In this document: piece by piece, positions 1-64,000 of the stretch
Layout of the letters: every line of letters starts with the position of its first letter
How positions within the stretch are numbered: the stretch's first letter is position 1
Origin: Mycolicibacterium fortuitum subsp. fortuitum
GTDB lineage: Bacteria > Actinomycetota > Actinomycetes > Mycobacteriales > Mycobacteriaceae
NCBI RefSeq assembly: GCF_022179545.1
Contig: NZ_AP025518.1
Span: 1,302,001 to 1,366,000, forward strand
DNA: 64,000 nucleotides
Direction: 5' to 3'
Program-made: the position numbers and the translations under genes
The notes under the pieces: generated by a model
What the model saw: only the letters and a program-made list of their open reading frames with translations
Told to the model about the DNA's origin: nothing
Database searches by the model: none

Positions 1-95
1 TGTTCGTGAACACCCCCACGCCCGCGCGGTTGCGGGTCATCGCCCTGCTCGACCCGCCGGTGGAGACCCTGCGACTCACCCCGCCGGCGCGATGA
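1..95 (+). CDS. 3' end of an upstream gene (partial)
   Basis: An open frame enters from the left edge and stops at TGA 93-95, overlapping the next ATG (92-94) as ATGA. About 30 residues are visible, ending in LRLTPPAR. The overlap implies that this gene is translationally coupled to the following GAP1-like gene and belongs to the same operon. Too little remains to name a family. Confidence 0.6.
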   Translation, partial: FVNTPTPARLRVIALLDPPVETLRLTPPAR

Positions 96-2578
96 CCACG
101 CGCTACGGCCAGTTGGCCTACACCTCGTTCGACAAGGTCGGATCCGCGGGCGGGTGGCAGGTGAAAGAGTCGACCGGAGGGTTGACCGACGACGAGACGC
201 AGCAGCTGATCGCCGGCGTGCGCACGGTGTTCAACCCCGTGCAGCCGTTGCCCTCCTATCCGACTCCTGAGCAACTGGAGGGCGGTCCGCGCCGGTTGGC
301 CTACCGCCCGCTCGACAGCGGCGCGGCCGGCTACTGGCATTCGATTCCGGCTGGGTCCGACAGCACCGGCCGCCCGGGCAATGTGTTCGCCCACGTGTTG
401 CTGGATCGTCAGCCCGATGCCGCTCGGCGGCCGATCGAGTGGTGGCGGTCGGCCCAATGGCTGCGGCCGTACGGGCCGGCGGCGGTCGCCCGTGCCGCCT
501 TGCCGCCGCACGCGCCCGAGCCGGGCTCGGTGGTGACCAAGGACAGCGTGATCGCCTTCGCGCTCGATCCCAGCACCTGGCGGCTGACCACGCTTTTCGG
601 GCTTCTCGATGCGGTCGTCGCCGCGCTCGCCGGTGGACCCCCGGTGGTGTTGGGGGCTGAGTCGGTCGAATCGGCCGCGCAGTGGATCGGTTTGGTCAGT
701 TTCCTCATGTCGTCGGGAACCGCGGCCGAATTGGGTTTCTCGACCTTCGACCGCGCTGATCAAGTGGCCCTGGCGCTGCAGAGCGGCCAACACCTGACCG
801 CGGTGCCGCTCGGCGATCTGGGCGCGGTGCCGGCCGGAGTGGTCGGCATCGGGGAGACGGATCTGATCTCGCTCGGCGAACTGGGCGGGGAGCCGCACCG
901 CACCTCGTCCGGGCAGCCCATCGAGGTCACCGCCTGGTCGGCGATGGCGCAGGTGGTGTTGCTGGACCCGGACTCGGCGCGGCCGCTGCTCGACGACATC
1001 GACCGGTTCGCCGCGGAGGTCTCCGATGCCGGATTGCACCCGGCATGGCCGATGGCGATGGCGGTGGCGGCCAACGCGGAGTTTGCCGATGCGATCGATG
1101 AGGCGCACGAGGTCATCACCACGTTCTCGCCGCCGGGAGTACCCGCGGGATCTGTTGCGGCCCAGGTCATTGCCGGTGTGCTGAGCGACGTGGTGGGGAC
1201 CAGCACCGCGGAGGCCTGGCGGGCGGTGCAGAGCCTGCCCAATGGTGCTGCCGCTGATTACGCCGACGTGAGCTATCTGTGCCGGGCGCTGGCCGATGAC
1301 GCCTGGTTGACCCAGGCGGGGCCGGTTCCGTTGGGGCCGAGGACATTTCACCGTGTGACGCCGCCGGAGGAGGTGCGGTCGGCGATCGGTCCCGCGCTGC
1401 AGCGCGCGCGGGAAGCCGGCCCCGAGCGGGTGCTCAAGGTGGTGGATCTGCTGCTGCGAGCCGGCGTGCAGGACGACCGGCTGGTGGCGTCGCTGCGCAC
1501 CGAGGTGGTGGCGGCACTCGACGACCCGGCGCGCGCGGCCGAATTGAGCCGGCGTCTCGGCGCCGAGGGCAAGCTGACATTGGCTGCGGCACTCCTGCGC
1601 ACCTCGGCCGGTGATGTGGCGGCCGGCGTGATCGGTGACGGGCTGCTGGACTGGCTGGCCGAGGGCGTCGAAATGCCTACTGTCGCTGAGCTTTCGCAGG
1701 CGCGACCGTGGGATTCAGGATGGACCCGAGCGGCGGTGCGTGGGGTGCGGGCAGTGCGGCGAGGCCCCTACGCGCCGGGTGATCGCGTTGCCGAACTCTG
1801 GTGGCTCGGTGTGTCAGGTTCGCCGCGGTTCGTCCAGATCGCCGGCGACTCTGTGTGGGACCCGGCCGATCTGCTGGCCGTCGTGGGCGACGGCGCATTG
1901 CCAGGCGCCGCGGCCTTCCGCACGCTGTTGGGCGCTCCTGACTCACCCGACCTGGATCGGCTGGCCGCCAAGGTGATCGACGGCAATGACGACAGTGCCG
2001 CTGTCGCACAGGCGGCGGTCAGGCACATCACCCCGCAGCAGTGGATGCAGCAACGCTATGTGGATACCCATCAGCGGGCCTACCTCCCGTTCTGGGAACA
2101 GGCGCTGGCCACGGCTCGACCGGGCGACGTTCACCGCGATTTCTCAGCGGGGCTGCTGACCCTGGCGGTGCTGGGAACCATTGCCGGTCAACCCTTCCCG
2201 GAGGCTTGCCACAGTCTGGCTGCCGATCCGGAACTGGCCGTCGAGGCGGTGCGCCGGGTGCTCCCGCTGGTGGATGGCTACGAGATCTCGCCGCAGGTGG
2301 TGCTGGCCGTGAGCCTGCTGCACACCGTGACCGCCGAGGACACCGAGATTCCGGTCAGCGGTGTCGAGGCCGTGTTGGCCCAACTGGCAGAGCAGGTGGC
2401 GGCGCCGCTACAGAACGACGACCACGAGGTCGAGGGGATCGCGACTCTGATGGCGCAGATGTCTGGAGACATGTCCGACGGCGCGTTGCGCCGGTACCGA
2501 AAAATGGTGAGCAGGCTGTTGACGCGCCGCGCTGATGCGCAACCGTCGCTGGCAGCCCGACTGCGGGGGAGCCGCTGA
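92..2578 (+). CDS. GTPase-associated protein 1 (GAP1)-like protein
   Basis: A large 828-aa cytoplasmic protein. The N-terminal about 140 residues (YGQLAYTSFD at 6-15, GNVFAHVLLDR near 95) resemble the GAP1-N2 domain, and a long alpha-helical, Ala/Leu-rich region follows, as in GAP1-M/C proteins. I see no transmembrane segment, signal peptide or catalytic motif. In actinobacteria this family is known to be encoded beside TRAFAC-type GTPases of predicted biological-conflict or signalling systems. That fits the genes here: a vWA gene overlaps its stop by one base and a P-loop GTPase follows. The ATG at 92 overlaps the upstream stop. The family assignment comes from sequence resemblance only; a role as partner or regulator of the neighbouring GTPase is inferred. 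Confidence 0.72.
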   Translation: MTTRYGQLAYTSFDKVGSAGGWQVKESTGGLTDDETQQLIAGVRTVFNPVQPLPSYPTPEQLEGGPRRLAYRPLDSGAAGYWHSIPAGSDSTGRPGNVFAHVLLDRQPDAARRPIEWWRSAQWLRPYGPAAVARAALPPHAPEPGSVVTKDSVIAFALDPSTWRLTTLFGLLDAVVAALAGGPPVVLGAESVESAAQWIGLVSFLMSSGTAAELGFSTFDRADQVALALQSGQHLTAVPLGDLGAVPAGVVGIGETDLISLGELGGEPHRTSSGQPIEVTAWSAMAQVVLLDPDSARPLLDDIDRFAAEVSDAGLHPAWPMAMAVAANAEFADAIDEAHEVITTFSPPGVPAGSVAAQVIAGVLSDVVGTSTAEAWRAVQSLPNGAAADYADVSYLCRALADDAWLTQAGPVPLGPRTFHRVTPPEEVRSAIGPALQRAREAGPERVLKVVDLLLRAGVQDDRLVASLRTEVVAALDDPARAAELSRRLGAEGKLTLAAALLRTSAGDVAAGVIGDGLLDWLAEGVEMPTVAELSQARPWDSGWTRAAVRGVRAVRRGPYAPGDRVAELWWLGVSGSPRFVQIAGDSVWDPADLLAVVGDGALPGAAAFRTLLGAPDSPDLDRLAAKVIDGNDDSAAVAQAAVRHITPQQWMQQRYVDTHQRAYLPFWEQALATARPGDVHRDFSAGLLTLAVLGTIAGQPFPEACHSLAADPELAVEAVRRVLPLVDGYEISPQVVLAVSLLHTVTAEDTEIPVSGVEAVLAQLAEQVAAPLQNDDHEVEGIATLMAQMSGDMSDGALRRYRKMVSRLLTRRADAQPSLAARLRGSR

Positions 2579-3504
2579 TGCCGATCTATGTGGTGGGTGC
2601 GCGCAACCAGCGTGTCCAGATTCCGAATCAGGCGCTGACAGTGTCGATTACCGGTGCGGTCGGTGGTGCCGCGCTGGAGGTTCAGGGTGGTCCGGACCAA
2701 CCGGTGGTGCGCTCCACAGCGCACCAGGCGGTGCTGCCGAGTCTGACCGGACCGGTGACCGTCGTGGTGCGCCCGGTCGGCACGGACCGCTTCGGTGCCG
2801 GCACGCTCATCCATCTGGCGATCGCCCACGACAACCCCGGCGACGTCGACCCGGTACAGGTGATGTTCGATCCCGTCGATGTCGGCGGCGATACCGTCGT
2901 GACCTTCGCCGCGCTCACCCCGAACGGCACCCAGATCGAGGTCGCCGTCAGTGCGGTGGCCGATACACCGTTAAGCCCGTTGGCATCAGCGGCTCGCACG
3001 TCCGCGCGGAAGGTCACCGGCCGCGGGCCCGGAAATTCCGATGGCTCGGTGCTGCTCGCCATCGACACGTCGGCATCGATGCGCCGATGGTTCGCCGACG
3101 GCAGCGCGTTTGCGGCGGCTGACATCGTCATCGGGGTGGCCGATGCCCTCGGCGTGAAGGATGTGTCGGCGGTGTTGGTCGGCGCCGAGGTGACGCCGGT
3201 TCCCGCCGGCGACGCCGGCGCGCTGGTCGAGGCGCTTCGTCAGGCCGAACCGCGGTGGTCGGCGGGTGCCAAGTGGTCGCGGTTGCCGGCCGGTCCGGCG
3301 CGCACCGTCATCTGTTCGGATTTCCCCACATCTGCGGTGCGGCAGAAGTTTCCGGTGTTGGCACTGTCCAACGACCGGCGCCTCGACGCCGACGGTGCAC
3401 GGCTGCCGTCACCGCGGCCGGGCAATGAGGCCGGCGCCGAATTGCTGGCGCATCCGCCGGTGCTCGACCGGATCACTGCGGCGTTGGTGCGGACGCTGAC
3501 GTGA
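2578..3504 (+). CDS. von Willebrand factor A domain protein of the GTPase operon
   Basis: 308 aa. Residues 1-135 form a beta-rich N-terminal region, and a vWA domain starts near 155 with a complete MIDAS DxSxS motif (D163, S165, S167), so metal-dependent ligand binding is expected. No transmembrane segment is visible. The start overlaps the stop of the GAP1-like gene (TGATG), and its stop overlaps the GTG of the GTPase gene (GTGA), so the three should be made in fixed proportion. vWA proteins often act as scaffolds beside NTPases, and here it may link the GAP1-like protein and the GTPase. The precise role is unknown. Confidence 0.72.
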   Translation: MPIYVVGARNQRVQIPNQALTVSITGAVGGAALEVQGGPDQPVVRSTAHQAVLPSLTGPVTVVVRPVGTDRFGAGTLIHLAIAHDNPGDVDPVQVMFDPVDVGGDTVVTFAALTPNGTQIEVAVSAVADTPLSPLASAARTSARKVTGRGPGNSDGSVLLAIDTSASMRRWFADGSAFAAADIVIGVADALGVKDVSAVLVGAEVTPVPAGDAGALVEALRQAEPRWSAGAKWSRLPAGPARTVICSDFPTSAVRQKFPVLALSNDRRLDADGARLPSPRPGNEAGAELLAHPPVLDRITAALVRTLT

Positions 3505-4652
3505 CGAAGTGCCCGCGCTGCTTCTCGGTGCTGAATCCGAATCACTTCCTGTGGACGTTGATTCCTCAGCCGGGAGCACCTCGCTATCGTGACGACGTGG
3601 CGTCGGCCTATCTCGGCGCTCCGGCAGAGTGCGGTCCGCTCTACACCTGGACCAACACCGGCCAAGGCGGTCCGCCGTCGACGGCCGACGCCAGCCGCGC
3701 GCTGCAAGGGCCGGCGGTCGAGATCTGCACGGTGTGCCACTACACGCTGCCCGAGGGATGGCGGCACGGGCATGCGATCTGCATCGCGATGGCCGGCGCT
3801 CGCGCCACCGGCAAGAGCCTCTACATCGCGGTCCTGGTCAAACAGCTGGAGCTGCTGTGCGAACGGCTCGGCGTGTCAATGGAACCCGTCACCCGAGCCA
3901 CGGCGCAGGCCTATGAGGCGAACTACGAGACGCCGCTGTACGTCCAGCGCGGACTGATCCCTCCGACGCCTACGATGCACACCCAGGCGTCCAGCCAGCG
4001 GGAGCCGTTGGTGTTCTCGATCGGCGGCTGGCACGGGGTCCGGCGGTTCCTCGTGCTGCGCGATGTGGCCGGGGAGGACATGGAGTCCGGTGACCTGCAC
4101 ACGCCGCCGTTCCGGTTCTTCGCCAACGCCGACGCGGTGTTCTTCATGTTCGATCCGTTGCGGGTCCAGACGATTCGCGACCAGTTGCGAGACCTGTTGC
4201 CGGCCCAGCAGTTCAGCGGTGGTGATCCGCGGTCGGTGCTGAACAACCTGCTGATGGCAGTGGGGCAGGGGCAGCCGAAGCTCGCGGTGATCCTGTCGAA
4301 GTTCGACGCGCTGCGGACATTGCGGAACGTCGAGGGCTCCGAATGGAGCATGATCATGTCCAACACCGGTGCGGCCTATCTTCGCGATACCTCCGACTCG
4401 CCCCGCTATGACGAACTCGGCGGGCAACTGCTGCACGAAGAGGTGCGCAGTCTGTTGACCCGGCTGCACGGCGGCGCGATCGTGGCCGCAGTGGAGAACC
4501 CCTCGACGGGAATCGTCTTGCCGCACCGCTATTTTGTGGTGTCCGCACTCGGGCAGCCGCCCAGCGGCAACAAACTGCACTCCAGGGGAATCGCGCCGTT
4601 CCGCTGCGCCGACCCCATCCGCTGGGTCACCTCGAGTTTCGGGGTGCTGTAG
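3501..4652 (+). CDS. Zinc-ribbon, TRAFAC-type P-loop GTPase
   Basis: 383 aa. A split zinc ribbon is suggested by CPRC (C4, C7) and CTVC (C76, C79). A P-loop GxxxxGKS spans 99-106, a switch-II-like DVAGED begins at 188, and SKFD at 266-269 sits where NKxD base-recognition motifs lie in GTPases. This matches the TRAFAC-clade double-GTPase-type domain found beside GAP1 proteins. The protein lacks membrane segments and is presumably cytosolic. GTG 3501 overlaps the vWA stop, and the next gene starts immediately after its own stop. It is probably the nucleotide-hydrolysing core of the operon; what it acts on is not evident. Confidence 0.75.
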   Translation: MTKCPRCFSVLNPNHFLWTLIPQPGAPRYRDDVASAYLGAPAECGPLYTWTNTGQGGPPSTADASRALQGPAVEICTVCHYTLPEGWRHGHAICIAMAGARATGKSLYIAVLVKQLELLCERLGVSMEPVTRATAQAYEANYETPLYVQRGLIPPTPTMHTQASSQREPLVFSIGGWHGVRRFLVLRDVAGEDMESGDLHTPPFRFFANADAVFFMFDPLRVQTIRDQLRDLLPAQQFSGGDPRSVLNNLLMAVGQGQPKLAVILSKFDALRTLRNVEGSEWSMIMSNTGAAYLRDTSDSPRYDELGGQLLHEEVRSLLTRLHGGAIVAAVENPSTGIVLPHRYFVVSALGQPPSGNKLHSRGIAPFRCADPIRWVTSSFGVL

Positions 4653-5645
4653 GTGGCCACTCAAGATCCGTTCGGGGGTTCCCCGTTCGGGCAGTATCCG
4701 CCGGGACAGTATCCGCCGCCGGGGCAGCCGCCATTTGGTGGGCCGCCCATGGTCCCGGCGGGCCCGCCGCCGCGTGACGAGGCCAATACGTTGGCGACGT
4801 TGTCGGTGGTGTTCGCATTCGTGTTCGCGCCTGCGGGCGCGGTTTTGGGGCATCTGGGGCTGTCGCAGATCAAACGCACCGGCCAGCGAGGGCGTGACCG
4901 TGCATTGGTGGGCCTGACCGTGTCGTACACGTTGATCGTGGTTGCGGTTGCGGCGCTGGTGATCTGGGCAGTCGTGCCGAGTTCGTCGAGTACCACGACG
5001 GCGGAGACGACGAAGGCCCCGACAACATCGGCCCCCGCGACGACAACCACACCGGCGCCGCCGCCGCTGGTCACCGAGGCTCAGTTGGCGGGACTGCTCC
5101 CGAGTCTGGCCGAGGTGAAGGAGATCACGAAGAACACGGAGCTGGTCGTCGATGACGAGCCCCAGGAGATCGGCTTACCGCCGGCGCCCCATCGTTACGA
5201 TCCGGTCGAGTGCGCCAGTTCGTTCAGCATGTTCACCCCACTCCCGTACGAGAACAGCGGCTACCTCAAGACTGCGTCAGCCACGCAGTACCAAAGCCCC
5301 AAGCCCGACCTACAGGCTTACGAAGGGGTGGCGATGTTCGCTGATGCCGCGGCGGCAGAGCGGGTACTCGCCCGGTATCTCGAACTGTGGCGCGGGTGCG
5401 CCGGTAAGACGTTCACCTGGACCATCCCAGACGGCCGGTCCACGCACTTCGTCCTGGGCGGCCCAGAGGATCAACGAGACGGCATCATCGCGCTGCGCAG
5501 CAGCAATCAGGGATCGGAATCGTGGATGCTGCGTGCGATCGGTGCCAAAGCCAACGTTGTGGTCGACGTGCATGTTCTGGGAATCGGACTGACCGATGAG
5601 GCGGTCACCGTGGTCAAGCGAATCCTCGACAGAATTCCGGGTTGA
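4653..5645 (+). CDS. Membrane protein with DUF4190-like anchor and PknH-like extracellular domain
   Basis: 330 aa. The cytoplasmic N-terminus is a Pro/Gly-rich tail (FGG, PPGQYPP repeats). Two hydrophobic segments follow at about 48-75 and 88-110, separated by the basic loop KRTGQRGRD, a DUF4190-like arrangement. After a Thr/Pro linker comes an extracellular domain of about 190 residues with the spaced Cys pair (VECASS, WRGCAGK) typical of PknH-type sensor domains. No kinase domain is present. The GTG start at 4653 directly abuts the GTPase stop codon, so it is in the same operon. A role as surface sensor for the cytosolic GTPase module is inferred. Confidence 0.72.
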   Translation: MATQDPFGGSPFGQYPPGQYPPPGQPPFGGPPMVPAGPPPRDEANTLATLSVVFAFVFAPAGAVLGHLGLSQIKRTGQRGRDRALVGLTVSYTLIVVAVAALVIWAVVPSSSSTTTAETTKAPTTSAPATTTTPAPPPLVTEAQLAGLLPSLAEVKEITKNTELVVDDEPQEIGLPPAPHRYDPVECASSFSMFTPLPYENSGYLKTASATQYQSPKPDLQAYEGVAMFADAAAAERVLARYLELWRGCAGKTFTWTIPDGRSTHFVLGGPEDQRDGIIALRSSNQGSESWMLRAIGAKANVVVDVHVLGIGLTDEAVTVVKRILDRIPG

Positions 5646-5646
5646 T

Positions 5647-6729
5647 ATGACGCAGGGTGGTTTTGGGGGTCCGCAGGATCCTTTCGGTGGTTCTCCGTTC
5701 GGCAGTACGCCTTTCGGGCAGTATCCGCCGGATCAGCAGTTCTCGTCGGGTCAGGCGCCGTATATGGCGCCGCCGGTGGTCCCGGCAGGTCCGCCGCCAC
5801 CGTCGTCGCAGGATGAGACCAACACGTTCGCGACGTTGTCGGTGGTGTTCGCGTTCTTGTTCGCGCCCGCGGGCGCGGTGTTGGGGCATCTGGGGCTGTC
5901 GCAGATCAAGCGCACCGGCCAGCGCGGACGTGACCGTGCCCTCGTCGGCCTGAGCCTTTCTTACACGTTGATCGTGGTTGCCGTTGCGGCGCTGGTCATC
6001 TGGGCGGTGATCCCGAGTTCGTCGAACACCACGACGACCGAGGCCAAGACGACCGCGCCGGGGACGAACAGCCCGGTGGCCCCGCCGCCGACGACCACCA
6101 CGACGACGCCGGAGCCGCCGCCGCTGGTCACCGAAGCGCAGCTGCCCGGTCTGCTGCTCAACCTCGACGATTCCATCCGGCTCGTCGGTTTGAACGACGG
6201 ATACAGCCCGTACGAAGAGACAACCCTGCGTAACGTTACCGATCTGTCGATGACGCCACCGGAGTGTTTTTCGGCCATAGCCCCTGGATTACCGGTCAGC
6301 TATGGGAACAGCGGTCATACCGCGACACTGTCCCGATCCTTCACCAACCTGGACGTGAAGACGATGTTCGCCTTGGGCAATTTCGATGAACGAGCGACGT
6401 TGTATGCCGATGCGCCCGCGGCGAGCCGACAGGTCGACGCGATCGAGAAGACGTGGCAGGGATGTCACGGAAATATCACCCAGAACGGGCCGAGCGGCAG
6501 CCCGGTTGTGTTCGACGTGGGTGAGGTGACCCGGTCCGCGACCGATCCTTCGATCGTGCTGCTGAGCAGCACGGTGCAGAACGGGCCGAAGTTGATGGTC
6601 GGCAGCCGCAGCTCGCGCGCCGTTGCGGTGAAGTCCAACGTGGTGGTCGACGTGGTGGTCTTCGCGCCGGACCCGGGCGGCCGCGCGGAAGCGGCCGCCA
6701 TCGAGATCCTGTCCCGGATACCGGGATAA
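5647..6729 (+). CDS. Second DUF4190/PknH-like extracellular domain membrane protein (tandem paralogue)
   Basis: 360 aa from ATG 5647; the frame is open upstream to 5596, but that region overlaps the previous gene. It has the same plan as the preceding gene: Pro/Gly tail, two transmembrane segments with nearly identical wording (TLSVVFAF, LFAPAGAVLGHLGLSQIK, YTLIVVAVAALVIWAV), a Thr/Pro linker, and a PknH-like outer domain with the conserved Cys pair (PPECFSA, WQGCHG). The membrane halves are close copies while the outer domains have diverged, which is consistent with duplication followed by divergence of ligand recognition. Confidence 0.72.
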   Translation: MTQGGFGGPQDPFGGSPFGSTPFGQYPPDQQFSSGQAPYMAPPVVPAGPPPPSSQDETNTFATLSVVFAFLFAPAGAVLGHLGLSQIKRTGQRGRDRALVGLSLSYTLIVVAVAALVIWAVIPSSSNTTTTEAKTTAPGTNSPVAPPPTTTTTTPEPPPLVTEAQLPGLLLNLDDSIRLVGLNDGYSPYEETTLRNVTDLSMTPPECFSAIAPGLPVSYGNSGHTATLSRSFTNLDVKTMFALGNFDERATLYADAPAASRQVDAIEKTWQGCHGNITQNGPSGSPVVFDVGEVTRSATDPSIVLLSSTVQNGPKLMVGSRSSRAVAVKSNVVVDVVVFAPDPGGRAEAAAIEILSRIPG

Positions 6730-6735
6730 CGGTGC

Positions 6736-7719
6736 CTAGTCGATCCGGCGCAGCGTTCCCACGATCTGGTCGACGACACCCGGATCGGCCGCGCCGTCAG
6801 CGCCCTGCTCCAGGTCGATGATGAAGTTCACGGTGCCGGGTTGACCCGGCACGGTGGTGGACACCACCGAATAGACCGCCGAGGTGCCGGCGCAGTTGTC
6901 TTGGATGCCGGTCACGGTGGCGACGACCTGGGTTGCGGGTGCTCCGGAGACAGTCAGGTTGCGCGGTGCTCCGAGCGAGACCGATGGCACCGCACCCTTG
7001 TCCGAGGTGAAGATCTTGGTCGCGAACTTTGCTTCCAGCGTCGCGGATTCGGTGACGTCCGTGAGATCGGTGACCACCGTCACTCCGCTGATGGCACTGC
7101 TGCTCTTCGGGCACGCCCTGCTGGGCATGGTGGCCGCGCCTTTCAGCACTCGCACCGGGCAGTAGCCGAACGGTCCATCAGCGCAAGGTTTTTCCCAGCC
7201 GACAATGGTGCTGCATTCCTCGACGGTCCAGTCTGCGGGTACGTCATAGGCGAGTCCCCGCGGCGTGGTCACCGTCGACCATCCGGCCGGGGTCTGCGGG
7301 CCGGGAGCGGCGGTGCGGCCCTCACACCCTGCGGGTGCCGCTTTCGGCGGTGCGCTGGGCGCTGCCGAGGAGGTAGTCGTCTTGGTGGTGCTCGGCGCGG
7401 ACTTGGTCACCGACGAGGTCGTGGTGGAGTCGGCGGTGTTCTTCGTGTCGTTCTTGTCGCCGTAGTTCAGTTTCCACAGCAGGCCGCCGAGCAGCAGTGC
7501 GACAACGAGAACTCCGGCAACCGTGCCGATTATCCAGCCGGTGTTGTTTCGTTTGGGTGGCGGAGCGTCGGCGGGTGGTGCTTCGCCGTACCCTGACCAC
7601 GTCGGCGGCTGTTGGCCGTAGGCCGGCCACTGCGGCGGCTGTCCGAACGGATTGTTCGAGCCAAATGGACTGCCCGAGGGCTGATTCCACTCGGGTGGTG
7701 GTTGTGGTGGATATGTCAT
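6736..7719 (-). CDS. Proline-rich, single-pass exported protein (DUF8017-like)
   Basis: 327 aa from ATG 7719, which is preceded by GGGGAGG; the frame extends upstream but without a comparable start. The N-terminal Pro/Gly-rich cytoplasmic tail is followed by one membrane helix (GWIIGTVAGVLVVALLLGG), a Ser/Thr-rich linker, and a Cys-containing outer domain of about 190 residues. It is convergent with the PknH-like gene, six bases away. It shares the tail-TM-linker-outer-domain design of its neighbours but not the PknH fold. Function unknown. Confidence 0.68.
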   Translation of the reverse strand: MTYPPQPPPEWNQPSGSPFGSNNPFGQPPQWPAYGQQPPTWSGYGEAPPADAPPPKRNNTGWIIGTVAGVLVVALLLGGLLWKLNYGDKNDTKNTADSTTTSSVTKSAPSTTKTTTSSAAPSAPPKAAPAGCEGRTAAPGPQTPAGWSTVTTPRGLAYDVPADWTVEECSTIVGWEKPCADGPFGYCPVRVLKGAATMPSRACPKSSSAISGVTVVTDLTDVTESATLEAKFATKIFTSDKGAVPSVSLGAPRNLTVSGAPATQVVATVTGIQDNCAGTSAVYSVVSTTVPGQPGTVNFIIDLEQGADGAADPGVVDQIVGTLRRID

Positions 7720-7745
7720 CGGTGTCCTCCCCGCTTGTCGAGGTC

Positions 7746-8864
7746 TCAGTTCCAGGTCAGCTTCGGTGGGCTTGTCGAGAGGTCTGCGCTGCCGGATACC
7801 GCCACCGTCACGGTGTTCGGCACCACGGCGCCGCTGTTGTGCTGCACGGTGATCGTCGCGGTGAGTGTGCCGACCACCGAGGCCGTCATCGCGCTGGTCA
7901 AGGGAATGATCTTGAACGTCTCGGCCCCCACGATCGGGCCCCACTTTGCTGTGCCGTCAACGTAATTCGTCGCCGTGATATGGACCGGGCAGCCCGGCGG
8001 CCTGATCAGGTTGGAATCGGTGCACAGCGCGAGTGAAGCCGGTATCGCCGCGCGGACCGCCTGTTCGCCGGCGTCGCTGAGATTGAAAGTCATCGACATC
8101 ACCGATGCGCCGGCGGCGAGCTGTTGCAGCAGCATCGGTTTGGAGGTGACGCTGAGATACGGACTGCTGCTACCGATGTCGACCCAGCCGGGAAATACAT
8201 AGCGGGCTTGGTCGATCGGCTTGCCGAACACGGTGACGGTCTCCGCGTCCTTCTGCCCGATCTGGGTCTTGTCGATCTTGATGAATGCGTTCGAGATCTT
8301 CCAGCCGCCCTGCTTCTCCACCAGCAGCTTGGCCTCAGATACCTCGTTGCCGAACTTGGCGGTGACATGCACTTGGGATATGACGCTGTTGTCGGTGGTG
8401 TCGAGCACGCGAATATCGGTGATCGGCCACTTCGCGATCTGCCGGCGCAGGATCTCGTCGGTCAGCAGCTCGGCGGACACCGGCTGGGACTTGCCGTAGG
8501 ACAGGGCAGTGGCCGCATCTCCGCGCGCCAGCGCCTCCAGGTACCCCACCACGGCGGCTTGCGGGCTATCGCCGCCTGCACCGGTGCCGTCGCTCGAATC
8601 CGACCGGGTGATCACCACGGTCAGCGCCGCCAGCACAGCCAGCACCGTGACCACCGCAGCGGCCACCAATCCGATGACCATGCCCTTGCGGCGTTTGGGT
8701 GGGGGCGCCCCGGGCGGCGCGCCGAACACCGGTGGGGGTGTCGACAGCGGATGGTCGGAAAAGGGCGGCGGTGGAGCTGACGAAAAGTTGGGATTCGTCG
8801 TCGGCCAACCCGGCGCGGACGGCTGCCCGCTGTTGCCGAACTGGCCCCCGGACCAATCGGCCAC
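7746..8864 (-). CDS. Anchored exported protein with DUF4878-like domain
   Basis: 372 aa from GTG 8864, chosen because AAGGAGGGG lies just upstream; a longer frame to 8894 has no such site. It has a Pro-rich N-terminal tail, a transmembrane helix (MVIGLVAAAVVTVLAVLAAL), then an NTF2/DUF4878-like segment (QAAVVGYLEALARGDAATALSYG) and a beta-rich C-terminal domain. It lies 26 bp upstream of the DUF8017-like gene on the same strand and is probably co-transcribed with it. Likely exposed outside the plasma membrane; function unknown. Confidence 0.68.
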   Translation of the reverse strand: MADWSGGQFGNSGQPSAPGWPTTNPNFSSAPPPPFSDHPLSTPPPVFGAPPGAPPPKRRKGMVIGLVAAAVVTVLAVLAALTVVITRSDSSDGTGAGGDSPQAAVVGYLEALARGDAATALSYGKSQPVSAELLTDEILRRQIAKWPITDIRVLDTTDNSVISQVHVTAKFGNEVSEAKLLVEKQGGWKISNAFIKIDKTQIGQKDAETVTVFGKPIDQARYVFPGWVDIGSSSPYLSVTSKPMLLQQLAAGASVMSMTFNLSDAGEQAVRAAIPASLALCTDSNLIRPPGCPVHITATNYVDGTAKWGPIVGAETFKIIPLTSAMTASVVGTLTATITVQHNSGAVVPNTVTVAVSGSADLSTSPPKLTWN

Positions 8865-9137
8865 GGCCCCCTCCTTGCCTGTGTGCGGCACCACACCGGC
8901 ATGCGCGCGGGGTTGCCGTGAGCAGTATAAGTGGGAGCACGCGGGCGTCCGCGCGGCAATTTGGAACTGTCACTGAGCTGCGATCTCAGCCAAATCGGGG
9001 CCCCGCGCAGCAGGCTTTCCAACAGGCGCGGGGCATATTGTGGTGACCGGTTGGTAACCCCCCGCGGGCAGCGCCGATCGATTGCGACTACCTTTTGTAG
9101 AGCAGTCAGTCGGTTCCAGGACGATGAAGGGATTCCC
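8865..9137. other. Divergent intergenic region upstream of gltA2
   Basis: About 270 bp between the leftward exported-protein gene and gltA2, presumably holding both promoters. The gltA2 frame stays open back to 8931, but it lacks the conserved citrate synthase start and a ribosome binding site. I found no convincing -35/-10 pair, RNA structure or repeat. Confidence 0.4.
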
Positions 9138-10442
9138 GTGGCCGAAAACCCGTCGAGTGGGCAGGAGCTTGCCACTCTCAAGTACCCCGGTGGCGAGATC
9201 GATCTGGAGATCGTCAAGGCCACCGAGGGCAGTGACGGCATCGCGCTTGGCCCGTTGCTGGCCAAGACCGGCTACACCACCTTCGATGGTGGTTTCGTCA
9301 ATACCGCGTCGACCAAGTCGGCGATCACCTACATCGACGGTGATGCCGGCATCCTGCGCTACCGCGGTATCCCGATCGAGCAGCTGGCCGAGAATTCCAC
9401 CTTCATCGAGGTCAGCTATCTGTTGATCTACGGTGAGCTGCCGACTGCCGAGCAGTTGGACGCGTTCACCACCCAGATTCAGCGGCACACTCTGCTGCAC
9501 GAGGACCTGAAGCGGTTCTTCGACGGCTTCCCGCGCAACGCGCATCCGATGCCGGTGCTGTCCAGTGCGGTCAACGCGCTGAGCGCCTACTACCAGGATT
9601 CGCTGGATCCGCTGGACAAGAAGCAGGTCGAGTTGTCGACCATCCGCTTGCTGGCCAAGTTGCCGACCATCGCGGCCTATGCGTACAAGAAGTCCGAGGG
9701 TCAGCCTTTCCTGTACCCGGACAACTCGTTGACGCTGGTGGAGAACTTCCTGCGGATGACGTTCGGGTTCCCGGCCGAGCCGTATGAGGTCGATCCGGAG
9801 ATCGTGCGGGCGCTGGACATGCTGCTGATCCTGCACGCCGATCACGAGCAGAACTGTTCGACCTCGACGGTGCGCCTGGTGGGTTCATCCCAGGCCAACC
9901 TGTTCACCTCGATCTCCGGTGGCATCAACGCGCTGTGGGGCCCGCTGCACGGTGGCGCCAATCAGGCGGTGCTGGAGATGCTGGAGAAGATCCGCACCGG
10001 CGACGACGACGTGAAGACCTTCGTCAAGAAGGTCAAGAACCGCGAAGACGGCGTGAAGCTGATGGGTTTCGGTCACCGGGTGTACAAGAACTACGACCCG
10101 CGGGCGCGCATCGTCAAGGAGCAGGCCGACAAGATCCTGGGCAAGCTGGGCGGCGACGACGAGCTACTGGACATCGCCAAGCAGCTCGAAGAGATCGCGT
10201 TGACCGATGACTTCTTCATCGAGCGCAAGCTGTACCCGAACGTCGATTACTACACCGGCGTGATCTACCGGGCGATGGGCTTCCCGACGCGCATGTTCAC
10301 CGTGCTGTTCGCGCTGGGCCGGCTGCCCGGCTGGATCGCGCATTGGCGGGAGATGCACTCGGAGCCCAACAAGATCGGCCGCCCGCGCCAGATCTACACC
10401 GGCTACACCGAGCGCGGCTACGTCGACATCAACAAGCGCTGA
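9138..10442 (+). CDS. gltA2: Type II citrate synthase
   Basis: 434 aa. It condenses oxaloacetate and acetyl-CoA to citrate in the TCA cycle. The family signature is seen throughout: [14 protein letters not shown] N-terminus, [27 protein letters not shown], the substrate-binding [11 protein letters not shown] and the catalytic [18 protein letters not shown] 9138 is preceded by GAAGGGA at suitable spacing and gives the normal length. It is very close to M. tuberculosis GltA2 (Rv0896) and anchors the synteny of the window. An intrinsic terminator follows. Confidence 0.97.
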
Positions 10443-10454
10443 GATCATCTGTCG

Positions 10455-10485
10455 AAAGCCCGGGGGCACTGCGCTCCCGGGCTTT
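10455..10485 (+). terminator. Intrinsic terminator after gltA2
   Basis: The perfect arms AAAGCCCGGG (10455-10464) and CCCGGGCTTT (10476-10485) enclose an 11-nt loop, and the right arm runs into TTTT. The structure can also serve the convergent gene on the other strand. Confidence 0.85.
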
Positions 10486-10497
10486 TGCCATGCCGGG

Positions 10498-10884
10498 TCA
10501 GCGCACGGGCAGGGCGACGCCGCCGGTAAGGGTCAGTAGCTGGGTGTAAGTCAGCGGCATCACCGAATCGGCGGTGCCCGCCGCGGTCCAGATCACCGGG
10601 TAGGACGCCAGGGTCTGGTCGACGACGGTGCGCAGCGGCTCCGGATGACCCGCGGGCGCCACTCCGCCGATGACCTGTCCGGTCGCGTTGCGGACGAGCT
10701 TGGGGTCGGCCTTGCGGATCTCGGTCGCCCCGAGATGGCCGGCGACCACGCCGGTGTCCACCCGGGCGGCGCCGCTGGCCATGACCAGCAGTGGTTCGCC
10801 GTCGCATTCGAACACCAGGCTGTTGGCGATCGCCCCGACTTCGCAGCCCAGTTGTGCGGCGACGAGTGTGTTCCGTTCGTTCAC
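10498..10884 (-). CDS. YbaK/EbsC-family aminoacyl-tRNA deacylase, N-terminally short
   Basis: 128 aa. The YbaK core is clear: [25 protein letters not shown], the basic [24 protein letters not shown], and the typical C-terminal [12 protein letters not shown]. Family members hydrolyse mischarged aminoacyl-tRNAs. The first 25-35 residues usual for the family are absent: a TAG lies in frame six codons upstream of GTG 10884, so no longer start is possible. GGAG lies about 13 nt before the GTG. It may be a functional short version or a decayed copy. It is convergent with gltA2. Confidence 0.78.
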
Positions 10885-10965
10885 AGTCCCGAGTGTCTCC
10901 TACGGCGCAAGCCTATTTCTACTGGCGGACAACGCCGTTCACCGTCGTAGCCCGGAGCGTGCACG

Positions 10966-11472
10966 TCATACGCCGAAGGCTTCCGCGTATGCGATCTCAC
11001 CGCGTGGGGTGGTCTGATCGGGTTTGAGGGCAAGGGCGAGGAAGTTCTCGTCGGGTGCCGCAAATGGTGCGGTGACGCCGAATTCAGAAGCCGGGGTGAA
11101 CCCGAACCGCGGGTAGTACTCGGCGTGACCCAGCACCACGACCAGATTCTCTCCCCGGTGTCGTGCCTGCTCGAGTACTTCGCGAATCGCCGCGGATCCG
11201 GCGCCGCTGCGCTGGGCGCCGGGGACAACCGCGCACGGGCCGAGCGCAAGGGCGGGCTGACCGCCGACTGTGCACCGGGTGAGCAACGCGTATGCCACGA
11301 TGGCGCCGTTCTCGTCGAGGGTGACGGCGGACAATCCCTCGATCCAGGCCGTTGGATCCGCCCTGAGCGAGTCGACGAGATCAGCTTCGAATTCAGTAGG
11401 AAAAGCGGATGCGTTCACGGAGTGAACGGCGCGGGCGTCCTCTGGACGTTCGACTCGTGTCCTCCACGTCAT
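10966..11472 (-). CDS. GNAT family N-acetyltransferase
   Basis: 168 aa from ATG 11472, with GGGGAAGG about ten bases upstream. The GNAT core is present: ALGPCAVVPGAQRSGAGSAAIREVL is the acetyl-CoA-binding beta4-alpha3 region with the R/Q-xx-G-x-G/A pyrophosphate loop, followed by VVVLGHAEYYPRFGF, typical of the YhbS-like subgroup. The substrate is unknown. The open frame reaches 11649, but that extension translates a short tandem repeat and is probably not coding. Confidence 0.85.
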   Translation of the reverse strand: MTWRTRVERPEDARAVHSVNASAFPTEFEADLVDSLRADPTAWIEGLSAVTLDENGAIVAYALLTRCTVGGQPALALGPCAVVPGAQRSGAGSAAIREVLEQARHRGENLVVVLGHAEYYPRFGFTPASEFGVTAPFAAPDENFLALALKPDQTTPRGEIAYAEAFGV

Positions 11473-11497
11473 CACCGTGTTTGCCTTCCCCTCCGTG

Positions 11498-11551
11498 TTC
11501 AAGTCAAAAGCGACGTTCAAGTCAAAAGCGACGTTCAGGCCAAAGGCGAAT
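11498..11551. repeat. 18-bp tandem repeat upstream of the GNAT gene
   Basis: Two exact 18-bp units (11498-11515 and 11516-11533; TTCAAGTCAAAAGCGACG) plus a third degenerate unit to about 11551. It is A-rich compared with its surroundings and lies 25 bp upstream of the GNAT start. Confidence 0.8.
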
Positions 11552-11617
11552 AGTAGGGCTGACGTGATGCGGCACTCCACTGAGTTTCGGGGGTGATTTC
11601 GAGTTGCCTGACCGATC

Positions 11618-11650
11618 GTTGTAGTTTCACAATAGTTGTGTGAATACAAC
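11618..11650. promoter_or_regulatory. Palindromic candidate operator over the MFS start codon
   Basis: The inner arms CACAA (11628-11632) and TTGTG (11636-11640) flank TAG, and the outer arms GTTGTA (11618-11623) and TACAAC (11645-11650) are centred on the same base, 11634. The site overlaps the GTG start at 11640. The MarR gene in the same operon is the obvious candidate regulator. Confidence 0.6.
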
Positions 11651-13094
11651 TGTCGACCCGCTCAGCGCGCGGCGCAAGGCGATCATCCTCGTCTCGTGCT
11701 GCCTGAGTCTGCTGATCGTGTCGATGGACGCCACCATCGTCAACGTCGCCCTCCCGAGCATCCGTGATGATCTGGGCGCTTCGCCGTCGCAGCTGCAGTG
11801 GATCGTCGACGTGTACACCCTGGTGCTGGCCTCGCTGCTGTTGCTGTCCGGCGCCGCCGGCGACCGGTTCGGCCGCAGGCGGACCTTCCAGCTGGGCCTG
11901 ACGATCTTCGCGGTGGCCTCGCTGCTGTGCAGCCTCGCCCCCAACATCGAAACTCTGATCGCGGCCCGCTTCCTGCAGGCCATCGGCGGTTCGATGCTCA
12001 ACCCCGTGGCGATGTCGATCATCACCCAGGTGTTCACCGGCAGGGTCGAGCGGGCCCGCGCCATCGGCGTCTGGGGTGGGGTGGTCGGCATCTCGATGGC
12101 CCTCGGACCGATCGTGGGTGGAGCGCTGATCGAGTACGTCGACTGGCGTGCGGTGTTCTGGATCAACCTGCCGATCTGTGCCCTGGCGGTCCTCCTCACC
12201 GCGATCTTCGTCCCCGAATCCAAATCGAGGAACATGCGGGATCTGGACCCGGTCGGTCAGGCGCTGGGCGTGGCGTTCCTGTTCGGTGTCGTCTTCGTGC
12301 TCATCGAGGGGCCCGGGTTCGGCTGGACCGACCCGCGCAGCCTGGCGGTCGCGGTGATCGCGCTGACGGCTCTGGTGGCCTTCCTGCGCTACGAATCGCG
12401 CCGCATCGACCCGTTCATCGATCTTCGGTTCTTCCGCAGCGTGCCGTTCGCCTCGGCCACTCTGATCGCGGTCTGTGCGTTCGCCGCCTACGGCGCGTTC
12501 CTGTTCATGATGTCGCTGTATCTGCAGACGGAGCGGGGTTACTCGGCCATGCACACCGGTCTGATCTATCTACCGGTCGCCATCGGGGCGCTGATCTTCT
12601 CGCCGCTGTCGGGCCGGCTGGTCGGCCGGTACGGCAGCCGCCCTTCGCTGCTGGTGGCCGGCGCCACGATCACCGTGGCCACGATAATGCTGGCCACCCT
12701 GACCGGGCGGACCCCGGTATGGCAGCTGCTGATCATGTTCGCGGTGTTCGGCATCGGCTTCTCGATGGTCAACGCGCCGATCACCACCACGGCGGTGAGC
12801 GGGATGCCACTCGACCGCGCCGGTGCGGCCTCGGCAGTGGCTTCCACCAGCCGCCAGGTGGGCGTGAGTGTCGGTGTGGCACTGTGTGGTTCGGTGGCAG
12901 GCGGGGCCCTGGCGAATACCGGTGCTGACTTCGCCGCGGCGGCCCGCCCGTTGTGGTTCGTCTGTGCCGCACTGGGTTTGGTGATCTTCGCCCTTGGTCT
13001 CGTCTCCACGACGCCGTGGGCGATGCGTTCTGCGCAGAGACTGGCTCCCCTGATCGGTCAGCACCATCCCGCGGAGGTGAGCCGTGTCCGGTGA
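11640..13094 (+). CDS. DHA2-family MFS drug efflux transporter (EmrB/QacA type)
   Basis: 484 aa with about 14 hydrophobic segments. Typical DHA2 features: motif D-like LDATIVNVALPSI (here MDATIVNVALPSI) at the first helix, motif A GDRFGRRR after helix 2, motif C-like GVWGGVVGISMALGPIVGGAL in helix 5, and a C-terminal GASSVNAP-like GFSMVNAPI. It should act as a proton-coupled exporter of hydrophobic compounds in the plasma membrane. Its stop overlaps the MarR gene by 11 bases, and a palindrome overlaps its GTG start, so MarR-controlled expression is likely. Confidence 0.9.
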   Translation: MNTTVDPLSARRKAIILVSCCLSLLIVSMDATIVNVALPSIRDDLGASPSQLQWIVDVYTLVLASLLLLSGAAGDRFGRRRTFQLGLTIFAVASLLCSLAPNIETLIAARFLQAIGGSMLNPVAMSIITQVFTGRVERARAIGVWGGVVGISMALGPIVGGALIEYVDWRAVFWINLPICALAVLLTAIFVPESKSRNMRDLDPVGQALGVAFLFGVVFVLIEGPGFGWTDPRSLAVAVIALTALVAFLRYESRRIDPFIDLRFFRSVPFASATLIAVCAFAAYGAFLFMMSLYLQTERGYSAMHTGLIYLPVAIGALIFSPLSGRLVGRYGSRPSLLVAGATITVATIMLATLTGRTPVWQLLIMFAVFGIGFSMVNAPITTTAVSGMPLDRAGAASAVASTSRQVGVSVGVALCGSVAGGALANTGADFAAAARPLWFVCAALGLVIFALGLVSTTPWAMRSAQRLAPLIGQHHPAEVSRVR

Positions 13095-13551
13095 TCGACA
13101 GGGTGACTTGGCCGGCGAGGTGTGGCGGGACCTGACCGCGTTGGTGTTCGATCACCGCGACGGCTGGCGGCGTGCGGTGATCGACCGGACCGGGTTGCCG
13201 TTCAGCCGGATCCGCATCCTGAAACGGCTTGCGCGCGAACCGTTGACGGTCAAGCAGCTGGCCTATGCCGCCACCGTCGACGCCCCGGCGGCCACGGTCG
13301 CGGTCAACGATCTGGAGGAACGCGGGCTCGTGGTGCGCGAGATCGACCCTGCCAACCGTCGGTGCAAGGTGGTGTCGCTGACCGATGCCGGGCGCGCGTT
13401 GCTGGCGCACATCGATGAGATCGAGGATCCGGCGCCGGACGTGCTGGCCGCGCTCGATGACGATGACCTCGAGGCGCTTCGGGTGATCCTGCGGAAGGTC
13501 ACCACCCGCCCTGCACCATCGTCTGGAACTTCCAGTCGCCGTCGCACTTGA
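13084..13551 (+). CDS. MarR family transcriptional regulator
   Basis: 155 aa with a winged-helix DNA-binding core: SRIRILKRLAREPLTVKQLAYAATVDAPAATVAVNDLEERGLVVREIDPANRRCKVVSLTDAG includes the recognition helix and the basic wing. GTG 13084 lies inside the end of the MFS gene, so the two are translationally coupled. It probably represses the transporter through the palindrome at 11618-11650. Its 3' end overlaps the convergent SnoaL gene by about 50 bp. Confidence 0.9.
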   Translation: MSGDRQGDLAGEVWRDLTALVFDHRDGWRRAVIDRTGLPFSRIRILKRLAREPLTVKQLAYAATVDAPAATVAVNDLEERGLVVREIDPANRRCKVVSLTDAGRALLAHIDEIEDPAPDVLAALDDDDLEALRVILRKVTTRPAPSSGTSSRRRT

Positions 13552-13900
13552 CGAGCAGGTCGCCGTAACGCACGCGTTGGCTGAATCCGTCGGCGGTGAA
13601 CGTAGCGTCGGTGATGACGAACACCAGGTTCTCGTTGATGAAATGCGGCGTGCGCGTGGACTCCATCGCGAAATCCGCACTCTGGCCCAACTGCTCGGTC
13701 ATCTGAGCGATGAATCCGGCGCGGTCGACGGACTGCGCACTGCCGTCGGTGACTTCGTTGAGCGGAAACATCGCCTCGTCGGCCATCGCTTCGGCGTCCT
13801 TGTCCACCGCGAGTGCGTCGTAGCGGTCGAACCACGCCAACACCGAGTCGACATCGGCGGCGCTGGGACTGAACGTGGCGGCCTGCGGCATGGTGACCAT
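13499..13900 (-). CDS. SnoaL/NTF2-like protein
   Basis: 133 aa from ATG 13900, where GGGAG lies just upstream; the longer open frame runs through the TetR gene and is not real. The cone-shaped NTF2-like fold is indicated by VLAWFDRYDALAVDKDAEAMADEAMFPLNEV at the N-terminus and the beta-rich ENLVFVITDATFTADGFSQRVRYGDLLVK. It may be a small cyclase/isomerase or ligand-binding protein. Divergent from the TetR gene, with which it shares a GTAC-box control region. Confidence 0.82.
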   Translation of the reverse strand: MVTMPQAATFSPSAADVDSVLAWFDRYDALAVDKDAEAMADEAMFPLNEVTDGSAQSVDRAGFIAQMTEQLGQSADFAMESTRTPHFINENLVFVITDATFTADGFSQRVRYGDLLVKCDGDWKFQTMVQGGW

Positions 13901-13926
13901 GAATCTCCCTGGGGTCGGCGTATTTT

Positions 13927-13951
13927 GTACGAAGTACACTGTACATAGTAC
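13927..13951. promoter_or_regulatory. Four GTAC boxes at exact 7-bp period, shared divergent promoter
   Basis: GTAC occurs at 13927, 13934, 13941 and 13948, each separated by three bases, giving an overall dyad centred at 13939. TACACT (13935-13940, + strand) and TACAGT (13943-13938, - strand) both fit the TANNNT -10 form, so both divergent promoters appear to be embedded in the array. It is probably the autoregulatory operator of the adjacent TetR protein. Confidence 0.7.
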
Positions 13952-13966
13952 GGAGAGGTTGGACCG

Positions 13967-14743
13967 GTGGGAAAACGTGCAGGTGGCGACCGTAGTAGCG
14001 CCGGTGACCCGGTGCGGACACTCGAATTGTTGTGGCGGCAGCCGGGTCAGGGCGGCAGCACCCGCGGCCCCAAACAGCGCACCACGGTGGACGCCGTGAT
14101 CGCCGCGGCCATCCGGCTTGCCGATGAGAACGGTCTGGAAGCGCTCACCATGCGGGCGGTCGCCGAACAACTCGGTGTGACCCCGATGGCCACCTACACC
14201 TACGTGCCGGGCAAGGCTGAGCTGCTGGACCTCATGCTCGATACCGTCTATCGGCAGATGTCGCGCCCCGACTTGGCCGGAAAGCATTGGCGGGAAAAGG
14301 TTTCCCTGGTCGCCGAGGAGAATCTGGCGATGTTCGAGCGCCATCCGTGGATCACCTACCTGCCGACCACCCGCCCGCCGCTGGGCCCGGGCACGATCGG
14401 GAAGTACGACTACGAGCTCGGTGCCTTCGACGGCCTCGGTCTCAGTGACCTGGAGATGGATTCCGCTCTGACCTACGTCCTCGGTTTCGTCAACTCGGTC
14501 GCCCGGATAGCCATCGATACGAACCGGGCAGCGGCCGACAGCGGTGTGAGCGACGGACAGTGGTGGGAGCAGGCCGGCCCGCTGCTCGAGCGTGCCTTCG
14601 ACGGCAGCAGTTACCCGCTGGCCTCACGGGTGGGCACCGCCACGGGTCAGGCCTTCGACGCGGCCTACAGCGCCTCGCATGCCTATGAGTTCGGGCTGGC
14701 GCGGGTTCTGGACGGCCTCGCAGTGCTCATCGACGCGAAGTGA
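13967..14743 (+). CDS. TetR family transcriptional regulator
   Basis: 258 aa. The helix-turn-helix lies at about 50-95 (AAIRLADENGLEALTMRAVAEQLGVTPMATYTYVPGKAELL), and the large C-terminal ligand domain resembles the TetR_C tetracycline-repressor-like type (LAGKHWREKVSLVAEENLAMFERHPW). GTG 13967 follows GGAGAGG. An N-terminal extension of about 45 residues precedes the HTH. It likely controls itself and the divergent SnoaL gene through the GTAC array. Confidence 0.9.
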   Translation: MGKRAGGDRSSAGDPVRTLELLWRQPGQGGSTRGPKQRTTVDAVIAAAIRLADENGLEALTMRAVAEQLGVTPMATYTYVPGKAELLDLMLDTVYRQMSRPDLAGKHWREKVSLVAEENLAMFERHPWITYLPTTRPPLGPGTIGKYDYELGAFDGLGLSDLEMDSALTYVLGFVNSVARIAIDTNRAAADSGVSDGQWWEQAGPLLERAFDGSSYPLASRVGTATGQAFDAAYSASHAYEFGLARVLDGLAVLIDAK

Positions 14744-14753
14744 GCGCGCGGCG

Positions 14754-16310
14754 TCAGCCTTCGAGGACCGCCATCGCGGCGTTGTGCCCGCCTATGCCCG
14801 AGACGGCCCCGCCGCGCACCGAACCCGAACCGCACAACAGGATCCGGTCATGTCCGGTGGCCACACCCCACCGTTGGGCAGCCGTTTCCAGCGGGACGTC
14901 GTCCTCGGCGAACGGCCACCGCAGAGCGCCGTGGAAGATGTTGCCCGCGGTCATCCCGAGGGCCTGTTCCAGATCCGCGGTGGTCTTGGTCTCGATACAC
15001 AGCCGGCCGGCGACGTCCTCCAACAGGACATCCTGAACAGGCTCGGCCAGAACCGAATTGAGTGAGTTGAGGACCGCGGAGGTGAGTCTGTCCCGCACCC
15101 GGTCGGGATCTTTCAGGGTCAGTGAGTGCGGGGTGTGCAGACCGAACACCGTCAGCGTGTGCGCACCCGACGCGCGCAGATCGTCGGACAAGATGCTGGG
15201 ATCGGTCAGCGAATGGCAGTAGATCTCGCATGGCAGCGGATCGGGAACCCGCCCGGCCGCAGCGTGCTCGTATGCCCCGGCCAGCTGGCTGAAGGTCTCG
15301 TTGATGTGGAACGTACCGCCGAATGCCTGCTCGGGCGTGATGCGTTCATCGCGGAGGCGGGGGAGCCGCCGCAACATCAGATTCACCTTGACCTGCGCGC
15401 CCGGGGCGGTCTCCGGTGCGGGTTCGCCCAGCAGGCCGGCCAGCACCGCGGGGGTGACGTTGGCCAATACCCGTTCGGCGGTTACGCGACGCGTCGACCC
15501 ACCATGTCGGTAGCGCACCTCGCCGTCGGGACTCACCGCGTAAACATCTGCACCGGTGATGATTTCGGCGCCGAACCCGGCGGCTGCGGCGGCCAGCGCT
15601 CCGCTCACCGCGCCCATTCCGCCGACGGGGACGTCCCACTCGCCGGTCCCGCCGCCGATCAGGTGATAGAGAAAACACACGTTCTGGATCAGCGTCGGAT
15701 CGTCGATGCCGGCGAAGGTGCCGATCAGGGCGTCGGTGGCCATCACGCCACGGACGAGGTCGTGCGATACCGCGGCGGTGATCGCCGCGCCGATGGGCTG
15801 TTCGATCAGCGCTTCCCAGGCCGCGGCGGTTTCGGCGCCCTGTCCTCGCAACACATCGCGGCGCATCGCCGACCGGCTACGCAGCGGCTGGAGCAGTGTC
15901 GGCCAGATCCGGGTGGTGATCAGCGCGCATCGGCGGTAGAAGTCGGCGAAAGCGGCCGCGTCCGTACCGGCGCCGATCGCGTCGAACGTCGGCTTCGGCC
16001 CGATCAGCAGGCCGGTGGCGCCGCTGGTGGCCGGATCCGGCGTGTAGGACGAATACCGCCGCCGGGTCAGCCGGATTCGCGCGCCCAGATCGTCGATGAG
16101 GCGCTGCGGTAGCAGGCTGACCAGGTACGAGTACCGGGACAACCGGGCGTCCACTCCGTCGAAGGCGTGCGCCGAAACCGCTGCGCCTCCGACGTGGTCG
16201 AGCCGCTCGAGCACGCGCACCCGCCGTCCCGCACGCGCCAGGTAGGCAGCGGCGACCAAGCCGTTGTGCCCGCCGCCGATGATGACGGCGTCCAACGCCT
16301 CTTCTGTCAC
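14754..16310 (-). CDS. Phytoene-desaturase-like FAD/NAD(P)-dependent oxidoreductase
   Basis: 518 aa. The N-terminal dinucleotide-binding motif VIIGGGHNGLVAAAYLARAG at 9-28 is followed by VRVLERLDHVGG, as in carotenoid desaturase/PYROXD2-like flavoproteins; the C-terminal GSGSVRGGAVSGIGGHNAA is the second FAD-contact motif of that family. Position next to a DUF2630 gene and gltA2 matches Rv0897c. It starts at GTG 16310 with no strong ribosome binding site. The substrate is unknown; redox chemistry on a hydrophobic substrate is the usual family role. Confidence 0.86.
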   Translation of the reverse strand: MTEEALDAVIIGGGHNGLVAAAYLARAGRRVRVLERLDHVGGAAVSAHAFDGVDARLSRYSYLVSLLPQRLIDDLGARIRLTRRRYSSYTPDPATSGATGLLIGPKPTFDAIGAGTDAAAFADFYRRCALITTRIWPTLLQPLRSRSAMRRDVLRGQGAETAAAWEALIEQPIGAAITAAVSHDLVRGVMATDALIGTFAGIDDPTLIQNVCFLYHLIGGGTGEWDVPVGGMGAVSGALAAAAAGFGAEIITGADVYAVSPDGEVRYRHGGSTRRVTAERVLANVTPAVLAGLLGEPAPETAPGAQVKVNLMLRRLPRLRDERITPEQAFGGTFHINETFSQLAGAYEHAAAGRVPDPLPCEIYCHSLTDPSILSDDLRASGAHTLTVFGLHTPHSLTLKDPDRVRDRLTSAVLNSLNSVLAEPVQDVLLEDVAGRLCIETKTTADLEQALGMTAGNIFHGALRWPFAEDDVPLETAAQRWGVATGHDRILLCGSGSVRGGAVSGIGGHNAAMAVLEG

Positions 16311-16325
16311 GTCACGCCGGTCCGG

Positions 16326-16574
16326 TCAGCTTCGATAGCCTTCGACCTCGTCGGCCCCGCGTTTCTGCGCCAAGCCCGGGTCCTGTCCCGTGTCACGCAG
16401 CGCGCGACGCTGACGCAACAGGTCCCAACACTGGTCGAGGGCGACTTCCAACGCTCTCAGGCGTTGTTGCTCTTCGGCTTCTTCGATTTCGTGATGTTGC
16501 AGTTTGGACCGGAGCTCCTGCTCTTCGGCAACGAGCCGGTGAACTTCGGCGAGGATGTCCTGATCTGTGGCCAC
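16326..16574 (-). CDS. DUF2630 family coiled-coil protein
   Basis: 82 aa, highly charged and helical (VAEEQELRSKLQHHEIEEAEEQQRLRALEVALDQCWDLLRQRRALR), matching DUF2630 and the position of Rv0898c. It lies 15 bp upstream of the flavin oxidoreductase on the same strand and is probably co-transcribed with it. No catalytic motif is seen; it is likely a small interaction protein. Confidence 0.88.
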   Translation of the reverse strand: MATDQDILAEVHRLVAEEQELRSKLQHHEIEEAEEQQRLRALEVALDQCWDLLRQRRALRDTGQDPGLAQKRGADEVEGYRS

Positions 16575-16605
16575 ACACCCAGTGTGCCGGACTACCGTTG
16601 ATCAG

Positions 16606-16968
16606 GTGAGTACAAAACCTGAGATCGAGTTTCCGGACGGACCCGCGCCCACCGAATTGGTGATCACCGACCTCGTGGTCGGCGACGGTCCCGAGGCAGT
16701 ACCCGGCGGCACCGTTGAGGTGCACTATGTGGGCGTCGAATACGACTCCGGTGAGGAGTTCGACAGCTCGTGGAATCGCGGAGAGTCCATCGAATTTCCG
16801 TTGCGGGGCTTAATTCAGGGCTGGCAGGACGGCATTCCGGGAATGCGGGTCGGTGGTCGCCGTCAGCTCGTCATCCCGCCTGCCCAGGCTTACGGTCCGG
16901 CGGGATCGGGTCATCGGCTTTCGGGCAAGACGCTGATCTTCGTGATCGATCTGCTCGCCACTCGCTGA
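16606..16968 (+). CDS. FKBP-type peptidyl-prolyl isomerase
   Basis: 120 aa from GTG 16606 (VSTKPEIEFPDG). A single FKBP domain is seen: VEVHYVGVEYDSGEEFDSSWNRGESIEFPLRGLIQGWQDGIPGMRVGGRRQLVIPPAQAYG contains the active-site aromatic and Asp positions (Y, D, W, Y). It has no signal peptide, so a cytosolic folding catalyst is likely. The longer open frame to 16567 overlaps the divergent DUF2630 start. It is inserted between the Rv0898c and arfA homologues. Confidence 0.9.
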   Translation: MSTKPEIEFPDGPAPTELVITDLVVGDGPEAVPGGTVEVHYVGVEYDSGEEFDSSWNRGESIEFPLRGLIQGWQDGIPGMRVGGRRQLVIPPAQAYGPAGSGHRLSGKTLIFVIDLLATR

Positions 16969-17085
16969 TTTGCCGTGGGTTCGAACAGTGTTAGCCGAAC
17001 CTAACCGTCGAATTCCATTTGCTGCTACCGTCAACCTGTTTCGCTGCTGCAGATAACTGTTCGTCGACTTCAGGGAGTACCCATA

Positions 17086-18138
17086 ATGTCGGGTTCGGAC
17101 GAATCTCGGACAATCACAGGCTGGCAAACTGCCTCCAAGTTATATCGGCGACCACCGGGATTGGGTTGGTTGTTGGCGCTGGCGGTAGTTCCGTTGTTGC
17201 TGGGGCTGATCGGATGGGGTGGTCTCGACCGGTCGAACAAGGATGCCGAACTCAGCGTTCCCGATGTGAATCCGACGGCGACGATGACCGCTCCGGACGT
17301 GAACGCCCCGGACGTCAACGGCCCCGACGTCAATTCGCCGACCCTGTTGTTCGCGCCGTTGTCTATTTCCCGCAGCGGCAACGATTTCACCCTCACCGGT
17401 GATCTGCCGGACGCGGCCGCCAAAGCGTCGCTGCTGGACTGGCTGCGCGGAAAGTTCGGCGCGGACGTCAATTTGATCGACAACCTGAATCTGCGACCGG
17501 GCGTGAGCACGCCCGACGTGTCGGCGGTGGGCAAGGTGTTCGACGCCGCGGCTGCGGGTATTCCGGATTTCGGTTTCGGCATCGACGGTGACACGCTGAC
17601 CCTGACCGGTACCGCGCCGTCGGCGGAGGTACGCGACGCGGTCGAAGCGGCTGCGAAGGCGGCATGGCCGAACATCAAGCTGGTCAACAACATTCAGGTT
17701 GCGGCCGCACCGGCTGCGCCCGCCCCTCCGGCTCCTGGTACGCCTGGTGCGCCGGGAGCTCCCGGTACGCCGGGGCCTTGCGCGGTGCTGCAGGGCGATG
17801 TGAGCGCACTGCTGCGCACGCCGATCAACTTCAGCACCGACGGGTTCGTACTGGCCCCGGCCTCGCAGCAGTTGCTGTCTCAGGTCGCCGACAAGCTCAA
17901 GTCCTGCGTGGGTGCGCGGGTGGCTGTCACCGGATACACCGACAGCTCGGGCAATGACGCCATCAATGTCCCGCTGAGCGGTAACCGTGCGAAAGCCGTT
18001 GCCGATTACCTGGTTTCGCAGGGGATCGCGGCCGACCACGTGACGTCCTCCGGTGCCGGGTCGGCCAACCCGATCGCCAGCAACGACACCCCTGAAGGCA
18101 TGGCGCAGAACCGCCGCGTCGAGATCACGGTCAACTAG
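17086..18138 (+). CDS. arfA: OmpATb/ArfA, BON and OmpA-like outer protein
   Basis: 350 aa. An N-terminal membrane helix (WLLALAVVPLLLGLIGWGG, about 26-44) is followed by a PDVN-repeat linker, a duplicated BON-type region (LTGDLPDAAAKASLLDWL and LTGTAPSAEVRDAVEAAAKAAW), a Pro/Ala/Gly hinge and an OmpA peptidoglycan-binding domain (TGYTDSSGNDAINVPLSGNRAKAVADYL). The two Cys (GPCAV, KSCVG) match the disulfide known in Rv0899. In M. tuberculosis the arf operon is needed for ammonia release and adaptation to acid. ATG 17086 follows CAGGGAG. Confidence 0.95.
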   Translation: MSGSDESRTITGWQTASKLYRRPPGLGWLLALAVVPLLLGLIGWGGLDRSNKDAELSVPDVNPTATMTAPDVNAPDVNGPDVNSPTLLFAPLSISRSGNDFTLTGDLPDAAAKASLLDWLRGKFGADVNLIDNLNLRPGVSTPDVSAVGKVFDAAAAGIPDFGFGIDGDTLTLTGTAPSAEVRDAVEAAAKAAWPNIKLVNNIQVAAAPAAPAPPAPGTPGAPGAPGTPGPCAVLQGDVSALLRTPINFSTDGFVLAPASQQLLSQVADKLKSCVGARVAVTGYTDSSGNDAINVPLSGNRAKAVADYLVSQGIAADHVTSSGAGSANPIASNDTPEGMAQNRRVEITVN

Positions 18139-18149
18139 GGAGATTCGAC

Positions 18150-18299
18150 ATGGACTTCGTAATCCAATGGTTGTGGTATCTGCTCGCGTTCGTGGTCGGG
18201 TCGCTGGTGGCCTGGCTGATCTCGGTCGTGACCGTCAAGCCCACCAGTGAGGAAGAGGCGTTCGCCGAGCTTCCCGGCTCACGTGAGATCGGAGCATGA
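18150..18299 (+). CDS. arfB: ArfB small membrane protein
   Basis: 49 aa, ATG 18150 to TGA 18297-18299, 11 bp after arfA and preceded by GGGAGA. One transmembrane helix (LWYLLAFVVGSLVAWLISVVTV) is followed by a short acidic tail (SEEEAFAEL). Size, position and design match Rv0900. Its last bases overlap the arfC start as ATGA. Confidence 0.9.
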   Translation: MDFVIQWLWYLLAFVVGSLVAWLISVVTVKPTSEEEAFAELPGSREIGA

Positions 18300-18898
18300 C
18301 CATGAGCGATGTGAACTGGTGGTTGATGGCCCTGGCCTTCGTGCTCGGCCTGGTGTTGACGCTGGCGTTGACCCTGCGCAGGGTCAAACGAGAGGTGCCG
18401 GTGTACGGCGCGTTGGGGCGTCGCCCTGAGCCGACGCCGGCGGCCCGCGGCGGGACTGCCGCTGCGGCAACGGCTGTGGCCGACGAGCCCACCACGAAGT
18501 TGCCCAAGGCCGGCACGGGTGATGAGCCCACGACGAAGCTGCCCAAGGCCACCAGTGCGGGTGCCGCGGCGGCGGGTGCGGCGGCCGCGGGTGCGGCGGG
18601 GGCGGCCGCGTTCGCCTCCGGTGGGGGTGCGCACGAGGCTGCCGAGGACAGCGCCGGTGAGGACGTCAAGGTCGTCGAGGAGACGCCGTACGGCGCCGGT
18701 TCGGTCCGGGTCTCGGGTGCGGGCACGCCGGCGGGTTATCTGATCAAGGGCAACGAGGATTCGATGCTGTACCACTCGCCGGAGAGCCCGTCATATTCGG
18801 TGACCGTCGCCGAGATCTGGTTCGCCGATGTCGAATCGGCCGAGAAGGCCGGCTTCAACCGATGGGACAGCGGTAAGTCCCAGCGCGAGAAGAAGTAG
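18296..18898 (+). CDS. arfC: ArfC membrane-anchored protein
   Basis: 200 aa. The N-terminal helix (WWLMALAFVLGLVLTLALTL, about 8-27) is followed by a basic stretch, a low-complexity Ala/Gly-rich linker (about 95-110) with two copies of DEPTTKLPKA, and a C-terminal domain with GAGTPAGYLIKGNEDSMLYHSPESPSY, a pattern also seen at the end of Rv0901. ATG 18296 overlaps the arfB stop; a second ATG lies two codons in. It completes the arfABC operon. Confidence 0.92.
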   Translation: MTMSDVNWWLMALAFVLGLVLTLALTLRRVKREVPVYGALGRRPEPTPAARGGTAAAATAVADEPTTKLPKAGTGDEPTTKLPKATSAGAAAAGAAAAGAAGAAAFASGGGAHEAAEDSAGEDVKVVEETPYGAGSVRVSGAGTPAGYLIKGNEDSMLYHSPESPSYSVTVAEIWFADVESAEKAGFNRWDSGKSQREKK

Positions 18899-18915
18899 CC
18901 TTTCGCGCGAAACAA

Positions 18916-20256
18916 CTAGTGCGGGCCGGGCAGGCGCAGCAGCAGGCGGGCTCCGCCCAGCGGACTCGCTTCCAGTGTGGCCGTGCCGCCGTGCAACTCG
19001 GCCTGCTGCGCCACCAGTGCCAAGCCGAGACCCGAACCTGACCGCGACGCCGTCGACCCCCGGGAGAACCGGTCGAACACCATCTGGCGTTCTTCCTCGG
19101 GTACGCCGACTCCGTCGTCGTCGACCGCGATCTCCACGCCCTCGCGCGAGCTCACCGCTGACAACTGCACCCGGGTGGCGCCGCCGTGCTTGACGGCGTT
19201 GGCGATCGCGTTGTCCACGGCCAGCCGCAGCCCGGTCGGCAGTCCGATGATGATCACCGTCGGCGAGGGTGCCAGGGATACTTCGAGGTCGGGGTAGACG
19301 CGCATGGCGTCGTGGGCGGCGCGGTCGAGCAGTTCGGTGATGTCGACGGTGACGTGATCGTCGGTGGTGGTCAGCTCTCCCTGGGCGAGCCGTTCCAGGG
19401 CGCCGAGGGTGGCCTCGATCCGCGACTGGGTGCGGATCACGTCGTTGACCACCTCTTTGCGCTGGTCGTCGGGTAGGTCGAGGGTGGACAGCACCTCGAG
19501 GTTGGTCCGCATCGCGGTGAGCGGGGTGCGCAGTTCGTGCGCCGATACCGAGGCGAAGTCGCGGGCCGAGGCCAGCGCGGCCTTGGTGCGGCCCTGCTCG
19601 GACCAGATCCGTTGCAGCATGCCGTTGACGGCGTCGGCGATTTCGACGGCCTCGCTGGCGCCCCGCACTTCGACGTCGGGGGCCTCGTCGCTCGCCTCGA
19701 TCTCTCGGGTCTGCTCGGCGAGCCGTTTGAGGGGGCGGACCGCGAAGGCGGCGAGCACCCAGCCCAGCACGGTGGCGGCGCCGACCGCGAACACGCAGAT
19801 GATGATCACCCGGCGGTGCAGGTTGTTGGTGTCGGCGATGGTGGCGTCGTAGGTCGCCCCGACCGCCACCCACATGGGCCCCGGTGCGGGGATCTGCACG
19901 GTGCGTACGCGCCAGCGCACACCATCGATGTAGGTGTCGGCATAGCCGTCGGGCAGCTCGGGCAGGATCACGTTCGAGTTCGACGAGACGTTTCCGGCCT
20001 GGCGCACCGTGATCACCGCGTCCTGATCGCTGGGGGAGCGGGGAATCTCGCCGAGGCCGCGGGGCAGGAACGGGATCGCGAAACCGGCGGCCTCGTCGAG
20101 GCGGCGGTCGAGCCGTTCCTTGCGGTCGTTGGTGATGCCGACCCACACGATGGTGCCGACGATGACGACGACGATGGCCGCGCCGATGGCGGTGGCGAAC
20201 GCGACCCGGGTCCGCAGCGAGGGTGTGCGGCGGAAGATCCGGGTCAGCGGTCTCAT
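18916..20256 (-). CDS. prrB: Sensor histidine kinase PrrB
   Basis: 446 aa. Two membrane helices (FATAIGAAIVVVIVGTIVWVG and VIIICVFAVGAATVLGWVLAAF) bracket a periplasmic sensor region. Then come a HAMP segment, the DHp box SAHELRTPLTAMRTNLEVL with the phospho-acceptor His, and an HATPase domain with DNAIANAVKHGG, DDDGVGVP and GSGLGLALV. It is the homologue of PrrB (Rv0902c), which with PrrA forms an essential two-component system in mycobacteria. It lies 11 bp after prrA. Confidence 0.95.
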   Translation of the reverse strand: MRPLTRIFRRTPSLRTRVAFATAIGAAIVVVIVGTIVWVGITNDRKERLDRRLDEAAGFAIPFLPRGLGEIPRSPSDQDAVITVRQAGNVSSNSNVILPELPDGYADTYIDGVRWRVRTVQIPAPGPMWVAVGATYDATIADTNNLHRRVIIICVFAVGAATVLGWVLAAFAVRPLKRLAEQTREIEASDEAPDVEVRGASEAVEIADAVNGMLQRIWSEQGRTKAALASARDFASVSAHELRTPLTAMRTNLEVLSTLDLPDDQRKEVVNDVIRTQSRIEATLGALERLAQGELTTTDDHVTVDITELLDRAAHDAMRVYPDLEVSLAPSPTVIIIGLPTGLRLAVDNAIANAVKHGGATRVQLSAVSSREGVEIAVDDDGVGVPEEERQMVFDRFSRGSTASRSGSGLGLALVAQQAELHGGTATLEASPLGGARLLLRLPGPH

Positions 20257-20267
20257 GGCTATCCCGG

Positions 20268-20987
20268 TTACTGGGTCCTGAGCACGAAGCCGACCCCGCG
20301 GACGGTGTGCAGCAGCCGTGGCGCGCCACCGGCTTCGAGTTTGCGGCGCAGGTACCCGATGAACACGTCCACCACGTTGGTGTCGGCGGCGAAGTCGTAG
20401 CCCCAGACCAGCTCCAGCAACTGTGCCCGGGACAGCACGGCGGTCTTGTGCTCGGCCAGCACGGCCAGCAGGTCGAACTCGCGCTTGGTCAGGTCGACGT
20501 CGACGCCGTTGACCCGGGCGCGGCGGCCCGGGATGTCGACCTCCAGGGGGCCGACCTGGATGGTCTCGGAAGAGAAGGTGGCCGAGGCGCCGCGACGGCG
20601 CAGCAGGGCCTTGACCCGGGCCACCAGCTCTTGCAGCACGAACGGTTTGACCAGATAGTCGTCGGCGCCGGCTTCGAGCCCGGCGACGCGGTCGTCGACG
20701 CTGCTGCGGGCCGAGAGCACACAGACGGGCACGTCGTTGTCCATCGCGCGCAGGGCCGTCACCACGCTCACGCCGTCGAGCACGGGCATGTTGATATCGA
20801 GCACGATCGCGTCAGGTCGGGTCTCGGTGGCGCTGCGCAGCGCTTCGGCGCCGTCCACGGCCGTCGAGACGGTGAACCCGGACAGCCGCAGCCCACGTTC
20901 CAGCGAGGCGAGCACGTCGGGGTCGTCGTCTACGACGAGGACCCGGGGCGAGGCCATGCCACCGGTAGCGCTATCCATGACCGCCAT
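20268..20987 (-). CDS. prrA: Response regulator PrrA
   Basis: 239 aa. The receiver domain carries [23 protein letters not shown], the phospho-acceptor in [13 protein letters not shown] and the conserved Lys in DDYLVKPF. An OmpR-type winged helix follows ([58 protein letters not shown]). It is nearly identical to Rv0903c. Divergent from the ABC exporter operon across a palindrome-rich 90 bp. Confidence 0.96.
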
Positions 20988-21019
20988 CTTGCCCGATGAT
21001 CGGCGGTGAATCGCGCAGG

Positions 21020-21070
21020 CTTCCCAGGGAAGTCCCCGGGGATGTTTTTGACCTCAATAATTGTTCAGGT
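21020..21070. promoter_or_regulatory. Cluster of three palindromes between prrA and the ABC exporters
   Basis: CTTCCCAGGGAAG (21020-21032, perfect), TCCCCGGGGA (21033-21042, perfect) and ACCTCAATAATTGTTCAGGT (21051-21070, 16 of 20 symmetric positions) lie in tandem. The last ends just before the exporter start and could cover its ribosome binding site. Binding by PrrA or another regulator is untested. Confidence 0.5.
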
Positions 21071-21079
21071 TCTACGGTG

Positions 21080-22966
21080 ATGCCCATGAGTATGGAAACA
21101 GTGGCCAGACAGGCGCTGTACCGGCAGACGCACGCGCGCGACGGAGACCTGCGCGCACTGGCCGACCGGAAGCTGTTGTCCCGGATCTGGCGGTTCGCTG
21201 CGCGCCACCACCGCAGGCTCGGCTGGTTCGTCGCGATCAGCGTGGTCAGTGCCCTGCTGACGGTCACGACACCGGTGCTGGCCGGCCGCGTGGTCGATGC
21301 GATCACGCAGGGCGGCCCGGCCTCCACGGTGCTGCTGCTCGCTGTCGTGATCGCCGCGGTGGCGGTGGCCGAGGCGGCGGTGGCCTTGGTGACCAGGTGG
21401 TTGTCGTCCAACATCGGCGAGGGTCTGATTCTGGATCTGCGCACGGCGGTGTTCGATCATGTGCAGCGGATGCCGGTGGCGTTCTTCACGCGTACGCGCA
21501 CCGGCGCCCTGGTGAGCCGGTTGGGCAACGACGTGATCGGGGCGCAGCGGGCGTTTTCCGACACGCTCTCGGGCATCGTCGCCAACGTGGTGACTTTGAC
21601 GCTGACGCTGGTCGTGATGCTCAGCATCTCCTGGCAGATCACGTTGTTGTCCCTGGCACTGCTGCCGTTGTTCGTGCTGCCCGCGCGCCGTATCGGCGCC
21701 CGCATGGCGGGGTTGTCGCGGGAGGCGGCCGCCCACAACGCGACGATGAACACCCAGATGACCGAACGCTTCTCGGCGCCCGGTGCCACCTTGGTCAAGC
21801 TGTTCGGCAGCCCGGAGCGAGAGTCCGGCGAGTTCGCGGTGCGGGCCGATCGGGTGCGTGACATCGGGGTCCGCACGGCCATGTTGCAAGCGACCTTCAT
21901 GAACTCGCTGACGCTGATGTCGGCGCTTGCCCTGGCCCTGGTGTACGGGCTGGGCGGGGTGCTGGCCATCGGCGGGCAGTTGCAGGCCGGTGCGGTGGTG
22001 TCGTTGGCGCTGCTGCTGACCCGGCTGTACGCGCCGCTGACGGCGCTGGCCAATGCGCGGGTCGAGATCGCCAGTGCGCTGGTGTCGTTCGAGCGGGTCT
22101 TCGAAGTGCTCGATCTGGTGCCGTTGATCGCCGAGAAGCCCGATGCCGTCGACGTGCCCGCAGGCGCAGTCCGGATCGAGTTCGACGACGTCCGCTTCTC
22201 CTATCCCTCGGCGGACAAGGTGTCGCTGGCCTCGCTGGAGGAGGTCGCCGCCCTGGACCGCCGCGGCGGGGATGAGGTACTGCACGGCGTGTCGTTCACG
22301 GCCGAGCCGGGGCAGATGGTGGCGCTGGTCGGATCGTCGGGTGCGGGCAAGTCGACCATCGCGTCGCTGCTGGCCCGGCTCTACGACGTCGACTCCGGTG
22401 CCATCAGGCTCAACGGTGCCGATGTGCGCGATGTGACGTTCGCATCGCTCAAGGACACCGTCGGCATGGTGACCCAGGACGGGCACCTGTTCCACGAGTC
22501 GATCCGGTCGAACCTGCTGCTGGCCGCTCCCGGTGCCTCCGAAGCTGAACTCTGGGCGGCCCTGCGCCGGGCCCGGCTGGACGACGTGGTCGCGGCGATG
22601 CCCGACGGGTTGGACACGGTTGTCGGTGAGCGCGGATACCGTCTGTCCGGAGGGCAGCGGCAGCGGCTGACCATCGCGCGGCTGCTGTTGGGGCGATCGC
22701 GGGTGGTGGTGCTCGATGAGGCGACGGCATCGCTGGACTCGGCCTCGGAGGCCGCCGTGCAGCAGGCACTGGCCGAGGCACTGGATGGGCGGACGTCCAT
22801 CGTCATCGCCCACCGGTTGTCCACGGTCCGTGCTGCCGATCTCATCCTGGTCGTCGAGGACGGGCGCATCGTCGAACGCGGTACCCACCGCGATCTGCTG
22901 GCCCGTGGCGGCCGCTACGCCGAGCTGTACGACACGCAGTTCTCCGAGGAGGTTCTCGCGGCGTGA
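21080..22966 (+). CDS. ABC half-exporter 1 (fused TMD-NBD)
   Basis: 628 aa from ATG 21080; GTG 21077, ATG 21086 and ATG 21092 are alternatives in the same frame. Six membrane helices are followed by a nucleotide-binding domain with Walker A GSSGAGKS (about 418-425), signature LSGGQRQRLT, Walker B VVLDEATASLD with the catalytic Glu, and the switch His in IAHRLST. All catalytic residues are intact, so it can work as a homodimer. First of three exporter genes in one orientation, 36 bp before the next. Confidence 0.9.
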   Translation: MPMSMETVARQALYRQTHARDGDLRALADRKLLSRIWRFAARHHRRLGWFVAISVVSALLTVTTPVLAGRVVDAITQGGPASTVLLLAVVIAAVAVAEAAVALVTRWLSSNIGEGLILDLRTAVFDHVQRMPVAFFTRTRTGALVSRLGNDVIGAQRAFSDTLSGIVANVVTLTLTLVVMLSISWQITLLSLALLPLFVLPARRIGARMAGLSREAAAHNATMNTQMTERFSAPGATLVKLFGSPERESGEFAVRADRVRDIGVRTAMLQATFMNSLTLMSALALALVYGLGGVLAIGGQLQAGAVVSLALLLTRLYAPLTALANARVEIASALVSFERVFEVLDLVPLIAEKPDAVDVPAGAVRIEFDDVRFSYPSADKVSLASLEEVAALDRRGGDEVLHGVSFTAEPGQMVALVGSSGAGKSTIASLLARLYDVDSGAIRLNGADVRDVTFASLKDTVGMVTQDGHLFHESIRSNLLLAAPGASEAELWAALRRARLDDVVAAMPDGLDTVVGERGYRLSGGQRQRLTIARLLLGRSRVVVLDEATASLDSASEAAVQQALAEALDGRTSIVIAHRLSTVRAADLILVVEDGRIVERGTHRDLLARGGRYAELYDTQFSEEVLAA

Positions 22967-23002
22967 GGTTATTCGTTTGCCCCTGATGGGAAGATTGATT
23001 CA

Positions 23003-24904
23003 GTGAGCCAACCCGCGATCGCCCCATCTCCGAAGCGGATCCGGACCAGTTCAGATTTGTGGCGGCTGTTGCCATACCTGTTGCCATACCGGGCCCGGTG
23101 GATCGTGATGGTCGTGGTCGCGGTGGTCAGCTTGGCCGCCACGGTGGCGATTCCGCTGATGACCAAGGCCGTGATCGACGGCCCGGTCCGTCACCAGGAT
23201 CAACACGGGCTGTGGGTGCTCGGTTCGGCCGCGGTGGCGGTCGGTATCTCCGAGGCGGTGCTGTGGTTCATCCGGCGCTGGATGGTGGCCCGGGCCACCA
23301 TGGGCGTCGAGGCCGACATCCGCAAGGATCTCTACGCCCGGCTGCAAATCCTGCCGATGAGTTTCCACGGCCGCTGGCAGTCGGGGCAGCTGCTGTCGCG
23401 GGTGATGAACGATCTGTCCACGATCCGCCGGTTCCTGTCCTTCGGGCTGGTGTTCCTGATCCTCAACGCCCTGCAGATCGTGGTGGTTACGTCGATCCTG
23501 CTGACCATGTACTGGCCGCTCGGTGTGGTGGTGTTGGTGTCCATCGTGCCGATCACGCTGACCGTGCTGCATTTCGAGCGGGAGTACACCCGGTTGTCCC
23601 GGCTCGCGCAGGACCAGACCGGCCACGTGGCTACCCATGTCGAGGAGGCTGCGCTCGGGCTGCGGGTGGTCAAGGCGTTCGGCCGTGAGGATTACGTGTT
23701 CGACCGGTTCGACGAGCAGGCCACGCAGTTGTACGACACCCAGTTCGCGAGGGTGACGGTGTCGGCGAAGTTCTGGATGCTGCTCGAGGTCATCCCCAAC
23801 CTGACCCTGATCGTGGTGCTGGGTTTCGGTGCGTATGCGGCGGGCCACGGCCATGTCACCATGGGCACCCTGGTCGCGTTCATCACGATGATGCTGTCGC
23901 TGGTGTGGCCCATCGCGTCGCTGGGCTTTCTGTTGTCGATGACGCAGGAGTCGTTCACCGCGGCCAACCGGATCGCCGAGATCTTCGATGCCCCGGTGGA
24001 TATCGCCGACGGCCCGGTGTCGGAGCCGCCGCGAGGCGGCCGGCTGGAGCTGCGCGATGTCGGATTCAGATTCCCCGACGCCGGCCGGCAGGACTGGGCT
24101 CTGCGCCATATCGACCTCGTGGTCGAGCCCGGTGAGACAGTGGCGTTGGTCGGCGCGACCGGCTCGGGCAAATCGGTACTGGCTGCGCTGTTTTCGCGGT
24201 TGTACGACGTCACCGAAGGTCAGATCCTGATCGACGGCCGCGATATCCGGGAGCTGAGCCTGCAGGCGCTGCGGCAGACGGTGGCCACGGCGTTCGAGGA
24301 TCCGACGCTCTTCTCGATGTCGGTGGCCGAGAACCTGCGGCTCGGCCGAGCAGATGCCACCGACGAGCAGATGGCAGAGGCCATCGAGATCGCGGCCGCG
24401 CAGTTCGTCTACGACCTGCCGTTCGGCCTGGACACCCGCATCGGCGAGCAGGGCATGAGTTTGTCCGGTGGTCAGCGTCAACGCCTTTCGCTGGCCCGCG
24501 CTATCCTGGCCGCGCCCAAGATCCTGGTGCTCGACGACACCTTGTCGGCCCTGGACGTGCACACCGAGGCGGTGGTCACCGAAGCGCTGCGGCGGGTCCT
24601 GCGTGGGGTGACAGGCGTCGTCGTGGCGCATCGGGCGTCGACGGTGTTGCTGGCGGACAAGGTCGCGCTGCTGCAGGACGGCACCATCACCCACATCGGC
24701 ACCCACGCCCAATTGCTCGCGCAGGTACCGCAATACCGTTACCTGCTGGCCGCCGATGACCAGCTCGATGACGCCTGTGAGCGCAGCTGCGAGTGGGAGG
24801 ACGAGGAGGAGTTGGGCCGGCTGCAGCGCGGGCTCGATGAACGCACGGCCATCGACGAAGTAGGCGAGCCGCCGCGTTTCGGTGCGGAGGTGCAGCGCCG
24901 ATGA
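23003..24904 (+). CDS. ABC half-exporter 2 with degenerate catalytic site
   Basis: 633 aa from GTG 23003. It has six membrane helices and an NBD with Walker A GATGSGKS (384-391) and signature LSGGQRQRLSLARA. Walker B reads ILVLDDTLSALD, with Asp in place of the catalytic Glu, and the switch residue is in VAHRAST. This is the pattern of the non-catalytic partner in heterodimeric exporters. Its stop overlaps the start of half-exporter 3 (ATGA), so the two very likely form the heterodimer. A charged C-terminal tail of about 45 residues (CEWEDEEELGR) follows the NBD. Confidence 0.9.
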   Translation: MSQPAIAPSPKRIRTSSDLWRLLPYLLPYRARWIVMVVVAVVSLAATVAIPLMTKAVIDGPVRHQDQHGLWVLGSAAVAVGISEAVLWFIRRWMVARATMGVEADIRKDLYARLQILPMSFHGRWQSGQLLSRVMNDLSTIRRFLSFGLVFLILNALQIVVVTSILLTMYWPLGVVVLVSIVPITLTVLHFEREYTRLSRLAQDQTGHVATHVEEAALGLRVVKAFGREDYVFDRFDEQATQLYDTQFARVTVSAKFWMLLEVIPNLTLIVVLGFGAYAAGHGHVTMGTLVAFITMMLSLVWPIASLGFLLSMTQESFTAANRIAEIFDAPVDIADGPVSEPPRGGRLELRDVGFRFPDAGRQDWALRHIDLVVEPGETVALVGATGSGKSVLAALFSRLYDVTEGQILIDGRDIRELSLQALRQTVATAFEDPTLFSMSVAENLRLGRADATDEQMAEAIEIAAAQFVYDLPFGLDTRIGEQGMSLSGGQRQRLSLARAILAAPKILVLDDTLSALDVHTEAVVTEALRRVLRGVTGVVVAHRASTVLLADKVALLQDGTITHIGTHAQLLAQVPQYRYLLAADDQLDDACERSCEWEDEEELGRLQRGLDERTAIDEVGEPPRFGAEVQRR

Positions 24905-26748
24905 CAGCTACCGAGTGGCGCGGACAGGTCACCGATGACGACGGCGATCAAGCCGGCGGCTCCGGCACGTCCGCTCTTCCGATCGACGAAAGCCTGCCCC
25001 GGCGCCGTGAGGCCCGCGAACTCCTCATGTCACTGCTGCGGCCCTACCGTTGGACGGTCGCGGTGCTGGCCCTGGTGGTCATCGTGGAAAACGCTGCCCG
25101 GCTGTCGGTTCCGATCCTGGTGCAGCGCGGCATCGACCGCGGCATCCCGCCGATCCTCGAGGGCGGCCCGGCCCGCGAGCTGATGCTCATCGTCGGCACG
25201 CTGTGCGCGGTGGTGATCGTGCAGGCGGTCAGCCGGATGTTCTTCCTGCGGCGCTCCGGCCGGATCGGCCAACGGGTGCTGCTGGAGTTGCGTCGCCGGG
25301 TCTTCCGCCATTTCGGCAGGCTCGACGTGGCCTTCCATGACCGGTATACGTCGGGGCGGGTGGTCAGCCGCTCGACCAATGATGTCGAGGCCATCCAGGA
25401 CATGCTGGAAACGGGCTTCGACAGCCTGATCACCGCGGTGCTGACGCTGTTCGGCACGGCGGTTCTACTGGTGGCGCTGGACTGGCGGCTCGGCCTGATG
25501 TGTCTGGCGGCGTTCCCGATCCTGGTCGCCCTGGTGTGGTGGTTCCGCAACGAGTCCGGCAAGACCTACCGGCTGGTGCGCGAGAGTGCGGCCCTGGTGA
25601 TCGTGCAGTTCGTCGAGACCATGACCGGTATCAAAGCCGTTCAGGCCTATCGGCGCGAGCCACGCAACCAGGAGATCTTCGACGACGTCGCCGACGAGTA
25701 CCGCGCCATCAACGAGAAGACCTTCAAGCTGCTGGCCATCTTCATGCCCGGGGTCAAGCTGGTCGGCAACCTGACCACCGGTGTGGTGCTGCTCTACGGC
25801 GGCTACCGGGTGCTGCACGGTGAGATGACCATCGGCACGCTGACCGCGTTCCTGCTGTACCTGCGGATGTTCTTCGAGCCGATGCAGGAGATCTCGCAGT
25901 TCTTCAACACCTTCCAGTCGGCGTCCTCGGCATTGGAGAAGCTGGCCGGAGTGCTGGCCCAGCGTCCCGCGATCGCCGATCCGGAGCAGCCGGTCTCCCT
26001 GTCGGACCCCAAGGGCGACATCGCGTTTCGCGATGTCCGATTCGAGTACACGCCCGGTCGTCCGGTGTTGCCGGGACTTGAACTCTCAGTGCCGGCCGGC
26101 CAGACGGTGGCACTGGTGGGCACCACCGGTGCGGGCAAGACCACCATCGCCAAGTTGATCGCCCGCTTCTACGACCCCACGGCCGGAACCGTGACGCTCG
26201 ATGGACTGGACCTGCGTGAGCTGGCTCAGTCCGAGTTGCGCCGCCACGTCGTGATGGTCACGCAGGAGAACTTCATGTTCTCCGGGACGGTCGCCGACAA
26301 CATCCGGTTCGGGCGCCCCGATGCCACCGATGCGCAGGTGCGCGAGGCCGCCGCGGCGGTCGGAGCGGACCACTTCATCGAGACGCTGCCCGACGGATAC
26401 GACACCGACGTGGCCAAGCGTGGGGGCCGGCTCTCGGCCGGGCAGCGTCAGCTGGTGGCGTTCGCCCGGGCGTTCCTGGCCGATCCGGCGGTGCTGATCC
26501 TGGATGAGGCGACGTCCTCACTGGACATCCCGAGTGAACGCATGGTGCAGCGCGCGTTGGAAACCGTATTGGCCGATCGCACCGCCCTGGTCATCGCACA
26601 CCGGCTCTCCACGGTGCAGATCGCCGACCGGGTGCTGGTGCTCGAGCACGGCCGCATCATCGAGGACGGCGCACCGGCGGAGTTGATCGGCCGCACCGGC
26701 GGTGCCTACGCGGCGCTGCACCGGGCCTGGGTGGACTCGCTGGCCTGA
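24901..26748 (+). CDS. ABC half-exporter 3 (catalytic partner)
   Basis: 615 aa. Six membrane helices after a polar N-terminus of about 40 residues; NBD with Walker A GTTGAGKT (407-414), signature LSAGQRQLVAFARAF, Walker B VLILDEATSSLD and IAHRLST. The second Gly of the LSGGQ signature is Ala, a change often found in one half of heterodimeric exporters. Paired with half-exporter 2 it would give one complete and one degenerate ATP site. Substrate unknown; drug or lipid efflux is the usual role. Confidence 0.9.
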   Translation: MTATEWRGQVTDDDGDQAGGSGTSALPIDESLPRRREARELLMSLLRPYRWTVAVLALVVIVENAARLSVPILVQRGIDRGIPPILEGGPARELMLIVGTLCAVVIVQAVSRMFFLRRSGRIGQRVLLELRRRVFRHFGRLDVAFHDRYTSGRVVSRSTNDVEAIQDMLETGFDSLITAVLTLFGTAVLLVALDWRLGLMCLAAFPILVALVWWFRNESGKTYRLVRESAALVIVQFVETMTGIKAVQAYRREPRNQEIFDDVADEYRAINEKTFKLLAIFMPGVKLVGNLTTGVVLLYGGYRVLHGEMTIGTLTAFLLYLRMFFEPMQEISQFFNTFQSASSALEKLAGVLAQRPAIADPEQPVSLSDPKGDIAFRDVRFEYTPGRPVLPGLELSVPAGQTVALVGTTGAGKTTIAKLIARFYDPTAGTVTLDGLDLRELAQSELRRHVVMVTQENFMFSGTVADNIRFGRPDATDAQVREAAAAVGADHFIETLPDGYDTDVAKRGGRLSAGQRQLVAFARAFLADPAVLILDEATSSLDIPSERMVQRALETVLADRTALVIAHRLSTVQIADRVLVLEHGRIIEDGAPAELIGRTGGAYAALHRAWVDSLA

Positions 26749-26760
26749 GTAGACGCGGGG

Positions 26761-27168
26761 TTATCGCTCTGCGGTGACGCGCAGGATTGCGTCGTAGCTC
26801 TGGGCGCCCGCGCCGACGCGCACCGCGATGTCCCATCGACCCGGAGTGGAAAGGTCGACTACGCCGCGGTAGTCGTCTCCACCCATGGGCGTGGCCACGA
26901 CGGCCGGCGCGCTCAGGCCGATCTGCGGCATGCGTGGTTCGAACCGCACTGAATCCGGTGTCGGGGTTTCGCCTGCGCTGCCCAGGACCTCGACGGTGAG
27001 TGGGCTGACTCCCACCTTGGGCGGCTGGTCCTTCAAGCGCACCAGGTACGGACCTGCGGTGGCCTCGGCGACGATCGGGGCCCGCGGTTGCGGCCACAGC
27101 AGCCACAGCATGCCGCCGCCCACCGCGGCGACGATCACGATGATGCCCACCCACTGCAGGCGTCTCAT
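26761..27168 (-). CDS. Small membrane-anchored protein with FixH/YtkA-like domain
   Basis: 135 aa from ATG 27168. An N-terminal anchor (WVGIIVIVAAVGGGMLWLLW) is followed by a beta-sandwich-like outer domain (YLVRLKDQPPKVGVSPLTVEVLGSAGE ... PGRWDIAVRVGAG) that resembles YtkA/FixH-type domains with the common PGRW turn. It lies 7 bp after the DUF1254 gene and should share its mRNA. No metal-binding Cys or His is evident. Confidence 0.72.
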   Translation of the reverse strand: MRRLQWVGIIVIVAAVGGGMLWLLWPQPRAPIVAEATAGPYLVRLKDQPPKVGVSPLTVEVLGSAGETPTPDSVRFEPRMPQIGLSAPAVVATPMGGDDYRGVVDLSTPGRWDIAVRVGAGAQSYDAILRVTAER

Positions 27169-27175
27169 GGTTCGG

Positions 27176-28486
27176 CTACAGCTTTTCGATGTCGGGCAGT
27201 GCCCAGGTGTTGTCGAACAATTCGGGTTTCGGCCCGTACAGCCGGAACAACACCTCGAATTGGCCGTCCGGGTTTGTCGGGATCCAGTTGGACTCTTGGC
27301 CTTCAATGGCGACCGGGCCGAAATACACGTCGACGGAGCCGTCCGGGTTGACGCCGAGGTCGGGCCGGTGTGACGACCGGCTGCCGTACGGCTGGTCCCG
27401 GATCAAGGCATGGGTGGCGCGGTCGTAGGCCGTCGCCGACCAGTACAGCGAGACCGGCGGATCGGCAGGCACCCGTAACCGGTAGGTGGCTGCGCCGTCG
27501 AAGGCCGCGCCGTCGGCGTCGGCAATGGTCATCACATAGAACTGGCCCTGGCCAAGATGTTTCGCACTGAAGTAGATGAAGGAGTACAGCAGGCCGCGGT
27601 CGTCGACCGGGTAGCTGGTCGGGTCGGCGAAACCGGTCTGCATGCCCTGCACCACCTCGGGTGAGGCGGGCAGGGCCCAGTGGGTCCCGTCGAAGTACGG
27701 AGGGGTGAAGAAGCGCGGATAGTTGGTGTCGAACCACTCGTGTGCCTCGACGGCGGCCGCCTCGAGCGCTCTCTTCAACTCGTCGTCCGGTTCGAAGAGC
27801 TTGCCCTGTTCGATGCCGATCGAGGCCAGCACCGAGATCATCACCCGGTCGCGCTGCAGCCACGGTTCGCGTTGCACGAACTGGTCGAGCAGTTCGAAGA
27901 ATCGCAGGTTGTAGGGAATTGTGCTGTCGTACAAGGTTTCCGATGCGTCGACGAACCTGGTCTCCAGGTCGGGTTGCGCCAGCGGGTAGCACTTGATGCG
28001 CTTGCCGTACTCGGCAGCCGCGGCGACGTCGGCGTCGGCGCTGGACGCGATGTTCGCCCGCAGCGCCCCGAACCCCGTATAGGTCGCCGACGGCAGCACG
28101 ATGTAGCCGTCGGGAATCGCGCCGTCGAATCCGGGCGGCAGAATCAGGTACCTGCCGCCGTCACCTTTGTCGGCCCCCGCCGGTCCGACGTCTTCGAGTG
28201 CTTCCTGCCAGCTGTTGTCCACCGAACCTGTGATCGAACCGCCTTCTGCCGGCGGGATTTCCAGCACGACGGGCCCGTCCTGGGTGTTGTAGAACGGGAA
28301 GAAATACAGGGTGTCGGGGTTGGGTGTCAGGGTCTGGTTCTTCCAGTCCAGCAGTTTCGACCAGAACACCACTTGGTTGTCGCCCGCGTCGACTCCGGCC
28401 GCCGCTTCGCGCAGCAGTTCGAAGTTGACGGCGGGCATACCCCAGATCACGGCCTGGACGGCGCGCGCATGCACCAGCGGATCCAT
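27176..28486 (-). CDS. DUF1254/DUF1214 domain protein
   Basis: 436 aa. The DUF1254 half is seen at the N-terminus (MPAVNFELLREA ... TLTPNPDTLYFFPFYNTQDGPVVLEIPPAEGG) and the DUF1214 half at the C-terminus (YRLRVPADPPVSLYWSATAYDRATHALI, NPDGSVDVYFGP, NWIPTNPDGQFEVLFRLYGP). The family is widespread in actinobacteria, its reaction is not known, and here no signal peptide is visible. A TAGCGT box six bases before the ATG suggests a leaderless transcript that also covers the FixH-like gene. Confidence 0.88.
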   Translation of the reverse strand: MDPLVHARAVQAVIWGMPAVNFELLREAAAGVDAGDNQVVFWSKLLDWKNQTLTPNPDTLYFFPFYNTQDGPVVLEIPPAEGGSITGSVDNSWQEALEDVGPAGADKGDGGRYLILPPGFDGAIPDGYIVLPSATYTGFGALRANIASSADADVAAAAEYGKRIKCYPLAQPDLETRFVDASETLYDSTIPYNLRFFELLDQFVQREPWLQRDRVMISVLASIGIEQGKLFEPDDELKRALEAAAVEAHEWFDTNYPRFFTPPYFDGTHWALPASPEVVQGMQTGFADPTSYPVDDRGLLYSFIYFSAKHLGQGQFYVMTIADADGAAFDGAATYRLRVPADPPVSLYWSATAYDRATHALIRDQPYGSRSSHRPDLGVNPDGSVDVYFGPVAIEGQESNWIPTNPDGQFEVLFRLYGPKPELFDNTWALPDIEKL

Positions 28487-28492
28487 GCCCTG

Positions 28493-28498
28493 ACGCTA
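28493..28498 (-). promoter_or_regulatory. -10 box for a leaderless DUF1254 transcript
   Basis: TAGCGT read on the minus strand occupies positions -12 to -7 if the A of the ATG at 28486 is +1. This is the usual mycobacterial TANNNT placement for leaderless mRNA. No ribosome binding site is seen before the ATG. Confidence 0.55.
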
Positions 28499-28503
28499 GT
28501 ACC

Positions 28504-29622
28504 TCAGCGCACGGTGTTGAAGAACGTCGTCACATCCTCGACGAAGAGCTCCGGCTGCTCGAACGCCGCGAAATGTCCGCCGCGCGGCATCGTGGTGAAG
28601 TGCGTGACGTTATAGCCCGTCTCGCACCAGCTACGCGGGGCACGCAGGATCTCCAGGGGGAACGACGCGATCCCGGTCGGCAGGCTGACGTATTCGCCTC
28701 CGCCCCAGGTGTTGTGGCTCTCCCAGTACAGCCGAGCCGACGAAGCCGCTGAGGCGGTGAGCCAGTAGAGCATGACGTTGTCGAGCATCTCGTCCTTGGA
28801 CACCACGTTCTCGGGGTTTCCGTCGCAGTCCATCCAGGACCAGAACTTCTCCACGATCCACGCCAGCTGACCGACAGGGGAGTCGACCAGCCCGTACCCG
28901 AGGGTCTGCGGTCGGGTGGACTGCTGCTTCATGTAGCCCGAATCCCATTTGCGGTAATAGTCGATCCGGGCCAGGGCCTTCTGCAGGTCTTCGGTCATCT
29001 CACCCATACCGTCAGCCGGCGGTTGCGCGATCGGCATGTTGACGTGGATGGCCACGCACGAACCCACGTTGCGGCCGATCTGCGTCGTCACCGCCGCACC
29101 CCAGTCTCCGCCCTGGGCGCCGTAGCGCTCGTAGCCGAGCCGCGTCATCAACTGGTCCCAGGCCTGCGCGATCTTCTCGATTCCCCAGCCCGCCGTGCTC
29201 GGCTTGCCGGAGAACCCGTAACCGGGCAGCGACGGGCACACCACATCGAATCCCGCCTCGGTCAGCGGCTCGATCACCTTGTGGAATTCGACGACGGACC
29301 CCGGCCAGCCATGGGTGATCAGCAGCGGGAAGGCGTCCTCGCGCCCGGACCGCTGATGGATGAAATGGATGTCCAATCCGTCGATCTCGGTGGTGAAGTG
29401 GTTGAACCGGTTGAGGGCGGCCTCGCGGGCACGCCAGTCGTACTCGTTGGCCCAGTAGGCGGCCAGTTCCTTGGTGTAGTCGAGTGGAATGCCCTGGGTC
29501 CAGTCCTCGACACATTCAGCCTCAGGCCATCGGGTCCGGTTCAGCCGCGCCTTGAGGTCGTCGAGGTCGGCGTCGGGGATGGCGATGCGGAATGGATTGA
29601 TCGATTGGTCACTGGAGGTCAT
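28504..29622 (-). CDS. Epoxide hydrolase (EHN family, alpha/beta hydrolase)
   Basis: 372 aa from ATG 29622. The N-terminal EHN domain (PFRIAIPDADLDDLKARLNRTRWPE) precedes an alpha/beta-hydrolase fold with the oxyanion motif HGWPGS (104-109), the nucleophile D173 in GGDWGAA and a C-terminal catalytic His in MPRGGHFAAFEQP. Such enzymes open epoxides to diols; mycobacteria carry several for lipid or xenobiotic epoxides. An upstream ATG three codons earlier is possible. It follows the LuxR gene on the same strand, with a long inverted repeat between them. Confidence 0.92.
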   Translation of the reverse strand: MTSSDQSINPFRIAIPDADLDDLKARLNRTRWPEAECVEDWTQGIPLDYTKELAAYWANEYDWRAREAALNRFNHFTTEIDGLDIHFIHQRSGREDAFPLLITHGWPGSVVEFHKVIEPLTEAGFDVVCPSLPGYGFSGKPSTAGWGIEKIAQAWDQLMTRLGYERYGAQGGDWGAAVTTQIGRNVGSCVAIHVNMPIAQPPADGMGEMTEDLQKALARIDYYRKWDSGYMKQQSTRPQTLGYGLVDSPVGQLAWIVEKFWSWMDCDGNPENVVSKDEMLDNVMLYWLTASAASSARLYWESHNTWGGGEYVSLPTGIASFPLEILRAPRSWCETGYNVTHFTTMPRGGHFAAFEQPELFVEDVTTFFNTVR

Positions 29623-29665
29623 GCAGGCCATACTGCCAGCGCGAGGTGGCGCGATGTGCTGGGTG

Positions 29666-29712
29666 TTGCGCTGAAGATCGTGGCTAGCTGGTGACCGCAA
29701 TCTTCAGCGCAA
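29666..29712. repeat. Perfect 13-bp inverted repeat, 21-bp spacer
   Basis: TTGCGCTGAAGAT (29666-29678) and ATCTTCAGCGCAA (29700-29712) are exact inverse copies separated by 21 bp, in the gap between the LuxR gene end and the epoxide hydrolase start. No T-run follows either arm, so it is not a standard terminator. A two-site operator or an RNA hairpin is possible. Confidence 0.75.
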
Positions 29713-29735
29713 GTGGTTCGGCGATCTGCCAGAGA

Positions 29736-30575
29736 TCAGGGAAGGTGTCGCAGCCGGCGGGCCTTGGACACCGCCTCGTGGCGATTGCGGGCTCCGAGTT
29801 TGGCCGCCGCGCTGCGCAGGTAGCTCTTCACGGTTTCCGGCTTGAGCGAAAGCCGCTGCGCAGCTTCGGCATTGGTGCAGCCCAGGGCGACCTGCGCGAG
29901 CACGTCGATCTCACGGGTGGTCAGCGGAGCGCTGGCCGGCGGGTCGCCGCGCAGCGCTACCGCCAGGCGGTCGGCGAGCTCACGCAGCGGGCCGGCCAGG
30001 TCGGGAGTGTCGGCCGCGAGCCGGCGCAGGTCGGCGTGCACTTCGCGGATCTGTTCGGTATCGGCCGGCTGGTCGGCGAAGTTGGTCAGCGCCGCTTCGC
30101 GCATCCGCATGCGCCGGTCCACCTCGTCGCGTACCCGCAGTTCGTCGCTCAATCGCTGAGCCGCGGCCACCATCGCGGCGGCGGTGCGTCCGCCGATCGG
30201 GGCGCTGGTGCGGTGTGCGCCGTACAGGACGGCCCGGGCCTGGCCGTCGACGACCACCGGGACCGCCAGGATCGAGCGGATGCCCTCGGACAGCACCGGC
30301 TCGTCGTAGTCGTGGGTGATGGTCGAGGCGCGCCGGTAGTCGGGCACGGAGATGGGGCGGCGGGAGGCCACGCTGGCTCCGCCCAACCCGGCGCGAGGCA
30401 GCACCGCGAGCCCGCGCATGGCGCCGGTGCGGGTGCCGAAGAACTCACTCAGCAGCAAGGTGTCGTCGTGCACCTGGCCGCCGAAGGCCAGCGGAAGCCC
30501 GGTGTCGGCGGCCATGCGGCGCAGCTCGGCCCGTACCGCGTCGGCATCGCGAGGGCGCAGCAACCAGGGGCGCAT
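29736..30575 (-). CDS. LuxR-type regulator with GAF-like sensor domain
   Basis: 279 aa from ATG 30575. The central region (GVRS-type GIRSILAVPVVVDGQARAVLYGAHR) looks like a GAF domain, followed by a linker helix and a C-terminal LuxR helix-turn-helix (LTTREIDVLAQVALGCTNAEAAQRLSLKPETVKSYLRSAAAKLGARNRHEAV). No receiver domain is present, so it should respond to a small ligand. It is divergent from the acyl-CoA ligase at 30635, the probable target, and an imperfect palindrome lies in the shared gap. Confidence 0.88.
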   Translation of the reverse strand: MRPWLLRPRDADAVRAELRRMAADTGLPLAFGGQVHDDTLLLSEFFGTRTGAMRGLAVLPRAGLGGASVASRRPISVPDYRRASTITHDYDEPVLSEGIRSILAVPVVVDGQARAVLYGAHRTSAPIGGRTAAAMVAAAQRLSDELRVRDEVDRRMRMREAALTNFADQPADTEQIREVHADLRRLAADTPDLAGPLRELADRLAVALRGDPPASAPLTTREIDVLAQVALGCTNAEAAQRLSLKPETVKSYLRSAAAKLGARNRHEAVSKARRLRHLP

Positions 30576-30581
30576 CGGGGG

Positions 30582-30599
30582 TACACCCTTTCGGGGGTA
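30582..30599. promoter_or_regulatory. Imperfect palindrome between the LuxR and acyl-CoA ligase genes
   Basis: TACACCC (30582-30588) and GGGGGTA (30593-30599) form arms with one mismatch around TTTC, directly upstream of the LuxR start. Candidate autoregulatory site only. Confidence 0.35.
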
Positions 30600-30634
30600 G
30601 CGGGCGGGCAAGTGTGACGTAGAGCATAACGGTC

Positions 30635-32332
30635 ATGAAAGACGTCGCGAGCAACACGGACCGCTACCGCGGTGCCCGTGACCAGCTGGTAGCCACCATT
30701 GCGGATTACGACAGGGCCGTCCGGGAATTCGTGTGGCCGCAGATCAGCGGCACCTTCAATTGGGCGATCGACTGGTTTGATGCCATCGCCAGGGGTAATG
30801 ACCGCACCGCGCTGTGGATCGTCGAGGAGGACGGCTCCGAACAGAAGGTGACCTTTGCCGAGATGGCGCAGCGCTCCGACTGCGTCGCGGCATGGCTACA
30901 GGGGCTCGGAGTGGGTAAGGGGGACCGCGTCCTGTTGATGCTCGGCAATCAGGTCGAGTTGTGGGAGTCCATGCTGGCCATAGCGAAGCTGGGCGCGGTC
31001 ATCATGCCTACCACCGGGGCGCTGGGACCGGGGGATCTGTCCGATCGCATAGCGCGCGGCGGAGCCAGGTTCGTCATCGTCAACACCTCCGACACGGTGA
31101 AGTTCGCCGAGGTCCCCGGTGACTACACCCGCATCGCGGTCGGTTCGGCTCCGGCGGGCTGGCATCGCTACGCCGATGCCTACGAGGCGGCACCACGTCG
31201 GTTCGAGGCGTGCACCATGGTCGATGACCCGATGCTCATCTACTTCACCTCCGGCACCACCAGCAGGCCGAAGCTGGTCGAGCATTCCCAGGTGAGCTAC
31301 CCGGTCGGACACCTGACCACGATGGCCTGGATCGGCGTCAAGCCCGGCGACGTGCATCTCGCGATCAGCTCACCCGGCTGGGCCAAGCACGCCTGGAGCT
31401 GCTTCTTCGCGCCATGGATCGCCGAGGCGACGATCTTCGTCTACAACTACGCGCGGTTCGACGCAGCGGCGCTGTTGGCCCAGTTGCGCCGGGTGAAGAT
31501 CAATACGTTCTGTGCACCGCCGACGGTGTGGCGCATGTTGATCCAGGCCGAACTGGGCGAGCGCCCCGAGGGGTTGCGCGAGATCCTGGGCGCCGGTGAG
31601 CCGTTGAACCCGGATGTGATCGCCCAGGTCGAAAAGGCGTGGGGTCTGACGATTCGTGACGGGTTCGGGCAGACCGAGACGACGTTGCAGGTGGGCAACA
31701 CTCCCGGCCAGCCGGTGAAACCGGGATCGATGGGACGGCCGATGCCCGGCGTCCCGGTGGTGCTGGTGGACCCGATCTCCGGTGATCTCGCCGACGAGGG
31801 GGAGATCTGCCTGGATCTGGCGGCGCACCCGCACAACCTGATGACCGGCTACCTCGGTGACCCGCAACGCAACGAGGCCGTGATGGCCGGCGGTTATTAC
31901 CACACCGGTGATGTCGCCTGCCGTGACGAGGACGGCTACATCACCTACATCGGCCGCACCGACGACGTGTTCAAGTCCAGTGACTACAAGGTGTCGCCGT
32001 TCGAGTTGGAAAGCGTGCTGATCGAGCATCCGGCCGTCGTCGAGGCTGCGGTGGTGCCGCAACCGGACGACACCCGGCTCTCGGTGCCGAAGGCTTATGT
32101 GGCCCTGGCCGAGGGGTGGGAAGCCAACGTGGACACGGCAAAAGACGTCATGACCTATGCCAGGGATCACCTCGCGCCTTATCTAAAGGTCCGTCGTGTC
32201 GAGTTCTTCGACCTGCCCAAGACGATCTCGGGCAAGATCCGCCGCGTCGAGTTGCGCAAGCGTGAAGATGCGGCTCATGAAGCAGGCGAACCGATTTCCA
32301 CCGAATACCGATATGAGGATCTTGTGGAATGA
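30635..32332 (+). CDS. Acyl-CoA ligase, medium-chain/ACSM-like
   Basis: 565 aa, AMP-forming ANL enzyme. The ATP loop is [10 protein letters not shown], followed by the A5-type FGQTETT, the hinge Asp in [38 protein letters not shown], and the catalytic Lys near the end in [13 protein letters not shown]. The [17 protein letters not shown] stretch is typical of medium-chain acyl-CoA synthetases. It activates a carboxylic acid to its CoA thioester. Its stop overlaps the next ligase gene (ATGA). Divergent from and probably controlled by the LuxR-type regulator. Confidence 0.92.
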
Positions 32333-33957
32333 ACACGGCGATGAGTTCCTATGATTCCGGTCCCACTGATGTACCTGTCCTCGAAGAGACCATCGGGGCC
32401 AATTTCGAGCGCATGGTGGCGGCCGGACCGGACGCCGACGCGCTGGTCGAGGTGGAGACCGGGCGCCGCTGGACCTACGCCGAGCTCAATGCCGAAGTCG
32501 ACGCGGTGGCCCGGGGTCTCATCGCTTCGGGGGTGCAGAAGGGCGATCGGGTCGGGATCTGGGCACCGAACTGTGCCGAATGGGTGATGCTGCAGCTCGC
32601 GACGGCGAAGATCGGCGCGATCCTGGTCAACATCAACCCGGCGTACCGCACGCACGAACTGGCCTATGTACTCAAGCAATCCGGCATCCGGACGCTGGTA
32701 TCGGCCACCGCGTTCAAGTCCTCCGACTATGTGACGATGGTGGCCGAAGTACAGGCGGACTGTCCGGCGCTCAAAGATGTCCTGTTCCTGGGCACCCTGG
32801 ACTGGGATCAGTTGTGCGCCGAGCAGGCCGACGACACCGCGTTGCGGGCCCGTATCGGCGAGCTGTCCAACACCGACCCGATCAACATCCAGTACACCTC
32901 CGGCACAACCGGTTTCCCGAAGGGTGCCACGCTCAGCCATCGCAACATCCTCAACAATGGGTTCTTCGTCGGCGGCCTGATCAAGTTCGACCGCGGCGAC
33001 CGGGTGTGTATCCCGGTGCCGTTCTATCACTGCTTCGGCATGGTGATGGGCAATCTGGGTGCGCTGACGCACGGTGCGACCATCGTGATTCCCGCGCCGG
33101 GTTTTGACCCCGGCATCACGCTGGCCACAGTCGAATCCGAGCGGTGCACAGCCCTGTACGGCGTGCCGACGATGTTCATCGCGATGCTGGGCCACCCCGA
33201 CTTCGCCCAGTTCGATCTGTCCTCGCTGCGCACCGGGATCATGGCGGGCTCGGTGTGTCCGGTCGAGGTGATGAAGCGCGTGGTGGCCGACATGCACATG
33301 GCTGAGGTGGCGATCTGCTACGGCATGACCGAGACCTCGCCGGTGTCGTGTCAGACCCTGGTCGACGACGATCTGGAGCGCCGCACCGCCACCATCGGCC
33401 GGGCGCATCCACACATCGAGGTCAAGATCGTGGATCCGGACACCGGAGAGACGGTGGAGCGCGGGCAGCCCGGTGAATTCTGTACCCGCGGTTACTCGGT
33501 GATGCTGGGCTACTGGGATGAGCCGGCGAAAACCGCCGAGGCCATCGACGCCGACGGCTGGATGCACACCGGGGATCTGGCGGTGATGCGTGAGGACGGC
33601 TACTGCGCGGTGGTCGGGCGGATCAAGGACATGGTGATCCGCGGCGGCGAGAACGTCTATCCCCGCGAGATCGAGGAGTTCCTCTACACCCATCCCGACA
33701 TCGACGACGCGCAGGTGATCGGCGTGCCGGACGCCAAGTACGGCGAGGAGGTCTGCGCCTGGGTCCGGATGAAGCCAGGACGTGCGCCGCTGGACGCCGA
33801 GTCGTTGCGGGCGTTTGCCACCGGAAAGCTGGCGCACTACAAGATTCCGCGCTATGTGGTTGTGGTGGACGAATTCCCGATGACGGTCACCGGCAAGATC
33901 CGCAAGGTCGACATGCGCGATGAGAGCGTCAAGCTGCTCGGGCTCAGTGAGGGTTAG
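32329..33957 (+). CDS. fadD35: Fatty acyl-CoA ligase, FadD35-like
   Basis: 542 aa, ANL superfamily. Motifs: [23 protein letters not shown], the [14 protein letters not shown] acyl-pocket region, [48 protein letters not shown] and the catalytic Lys in [11 protein letters not shown]. The wording is closest to FadD35 of M. tuberculosis. ATG 32329 overlaps the stop of the preceding ligase, so the two are co-translated. Its TAG overlaps the convergent asparaginase stop by four bases. Confidence 0.88.
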
Positions 33958-35027
33958 CCCCAGCGCTTCATCGCGTCGCCCACCGGCTGGCCGGTGGCCA
34001 GCGCCGCCATCATCAGCACTCGCGCCTGGCTCGGCCGCAGGTGCGGAACCATGACCGCGCCGGCCTTGACCATGTCGTCGCCTGGACCGTATTCGGCGAT
34101 GACCTCCCCGGTGGGGACCCGGCTGGAGATTCCGAAGGAAACCCCGGCCGGTGCGTGCCGGCGCACCGCATCCACCACGCCGTCACCCGCGTTGCCGGAA
34201 CCCAAGCCCTCCAGGATGATTCCGCGGGCTCCCGCGGCCACGGCCGCATCGATGGGGCCCGGGCCGTCGCCCGGGTAGGCCGCGACGACACCGACCCTCG
34301 GCGCACTGACGGCGGGCACCTCGCCGAGGAAGGGCCGCTGCGCGGGGTGGTCCAGCGTGAAGGTGTTGTCGGCGACCGTCCCGATGGGCGGGGTGCCGCC
34401 GAACGCGTGCAGATCCTGGGTGTTCACCTTGTGGGTTCCCAACGCCTGGAAGACGTCTCCGGCGAACATGATCATCACGCCCTGGTCGCGGGCGGCGGGA
34501 CTGGACGCCACGGTCAGCGCGTCCCGCAGGTTTGTCGGCCCGTCGGCATCGGGGGCATCGGAGCTGCGCTGTGCCCCGGTCAGCACGATCGGAGCAGGGC
34601 CGTTGTAGGTGACGTCCAACCACATCGCGGTGTCTTCCATGGTGTCGGTGCCGTGGGTGATGACCACACCTGCGGCTCCGTCGGCCACTGCCTTTTTGGC
34701 GGCTGCCCCGATCACATCCCAGTCGGCCGGCGTCAGCTGCGAACTGTCCTTCTTCATCACGTCCATGACCTGGACGTCCAGGCCTGCGGCCAGATCGGCG
34801 CCGCTGAGGGTGGGGCGACGCACTCCGCCGGCATCGGTGCTCGTCGCGATGGTCCCGCCAGTAGTGATCACCACGACCCGACCCGGCGCCGATTCGCCCC
34901 TGTCCGGGTTTGTCGTGGCCTCGGTCGAGTTCGGGGTGGTGGAGCACGCGGTCATGAGCGTCACGGTGAGTGCGACGGTGCCCATCGTCAGTAGCGACCG
35001 TGCCCGGCGGGCTGCGAAGTGCGTCAT
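33954..35027 (-). CDS. ansA: Type II L-asparaginase, predicted lipoprotein
   Basis: 357 aa from ATG 35027. A basic N-terminus and hydrophobic stretch end in LMTAC with Cys28 as the lipidation site, so the enzyme should be anchored outside the plasma membrane. The two catalytic Thr motifs are intact: [12 protein letters not shown] and [15 protein letters not shown]. It converts asparagine to aspartate and ammonia. A TAGCGT box lies seven bases before the ATG. Convergent with fadD35. Confidence 0.9.
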
Positions 35028-35119
35028 ACGGCAGACGCTACGGCGATCGGCGACCACGCATCGGGCTTTTCTGCAGCTCATCGGTGTTTCGTCAGCGCCG
35101 GCGCGCGATTGCTGCGACG

Positions 35120-35527
35120 ATGGTGAGCATGTCGGCCGGACAAGCCTGCGGTGTGCTCGGGCGGCGGATGTGTGCGCTGCTGGCCGTGGGTTCGGCGGGT
35201 CTGCACGTGGTGATGTTGGGCGCGAGCGCCAATCCGGTGGCCGCCGCGGTGCTCGCGGTGATGATCGTGGGTTGCCTGTATTGCGCGGGCCATCTGTGGC
35301 GGCGGGGCACGTCCGGGGTCTGGTGCACGATCGCGTTGATGAGCCTGGCGATGATCGCCCTGCACACTCCGATGCCTACACATCATCACGGCATGGCGGC
35401 TCCCGTCCACACCTCGACAATGATGTCGACCGCGACGCTGTTGGCTCTGCTCGAGGTGCTCATCGCCGCGGCGGTGCTCACCGTCCGCACTCGCAACCGC
35501 TCGGTGATCAGCCTGCCGGCGGGGTGA
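35120..35527 (+). CDS. Small polytopic membrane protein with His/Met-rich loop
   Basis: 135 aa from ATG 35120 (an ATG three codons in is also possible). About four hydrophobic segments are seen, with a loop between the third and fourth reading [13 protein letters not shown], rich in His and Met. Such loops often bind Cu or other soft metals, but no named family is recognised. The start lies 92 bp from the divergent asparaginase gene, and the 3' end overlaps the convergent VOC gene by 20 bp. Confidence 0.65.
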
Positions 35528-36344
35528 ACTGGCTCAGGACCAGCCGAGCACCCTGTGGGTCCTGGATCAGTGCGGTGTTCGCCCATTCGGTGTCGGCGCT
35601 GGAAAGCACGGCGGCCCCGAGCTTTTCGGCGAGTTCCGCGGAGTCGTCCCGGCTGGCCACGGCGAACACCACCTGCCAGTGCTCTTGCTGCTGTTCGTCT
35701 TTCAGCTGCCCGGTCCAGCCGATCGCGTCGGAGAATCCGGGCGGGGTACTGCCGGAGGCGTGACGGTTCTTGATGTCAGGGTCGACGGTAGCTGCCAGGT
35801 GATCGCCGTATCCGGGCCGGCGGATCATCGTCGCGGCGCCGGCCCCGTCGAATTCCCAGCCGAACAAGGACTCGTAGAACCTCGCCGCGGCCTGCGGATC
35901 GCTGGTCTGCAAATTGCTGAAGTTCCAGGTCCCGGGAACATTGACCAGTTGGGCACCGAGACGCCGCCGCGGCTGCCAGAGCTTGAAGTGGGCGCCACGC
36001 GGATCGACACAACCGGCCTGGCGCCCACCGGGTCCCGCGTCGACCGGCCCGGTGATGACCGTCCCGCCGCCGTCCGTCACCGCGGCGGCCGTGGCATCGG
36101 CATCGGCCACCGCGACATAGGTGTTCCACACGATCTCGTCGCCGGACTGTGCGGATGCGATCGCTGCCACGTCCTGTCCTTCCAGCGTGGCGATCAGATA
36201 ACTGTCCTCGGCATCCTCGGGCAGCACGTCCTCGAACGTCCAGCCGAACAACCGACCGTAAAAGTCTTGGGCGGCAGCGACATCCTGCTGGTCGGTGTCC
36301 ACCCAGCAGGGCACCCCGGGCGGATAGATCCGTGACTCGGTCAT
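35508..36344 (-). CDS. Two-domain VOC/glyoxalase-like protein
   Basis: 278 aa from ATG 36344; the open frame continues into mgtA and is not coding there. Two VOC modules are visible, at about 8-125 (GVPCWVDTDQQDVAAAQDFYGRLFGWTFEDV ... DPRGAHFKLWQPR) and 140-270 (GTWNFSNLQTSDPQAAARFYESLFGWEFD ... [12 protein letters not shown]). This double arrangement is common in actinobacterial resistance-like VOC proteins. Substrate and metal are unknown. Confidence 0.88.
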   Translation of the reverse strand: MTESRIYPPGVPCWVDTDQQDVAAAQDFYGRLFGWTFEDVLPEDAEDSYLIATLEGQDVAAIASAQSGDEIVWNTYVAVADADATAAAVTDGGGTVITGPVDAGPGGRQAGCVDPRGAHFKLWQPRRRLGAQLVNVPGTWNFSNLQTSDPQAAARFYESLFGWEFDGAGAATMIRRPGYGDHLAATVDPDIKNRHASGSTPPGFSDAIGWTGQLKDEQQQEHWQVVFAVASRDDSAELAEKLGAAVLSSADTEWANTALIQDPQGARLVLSQFTPPAG

Positions 36345-36388
36345 CTGCCCATCGTCGCACCCACCACGCGCACGCCACGGTTCTATGT

Positions 36389-39070
36389 TCAGAACCACTG
36401 ACCGAACTTGCGGATATAGATGGTCTTCATGGTCTGGGCGACAACGCAGTAGGACACCAACGTCGCGGCCAGCCAGCCGAAGTACTGCCACGGCAGCGGC
36501 TGCAATCCGACGGCCGCGCCCAGCGGGGAGAACGGGATCAGGGTCCCGGCCACGCAGACCACCCCGGTGGTCAGCAGCACCGGCAACGCCGCCGTGCTCT
36601 GGATGAACGGGATCTTCCGGGTGCGCAGCATGTGCACGACCAGGGTCTGCGACAGCAGGCTTTCGACGAACCAGCCCGATTGGAACAACGATTGCATCTC
36701 GGGTGAGTTGGCCGCGAAGACGTACCACATGACCGCGAAGGTGGTGATGTCGAAAATCGAGGACGTCGGCCCCATCCAGATCATGAATCGGCCGATGTTT
36801 CCGGCATCCCACTTCCGTGGCTTGAGCAGAAACTCTCTGTCCATGCGGTCCCACGGCAGGGCCAGCTGAGAGATGTCGTACAACAGGTTCTGGATCAGCA
36901 GGTGGATCGCCAGCATGGGCAGGAACGGGATGAAGGCGCTGGCCACCAACACCGAGAACACGTTGCCGAAGTTCGAGCTGGCGGTCATGTTCAGGTACTT
37001 GATGATGTTGCCGAAGGTCTCGCGGCCCTTGACCACGCCCTCTTCGAGCACCATCAAGCTCTTCTCCAGCAGGATGATGTCAGCCGATTCCTTGGCGATG
37101 TCGGTGCCGGTGTCCACCGATATGCCCACATCCGCATCGCGCAGTGCCGGTGCGTCGTTGATGCCGTCGCCCAGGAAACCGACGGTGTGTCCGTTGGCCT
37201 GCAGTGCCCGCAGCACGCGCGACTTCTGCAGCGGCGTCAGCTTCGCGAACACGGTCGTCTGGTCGACGACGCCTCGGAGTTCGCCGTCGTCGAGCCCGTC
37301 GATCTCGGGTCCCAGGACGGGCTGCCCCGGATCGAGTCCCACCTCAGCGCAGATCTTGGTCGTGACGACTTCGTTGTCACCGGTGAGGACCTTCACGGTG
37401 ACGCCGTGTTCGGCCAGTGCCGTGAGGGCCGGTGCGGCCGTTTCCTTGGGCGGATCGAGAAAGGTGAGGAAGCCGTGGACGACGAGATCGCGCTCGTCCT
37501 CGATGCGGTAGCGGTGGGTGCGCTGGATGCGCGGGATCTCGCGGGTGGCCACCAACAACACCCGGAACCCCTCGCGGTTGTAGTCGCGGGCAGTCGCGGC
37601 CAGCGTCTCGCGGTCGGCAGCGGTGAGCGGCCGCACCGCGGTGCCGTCCCACACCTGGCTGGATACGGCGAGCATCTCCTCGACCGCGCCTTTGCAGACC
37701 AGCAGGTGATTGCGGTCGAGGTCGGCGACGACGACGGACAGCCGGCGTCGCTCGAAGTCGAAAGGAAGTTCATCGACCTTGCGGTAGGTCGACGCGGCCA
37801 GCAACGCCTCGGGTGACCCTTCGGCGAAGTGCAGGACAGCGCGGTCCATCAGATTCTTGACGCCGCTCTGGTGAAAGCTGTTGAGCCAGGCCAGGGTCAG
37901 CACGTTGTCGTCGCGGTCGCGGCGGATATCCGTGTGATGCTCGAGGATGATCCGGTCTTGGGTGAGCGTGCCGGTCTTGTCGGTGCACAGCACATCCATC
38001 GCGCCGAAGTTCTGGATCGCGTTCAGGCGCTTGACCACGACCTTGCGACGTGACAACGCGACAGCGCCTTTGGCCAGGTTGGACGACACGATCATCGGCA
38101 GCATTTCGGGGGTGAGCCCTACCGCGACCGCGAGCGCGAACAGGAAGGCCGCGGGCCAGTCGCCCTTGGTGAAGCCGTTGATCAGCAACACGATCGGCAC
38201 CATCACCAACATGAAGCGGATCAGCAGCCAGCTCACGCTGTTGACCCCACGGTCGAAGGCTGTCTCGGCGCGAGAGCCCACGATCTCCTTGGCCAGCGAC
38301 CCGAAATAGGTGTCTGCGCCTGTCGAGACGACGACGGCGGTGGCGGTGCCGCTCACCACATTGGTACCCATGAAGCAGATGCCGGACAGATCGAGCGGGC
38401 CGGTCTCGTCGTCGGTGATCGCGGTGTCGTACTTCTCGACCGGCAGGGCCTCGCCGGTCAGCGCCGCCTGGCTGACGAACAGGTCGCGAGAATCGAGCAG
38501 GCGGATGTCGGCCGGGATCATGTCGCCTGCCGACAGGTGCACGATGTCGCCGGTGACGACCTGGGCCATCGGGATCTCCATGAGTTCCGGCGTGGCATCC
38601 GGGCTGGCCCGGCGTCGCACCGTCGCGGTGGTGCGCACCATCGCCTTGAGCGTCTCGGCCGCCTTGCCCGAGCGGTACTCCTGCCAGAACCGCAGCAGGG
38701 CGCTGAGCGCGACCATGGTGACGATGATCAAAACGCCGGTGTAGTCCGCGCCCTGTCCGGCGCGCAGCGGAAGGTAGATGTCGGTCACCGAGCTGATGGC
38801 GGCCAGCACCACCAGGACCGCGATGAAGGGGTTCTGGAAGGCCTGCAGGAACTGGAGGACCGCCGGCGGTGCCTGGTCGTGGGCGACCTCGTTGGGGCCG
38901 TCGACGGCGAGGCGTTGGGCGGCGTCCTCGACGGTCAGCCCGTCGTGATGACCTCTGACGTTCGTCAGCGTGACCTCGACGTCGTTGCGGGCTTCAGCGG
39001 CCGCGCGCACAGAAAGGCGGTCGGCGGCTTTGGCGGGTGTCAGCGTGGCTGGTGCGACAGCGTTGTTCAT
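36389..39070 (-). CDS. mgtA: Mg2+-transporting P-type ATPase
   Basis: 893 aa from ATG 39070 with GGAG eight bases upstream. A P3B-type ATPase: phosphorylation site DKTGTLTQD (D364), the actuator TGEALPVEK loop, hinge GDGINDAPALRDADVGISVDTGTDIAKESADIILLEKSL, and about ten membrane helices with the FQNPFIAVL start and QTLVVHMLRTRKIPF near the end, as in MgtA/MgtB. It imports Mg2+. Its leader of about 740 nt begins with an M-box riboswitch and holds two small ORFs. An alternative TTG start at 39106 and an out-of-frame GTG at 39113, four bases from a strong AGGAGG, complicate initiation. Confidence 0.93.
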   Translation of the reverse strand: MNNAVAPATLTPAKAADRLSVRAAAEARNDVEVTLTNVRGHHDGLTVEDAAQRLAVDGPNEVAHDQAPPAVLQFLQAFQNPFIAVLVVLAAISSVTDIYLPLRAGQGADYTGVLIIVTMVALSALLRFWQEYRSGKAAETLKAMVRTTATVRRRASPDATPELMEIPMAQVVTGDIVHLSAGDMIPADIRLLDSRDLFVSQAALTGEALPVEKYDTAITDDETGPLDLSGICFMGTNVVSGTATAVVVSTGADTYFGSLAKEIVGSRAETAFDRGVNSVSWLLIRFMLVMVPIVLLINGFTKGDWPAAFLFALAVAVGLTPEMLPMIVSSNLAKGAVALSRRKVVVKRLNAIQNFGAMDVLCTDKTGTLTQDRIILEHHTDIRRDRDDNVLTLAWLNSFHQSGVKNLMDRAVLHFAEGSPEALLAASTYRKVDELPFDFERRRLSVVVADLDRNHLLVCKGAVEEMLAVSSQVWDGTAVRPLTAADRETLAATARDYNREGFRVLLVATREIPRIQRTHRYRIEDERDLVVHGFLTFLDPPKETAAPALTALAEHGVTVKVLTGDNEVVTTKICAEVGLDPGQPVLGPEIDGLDDGELRGVVDQTTVFAKLTPLQKSRVLRALQANGHTVGFLGDGINDAPALRDADVGISVDTGTDIAKESADIILLEKSLMVLEEGVVKGRETFGNIIKYLNMTASSNFGNVFSVLVASAFIPFLPMLAIHLLIQNLLYDISQLALPWDRMDREFLLKPRKWDAGNIGRFMIWMGPTSSIFDITTFAVMWYVFAANSPEMQSLFQSGWFVESLLSQTLVVHMLRTRKIPFIQSTAALPVLLTTGVVCVAGTLIPFSPLGAAVGLQPLPWQYFGWLAATLVSYCVVAQTMKTIYIRKFGQWF

Positions 39071-39202
39071 CTGGCTGCTCCGGACGGTGGCGGGCGCGCA
39101 CCACAAGTCGCACCGAACCTCCTGGGGGAAGAAGGATTCGGTGGACTTGAGGTGGTGCGCGGATTGAAAGGTGTTCGGATCGAATTGTTTTGGGTGGCTC
39201 GG

Positions 39203-39376
39203 TCAACCGGCGTGGTGCGAGCCGCCGCCCAGCGATGCGGTCAGTACCGCTACCGGGGTGTTGCTCATCCTCAGGTTGTGACGTTCCTGTGGGGTCAGCG
39301 AAGCCCGCGTGTGGATCCAGGCCATCGGTCCCTTGATCAGGTCGTGGGCATGACGAAGAAAAGTGTTGTGCTGCAT
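39203..39376 (-). CDS. 57-aa small ORF in the mgtA leader
   Basis: ATG 39376 (GGAG about nine bases upstream) to TGA 39203-39205. The peptide is rich in His (seven of 57: H3, H9, H11, H22, H33, H54, H55) and contains GPMAWIHTRASLTPQERH. No membrane helix is seen. It lies between the M-box and mgtA on the same transcript, so it should also be Mg2+-controlled. It could encode a small Mg2+-stress protein or a translated leader. It is not a family I recognise. Confidence 0.55.
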   Translation of the reverse strand: MQHNTFLRHAHDLIKGPMAWIHTRASLTPQERHNLRMSNTPVAVLTASLGGGSHHAG

Positions 39377-39460
39377 CGGATCATCTCCATGTGAAATCGG
39401 AGCTCTCCGTGTCGGCAGGCATGCGGCGTCCGGCCACCGCGGTTGTCCGTGGTGGGGGAT

Positions 39461-39544
39461 CTACGCAGTCTTCGACAGCGGAAAGGCGTTTATGGACAGA
39501 CGTTTTGGTATCGGTCTGGGATACGGACTGTCACTTGACGTCAT
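39461..39544 (-). CDS. Proline-rich 27-aa leader peptide of mgtA
   Basis: ATG 39544 to TAG 39461-39463, preceded by GAGGAGG about ten bases upstream. The peptide contains an alternating proline run, PYPRPIPKR at 7-15, and uses codons that are rare in this GC-rich genome (AGA, two ATA, CCA, AAA). It sits about 100 nt after the M-box aptamer. Proline-rich leader peptides (mgtL in Salmonella) are known to control mgtA by ribosome stalling at low Mg2+ or low proline; a similar role here is inferred. Confidence 0.6.
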   Translation of the reverse strand: MTSSDSPYPRPIPKRLSINAFPLSKTA

Positions 39545-39644
39545 GTCGTCGTCACCTCCTCGCTGTCGGGCGCCGGGGCGTCAGATGAGGACGCGCTGAC
39601 GAGGAAGTGGGGCGCCATGACCACATACCGTGGTCGGCGCGGGC

Positions 39645-39808
39645 ACTCCCTCACCAGAGCTTTGGCACTACACGACGTGTCCCACCAAGATGGGAAGCCA
39701 CTTCGGGTCATCCCTTAGGCCGGGAAGACCTGTCCTAACCCTGGGCGTCTCTCGACGTCGTCGGATCAGTGGCCTGTGTTCGAGTAGGAGCCTCACCTAA
39801 CGAAGCGC
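39645..39808 (-). promoter_or_regulatory. M-box (ykoK) Mg2+ riboswitch upstream of mgtA
   Basis: Read on the minus strand from 39800: TTAGGTGAGGCTCCTAC, then ACAGGCCACTG, GACGTCGAGAGACGCC, AGGGTTAGGACAGG, GGCCTAAGGGATGACCCG and a closing AGTGCCAAAGC near 39655. These blocks match, in order, the conserved segments of the M-box aptamer, which folds when Mg2+ is high and stops expression of Mg2+ transporters. The promoter lies immediately upstream and mgtA downstream. No intrinsic terminator is visible, so Rho-dependent termination is likely, as for other mycobacterial M-boxes. Confidence 0.9.
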
Positions 39809-39814
39809 GGTTTC

Positions 39815-39844
39815 ATTAGAAACCCTACACGGCGAAATTGTCAA
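39815..39844 (-). promoter_or_regulatory. Promoter of the M-box/mgtA transcript
   Basis: On the minus strand, TTGACA (39844-39839), an 18-bp spacer, then TCTAAT (39820-39815). This places the transcript start near 39808, a few bases before the first conserved M-box block. Confidence 0.65.
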
Positions 39845-40021
39845 CACAGTTCACTGTCGGACCTGCGCCGCCAAATCGATTGTGGCAGTGCGGCAATGAG
39901 TTGCGAGCTCATGATCGTGACGACCGTCACCTGAAACGTCGGAGCCTTCACCCATGAATATCCCAGCAGCCGGGCTTTGCGGTTGCCTGTGCGCACCCGC
40001 CCGATGTGTTGTGATGTGCCT

Positions 40022-40762
40022 ATGTCTGAGCAAAGTCCCGAGCCTGACACTCGCGAGGACGAGCAAAAGCCACCTGCCATCACCGCGCGCGCGATCGCCA
40101 TGCACGGACCGTGGGGCCCGGTGTACGGCCCCATCGACCTCGATATCGACGAAGGCGGCGTCACCGTACTGGTCGCCCCGGCGGGCACCGGCCGCACGGC
40201 CTTGCTGATGACGTTGGCCGGGCGGATGAAGACGGCGCGTGGTCAGCTGACCGTGTTCGGCCGCACCCGGGCCACCGACATCTTCCGCACCGCGGCGCTG
40301 GCCGGGATCGACGAGCTCGACACGGTATCGGAGTCGGTGACGGTGCGTGATCTGGTGACCGAGCAGCGTCGATGGGATGCGCCCTGGTACACCCTGGTGG
40401 GTAGGTCCGACGAGGCCGATCTGGCCGCGATGTGCGCACCGGTGTTCGGTGAGCTGCCGTTGCCGTCGCTGACCTCGTACTTCGACGGGCTCACCGAACT
40501 CGATCAGATCCTGCTGCGCATCGCTCTGGCCAACACCTCGACCCCGCCGCTGCTGGTGGTCGGCAACCTCGATCACCTCACCGATGACCGCAACCGGGAC
40601 ATCCTCCTGGGGCGGCTGTTCGCTCTGGGGGAGAGACAGACCGTCATCACCGCGACGGTAAACGGGGTGCCCGACCATCTGGCCTCCGCGGTGCGCGCTC
40701 AACTGACAGTGCCCAACACGACCCTGGCCGAGCTGGCCGGTCTGCAGAAAGGTGGCGAGTAA
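40022..40762 (+). CDS. Degenerate ABC-type ATPase
   Basis: 246 aa from ATG 40022. It has the general ABC-ATPase layout, but the P-loop reads APAGTGRT (52-59): the first Gly is Ala and the catalytic Lys is Arg (R58). There is no LSGGQ signature (YFDGLTELDQ in its place), and the Walker B position reads LLVVGNLDHL, with Asn for Asp. ATP hydrolysis is doubtful. It lies two bases before the YhgE/Pip membrane gene, so it is probably a structural or regulatory partner of it. Confidence 0.75.
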   Translation: MSEQSPEPDTREDEQKPPAITARAIAMHGPWGPVYGPIDLDIDEGGVTVLVAPAGTGRTALLMTLAGRMKTARGQLTVFGRTRATDIFRTAALAGIDELDTVSESVTVRDLVTEQRRWDAPWYTLVGRSDEADLAAMCAPVFGELPLPSLTSYFDGLTELDQILLRIALANTSTPPLLVVGNLDHLTDDRNRDILLGRLFALGERQTVITATVNGVPDHLASAVRAQLTVPNTTLAELAGLQKGGE

Positions 40763-40764
40763 CC

Positions 40765-42771
40765 GTGCTAGCCGGAATGTCGTTGGGCACTGACCTGAAA
40801 CGTTTCTCGCGTGGGACGATGCCGCGGATCGCGCTGGTCACCGTCATCCTGCTGCCGCTGTTGTACGGCGCGATGTACCTGTGGGCGTTCTGGAATCCGT
40901 TCGGTGAGGTGGACAAGGTTCCGGTGGCGCTGGTCAACGAGGATCAGGGCACCGTCGCGGAGGGCCAGCAGATCAAGGCCGGCGACGAGGTCTCCGATGC
41001 GCTGGTGGATTCGGGCCAGCTTCAGCTGCACCGGGTTTCGGCGCAGGAGGCGGCCGACGGCGTGGCCAGCGGCAAGTATTACTTCTCGATCACGCTGCCC
41101 GAGGATTTCAGCACCAGCATCTCCTCGCCCTCGGGCGGGTCCCCGCACCAGGCCAACATCCGGTTCACGTTCAACGACGCCAACAACTATCTGGGTTCGA
41201 TCATCGGCCAGAATGCGGCTCGCGAGGTGATCAACCAGATCAACGCCAACATCGGTGAACGCACGGTGGGCACCGTGCTCACCGGGTTGACCGACGCGGG
41301 CGCCGGGTTGGTCAAGGCCGCCGACGGTGCCCAGCAGCTGGCCACGGGCAGCTCCGCGGCCAATGACGGTGCGCACCGGCTGGCTACCGGAGCCAATGCC
41401 CTGACCGCGGGCCTGGTCACCGCACGGGACGGGTCTGCCCAGTTGGCCGCGGGCACCAGGCAGTTGTCGACGGCGGTCGACCAGGCCACCGATCCATTGC
41501 TGACGGTGCTGGACCGGGTGAGCGGACTCGGCCTCGATCCCAACGAGGTCGGCATGGCCGCGCAGCGACTCTCGGGTGCGGTGCGCTCGACCACCGACCG
41601 GATCGCCGCGTTGAACGTCGACCAGGCCCAGGCCGCGGCGATCGTCGACCAGGCAGTAGGGATCCTGCGCAACAGCCCCGATCCCGCGGTGCGCGACACC
41701 GGGGAGTTCCTGGCCGGCGCGCAGCGCCTGCTGCAGGCCCGCGGCCTCGACCCCACCACCGACGAGGGTCTGATCCGGCTGCGTGACAACGCCGCACAGC
41801 TGGAGAACGAGCTGGGTGATCCGAACAGCAAACTACGGACGTTCATCACCAAGGCACTCACCGGTGGTTTGCGCTCCGACGTCGTCAAATTGCGCGACGG
41901 TGCGCACCAACTCAACGACGGTGCCCAGCGGCTCAACGGCGGCCTGGTGCAGTTGACCAACGGCGGGCGTCAATTATCCAGCGGGGCAAGTGAGCTCGCC
42001 GCAGGCACGGAGAAGCTGCAGGCCGGCAATCAACAGCTGGCGACCGCCCTCAAGGAAGGCTCGACCCGGGTCCCGTCCTGGACGCCGCAGCAGCGCACCG
42101 AGGTGGCCCGCACGCTGGCCGCGCCCGTGGCGCTCGACATCCAGACCCACAACCCGGCCGCCACATTCGGTACCGGTTTCGCGCCGTTCTTCCTGCCGCT
42201 GGCGTTGTTCATCGGCGCGCTCATCATCTGGATGCTGTTGAAGCCGTTGCAGTCCCGGCCTGTGGTCAACGGTCTCGGGGCGCTGCGGGTAGTCCTGGCT
42301 TCGTACTGGCCCGCGCTGCTGATCGTGTTCTGCCAGGTCGTCGTGATGTACGTGGTGGTGCACTTCGGGGTCGGCCTGCAAGCCAAATACCCGCTGGCCA
42401 CCGTGGCGTTCCTGCTGTTGGTCGCAGGCACTTTCCTGGCTCTGATCCAGGCGTTCAACGCACTGTTCGGGGTGTCGGTGGGCCGGGTGGTCACGCTGGC
42501 GTTCCTGATGCTGCAACTCGTCTCCGCCGGCGGCATCTATCCGGTGGAGACCACGGCCAAACCGTTCCAGATCCTGCACCCGGTCGATCCGATGACCTAC
42601 GCGGTCAACGGCCTTCGCCAGTTGATCGTGGGCGGGATCGATTCGCGGCTGTGGATCGCGATCGCCGTGCTGCTCGGCGTGCTCGTGGTCTCATTGGCCG
42701 CCAGCTCATGGGCGGCGCGAAGAGATCGGCAGTACACCATGGACAGGTTGCACCCGCCGATAGAAGTGTGA
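40765..42771 (+). CDS. YhgE/Pip-family membrane protein
   Basis: 668 aa from GTG 40765 with AAAGGTGG upstream. The N-terminal helix (IALVTVILLPLLYGAMYLWAFWNPFG) carries the family motif, followed by a large extracytoplasmic region (about 45-460) with repeated helical units of the LATGS, QLAAGTRQL and LNDGAQRLNGG kind. Five C-terminal helices follow, with FGVSVGRVVTLAFLMLQLVSAGGIYP and HPVDPMTYAVNGLRQ, as in ABC-2-like YhgE/Pip and EsaA-type proteins. It may transport or scaffold at the cell surface together with the degenerate ATPase. Confidence 0.88.
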   Translation: MLAGMSLGTDLKRFSRGTMPRIALVTVILLPLLYGAMYLWAFWNPFGEVDKVPVALVNEDQGTVAEGQQIKAGDEVSDALVDSGQLQLHRVSAQEAADGVASGKYYFSITLPEDFSTSISSPSGGSPHQANIRFTFNDANNYLGSIIGQNAAREVINQINANIGERTVGTVLTGLTDAGAGLVKAADGAQQLATGSSAANDGAHRLATGANALTAGLVTARDGSAQLAAGTRQLSTAVDQATDPLLTVLDRVSGLGLDPNEVGMAAQRLSGAVRSTTDRIAALNVDQAQAAAIVDQAVGILRNSPDPAVRDTGEFLAGAQRLLQARGLDPTTDEGLIRLRDNAAQLENELGDPNSKLRTFITKALTGGLRSDVVKLRDGAHQLNDGAQRLNGGLVQLTNGGRQLSSGASELAAGTEKLQAGNQQLATALKEGSTRVPSWTPQQRTEVARTLAAPVALDIQTHNPAATFGTGFAPFFLPLALFIGALIIWMLLKPLQSRPVVNGLGALRVVLASYWPALLIVFCQVVVMYVVVHFGVGLQAKYPLATVAFLLLVAGTFLALIQAFNALFGVSVGRVVTLAFLMLQLVSAGGIYPVETTAKPFQILHPVDPMTYAVNGLRQLIVGGIDSRLWIAIAVLLGVLVVSLAASSWAARRDRQYTMDRLHPPIEV

Positions 42772-42780
42772 CGTCGCGTG

Positions 42781-42828
42781 CGTAACGCCACGGCGAAATT
42801 TCCGCCTGATTTTCGCCGTGGCGTTACG
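42781..42828. repeat. Hairpin repeat, copy 1
   Basis: A 48-bp unit whose ends CGTAACGCCACGGCGAAA and TTCGCCGTGGCGTTACG are inverse copies around a short spacer. It differs from copy 2 at 43698 by one base over 47, and both copies have the spacer in the same direction. It contains the stop codon of the DUF559-type gene. Confidence 0.88.
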
Positions 42829-43660
42829 TACGCAATGCCCAGGCCTTACGGAGCCTGCCGAGAACCGACGCTTCACCGTCACGAGAGGTGACTCTTATGA
42901 CGATCCAGCCCATGTCGGTCATCTCATCGATTCGCGCTATGTCCTTTCGGAACTGGTCAGGGTCGGTGTGGTGGCGCCCCTCGTATTCCAGAGCGATCTT
43001 CAGCTCCGGCCACGCCATGTCAACTTCGCCGATCAGTGCGCCGTATTCGTTGAAGATGGGGCACTGGGTCTGTGGGGCCGGGTAGCCGTCACGAACCACC
43101 AAGAGCCGCAACCATGTTTCACGTGGGGACTCCGAGCCGGGGTCGACCAGCGCAATGCTGGCCTGCGCCCGCCTGATGCCTTTTCGTCCGACATGACGCT
43201 CGGCGGCCAACGCGATGTCAGCGGCTTTCAGCCGGGCAGCTCTTGCCAAGGCGTCGATCGCGGCTACCGCCGTGTCCTCCGGAAACTTGCACGCCAGGTC
43301 GACGGCGGTACGCACAGGCGTGGTTACCCGCATCCCGCCGATCAGGCAGATCTCGTCGTCATCGATTGCGTCTGCCCACGTGACGATTCCGCGTGCGGGC
43401 CGGCGATTGCTGTCGATGATGTACGCGGGCTTGTTTGCGTCAATCCAGCGCGCACCGTGGAGAGCGGACGCCGAGAAGCCCGCCAGCACGCCACGACGCC
43501 GCGACCGCAACCAGCTGGCCTTGGCACGCAGAACCGCGTTGGGCAAGGTGCCTTTCGCGACATACACGTCCTGGTGCACCGCTACGAACTGACTCCGCAA
43601 CTCGTAGCGGGTCAGTCGGCCCGCCGCCAGCGCTTCGCTGCCGATGAATGGTTCCCCCAC
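42824..43660 (-). CDS. DUF559-type (PD-(D/E)xK-like) nuclease with AbiEi-like N-terminus
   Basis: 278 aa from GTG 43660. The N-terminal region (ALAAGRLTRYELRSQFVAVHQDVYVAKG) resembles the winged-helix of AbiEi-type proteins, and the middle VTTPVRTAVDLACKF is common to that group. The C-terminal domain has EVDMAWPELKIALEYEGRHH, the D...ExE core of DUF559/Vsr-like nucleases. The gene is bracketed by two copies of a 47-bp hairpin repeat and interrupts conserved gene order near accD3, so it may be a mobile cassette. Its role (defence, toxin or repair) is unknown. Confidence 0.75.
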   Translation of the reverse strand: MGEPFIGSEALAAGRLTRYELRSQFVAVHQDVYVAKGTLPNAVLRAKASWLRSRRRGVLAGFSASALHGARWIDANKPAYIIDSNRRPARGIVTWADAIDDDEICLIGGMRVTTPVRTAVDLACKFPEDTAVAAIDALARAARLKAADIALAAERHVGRKGIRRAQASIALVDPGSESPRETWLRLLVVRDGYPAPQTQCPIFNEYGALIGEVDMAWPELKIALEYEGRHHTDPDQFRKDIARIDEMTDMGWIVIRVTSRDGEASVLGRLRKAWALRT

Positions 43661-43697
43661 GGCCGAAGTGTGCCGACCGCCACCGACAGGTTCGCTG

Positions 43698-43744
43698 CGT
43701 AACGCCACGGCGAGATTTCCGCCTGATTTTCGCCGTGGCGTTAC
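43698..43744. repeat. Hairpin repeat, copy 2
   Basis: A 47-bp unit with the same arms and spacer as copy 1 at 42781 and one internal difference (A to G). It lies 38 bp upstream of the DUF559-type start and 12 bp before the accD3 stop. It could also act as a terminator for accD3, but conservation of the spacer points to a repeat family. Confidence 0.88.
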
Positions 43745-43756
43745 ATACAGCGAAAC

Positions 43757-45229
43757 TCAGCCGAGCCCGATCCGCCGATAACGCTGCAGCCGGGTCCGCA
43801 GTCGCTGCTCGCCGGGCACGGCACGTAACGCAGCGAGTTCGCTCGCGATTGCGCTGGACAGCCGCTCGGTGAAGGCCCGCGGTTCGTCGGCGGCGTCGGG
43901 ATGTTCGGGCACGATCGCGTCGACGATGCCGGCCCGCACCAGGTCGACGGAGCGAACCCCTTGTGCGGCAGCCAGTTCGGCGGCGTGTGCGGTGTCGCGG
44001 TAGACGATCGCGCTGGCGCCCTCCGGCGGCAGCGGTGCCAGCCAGCCGTTGGCGGCGGCCAGCACCCGGTCGGCGGGCACCATGGCCAGCGCGGGCCCGC
44101 CGCTGCCCTGGCCCATGAGCACCGAAACCGTGGGCGTGTCGAGCGTGACCAATTCGGCCAGGCAGCGGGCGATCTCACCGGCCAGCCCGCCCTGCTCGGC
44201 CTCGATCGACAGGGCCGGTCCGGGGGTGTCGATCACCAGCACCAGCGGCAGCTGCAGTCCGGCCGCCAACGCCATGCCGCGCCGGGCCTCACGCAGGGCG
44301 CCTGGTCCGACCAGCCCGCCCTCGCTGCGCCGCTGCCCGAGCACCACGGCGGGCTGCCCGCCGAACCGGGCCAGCGCCAGCAGCATCGTCGCGGCCTCAC
44401 CGCGTTCGGTGCCGGACAGCAGCACGCGGTCGGTGGCGCCGTGCCGCAACAGATACCCGACACCCGGCCGGTCCGGCCGCCGGGAAGCCAGCACCGATTC
44501 CCAGGCCGGCAAGTCGGGCAGCGGCTCGGGTTCCGGAGCGGAAGGAGGCGCGATGGGCGTATCCAAGATCACCCGCAGGGTGCGGTCGAGGGTGTCGCGC
44601 AGGAGCGCCAGTGGCACCACACCGTCGATCACGCCGTGGACATGCAGGTTCTCGGCGGTCTGCACGCCGGACGGGAACGGTTCGCCGTACAGGTGCTCGT
44701 ACACCCGCGGGCCGAGGAAGCCGATCAGCGCTCCCGGTTCGGCGGCGGTGACGTGCCCGAGCGAACCCCACGACGCGAACACGCCGCCGGTGGTCGGGTG
44801 ACGCAGGTACACCAGGTAGGGCAGATGAGCCTGTTTGTGCAGTTCGACGGCGGCGGCGATCTTGACCATCTGCAGGAACGCGACGGTGCCCTCCTGCATG
44901 CGGGTTCCGCCCGAGCTCGGCGACGCCAGCAGCGGCAGGCCCTCGGCTGTGGCTTTCGTCACCGCGGCGGTGATCCGCTCGGCCGCGGCCACCCCGATGG
45001 ATCCGGCGAGGAAATCGAATTCGCAGACGACGACGGCCACACGGCGGCCGAAGATCGTTCCTTCGCCGGTCAGCACGGATTCGTCGAGCCCGGTCGAGGC
45101 CTTCGCCTCTGCCAGTTCGCGCTGGTAATCCTCGGAGCGGGCGACCTCTAGAGGCGGGGCGTCCCAGCTGCGGAACGAGCCCTCGTCGAGCACTGCATCA
45201 CGAAGCGCGCGGGCGCCGATCCGACTCAC
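43757..45229 (-). CDS. accD3: Acyl-CoA carboxylase carboxyltransferase subunit AccD3
   Basis: 490 aa. N- and C-terminal carboxyltransferase halves in one chain: SPSSGGTRMQEGTVAFLQMVKIAAAV and GVFASWGSLGHVTAAEPGALIGFLGPRVYE in the first, and the acyl-CoA-binding ARRGMALAAGLQLPLVLVIDTPGPALSIEAEQGGLAGEIARCL in the second. It transfers carboxyl from biotin to acetyl- or acyl-CoA for fatty acid synthesis. Size and position match Rv0904c. GTG 45229 lacks a ribosome binding site and has a perfect -10 for a leaderless transcript. Confidence 0.94.
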   Translation of the reverse strand: MSRIGARALRDAVLDEGSFRSWDAPPLEVARSEDYQRELAEAKASTGLDESVLTGEGTIFGRRVAVVVCEFDFLAGSIGVAAAERITAAVTKATAEGLPLLASPSSGGTRMQEGTVAFLQMVKIAAAVELHKQAHLPYLVYLRHPTTGGVFASWGSLGHVTAAEPGALIGFLGPRVYEHLYGEPFPSGVQTAENLHVHGVIDGVVPLALLRDTLDRTLRVILDTPIAPPSAPEPEPLPDLPAWESVLASRRPDRPGVGYLLRHGATDRVLLSGTERGEAATMLLALARFGGQPAVVLGQRRSEGGLVGPGALREARRGMALAAGLQLPLVLVIDTPGPALSIEAEQGGLAGEIARCLAELVTLDTPTVSVLMGQGSGGPALAMVPADRVLAAANGWLAPLPPEGASAIVYRDTAHAAELAAAQGVRSVDLVRAGIVDAIVPEHPDAADEPRAFTERLSSAIASELAALRAVPGEQRLRTRLQRYRRIGLG

Positions 45230-45234
45230 GGCGT

Positions 45235-45250
45235 CAGCCTATATAGGCTG
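45235..45250. promoter_or_regulatory. Perfect 16-bp palindrome carrying back-to-back -10 boxes
   Basis: CAGCCTATATAGGCTG contains TAGGCT on both strands (45244-45249 plus; 45241-45236 minus). Each copy lies at exactly -12 to -7 of its start codon when the first base of echA6 (45256) and of accD3 (45229) is taken as +1. The 26-bp gap leaves no room for ribosome binding sites, so both mRNAs are probably leaderless. Confidence 0.75.
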
Positions 45251-45255
45251 GCCAC

Positions 45256-45990
45256 ATGATTGGTGTGACCAGAGACGGCAGTGTCCTGACCCTGGAACTG
45301 CAACGCGAGGAGCGGCGCAACGCGCTGAACTGCGAGCTTGTCGACGCCCTTCGGGAGGCTGTCGAGCATGCCGCCGAGCAGGACATCCGGGCCATCGTGC
45401 TGACCGGTGCCGGTCCGGTGTTCAGTTCGGGAGCTGACCTCACCGATGCTGCGGGAATGGCCGAGAAGCTTCCCGACAAGGCGCTGGCCCTGAACCTGGC
45501 GATCGACAAGGCCCCGGTTCCGGTCATCGGCGCGATCAACGGCCCTGCGATCGGTGCCGGCGTCATTCTGTCGATGATCTGCGATCTGCGGGTCGTCGCC
45601 CCGGACGCCTACTTCCAGTTCCCGGTCGCGAAGTACGGCCTGGCGTTGGACAACTGGAGCATCCGTCGGCTGACCTCGCTGGTCGGTTACGGCCGGGCTC
45701 GCGGCATGCTGCTCGGGGCGGAGAAGCTCACCGCCGAAACCGCGCTGCAGACCGGGATGGCCAACCGCATCGGCACGCTGGCCGACGCCCAGAAGTGGGC
45801 GGCCGAGCTGGCCGGGTTCGCGCCGCTGGCACTGCAGCACGCCAAGCGGGTGCTCAACGATGACGGTGCCTACGAGGAGTCGTGGCCCGAGCACAAGGCG
45901 CTGTTCGACAAGGCATGGGCGTCCAAGGACGTCATCGAGGCCCAGGTGGCCCGAATCGAGAAGCGGCCGCCGAACTTCACCGGGGCCTGA
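45256..45990 (+). CDS. echA6: Enoyl-CoA hydratase-like protein EchA6
   Basis: 244 aa, crotonase fold: [19 protein letters not shown] and [47 protein letters not shown]. The family oxyanion-hole Gly residues are present, but the Glu pair that does hydration in true hydratases is not obvious, as in M. tuberculosis EchA6 (Rv0905), which binds long-chain acyl-CoA and feeds mycolate synthesis rather than hydrating it. It is divergent from accD3 and two bases before the next gene. Confidence 0.93.
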
Positions 45991-45991
45991 C

Positions 45992-47098
45992 ATGCTGCGC
46001 GCGGCGCTGCGGTTGGGTACCCGGTCGGCTTCGCTGCTGGCCGGCGGATGGTTGCTGCGCGCGCTGAACGGGACCTACGCCTCGGTCGGGGCCCTACCCA
46101 GCGCTATCCGGCCGTCCGCGCAGCGGTCTCTGCAGTACGCCGACGGGACGTTCGTCAACATCGAACTGGCCTCGCCCGGTATCAGCATGAGCCGCGAGGA
46201 GTGGCGCATGCTGATCACCGAGATGCTCGGATCGGGCTCGGCCAGCCGGCCGCCTGGCCCGATCCCGCTGGTCGATCCTGTCGACGGCGAGGCCGGATCG
46301 TGCGCGGTGTCCTGGTACGGGCACTCCACCGCCCTGGTGGAGATCGACGGCTACCGGGTGCTTACCGATCCGGTGTGGAGCCGTCGCTGCTCGCCCTCGC
46401 GTGTGGTCGGTCCTCAGCGGCTGCATGAACCCCCGCTGCCGTTGGAGGCGTTACCCGCCGTCGATGCCGTGGTGATCAGCCACGATCACTATGACCACCT
46501 CGACATCGACACCGTGCTGGGGTTGGCCCGCACTCAGCGGGCACCGTTCGTCGTGCCGTTGGGTATCGGGGCCCACCTGCGCAAGTGGCGGATACCCGAA
46601 GACCGCATCGTCGAGCTGGACTGGAACGAGAGCCACCGGATCGGGGAGCTGACGCTGGTGTGCACACCGGCGCGGCACTTCTCCGGGCGGCTGTTCCAGC
46701 GCAACACCACGCTGTGGGCCTCGTGGGCGTTCATCGGCCCGCAGCATCGGGCGTTCTTCGGTGGAGACACCGGTTACACCAAGAGCTTCTCCGAAATCGG
46801 TTCGGAATACGGGCCTTTCGATCTGACGCTGCTGCCGGTGGGCGCCTACCACCCGAGTTGGCCCGATATCCACATGAATCCAGAGGAAGCGGTGCGCGCC
46901 CACCTGGACGTCACCGATTCCGGATTGTTGGTACCGGTGCACTGGGCGACATTCCGGCTCGCTCCGCATCCGTGGGCAGATCCGGTGCGCCGGTTGCTGT
47001 CAGCGGCCGACCCGGCCGGCGTGCAGATCGCTGTGCCACGTCCCGGACAGCGGGTGGACAACCAGTCGGCAGCACTCGACCCGTGGTGGGAGTTCTGA
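45992..47098 (+). CDS. Metallo-beta-lactamase-fold hydrolase (Rv0906-like)
   Basis: 368 aa from ATG 45992, directly after the echA6 stop; the frame is open further upstream but inside echA6. Zinc ligands HxHxDH are seen in SHDHYDHLDID, with later ligands in TPARHFSGR, FFGGDTGYTK and VPVHWATFRL, an arrangement close to NAPE-PLD-type phospholipases. A hydrophobic N-terminal stretch may anchor it. Position and length match Rv0906. In M. tuberculosis Rv0907 comes next; here ctpE follows at once. Confidence 0.9.
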   Translation: MLRAALRLGTRSASLLAGGWLLRALNGTYASVGALPSAIRPSAQRSLQYADGTFVNIELASPGISMSREEWRMLITEMLGSGSASRPPGPIPLVDPVDGEAGSCAVSWYGHSTALVEIDGYRVLTDPVWSRRCSPSRVVGPQRLHEPPLPLEALPAVDAVVISHDHYDHLDIDTVLGLARTQRAPFVVPLGIGAHLRKWRIPEDRIVELDWNESHRIGELTLVCTPARHFSGRLFQRNTTLWASWAFIGPQHRAFFGGDTGYTKSFSEIGSEYGPFDLTLLPVGAYHPSWPDIHMNPEEAVRAHLDVTDSGLLVPVHWATFRLAPHPWADPVRRLLSAADPAGVQIAVPRPGQRVDNQSAALDPWWEF

Positions 47099-47164
47099 CC
47101 GGCTTCCGATGGCAAACTGTCGTCTTGAGCTGCACGACACCGACGGGACGAGGACTTTTCGCGG

Positions 47165-49657
47165 ATGACGACGATCACTGTCACTGGTCTCACCGATGCC
47201 GAGGTGGCCCAGCGGGTAGCCGAGGGTAAGACCAACGACGTCCCGACGCGGGCGGCACGCAGCATTTCCGAGATCGTCCGCGGCAATGTGTTCACCCGCA
47301 TCAACGCGATCCTGGGTGTGCTGTTTCTGATCGTGATGTCCACCGGGTCGGTGATCAACGGCGCGTTCGGGCTGTTGATCATCGCCAACAGTGCCATCGG
47401 CATCATCCAGGAGATCCGCGCCAAGCGGACCCTCGACAAGCTGGCCATCGTCGGGCAGGCCAAGCCCACCGTGCGCCGGGCATCCGGTAGCCGCGACGTT
47501 CTGCCCAGCGAGGTTGTGCTCGACGACATCATCGAACTGGGCCCGGGCGATCAGATCGTGGTGGACGGCGAGATCATCGAGGATTCCAACCTCGAGGTCG
47601 ACGAGTCGTTGTTGACCGGTGAAGCCGATCCCATCGTGAAAACCGCGGGCGATGCGGTGATGTCGGGCAGTTTCGTCGTCGCCGGCTCCGGTGCCTACCG
47701 GGCCACCAAGGTGGGGCACGAGGCGTACGCCGCCAAGCTCGCCGAGGAGGCGTCCAAGTTCACCCTGGTGAAATCCGAACTTCGCAACGGCATCAACAAG
47801 ATCCTGCAGTTCATCACCTATCTGCTGGTGCCTGCCGGCCTGCTCACCATCTATACGCAGCTGTTCACCACGGATCCGCGCATCCTGGATTCCCTCAAGC
47901 AGACCTACCGCGACATCGTTGCCAACGAGGGTGGTTGGCGAGAGTCGCTGGGAATCATCATGAGTCAGATCTTCACCACCGATGCGGTGTGGCACGAGCC
48001 GGTGCTGCGCATGGTGGGTGCCTTGGTGCCAATGGTTCCCGAAGGCCTGGTGCTGATGACCTCGATCGCATTTGCGGTCGGGGTGGTGCGACTGGGCCGG
48101 CGTCAGTGTCTGGTCAACGAGCTGCCGGCGATCGAGGGCTTGGCCCGGGTCGACGTGGTGTGTGCCGACAAGACGGGCACCCTGACCGAAAACGGCATGC
48201 GGGTAAGCGATCTGAAGGCGTGCGACGGGAGTGCGACGACCGAGGTCGCGTCGGCACTCGCGCAGCTGGCCGCCGATGATGCCCGGCCGAACGCCAGCAT
48301 GCTTGCCATCGCCGAAGCCTTCGCCACGCCACCGGGCTGGAAGGCCACCGCGACGGCTCCGTTCAAGTCGGCCACGAAGTGGAGCGGCGCGTCGTACGGC
48401 GAGCACGGCAACTGGGTGATCGGCGCCCCGGATGTGCTGCTGGACTCCAGTTCGCCAGTGGCGGAGCAGGCCGAGAAGATCGGCGCCCAAGGGCTGCGGG
48501 TGCTGCTGATTGGATCTTCCGATCGGGCCGTCAACGCACCGGATGCCCCGGGCGCCGTCACCCCTGTGGCATTGGTGGTGCTGGAGCAGCGCATCCGGCC
48601 TGATGCCGGCGACACACTTGAATACTTTGCTTCCCAGCATGTTTCGGTCAAGGTGATCTCCGGCGACAATGCCGTGTCGGTGGGTGCGGTGGCCGGCAAG
48701 CTCGGACTGCACGGCGAGACGATGGACGCCAGGAAGTTGCCCCACGAGCCTGATCAGCTGGCCGAGACGCTGGACGAGTACACCACGTTCGGCCGGGTGC
48801 GTCCGGACCAGAAGCGCGCCATGGTGCACGCACTGCAGTCCCGCGGTCACACGGTGGCCATGACCGGTGACGGAGTCAACGACGTGCTGGCCCTCAAAGA
48901 CGCCGACATCGGTGTCGCGATGGGTTCGGGCAGTTCGGCCTCGCGAGCGGTGGCCCAGATCGTGTTGCTGGACAACAAGTTCGCCACCTTGCCCTATGTG
49001 GTCGGCGAGGGCCGGCGGGTGATCGGCAACATCGAGCGGGTCTCGAACCTGTTCCTCACCAAGACCGTGTACTCGGTGCTGCTGGCGGTGTTGGTGGGAT
49101 TGGCGGGTCTGTCCTCCAAGTGGTTCGGTACCGATCCGCTGTTGTTCCCGTTCCAGCCGATCCACGTCACCATCGCGGCCTGGTTCACCATCGGTATCCC
49201 GGCGTTCATCCTCTCGCTCGCGCCCAACAACGAGCGCGCGCACACGGGTTTCGTGCGGCGGGTGATGACAGCGGCGCTGCCCTCGGGTCTTGTGGTCGGC
49301 ACCGTCACATTCATCTCCTACCTGGTGGCCTATCAAGGTCGGGAAGCCTCGCTGACCGAGCAGACCCAGGCCTCGACGGCCGCGCTGATCACGTTGTTGA
49401 TGTCCTCGCTGTGGGTGCTGTCGGTGGTGGCCCGGCCGTATGAGTGGTGGCGGGTGTGCCTGGTCGTGCTTTCAGGGTTGGCGTATGTGCTGATCTTTTG
49501 TTTGCCGCTGGCTCAGCGCCTGTTCATGCTGGATCCGTCGAATCTCAAGGTCACCGGCGTTGCGCTGGGCATTGGCCTGGTCGGAGCCGCGTTGATCGAG
49601 GTGCTGTGGTGGGCGCAGGGCAGGGTGTTGGGCGAGAAGCGCCAGTTGTGGAGATAG
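47165..49657 (+). CDS. ctpE: Ca2+-type P-type ATPase CtpE
   Basis: 830 aa. Phosphorylation motif [10 protein letters not shown] (D335), actuator loop LLTGEADPI, hinge [38 protein letters not shown], about ten membrane helices and [22 protein letters not shown] in helix 4. It matches Rv0908, known as a Ca2+ importer needed under Ca2+ limitation. ATG 47165 lies 66 bp after the metallo-beta-lactamase-fold gene. Confidence 0.94.
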
Positions 49658-49716
49658 CTGGCAGAGGGAAGAATGTCGGGGGTTCGGTTGAAAATCGAGA
49701 ACGATAGGGTGGGCTG

Positions 49717-49896
49717 ATGGGATTCCTGGACAAGGCCAAGGACCTTCTGTCGCAGAACGCCGACAAGGTCGAGCAGGCCATCGAGAAGGCCGGCGACATC
49801 GTCGACGAGAAGACTCAGGGCAAGTACTCGGGCGTGGTCGACAAGGCACAGGAAGCGGCGAAGAACGCCATCAACAAGGAAGAACCGCAGCAGTAG
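49717..49896 (+). CDS. Rv0909-like small antitoxin-type protein
   Basis: 59 aa, ATG 49717 to TAG 49894-49896. A charged helical protein beginning MGFLDKAKDLLSQNADKVEQ, with an amphipathic repeat of the Lys/Ala/Glu type, as in Rv0909, reported as the antitoxin partner of the SRPBCC protein Rv0910. The next gene starts three bases after its stop. Confidence 0.88.
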   Translation: MGFLDKAKDLLSQNADKVEQAIEKAGDIVDEKTQGKYSGVVDKAQEAAKNAINKEEPQQ

Positions 49897-49899
49897 CTC

Positions 49900-50349
49900 A
49901 TGGCCAAATTGTCTGTCTCCGTCGAAGTTCCGTTGCCGCCGGAGAAGGCGTGGGAGTACGCCTCTGATCTGTCCCGGTACGACGAGTGGCTCAGCATCCA
50001 CCGGGCCTGGCGGTCGAAGTTGCCCGAAACCCTGGAAAAGGGCACGGTGATCGACTCGATCGTCGAGGTCAAGGGCATGTTGAACCGCGTGAAGTGGACG
50101 CTGGTGAACTACAAGCCGCCGCAGTCGTTGACCCTCAACGGCGACGGTCGTGGCGGGGTGAAGGTCAAGCTGATCGGAAAGATTACGCCGGCCGCCGTTG
50201 ACGGTGGAGACGGTGCGAAGGTCTCTTTCGACGTGCATCTGGGTGGGCCCGCGCTGTTCGGGCCGATCGGCATGGTGGTCGCCGCCGCGCTCAAGGGTGA
50301 TATCCAGCAGTCGCTGAACAAGTTCAAGGAGCTCTACGCGTCGTCGTAG
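49900..50349 (+). CDS. Rv0910-like SRPBCC-fold protein
   Basis: 149 aa. The START/SRPBCC beginning AKLSVSVEVPLPPEKAWEYASDLSRYDEWLSIH is followed by a curved-sheet pattern and a C-terminal helix (ALKGDIQQSLNKFKELY). It matches Rv0910, described as the toxin of a two-gene module; a lipid-binding role is equally possible for this fold. Three bases separate its stop from the convergent 142-aa gene, which marks the edge of the conserved block. Confidence 0.88.
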   Translation: MAKLSVSVEVPLPPEKAWEYASDLSRYDEWLSIHRAWRSKLPETLEKGTVIDSIVEVKGMLNRVKWTLVNYKPPQSLTLNGDGRGGVKVKLIGKITPAAVDGGDGAKVSFDVHLGGPALFGPIGMVVAAALKGDIQQSLNKFKELYASS

Positions 50350-50352
50350 TTT

Positions 50353-50781
50353 CTACGGGCTCTGCTGTTGTTGCTGGGCTGACTCACGTGCTTCTCGTTC
50401 GTCGTGGACTCGCACCAGCTCACGGAAACCGATCCGGTGGTATTTGGGTACCGGCTGGATGCCCCAGTCGTCCTGCGCGGTGTCCTTGCCCTCGGCTCCC
50501 TCGGGCGGCCCGAACGCCGGGTACGGGACCTTGCATTCGAGGGTGTCGTCGGAATAGCGAACCTTGAGCAGTTCACTGCAGATCTCGGTCAGGCTCAAGG
50601 TGGGGTAGCCGTAGTAGACCGCCATGAACGGCAGGGTGAAGGCGCCCTCGACGACGAGGGCGACCAGGCACACCAGCACCGCACGCTTGATCCACTTGTG
50701 CATGCGCGCGTAGTAGGGCGTGGTGCCGGGCGGCAGGTCCTCGGACTTCTCGTCTTCGGTGGCTTCAGGTGTGGTTGTCAC
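50353..50781 (-). CDS. 142-aa single-pass membrane protein of the AAA+/vWA locus
   Basis: GTG 50781 with GAGGAG upstream. One membrane helix (about 34-56, [27 protein letters not shown]) is followed by an outward domain with two Cys ([21 protein letters not shown]), a Trp and two His, and a Gln-rich end. I do not recognise a family. It is the last gene of the leftward operon, 19 bp after the polytopic protein, and is presumably a subunit of the same complex. Confidence 0.75.
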
Positions 50782-50800
50782 AGTCGCTCCTCGAATGTGT

Positions 50801-51502
50801 TCAGTCGGAGAAGATCTCGCGGTTCACCGTGTGCAGGTACGGGATCGCGAGGAACGGGGTGATGTAGAAGATGTCGTAGAGCCACCACCCGATGACCGGG
50901 AACACGACGCCCGCGTAACGCACGTCGGCGTACATCGTCATGTTGAACACGTACAGACACCAGATGAGCACGCCCATCCAGCAGGTGATGATCATCCACT
51001 GGTGGCCCCAGCGCTTCATCTGCAGAAAGCCGATCGCTGCGGCGCACCGCATCGCGAAGACGGTGAGGATCATGCCGAACACCATGGACTTCTCGCCCGG
51101 CCCGGCTGCGCCTCCGATCCACAGTTCGTTGTAGTGCCAGAAGTACCCGGCGTCGAACATGGCGCCCCAGCCGACCATCAACACCCGGTTGATCAGCGTG
51201 TGGTTGGCGACAAGGTCGAGGGCCCACCCGAGGCTGTTGAGCATGCCGTCGATCAGCACGAGATACCCGATGAGCGTGACGATCATCGGCCGGACCGAAT
51301 ACCCCGCCCGCAGTGCCTGGCGCTGTAACCACACGCCGCGCATGAAGACGGGGAAACCGATGAGGCCAGGTGCCCACATGCCCATCAGCGCCGCACCGAC
51401 GATCATCCACTTGTCGGCCCGCCGCTGTGCCAGCCGGGACTGTTCGTGGTGTTCCTCGAGGTTGAGCGAACCCTCTGCCGGGACGGATGTCGCGACCTTC
51501 AC
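50801..51502 (-). CDS. Polytopic membrane protein A of the AAA+/vWA locus
   Basis: 233 aa from GTG 51502, whose GTGA overlaps the stop of the 43-aa microprotein; longer frames exist but would overlap that gene. About six hydrophobic segments. Conserved polar residues inside or beside helices stand out: [13 protein letters not shown] (Asp, His, Glu), [25 protein letters not shown] and [13 protein letters not shown]. These are plausible metal ligands. It is strongly similar to the protein at 54783-55514. I recognise no named family. Confidence 0.8.
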
Positions 51503-51630
51503 AGCTCCCACCAACCTCGGGTGAACGACATGTACAGCTGGATTCCGAACATCGCCAGCAGGTATCCGTAGATGACGATCTGCAGGACGATGAGGGCTTT
51601 CTTGCGGTTGCGTTCCTTCTGATCCACCAT
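51499..51630 (-). CDS. 43-aa single-pass microprotein
   Basis: ATG 51630, AAGGAA ten bases upstream, TGA 51499-51501. A basic start (KERNRKK) is followed by one helix (ALIVLQIVIYGYLLAMFGIQLY) and an aromatic tail (RGWWEL). It lies between the AAA+ gene and polytopic protein A and overlaps the latter's start, so it should be made with it, perhaps as a small subunit like those in respiratory complexes. Confidence 0.72.
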   Translation of the reverse strand: MVDQKERNRKKALIVLQIVIYGYLLAMFGIQLYMSFTRGWWEL

Positions 51631-51645
51631 GGTCGCGATTCCTTC

Positions 51646-52446
51646 CTAGGCGCTTGAGCTGTCGGCATCGGCTCCCGAGAGACACGCGGAAGCGACCTCC
51701 CGCAGCCCTTCGGTGATGGCGCCGTCGCTGGACAGCGGGGCGAGGACACATGCCTCTGCGGCTTCGAGTTCCGTTGCACCGGCGGCGATCAGGTGTGCCG
51801 CCGTGACGAGTACCCGAGTGGAGGGCGGTTCGAAGTGGAATGCCTCGTCCGCGGTTCGGATCGCGCTGGCGCACCGGACCAGCCGCTGTGCGGTGGGCAG
51901 CCCGACGCCCGCCTCGGCGACGATCACCTCGGCCTCACGCTCGGGCGGCAGGTACCGCATCGGCAGCGTGACGAAACGCTGCCGGAAGGACGGTTTGAGC
52001 TCTTTGAGCGAGCTGCGGTAGGCGGGGTTATAGGAGCACACCAGCATGAAAGTCTCTGGCGCATGGACGACTTCACTGGCGCGATCCAGATAGAGCGTGC
52101 GCCTGTGGTCGGTGAGTGAGTGCAGGACGGCCAACGAATCGTGACGCGCCTCGACAACCTCGTCGAGGTAGCAGATCGCCCCGGCCTTGACGGCTCGCGT
52201 GAGGGGCCCGTCGGTCCAGACCACGTCCCCGCCGGTGACCATGAACCGTCCGACGAGGTCCGAGCTGGTCAGGTCGTCGTGGCAGCTGATGGTGACGACC
52301 GGACGGCTGAGCAGCAGTCCCATGTGCTCGACCAAGCGGGTCTTGCCGCATCCTGTCGGGCCGGTGAGCATCACCGGCAGGCGCTGGCGGAAGGCCTGTT
52401 CGAACAGCTGAACTTCGTTGGCATTGGCGTAATACGTGTCGGTCAT
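51646..52446 (-). CDS. MoxR-type AAA+ ATPase (NorQ/CbbQ-like)
   Basis: 266 aa. Walker A GPTGCGKT (29-36), Walker B CYLDE (92-96), a sensor in LVCSYNP, and an arginine-rich KPSFRQRFVTLPM as in NorQ/CbbQ/NirQ proteins. In known systems these work with a vWA partner to load metal or remodel an enzyme (NorQ/NorD for nitric oxide reductase, CbbQ/CbbO for Rubisco). ATG 52446 overlaps the vWA stop, so the pair is coupled. No nor or cbb genes are near; the neighbouring membrane proteins are the likely clients. Confidence 0.9.
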   Translation of the reverse strand: MTDTYYANANEVQLFEQAFRQRLPVMLTGPTGCGKTRLVEHMGLLLSRPVVTISCHDDLTSSDLVGRFMVTGGDVVWTDGPLTRAVKAGAICYLDEVVEARHDSLAVLHSLTDHRRTLYLDRASEVVHAPETFMLVCSYNPAYRSSLKELKPSFRQRFVTLPMRYLPPEREAEVIVAEAGVGLPTAQRLVRCASAIRTADEAFHFEPPSTRVLVTAAHLIAAGATELEAAEACVLAPLSSDGAITEGLREVASACLSGADADSSSA

Positions 52447-53984
52447 GCGGATACCAGCTCCCGGTGGACATGGGCAAGAACGCGGGGTAGTTCTTCGACC
52501 CGGCGGATGCGTTGGGACCGTTTGGGTCCGAACACTTCGGGCAGCGGATCGACGCGGACGGGGCCGACGCCGAGGTAGTACATGGAGACGCCCGCGTCGT
52601 TGGCTTCCTCCACGGCGTGGGCGGCATCAGCCCAGGCGTAGCGGCCCTCGTAGCCTTCGTCCGAGATCAGGCCATCACCGATGACGATGAGCAACCTGCG
52701 CTCCGAAGGCTGCGCGAGCAGGCGGCTGGTCATATGCCGCAGCGGCGCACCGAGTCGGGTGTAGCCGCCGGTGGACAGACCCAGACTGCCGGGTGGGACG
52801 AAACGGCGGTCCGCGAAGTCCTTGAGGCAGCTGACTTCCACGCGATGGCGGGTGTTGCCGGTGAACGTGAATATGCCGTGGCGTTCCCGCGCCGAGGTCA
52901 TCGCGCGGGACAGGGCGTCAGCGCAGGCGAGCTCGAGTTTGAAGATCCGGCCCCCGTGCACACCCAGCGACGAGCTGCCGTCGAGGAGCAGCGCGGTTGT
53001 CACGTCGCGGCTGGCGGGTAACAGTTCACGGAAGAGGCGCGGTTCGACCGCCTCACCGGTGGTCAGGTCCATGAAGTGGTTGACGTACTGGTCGACGTCG
53101 AGGTCGGAGCCGTCTTCGAGCCGATTCTTCATGGCCCGGTGGGTGTTCTCCTCGAACCACTTCCGGACGTCGACGGTAACTGTGCCCGGCTTTCGGTCGC
53201 GGCTGGAGCGGGTCTGCTCGAGAACCGCGACGTGGTCCGGCATGAAGCTCTTCGTCCATGCGTTCCATTCCGGGTAGGGGATTCCCGGCCGGTGGTCGGG
53301 GGTGATGTCGAGGTCGTTGTCCTGAGGCCGGCTGGGTGGCGGAAGGTTCGAGTTGCGGACGCCCCCGTCCCCGCCGGCAGGGACGGAATGTGGTGCCGGT
53401 GAACGCTTCTGGTTGGTGGTCCACGGCAGCCGCCCGAACGTGCGGCGCAGCTTGTCGGACAGGCCCTGCGGCTGGGTGTATGCCCGCGGCAGGCTGCCGA
53501 GCAGCGGGTCGATGGAGAACTGCTGTGAGGTACGCGCCAGGGCGAAGGCCCGGTTCAGCATCTCCTCGGCGTCCATGTTCGCGGCGGCCGGTTCCAGGTG
53601 CGGAAGCGTCGAGCGAAGGTCAGCCAGTAGTCCGGGCCAGTTCTCGGCGACCCAGCCAAGCGCGACGCCGGCCTCGACGAGGGTGAGTGCGGCCAGTTCG
53701 CAGGTCGAGAGCTCGTTGAGCCGGTAGTCGAGGATGCGTTCTTTGGATGGCGAGCACTGCAGTGCCACACCGCATGTCAGTGTTCGCCGCGTCCAGTCAC
53801 GACGCGGTGGATAGGGCACGTGCACGACGTCGAGCAGGGAACTCAGACCGAAGCCGCGGTGCTGGCCGCTGACCAGGCGGGCGCCGGTGCGGCGCTGGCC
53901 ACTCAACGCCACGGCGGTGACGGCGCAACTGCGCTCGGTCGCCATGGCGCGGGCTTCGTCGAGTTCGGGCATCTGCTGCGTCAC
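52443..53984 (-). CDS. vWA-domain protein (NorD/CbbO-like)
   Basis: 513 aa from GTG 53984. A helical N-terminal region is followed by a Pro-rich linker (about 215-250) and a C-terminal vWA domain with MIDAS DGSSS (D335, S337, S339), a conserved TGGYTRLGAPLRHM (second MIDAS Thr) and IVIGDGLISDEGYEG. This layout is that of NorD/CbbO proteins that recruit a MoxR-type ATPase to its target. Start lies four bases after the 35-aa microprotein stop. Confidence 0.88.
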   Translation of the reverse strand: MTQQMPELDEARAMATERSCAVTAVALSGQRRTGARLVSGQHRGFGLSSLLDVVHVPYPPRRDWTRRTLTCGVALQCSPSKERILDYRLNELSTCELAALTLVEAGVALGWVAENWPGLLADLRSTLPHLEPAAANMDAEEMLNRAFALARTSQQFSIDPLLGSLPRAYTQPQGLSDKLRRTFGRLPWTTNQKRSPAPHSVPAGGDGGVRNSNLPPPSRPQDNDLDITPDHRPGIPYPEWNAWTKSFMPDHVAVLEQTRSSRDRKPGTVTVDVRKWFEENTHRAMKNRLEDGSDLDVDQYVNHFMDLTTGEAVEPRLFRELLPASRDVTTALLLDGSSSLGVHGGRIFKLELACADALSRAMTSARERHGIFTFTGNTRHRVEVSCLKDFADRRFVPPGSLGLSTGGYTRLGAPLRHMTSRLLAQPSERRLLIVIGDGLISDEGYEGRYAWADAAHAVEEANDAGVSMYYLGVGPVRVDPLPEVFGPKRSQRIRRVEELPRVLAHVHRELVSA

Positions 53985-53988
53985 GTCG

Positions 53989-54096
53989 TCAGAAGGTGCC
54001 GATGTTGGAGAACATCCAGTACCAGAACCAGATGATCAAACCGGTGCCGCCCCAGGCGGCCACATAGCGGAGTATCTCCCAGATCCAGCCGGCCAC
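53989..54096 (-). CDS. 35-aa tryptophan-rich single-pass microprotein
   Basis: GTG 54096 preceded by GAGGAG, TGA 53989-53991. Six of 35 residues are Trp (W4, W6, W15, W23, W25, W27), in AAWGGTGLIIWFWYWMF, which forms one membrane helix. It is placed between the TetR and vWA genes with gaps of only a few bases. Probably a membrane subunit or assembly peptide of the locus. Confidence 0.65.
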   Translation of the reverse strand: MAGWIWEILRYVAAWGGTGLIIWFWYWMFSNIGTF

Positions 54097-54097
54097 G

Positions 54098-54127
54098 TCA
54101 GTGCTCCTCGCAGAAGGGGTGTTTCAT
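54098..54127 (-). CDS. Possible 9-codon ORF between tetR and the 35-aa gene
   Basis: ATG 54127 overlaps the TetR stop (ATGA) and TGA 54098-54100 ends one base before the next GTG. The peptide would be MKHPFCEEH. It could simply couple translation of the TetR gene to the microprotein; real coding is uncertain. Confidence 0.25.
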   Translation of the reverse strand: MKHPFCEEH

Positions 54128-54726
54128 CGGACCTCCAGTCCTCGTCGTGCGGTGATGACCAAGTTGGCCAGCATCGCGTCGCGGTGCCGGCTGTTGGCGG
54201 TGGTGGTCAGGACGCCGTAGATCCCAAGGAGGAAGAACGCGGCGCTGTAGAAGGCGTCGACTTCGGGATGCACCTCGCCGTCGCCGCGGGCACGCTCGAT
54301 CTCGCGGACGAGCAGCACGATCATCGGGTGGTCGCTCCATTCGTCCTTGGTGGGACGTGTCGGCGAGAAGTGCAGCGCGAGAAGTTCTTTGAACAGGAGC
54401 GGTCCGAAGCGTTGCTCCAGGCTGCTTATCAGCCGGACGAGCTCGGTCAACGCTGACGCGAGATCGTGCGGGCTGTCGAGGAAATGCGTGAATTCGGCTG
54501 CCATGCGTGTCTCTTCGCGCCTTTCCAGTTCCAGCAGGACGTGCTCCTTGCTCGGGAAGTGGAAGAAGAAGGTTCCGTGGGCTACGCCTGCGACGTCGAC
54601 GATCGCACCGACGTCCGCCCCGGCCATGCCCGACGCCCGGAACTCGGCGATGGCCGCGCCGAGTATCCGTTCCCGCGTCTGCAGTCGGCGCAATTCCCGC
54701 GCCGACTGCTTGATCTGTGGGGTCAT
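54124..54726 (-). CDS. TetR family regulator of the AAA+/vWA locus
   Basis: 200 aa. HTH at about 15-60 (RERILGAAIAEFRASGMAGADVGAIVDVAGVAHGTFFFHFPSKEHVLLELE). The C-terminal ligand domain includes a YSAAFFLLGIYGVLTTTA helix. It lies between the two polytopic membrane genes on the same strand, and a 32-bp palindrome sits directly upstream. It is the likely switch for the whole leftward operon. Confidence 0.9.
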   Translation of the reverse strand: MTPQIKQSARELRRLQTRERILGAAIAEFRASGMAGADVGAIVDVAGVAHGTFFFHFPSKEHVLLELERREETRMAAEFTHFLDSPHDLASALTELVRLISSLEQRFGPLLFKELLALHFSPTRPTKDEWSDHPMIVLLVREIERARGDGEVHPEVDAFYSAAFFLLGIYGVLTTTANSRHRDAMLANLVITARRGLEVR

Positions 54727-54740
54727 GGTCCGCTCATTTC

Positions 54741-54772
54741 TAACTCAGTAACTGATTTCAGTCAATGAGTTA
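54741..54772. promoter_or_regulatory. Nested palindrome upstream of tetR
   Basis: Outer arms TAACTCA (54741-54747) and TGAGTTA (54766-54772), inner arms ACTGA (54751-54755) and TCAGT (54758-54762), all centred at 54756.5. The AGTCAATGA half recurs at 55528-55536 near the other membrane gene, so both may bind the same TetR. Confidence 0.7.
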
Positions 54773-54782
54773 AGTCATTCAT

Positions 54783-55514
54783 CTAATCGGAGAAGATCTC
54801 GCGGTTGACCGAATGCAGGTAGGGGATCGCGAGGAACGGAGTGATGTAGAAGATGTCGTAGAGCCACCACCCGACGACCGGCAGCACGACCCCGGCGAAC
54901 CGGACGTCGGCGTACATCGTCATGTTGAACACGTACAGGCACCAGATGACGATCCCCATCCAGCAGGTGATGATCATCCACTGGTGGCCCCATCTCTTCA
55001 TCTGAAGGAAGCCGATGCCCGCGGCGATCCGCATGGTGAAGACGGTGAGGATCATGCCGACTTCCATCGCCTTTTCGCCTGGGCCGGCGGCTCCGCCGAT
55101 CCACAGCTCGTTGTAGTGCCAGAAGTATCCGGCGTCGAACATTGCGCCCCAGCCGTTCAACAGGATTCGGGCGAGGATGGTGTGATTGGCGGCAACGTCG
55201 AGGGCCCAGCCGACGGTGTTGATCGCGGCGTCGATGATGACCAGATAGCCGATCAGTGTGACCAGCATCGGCCGGACGGACAGTCCGTCGCGCTGCGCCT
55301 TGCGAAGCAGCCAGACGCCCCGGAGGAACAGGGGCAGGCCGAAGATGCCGAGGGTCGCGGTGCCGATGAGCAGGCTGCCGGAGATGAGCCATTTGTCGGC
55401 CTGGCGCTGTGCTCGATGCGAGGCGTCCAGGTGTTCGTCGAGTCCGCCGGCCGAGGGGCGTGCGACCTCGGCCCCGCTGCTGCCGCGCCTCAGATTGAAC
55501 GTTGGCATGTTCAT
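54783..55514 (-). CDS. Polytopic membrane protein B of the AAA+/vWA locus
   Basis: 243 aa from ATG 55514 (ATG 55508 also possible). Paralogue of the protein at 50801-51502: the C-terminal 150 residues are nearly the same, including [46 protein letters not shown] and [13 protein letters not shown], while the first 60 residues differ. About six membrane helices. A TATAGT box lies about eight bases before the ATG within a palindrome, so transcription may be near-leaderless and repressible. Family not recognised. Confidence 0.8.
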   Translation of the reverse strand: MNMPTFNLRRGSSGAEVARPSAGGLDEHLDASHRAQRQADKWLISGSLLIGTATLGIFGLPLFLRGVWLLRKAQRDGLSVRPMLVTLIGYLVIIDAAINTVGWALDVAANHTILARILLNGWGAMFDAGYFWHYNELWIGGAAGPGEKAMEVGMILTVFTMRIAAGIGFLQMKRWGHQWMIITCWMGIVIWCLYVFNMTMYADVRFAGVVLPVVGWWLYDIFYITPFLAIPYLHSVNREIFSD

Positions 55515-55520
55515 GCAGGC

Positions 55521-55532
55521 TGACTATAGTCA
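55521..55532. promoter_or_regulatory. Perfect palindrome over the promoter of membrane protein B
   Basis: TGACTATAGTCA (55521-55532) contains TATAGT on both strands. It directly precedes the ATG of the leftward gene and faces the rightward DapB-fold gene. Candidate TetR site. Confidence 0.5.
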
Positions 55533-55614
55533 ATGAAATTGGGTGGTCAATCGGCTACTTCGACGGCGCCGAAAGGTCTCACCACCATTCGGGGGAACTG
55601 GAGCAGGTTCGACG

Positions 55615-56688
55615 ATGCGCAGAGTGGTCCAGTTCTCCACCGGCAATGTCGGTAGGCATTCGCTGGCGGCGATCATCCGTAGGCCCGACCTGACGTTGGT
55701 GGGTGTCCATGCCGCCGGCCCGGACAAGATCGGCCGTGACGCTGCTGAACTATGTGGGCATGGCGAGCCGACGGGCGTCATCGCCACGGACGACATCGAT
55801 GCGCTCATCGCCCTGGCGCCGGACTGCGTGGTCTACACGGCGTTGGGTGAGACGCGGCCGATGGAGGCGATCGAGCAGATGTCGCGGTTCCTGGCCGCTG
55901 GGATCAACGTCGTCGGCACCTCCATGGTGTGGTTGGTGACACCGCACCAGGCCGACGATTGGTTGCGGGTACCGCTTGAGGAGGCGTGCTCGGTCGGGAA
56001 CTCCTCGCTGTACGTCAACGGCATCGACCCCGGATACTCGGGGGACACCGCGGTATACGCTGCGCTCAGTCTGGTCACCCGCGCCGAGTCGGTGACGGTC
56101 AAGGAGATCTTCGACTACGGCAACTACGACGACTACGAATACACCGGCACCGCCATGGGTTTCGGCACCACTCCGGACGACGAGCTGCCGATGGCATTCC
56201 AGCCGGGAGTGATCACGGCGATGTTCGGCGGATTGGTGCGCAATCTAGCCCATCATCTCGGCGTGGAGCTCGACGAGGTTCGTCAGCGGTTCGAGCCGTG
56301 GTACGCCACCGAGCGCATCGAGTGCACGATGATGACCGTCGAACCAGGGCAATTGGCCGGCACCCGATTCGCCGCCGAAGGCATCCGCGGCGGCGTTCCG
56401 GTCATCACTGTCGAGCACACCACCCGGCTCACCCCCGCGGCGGCGCCGGACTGGGAGTATCCGCCCGAGGGCCAGTCCGGCGTGCACAAGGTGATCGTGG
56501 AGGGCGAGCCACGCATCGAGCTGAGCACTGAGCTGTCCCATCCGACGCTCGACGTGACCGACGCCGGATGCTTGTCCACCGCGGCGCGCGTCGTGAACGC
56601 GATCGACTGGGTGTGTGACGCTCCGGCGGGCCTGGTTGCCGCCGAGGACATCCCGCCGACCGCGCTGATCCGTGGCCTGATGTGGTGA
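55615..56688 (+). CDS. DapB-fold NAD(P)H-dependent dehydrogenase
   Basis: 357 aa from ATG 55615. Rossmann N-terminus VVQFSTGNVGRHSLAAIIRRPDLTLVGVHA, a conserved VVYTALGETRP, and a C-terminal domain with NGIDPGYSGDTAVY, matching the amine dehydrogenase/2,4-diaminopentanoate dehydrogenase-like group that shares the dihydrodipicolinate reductase fold. It is common in mycobacterial catabolic clusters with unknown substrates. It starts the catabolic block to the right of the AAA+/vWA locus. Confidence 0.85.
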   Translation: MRRVVQFSTGNVGRHSLAAIIRRPDLTLVGVHAAGPDKIGRDAAELCGHGEPTGVIATDDIDALIALAPDCVVYTALGETRPMEAIEQMSRFLAAGINVVGTSMVWLVTPHQADDWLRVPLEEACSVGNSSLYVNGIDPGYSGDTAVYAALSLVTRAESVTVKEIFDYGNYDDYEYTGTAMGFGTTPDDELPMAFQPGVITAMFGGLVRNLAHHLGVELDEVRQRFEPWYATERIECTMMTVEPGQLAGTRFAAEGIRGGVPVITVEHTTRLTPAAAPDWEYPPEGQSGVHKVIVEGEPRIELSTELSHPTLDVTDAGCLSTAARVVNAIDWVCDAPAGLVAAEDIPPTALIRGLMW

Positions 56689-56697
56689 TTGCTCGCG

Positions 56698-58170
56698 CTA
56701 AGGAGTCAACCGTTCCCGCAACTCCCGCTTGAGCACTTTGCCGTAGCTGTTCTTCGGTAGTGAGTCGATGAACTCATAGCGCTTGGGCCGCTTGAACCGC
56801 GCGATGCGTTCCAGCAGATGCGCGTCGAGGGCGGCGGGCTCGACATCGCCGACCACGAAGGCGACTACCACCTCACCCCAGTCCGCATCGGGGGCTCCCA
56901 CCACGCCCGCCTCCACGACATCGGGGTGTTCGAGCAGGGCTTCCTCGACTTCGCGGGGGTAGATGTTGCTGCCCCCGCTGATCACCACGTCCTTGGACCG
57001 GTCGCGCAGGGTGAGGTAGCCGCGTGCGTCGAAAGAACCCATGTCCCCGGTGTGCAGCCAACCGTCCTTGAGCGTGGCCTCGGTGGCGGCCGGGTTGTTC
57101 CAGTAACCCGACATCACAACGTCGCCGCGGCAGACGATCTCACCGATCTCGCCGACGGCAGCCTGGGTGCCGTCGGCGTTCAGCACGGCCACCTCGACGC
57201 CCGAGCGGGGGTACCCGACCGAGCCCAGCGTCGCGTCGTCGGCGCCGATGTGGTCCCGACGGCGCAGCCCGGTGATCGTCATCGGTGCCTCGCCCTGCCC
57301 GTAGAGCTGAACGAAGATCGGGCCGTAGGCCGCCAGCGCTTTCTTGAGGCTGTCGACGTACATCGGCCCGCCGCCGTAGACCACGGTTTTCAGGTTCTCC
57401 GGACGCGGCCGGCCGGTCTGGATCAGGCGCTGCACCATGGTCGGAGCAAGGAAGGCGCTGCTGCCTGGGTGGTGGCTGCACAGGTCCAGGAACTCGTCGG
57501 GTTCGAACGCGGCGGATTCCGGCACCACCTGGCGAGCGCCGCGCAGCACGTAGGGCGGGATGTACAGACCGGAGCCGTGGGACATCGGGGCACCGTGGAT
57601 CAGGCTGCAGTTCTCGTCCGGGTCGTCGAAGTCGGCGAGGTGCGCCACCGTCATCGCCATCAGATTGCGGTGGGACAGCATGGCGCCCTTGGATTTTCCG
57701 GTGGTGCCGCTGGTGTAGAACAGCCAGGCCAGGGCGCCCGGGTCGGTGGTCGGCGCAGCCGTGGGTGCTGCATCGAACCGGTCCGAGTACTCCTGACCGC
57801 CGATGGTTTCCACGGGGGTTTCGGTGGCGGCGGCGAGGTCGCCGGCGATCTTGGCCGACGCGAACACCTGCGCCGCACCGGAATCAGCCAGGATGTCGGC
57901 CATCTCGCGAGGATGCAGCTTGTAGTTGATCGGCACGAACACGCACTCGGCCGCCCAGATGGCAAACATCAGCTCGACGATCTCGGGCCGGTTCTCGCTG
58001 GCGACGGCGATGCGGGTGCCGCGATCACCGAGGGCCTTCAATGTGGTGGCCAGTCGCAGTACTCGGTCGCGCAGCTCGGCCCAGGTGAGCAGTTGACGCT
58101 CGCCCAGGAACACCGCACCCCGGTCGCCGAAACGTGCGGCCGCCTGATCGAGCACGGCGAAAACATTCAT
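56698..58170 (-). CDS. Acyl-CoA ligase (ANL superfamily)
   Basis: 490 aa from ATG 58170, overlapping the SDR stop (ATGA). Motifs: FYTSGTTGKSKGAMLSHRN, LYGQGEAPMTITG, HTGDMGSFDARGYLTLRDRSKDVVISGGSNIYPREVEE and the catalytic Lys in NSYGKVLKREL. It makes an acyl-CoA from a carboxylic acid, probably a catabolic intermediate. Last gene of the leftward operon that begins with the SMP-30 and GntR genes. Confidence 0.92.
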   Translation of the reverse strand: MNVFAVLDQAAARFGDRGAVFLGERQLLTWAELRDRVLRLATTLKALGDRGTRIAVASENRPEIVELMFAIWAAECVFVPINYKLHPREMADILADSGAAQVFASAKIAGDLAAATETPVETIGGQEYSDRFDAAPTAAPTTDPGALAWLFYTSGTTGKSKGAMLSHRNLMAMTVAHLADFDDPDENCSLIHGAPMSHGSGLYIPPYVLRGARQVVPESAAFEPDEFLDLCSHHPGSSAFLAPTMVQRLIQTGRPRPENLKTVVYGGGPMYVDSLKKALAAYGPIFVQLYGQGEAPMTITGLRRRDHIGADDATLGSVGYPRSGVEVAVLNADGTQAAVGEIGEIVCRGDVVMSGYWNNPAATEATLKDGWLHTGDMGSFDARGYLTLRDRSKDVVISGGSNIYPREVEEALLEHPDVVEAGVVGAPDADWGEVVVAFVVGDVEPAALDAHLLERIARFKRPKRYEFIDSLPKNSYGKVLKRELRERLTP

Positions 58171-58940
58171 CGGGCAATCCATTCCGACTGAAGTGCGAAC
58201 TCGGACAGGTACTTCGTCGAGCTCCAGCCGCCGTCGACGACGATGGTCTGGCCGTTGATGAAGCTGCCGCCCTCGGAGCACAGGAAGGCCACGGTGGCGG
58301 CGACGTCCTCGACCCGGCCCAGGCGGGTGTGCGGCGTCATCTCGGTCTGCATCTTGCGGAAGCCGGGATCGTTGAGCCGCTGCTCGACCATCGGGGTGAC
58401 GGTGACACCGGGGGCCACCGCATTGCACCGGATGCCCTGCGCACCGTACTGGCAGGCGATGTGGGTGGTCAGCGCGGTCAGCCCGCCCTTGGCCGCCGAG
58501 TACGCGCCGCCGCGCAATCCGCCGACGACGGCAAAGGTGGAGGTGACGTTGATGATGGCCGAGCCGGGCCCCATATGTGGGATCACGTCGCGGGCCAACC
58601 GGAAAGGTGCTCGCAGCATGACCCCCAGGAAGCGGTCGAGGGTTTCGTCATCGGTCTCGTGCAGGGGTTTGGGACTGCCGATGCCGGCGTTGTTGACAAG
58701 GAAGTCGATGCGGCCCCATCGGGACAATGCGGCTTCGACGATACGCTGTGGGGCGTCATCGTCGGTCAGGTCGACGGCCAGGGTGGCGATCCGGTCCGGG
58801 TCGTCTACGGCGCGCTCGAGTTCGGTGAGCCGGTCGGTGTCGCGGCCGGTGCCGAGTACCGCAATTCCGCCCTCGGCAAGCATGGTGGCACAGCCGAATC
58901 CGATTCCGCTGCTGGCTCCGGTGACGATCGCAACCTGCAT
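58167..58940 (-). CDS. Short-chain dehydrogenase/reductase
   Basis: 257 aa. Rossmann TGASSGIGFG, NNAGIG, catalytic Ser region INVTSTFA, catalytic YSAAK, and the C-terminal VDGGWSS. ATG 58940 overlaps the stop of the upstream ligase by one base (TAATG), and its own stop overlaps the next ligase. It oxidises or reduces an alcohol/ketone of the pathway. Confidence 0.92.
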   Translation of the reverse strand: MQVAIVTGASSGIGFGCATMLAEGGIAVLGTGRDTDRLTELERAVDDPDRIATLAVDLTDDDAPQRIVEAALSRWGRIDFLVNNAGIGSPKPLHETDDETLDRFLGVMLRAPFRLARDVIPHMGPGSAIINVTSTFAVVGGLRGGAYSAAKGGLTALTTHIACQYGAQGIRCNAVAPGVTVTPMVEQRLNDPGFRKMQTEMTPHTRLGRVEDVAATVAFLCSEGGSFINGQTIVVDGGWSSTKYLSEFALQSEWIAR

Positions 58941-60499
58941 TAGTCGTGCCCCTTCAGCGTCGCTCGGATCTGATGCTTCAACACTTTGCCCGCGTCGTTC
59001 TTCGGTAGTGCGTCCCAGATCTCCACCCGCTCGGGCGCTTTGAACCGGGCCAGGCCGTGCTCGGCCAGGACCTGCCCCACAGCTGCCACGTCGGGACATT
59101 GCCCGTTGGCGGTGACCAGCACCGCGCAGGCCCGTTCCCCGGTGCGCTCGTCGGGCAGGCCGACGACAGCCGCCTCGACGATGCCGAGCTGTCCGACAAG
59201 GAGATCCTCGACCTCTTTGGGCGAGATGTTCTCGCCGTTGCGGATGATGAGGTCCTTGGCCCGTCCGGTCACCTGCAGGTAGTCGCCGTCCACCCAGCGG
59301 CCGAGGTCCCCGGTGCGGAAAAAGCCGTTCTCGTCGAAGGATTCGATCTCGTCCTCCGGGTGCAGATACCCCAGGAGCATCTGCGGACCCCGGGCCCGGA
59401 TTTCCCCGGAGACCAGACGGATCTCAGCGATGCCGGGCCGCCCGTCGGTCTCGGCGGCGTGTTCGACGCTACCCGGGGCCAGGGAGCCGACGGTGGTGAC
59501 CGGCACCTCGGTGGAGCCGTACACCCGGCTGACCACGGCCCTGTCGAAGTAGTCCGAAGCCCGCCGGATCAGTGACGGAGGCACCGAAGCGCCACCGCAG
59601 ATGAACACTTTGAGATCGGGCAACCGGGTGCCGGCCCGTTCGGAGGCTCCCAGCAGCTGCTCCAGAAACGGTGTGGCCCCGGCCATGTGGGTGCAGTGGT
59701 GTTGGGACATCAGCGCGACGCCGTTCTCGGCGTTCCACCGCTCCATCAGCACCGCGGTGCTGCCCAGCAGCAGAGGGCATTCGAAGGCGTAGATGGAGCC
59801 GCCGATGTGCGCTATGGGGGAGGGCACCAGGAAGGTGTCTCCGGGGTCGATCATCCAGTGCTCGCGCAGCTGCTGGATGAGGGCGTGGATCGAGTTGTGG
59901 CTGTGCAGTACGCCTTTGGGCCGTCCAGTGGTACCCGACGTGTACATGATCATTCGGATGTCATCGGGGTCCAGGGCCGGCAGGTCCCGGTGCACCGCGT
60001 CAGACAGCGCGGAGAATTCACGGTGTGGTCCCGGCTCCCCGCGCAGCACCACTACCTCCGGTGGCGTGTCCAACTGCGCGCACACCCGGGTGAGCATCGC
60101 CGCGTAGTCGTGATTACCGAATTCGGCGGGGATGAAGATCGCCCGGCTCTGTGCGTCGTCGAGGATGAAGCTCAACTCACGGTCCCGCAGTGAGGGCAGG
60201 ATCGGATTGACCACCATGCCGGCCAGGGTGGCACCCAGGTAGATGATCGCGGCCTCGTGCCAGTTGGGCAGCATGAACGACACCACGCTGCCCGCAGGCA
60301 TCCACTCGATCAGTCGCACCGCCAGTGCCGCTGCCCGCCTGTGCAAATCGCGGGCCGTCAGGCTGGTCTCGCCGTCAACCAGGAGCACCCGGTCGGGACT
60401 GTCGTGTTCGGCAGCGGCCAGCGCATCGGCCAGGGTGGTCGACACCCACAGTCCGCGGTCGTAGGCGTCGGCCGCGCGCGCCTCATCGCGCTGGATCAC
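58940..60499 (-). CDS. Acyl-CoA ligase (ANL superfamily), second in operon
   Basis: 519 aa from GTG 60499 with AAGGGG upstream. Motifs: MYTSGTTGRPKGVLHSHNS, VYGSTEVPVTT, RTGDLGRWVDGDYLQVTGRAKDLIIRNGENISPKEVEDLL and Lys in NDAGKVLKHQIRA. The gene starts one base after the GntR stop. It resembles cyclohexane-carboxylate/benzoate-type CoA ligases in layout, but the substrate cannot be told. Confidence 0.92.
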   Translation of the reverse strand: MIQRDEARAADAYDRGLWVSTTLADALAAAEHDSPDRVLLVDGETSLTARDLHRRAAALAVRLIEWMPAGSVVSFMLPNWHEAAIIYLGATLAGMVVNPILPSLRDRELSFILDDAQSRAIFIPAEFGNHDYAAMLTRVCAQLDTPPEVVVLRGEPGPHREFSALSDAVHRDLPALDPDDIRMIMYTSGTTGRPKGVLHSHNSIHALIQQLREHWMIDPGDTFLVPSPIAHIGGSIYAFECPLLLGSTAVLMERWNAENGVALMSQHHCTHMAGATPFLEQLLGASERAGTRLPDLKVFICGGASVPPSLIRRASDYFDRAVVSRVYGSTEVPVTTVGSLAPGSVEHAAETDGRPGIAEIRLVSGEIRARGPQMLLGYLHPEDEIESFDENGFFRTGDLGRWVDGDYLQVTGRAKDLIIRNGENISPKEVEDLLVGQLGIVEAAVVGLPDERTGERACAVLVTANGQCPDVAAVGQVLAEHGLARFKAPERVEIWDALPKNDAGKVLKHQIRATLKGHD

Positions 60500-60500
60500 G

Positions 60501-61235
60501 TCACCCCTTGACCCGGCGCATGGTCATGGCATGTCGGAATCGATCCGCGGGGTGGGTGTTGACGGTGACCTGGGCTATTTCTCCGTCGGAGGTGGTGTAC
60601 GTCCGTTGCATCTGCAGGGCCGGACTGCCCGCTGTGACCTTGAGACCCGCCGCCAGCTCGGGGGAGGTGACGATCGCTGTGATCTCTTGGTGCACCTCGA
60701 CGATGCTGACGCCGAACAGATCCTCGATCAACGGGAAGATGGGTCCGGAGTGCCGCTGCAGCAGCCGACCGACGCCGGCGAAGCTGCGGTTGATGTAGTA
60801 CTCCGTGCGGCACACCGGCGCTGAGTCGTCATCGGCCCGGCGGTAGCCGCGGACCGCCAGCCATTGCTCACCGAGTGGGAGGCCGGTGCGTTCGGCCAAT
60901 TCACCGTCGATGGTGACCATGGCATTGGACTCGATGGTGAACTGGGCGCCGGTGGCGAAGGCCAACAGGTCGTCGATCGAGACCACATCCTGGGCATAAG
61001 TACTCGTCGAGGCCCGCGGTGCCACTGTGGTACCGGCCCGGGGCCGCGACGTGACGAGGTTGTCGTCGCGAAGCCGGCGCAGCGCCTCGCGCACGGTGTA
61101 ACGGCTGACTTCGAAGCGCTCGCACAGCTCGTGTTCGGTGGGCAACTGTGAGCCCACGGGATACACCCCGTCGACGATCTCCTTGCGCAGGGTGCGAGCC
61201 ACCTGTAGGTAGCGATGGTCGGCCGAGACGGTCAT
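60501..61235 (-). CDS. GntR family regulator, HutC/UTRA type
   Basis: 244 aa. N-terminal winged helix (YLQVARTLRKEIVDGVYPVGSQLPTEHELCERFEVSRYTVREALRRLRDDNLV) and a UTRA ligand domain (SRSFAG-like INRSFAGVGRLLQRHSGPIFPLIEDLFGVSIVEVHQEITAI). It lies between the SMP-30 and ligase genes. The palindromes TAGTCCAGACAA and TTGTCCGGACAA in the divergent promoter at 62.9 kb are its likely operators. Confidence 0.92.
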   Translation of the reverse strand: MTVSADHRYLQVARTLRKEIVDGVYPVGSQLPTEHELCERFEVSRYTVREALRRLRDDNLVTSRPRAGTTVAPRASTSTYAQDVVSIDDLLAFATGAQFTIESNAMVTIDGELAERTGLPLGEQWLAVRGYRRADDDSAPVCRTEYYINRSFAGVGRLLQRHSGPIFPLIEDLFGVSIVEVHQEITAIVTSPELAAGLKVTAGSPALQMQRTYTTSDGEIAQVTVNTHPADRFRHAMTMRRVKG

Positions 61236-61241
61236 GACGGC

Positions 61242-62849
61242 TCAGCTCCGGCGCAGCGCCAGCACGCTGCCGTCGCCGTCACCTGAAATGTAGAGCGTCC
61301 CATCGGGTCCTGCGGTGATCCCGGCGAACGGGCCCTGCGGGCCCGAGAACGGCGGCATGCCCTTGAGCGGCTTGGGGGTCACGCCGGGTGGCGGCCCGAC
61401 CGGTAGCCCGGTGGCGATCGTGGTGCGCGTGGAAGTGCTCAGGTCGTAGCTGATCAGTTCCTTGTTGCCTGAGTCGACGATGTAGAGAGCGCCGTCACGC
61501 ACGAGAATGCCGTGTGGCGTGTGCAATCCGTCGACAAGTGGCTGCGCCGTCCCGCCAGTCACCCGCAATACCGCACCGGCCACTGACACCAGTGGCGCGC
61601 CGTCGGGTCCGATCACCACACCGACCGGGGTGTCCAGGCCAGAAGCGAGCACGCTCACGGAACCGTCACGTACGGAGAGCAGCCGCCCCGCACCTTGTTC
61701 GACGACCACCACGGAGCCATCGGGAGCCTGCGTCACACCGTAGGGCTGGTCGATGCCACTGGCCAGAACCTGGCTCACCTCGTCGTCGGCTGCTCCGGGG
61801 CGGAAGCGTGCGGCCGTATCCGCCGCGGTGGTGACGATGAATTCTCCTGGCCCCGCGGCGATCACCCCGCGCAGGAAGCCCGGGTAACCGGGGGAGAACA
61901 GCATCGCGACGGTCTGCAGGTCACCGTCTGAACCGACTCGGTAGAAGTAGGTGCCATCGGCGACGTAGAGGTTGCCGTCGGTGCCCACGGTCAGATCCAA
62001 CGGCCAGTTCAGCCCGCCCGGAAGTACCGATTGATTGCCGCCACAGGAGATCTCGGTGATTTCGCCGGTGAAGTTGGAGACGAACAGCCGGCCGTCGACG
62101 AAGGTGCAGTTGTCCAGGCCGGGATTCAACTGGGCCAGCAGTGTCTGCTCGCCGTTGCGCGGGTCGATGCGCAGCACCTGGCCGCTGGCCACCTGAGTCG
62201 AGACGAGGTAGCCGTCGGCGTCGAATTTGACCGAGTCCGGTACGCCGAGCCCGCCGGCCACCACCTGGGGCTCGGCTTGTCCTTTTTCGGCAGGATCTAA
62301 ACGCCAGATCTCGTTGGCCCCCATCACCGGGAAGTAGAGCAGCCCGTCGGGGCCGACTTCCATGGCGTTGGGGGAGGGCACGTCCTCCAACAGGATGCGT
62401 GGGGTGCCACCGGCGAGGTCGAGCTCCATGAGCCGGCCGCCCTCGCGGCATTCGCCCACGAACAGCCGGCCCTGATGGAACGTGATGCCATTGGCCGACG
62501 GGATGTCGTCACGCAGCACGCGGGTGGTGCCGTTGGCCTCGCGCACGCTGACCCGGCCGTCCATCACCTCGGTGGCGTACAGGTTGCCTTTCGGGTCGAA
62601 TGCCACGTCGTCGGGCGCGATGATGTCGCCGCCTTTGGCGCTGACGGTTTCCAGCGCTCCGGTTCCGAGGTCGAGGGCGCTGATCTGGCTGCCGGTCACC
62701 TGCGCGACGTAGATGCGGCCGTCCGGTCCGGTGCGCAGGCCGTTCGCGCCGAACAGTCGGCTGGGGGCGGTGACCTGCTCCAACGCCCAGCCCCCGGCGG
62801 TTGTCGGGTTTGCGGTGTATCTCGCATCAGATACCAAAGGCGCGCTCAT
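61242..62849 (-). CDS. SMP-30/NHL beta-propeller protein
   Basis: 535 aa from ATG 62849. About ten repeated blades of the LxxxPDGRIYVAQ and VGPDGLLYFP kind, as in gluconolactonase/strictosidine-synthase-like propellers; no signal peptide is seen. A lactonase or sugar-acid hydrolase role is possible. The length suggests two six-bladed halves. First gene of the leftward operon, divergent from the SDR at 63005. Confidence 0.85.
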   Translation of the reverse strand: MSAPLVSDARYTANPTTAGGWALEQVTAPSRLFGANGLRTGPDGRIYVAQVTGSQISALDLGTGALETVSAKGGDIIAPDDVAFDPKGNLYATEVMDGRVSVREANGTTRVLRDDIPSANGITFHQGRLFVGECREGGRLMELDLAGGTPRILLEDVPSPNAMEVGPDGLLYFPVMGANEIWRLDPAEKGQAEPQVVAGGLGVPDSVKFDADGYLVSTQVASGQVLRIDPRNGEQTLLAQLNPGLDNCTFVDGRLFVSNFTGEITEISCGGNQSVLPGGLNWPLDLTVGTDGNLYVADGTYFYRVGSDGDLQTVAMLFSPGYPGFLRGVIAAGPGEFIVTTAADTAARFRPGAADDEVSQVLASGIDQPYGVTQAPDGSVVVVEQGAGRLLSVRDGSVSVLASGLDTPVGVVIGPDGAPLVSVAGAVLRVTGGTAQPLVDGLHTPHGILVRDGALYIVDSGNKELISYDLSTSTRTTIATGLPVGPPPGVTPKPLKGMPPFSGPQGPFAGITAGPDGTLYISGDGDGSVLALRRS

Positions 62850-62874
62850 GACCTCGGACGTTAGCAACTCGTCG

Positions 62875-62886
62875 TAGTCCAGACAA
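62875..62886. promoter_or_regulatory. Candidate GntR operator A
   Basis: TAGTCCAGACAA, palindromic apart from the outer and central pairs and matching operator B in 10 of 12 bases. It lies about 26 bp upstream of the SMP-30 start. Confidence 0.55.
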
Positions 62887-62970
62887 TAGCGTTACATCGG
62901 CGATGGCTCTGCCCTTGACGCTGCATAACTGCTGGGGAATAGTGTTCTCCAATATGAAGATCGCAATATG

Positions 62971-62982
62971 TTGTCCGGACAA
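62971..62982. promoter_or_regulatory. Candidate GntR operator B
   Basis: TTGTCCGGACAA, a perfect 12-bp palindrome about 22 bp upstream of the SDR start, of the GTNNNNAC kind used by HutC-type regulators. Confidence 0.6.
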
Positions 62983-63004
62983 TTAGGCCGATAAGGGTTC
63001 GCGA

Positions 63005-63850
63005 ATGGACAGTTCTCTCAGCCTGGACGGCCGCGTCGTGGTGGTGTCGGGCGCCGGCGGTGGCGGTATCGGCACCACCGTCACGCGGATGGCGGTCGAG
63101 GCCGGGGCCACGGTCGTGGCAGTGAGCCGCTCGCAGGACAACCTCGACACCCACGTCGCTCCGCTGGCCGACAAGGGGCTGAATGTGGTGACGGTGGCCG
63201 CCGACGCATCGACGGATGACGGCATCGCCACGGTGCTCGATGCGGCCCGGAGTGCGGACGGCGCGTTGTACGGACTGGTCAATGTCGCCGGCGGTGCGGC
63301 ACCGTCCACATGGATGCCCGCCACCCGGGTGTCACGGTCGGACTGGCGCGAATTGTTCACCGCGAACCTGGAAACCATGTTCTTCATGAGTCAGGCGGTG
63401 GCTGCTGAGATTCGGTCGCAGGGCAACCCCGGCTCGATCGTCTCGGTGTCCTCGATCAGCGGAATGAACACCGCGCCGTATCACGTCGCCTACGGCACCG
63501 CGAAGGCCGCGATCGTGGCGGCCACCCGAACCATGGCCGCGGAGCTTGCCGCCGAAGGCATCCGGGTCAACGCCGTCGCCCCGGGAGTGACCGAAACCGC
63601 CGCCTCGGCAACCTATGTCGACGCCGACCCCGATCGCGACCAGCGGGCGATCGCCATGGGCCGCCGTGGAACTCCCGAGGAACAGGCCGGGGCCATTCTT
63701 TTCCTGCTCTCGGATCTTTCGAGCTATATCACCGGCCAGACCATCCTGGTCGACGGCGGGCTCAACCTGCGCTGGACCCATCTCGGCGCCGACAACACCT
63801 CGCTGTTCCTCAAAGACGAATCCTTCCGCGAAGCCATCAGGAGGACCTAA
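63005..63850 (+). CDS. Short-chain dehydrogenase/reductase
   Basis: 281 aa. SGAGGGGIGTTVTR glycine motif, NVAGG, catalytic Ser in SVSSISG, YGTAK, and a VDGGLNLRW C-terminus followed by a 25-residue extension. It overlaps the following oxygenase start by one base, so both act in one pathway. Controlled by the divergent promoter with the GntR palindromes. Confidence 0.92.
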   Translation: MDSSLSLDGRVVVVSGAGGGGIGTTVTRMAVEAGATVVAVSRSQDNLDTHVAPLADKGLNVVTVAADASTDDGIATVLDAARSADGALYGLVNVAGGAAPSTWMPATRVSRSDWRELFTANLETMFFMSQAVAAEIRSQGNPGSIVSVSSISGMNTAPYHVAYGTAKAAIVAATRTMAAELAAEGIRVNAVAPGVTETAASATYVDADPDRDQRAIAMGRRGTPEEQAGAILFLLSDLSSYITGQTILVDGGLNLRWTHLGADNTSLFLKDESFREAIRRT

Positions 63851-64000
63851 TGGCCCACACCGAATCCGATCTCGATGCCGCGATGGAGGTCGACGCCGCA
63901 CCGGACGACTCGACCGGAGTGATCGCCGAGGACCTCTCTGCGCCGACGACCATCCCGGTCGAGGCCTATATCTCGGCGGATTACGCACGCGCTGAACGGG
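63850..64000 (+). CDS. Probable Rieske ring-hydroxylating oxygenase alpha subunit (5' part)
   Basis: 50 residues are visible before the window ends. After an acidic N-terminus comes IPVEAYISADYARAERG, the lead-in typical of aromatic-ring dioxygenase or KshA-type alpha subunits just before the Rieske domain. The Rieske and iron motifs lie beyond the edge, so the call rests on this short match and on context. Confidence 0.6.
   Translation, partial: MAHTESDLDAAMEVDAAPDDSTGVIAEDLSAPTTIPVEAYISADYARAER

What the first reader, a model, noticed from the sequence alone, without database searches (positions are those of the whole stretch)
50353..55514. Unrecognised multi-subunit membrane system with its own NorQ/NorD-type maturation pair
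TetR, vWA (DGSSS MIDAS) and MoxR-type AAA+ (GPTGCGKT) genes are fused by overlaps or gaps of a few bases to membrane genes. These are a polytopic protein with conserved Asp/His/Glu, a second copy of it, a 142-aa single-pass protein and two single-pass microproteins. AAA+/vWA pairs are known to activate metalloenzymes such as NorBC, but no known client is here. The adjacent CoA ligases, SDRs and oxygenase suggest an oxidative enzyme on a hydrophobic substrate.
Basis: partly seen in the sequence, partly recalled or inferred. Interest (0 to 1): 0.88.

Follow-up and report, generated by a model that had tools for sequence, protein, structure and literature searches.

The report
Membrane complex with dedicated AAA+ chaperone
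Many mycobacteria and relatives carry a conserved gene set for a small four-part membrane complex, built around a protein whose predicted fold resembles a human sterol-processing enzyme, together with what looks like its own ATP-driven maturation machine of the kind known from nitric oxide reductase; what the complex does chemically is not yet known.

The parts
54783..55514 (-). EXPA: polytopic membrane protein, 243 aa, predicted EXPERA-like helical bundle
   Evidence: models pLDDT 86.1 and 88.0; structural matches
54124..54726 (-). TetR-family regulator, 200 aa
   Evidence: Pfam TetR_N E 2.3e-10
53989..54096 (-). mp35: 35-aa single-pass microprotein, GTG start, C-terminal motif FWYW-x5-GTF
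   Evidence: no Pfam match
52443..53984 (-). NorD-type vWA protein, 513 aa, MIDAS DGSSS
   Evidence: PDB NorD 9qhd_G E 4.7e-30 over residues 230-513
51646..52446 (-). NorQ/CbbQ-type AAA+ ATPase, 266 aa, Walker A GPTGCGKT
   Evidence: Pfam AAA_5 and CbbQ_C above cut-off; PDB NorQ 9qh4_A E 1.6e-75, ungapped over 251 residues
51499..51630 (-). mp43: 43-aa single-pass microprotein
   Evidence: no Pfam match
50801..51502 (-). EXPB: second copy of the polytopic protein; GTG start overlaps the stop of mp43
   Evidence: in a clade of 15 rows in the tree, support 100/99
50353..50781 (-). 142-aa single-pass protein with a conserved two-cysteine segment after the membrane stretch
   Evidence: no Pfam or NCBIfam match
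55521..55532 (.). palindrome TGACTATAGTCA just upstream of EXPA; likely TetR operator overlapping the promoter
55543..56688 (+). divergent neighbour with 2,4-diaminopentanoate dehydrogenase C-terminal domain
   Evidence: Pfam PF19328 E 5.3e-15; homologue of at least 50% identity in 61 of 80 loci

Best explanation
The operon makes a four-subunit integral membrane complex: EXP (one or two copies), mp35, mp43 and the 142-aa protein. EXP forms an EXPERA-like helical pocket, lined by invariant polar residues, that works on a hydrophobic, probably polycyclic or terpenoid-like substrate inside CoA-linked catabolic pathways. The adjoining AAA+ and vWA proteins act on this complex as NorQ and NorD act on nitric oxide reductase: the AAA+ ring twists the vWA protein, which pries the client open to install or restore its active site, most likely a metal ion held by the Asp/Glu/His cluster. 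The TetR protein represses the set through TGACTNNAGTCA until substrate appears. Shown: gene content, module separability, NorQ/NorD sequence identity, co-occurrence, a strongly over-represented palindrome. Predicted: the fold. Inferred: physical complex, pocket lining, substrate class, metal, the maturation step, operator function.
Confidence: 0.5

Rival explanations
1. The EXP complex is a metal-free, non-redox isomerase, cyclase or dehydratase, doing acid-base chemistry as EBP and AveC do, and the NorQD-type pair reactivates or remodels it, for example by expelling trapped product, as CbbQO does for rubisco.
For: EXPERA-like fold. All 12 paralogous NorQD-type pairs checked in 7 genomes have an AveC-like gene within 3.5 kb, and AveC is a spirocyclase/dehydratase (PMC13303154, abstract start and two passages). 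No CxxCH or CxxC motif in the five small or membrane proteins.
Against: EBP's catalytic His76 has no His counterpart in helix 83-108 of EXPA (EBP residues from PMC6549186). NorQD itself is tied to iron insertion. The Asp/Asn/Glu/His set is compatible with a metal.
Confidence: 0.3
2. EXP is a lipid or sterol-like ligand carrier or sensor, as TMEM97 is thought to be (recalled), feeding neighbouring cytosolic enzymes and P450s rather than catalysing.
For: Best structural matches include sigma-2 receptor with cholesterol; the set sits near P450-motif, CoA-ligase and SDR genes in relatives.
Against: Invariant charged residues and a dedicated AAA+/vWA pair are unusual for a passive carrier.
Confidence: 0.12
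3. The AAA+/vWA pair and membrane proteins form a stress or conflict system unrelated to metabolism.
For: A paper on MoxR/vWA-containing conflict systems exists (PMC7159879, listing with abstract start only).
Against: The pair is NorQ/NorD-like, and stand-alone structural loci sit among catabolic-type genes.
Confidence: 0.05

Closest known systems
NorQ/NorD of cytochrome c nitric oxide reductase (Paracoccus denitrificans)
   Same: AAA+ aligns without gaps over 251 residues; vWA aligns over residues 230-513, including MIDAS and the upstream YPEW...PDHV stretch; genes adjacent to membrane-protein genes, as in the nor cluster with norE and norF (PMC13036017)
   Different: No NorB or NorC among the operon's products; N-terminal 229 residues of the vWA protein not matched; client protein of a different predicted fold with one nearly invariant His
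EXPERA superfamily: EBP sterol isomerase and TMEM97/sigma-2 receptor
   Different: No Pfam match for the window proteins; catalytic His absent; extra N-terminal helices; constant small partner proteins and AAA+/vWA pair
AveC-like (PF17198) membrane proteins near NorQD-type pairs in the same genome
   Same: Polytopic protein in one cluster with a NorQ/NorD-type pair; L170 also has P450, aldehyde dehydrogenase and SDR genes
   Different: No significant sequence relation to EXP (hhalign p 0.079); no Pfam AveC match in EXP; in L170 a periplasmic-binding-protein ORF lies between AveC-like and AAA+
CbbQO rubisco activase
   Same: AAA+ of the same CbbQ/NorQ subfamily (CbbQ 6l1q_C E 8e-65)
   Different: Soluble client (recalled); no rubisco among the operon's products

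Membership tests
NorQ/CbbQ-type MoxR AAA+ ATPases | AAA_5 core plus CbbQ_C domain, Walker A | tested here: met
   AAA_5 122.8 bits and CbbQ_C 75.7 bits, both above cut-off; GPTGCGKT; NorQ E 1.6e-75
NorD-type vWA partners | C-terminal vWA with DxSxS MIDAS matching NorD | tested here: met
   DGSSS; NorD 9qhd_G E 4.7e-30 over 230-513. Pfam VWA itself scored 23.7 against a cut-off of 23.8
NorD-type vWA partners | NorD N-terminal domain | tested here: inconclusive
   Residues 1-229 not aligned to NorD; no structure predicted for this protein
cNOR maturation system (norCBQDEF) | NorB/NorC client in the operon | tested here: not met
   None of the eight gene products matches NorB or NorC (mp35 in the right frame only in 134, Pfam)
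Metal-inserting AAA+/vWA systems | ATP-dependent metal insertion into the client | not testable with these tools
   Needs protein biochemistry
EXPERA superfamily (PF05241) | Pfam profile match of the window proteins | tested here: not met
   No family at E <= 1 for EXPA or EXPB; 16 of 91 members of A2 match weakly, best 8.1e-5, scores against the cut-off not shown; the G121 member 19.2 bits against cut-off 25.7
EXPERA superfamily (PF05241) | EXPERA fold | tested here: inconclusive
EBP sterol isomerases | Catalytic His76-Glu80-Glu122 | tested here: not met
   EBP residues from PMC6549186. Helix 83-108 of EXPA, which the aligned range ends place over EBP's His76 region, has no His; D95, N99 and D106 lie there, and invariant E147 lies near the expected Glu122 position. 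No residue-level structural alignment was available
AveC-like (PF17198) | Pfam profile match | tested here: not met
   No match for EXPA or EXPB at E <= 1; hhalign p 0.079

The most novel reading that the evidence does not exclude
EXP is the founding member of EXPERA-fold metalloenzymes: a sterol-isomerase-like membrane scaffold turned into a metal-dependent enzyme with two conserved microprotein subunits and a disulfide-capped anchor subunit, matured by its own NorQD machine. Together with the AveC-like pairs it defines a general mycobacterial class of AAA+/vWA-matured membrane enzymes for hydrophobic substrates.
Probability: 0.3. Interest if true: 0.88.

Novelty: new variant of a known kind. 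Interest (0 to 1): 0.7.

Why it matters
It would add a new client class to MoxR AAA+/vWA machines, whose known clients are few, and the stand-alone EXP loci give a natural test of which parts are client and which are chaperone. It would also give a bacterial route into the EXPERA fold, known mainly from cholesterol synthesis and the sigma-2 receptor. In mycobacteria it points to an uncharacterised membrane step in lipid- or steroid-like metabolism, and links it to AveC-like proteins, for whose mycobacterial role the searches listed no functional study.
Full report
WHAT IS THERE. The region 50353-55514 holds eight minus-strand genes in the order EXPA, TetR, mp35, vWA, AAA+, mp43, EXPB, 142. I use EXP for the polytopic protein. 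EXPA and EXPB are 75% identical over residues 20-243 and are the only two matches at E <= 0.001 in the 6.4-Mb genome.

CONSERVATION. A scan of named genome contigs found 344 relatives and kept the best 80 loci; 79 of the 80 records are titled Mycobacterium, Mycolicibacterium, Mycolicibacter or Mycobacteriaceae and one Aldersonia; the closest are [Mycobacterium] fortunisiensis and Mycolicibacterium peregrinum (95% identity). In 77 of 80 loci EXP (two copies), the 142-aa protein, AAA+, vWA, mp35 and mp43 are all present; the three incomplete loci are cut by contig ends. One locus (L034) has EXPA apart and the rest inverted. In 301 genomes of the taxonomic family, 32 have EXP, in 7 of 31 genera; within the window's own genus 19 genomes (the window's included) have it and 10 listed ones do not. 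In a phylum-wide draw 9 of 396 have it. Of 13 loci from other genera of the family, 9 carry a single EXP in the order mp35-vWA-AAA+-mp43-EXP-142, 3 carry two and 1 is cut, so the extra upstream copy probably arose by duplication. The tree puts EXPB in a clade of 15 rows (100/99) that also holds the single EXP of G870; two genera (L138, L145) have tandem copies placed elsewhere.

CLIENT AND CHAPERONE SEPARATE. Genomes G825 and G790 each have a full operon (L196; L151) plus a second locus (L148, L149) with mp35, mp43, EXP and the 142-aa protein only. These sit among AMP-binding ligase and SDR genes, with enoyl-CoA hydratase and zinc ADH in L149 and a GntR regulator and a hydrolase in L148. In the distant genome G121, tblastn finds mp35, EXP, vWA and AAA+ in this order; a 142-like gene before mp35 and an mp43-like gene between mp35 and EXP were assigned by eye and have no significant match. 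A diverged EXP (30.6% identity) on the Mycobacterium branderi plasmid pJCM12687 follows 40-aa and 82-aa open frames with hydrophobic stretches (by eye), in a region with GMC oxidoreductase, aldehyde dehydrogenase, Rieske protein, thiolase and acyl-CoA dehydrogenase genes and no annotated AAA+/vWA. So the structural unit is EXP + mp35 + mp43 + 142 and the maturation unit is vWA + AAA+. Co-occurrence was tested in 51 genomes: the 31 other EXP-positive genomes and 20 of its 269 negatives (those listed). The 142-aa protein was found in 31 of 31 and 0 of 20 (in three of the 31, G878, G631 and G634, the matched stretch holds one stop codon). The orthologous vWA (53-93% identity) was found in 31 of 31 and 0 of 20, while 6 of the 20 have a paralogue of 33% identity or less.

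NORQ AND NORD. The AAA+ protein aligns to NorQ (9qh4_A) without gaps over 251 residues, E 1.6e-75, and to CbbQ. The vWA protein aligns to NorD (9qhd_G) over 230-513, E 4.7e-30, including the YPEW stretch before the vWA domain and the MIDAS; its first 229 residues are not matched. In NorQD, a vWA finger enters the AAA+ pore, and ATP-driven rotation is proposed to stretch a linker and open cNOR for iron (PMC13036017; abstract, passages and Discussion read).

REGULATION AND NEIGHBOURS. TGACTATAGTCA lies at 55521-55532, just before EXPA. TGACTNNAGTCA occurs within 330 bp upstream of the EXPA match in 62 of 80 loci; 15 of the other 18 have a site elsewhere in the locus, 3 have none. The 80 loci hold 135 sites in 1.58 Mb against a mean of 0.2 in simple base shuffles. 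Of the 9 single-EXP loci only L137 and L147 have an exact site; the G121 locus, the tandem loci L138 and L145, and the satellites L148, L149 and L168 have none, so the palindrome goes mainly with the two-EXP form. In many loci TTGAC, the palindrome and the start codon follow each other closely, so the site probably overlaps the promoter; this is inference, as is the TetR protein as its reader. Near the operon, mostly downstream, 68 of 80 loci have a gene of three families with the P450 haem motif (by motif, not by HMM). The window has no such motif and instead has an SRPBCC gene (homologue in 13 of 80 loci). The divergent gene at 55543-56688 has homologues of at least 50% identity in 61 of 80 loci.

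A WIDER PATTERN. This genome has three NorQ-type genes. The other two lie near AveC-like (PF17198) polytopic proteins (L169, L170): directly overlapping in L169, and with a periplasmic-binding-protein ORF between in L170, which also has P450, aldehyde dehydrogenase and SDR genes. In six further genomes all 10 paralogous vWA genes lie within 3.5 kb of an AveC-like gene; with the two here that is 12 of 12. Conversely, 10 of the 22 AveC-like genes are not near a listed vWA gene (two of those genomes, G620 and G642, were not searched for vWA). So in these bacteria NorQD-type pairs go with polytopic membrane proteins of at least two kinds.

MECHANISM. I favour a membrane enzyme for hydrophobic substrates whose active site is installed or restored by the NorQD-type pair. 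Metal is the simplest precedent, but CbbQO shows that such pairs can instead free a blocked active site, and EBP and AveC suggest non-redox chemistry. The data do not choose between these.

LITERATURE. Two passing mentions were found: three EBP-like hypothetical proteins in a genomic island of Mycobacterium sp. UM_CSW with TetR and a probable cholesterol dehydrogenase (PMC4818103, one passage), and PF05241 listed in Mycobacterium, Mycolicibacterium, Microbacterium and Nocardia with six transmembrane regions on average (PMC9903846, one passage). Neither was shown to be this operon. Passages only were also seen of PMC9976466 and PMC5819568. Searches listed no paper joining an EXPERA or AveC protein to a NorQ/NorD pair; several of these lists were capped (one search listed 15 of 37, 15 of 76, 12 of 450), and subscription journals are mostly not held.

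Noticed in passing
G000:C1:268000-281000 (L169) and 4324000-4338000 (L170), outside the window: Two further NorQD-type pairs, each near an AveC-like (PF17198) membrane protein; 15 of 22 AveC-like loci fetched carry a QDPxxN motif.
   Followed up: partly
L168:11624-12717 (Mycobacterium branderi plasmid pJCM12687): A diverged EXP gene follows an 82-aa open frame that looks, by eye, like an mp35-mp43 fusion; the surrounding cluster has GMC, aldehyde dehydrogenase and Rieske genes.
   Followed up: partly
window 47165-50349: The P450-motif, second dehydrogenase and glyoxalase-like genes that follow the 142-aa gene in many relatives are missing here; an SRPBCC gene and a P-type ATPase gene stand instead.
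   Followed up: partly
G000:C1:4550332-4550343 and 4866562-4866573: Two more TGACTNNAGTCA sites in the genome; their genes were not examined and the control count was 2.
   Followed up: no
window 26404-26494: A tRNA-Glu (CTC) call on the + strand lies inside a long + strand open frame (24901-26748); one of the two may be spurious.
   Followed up: no
L104, L105, L106: Three of 121 genomes of the same family hold a separate EXPERA-like protein (one over the Pfam cut-off); the one in L104 matches human EBP (E 1.6e-5).
   Followed up: partly
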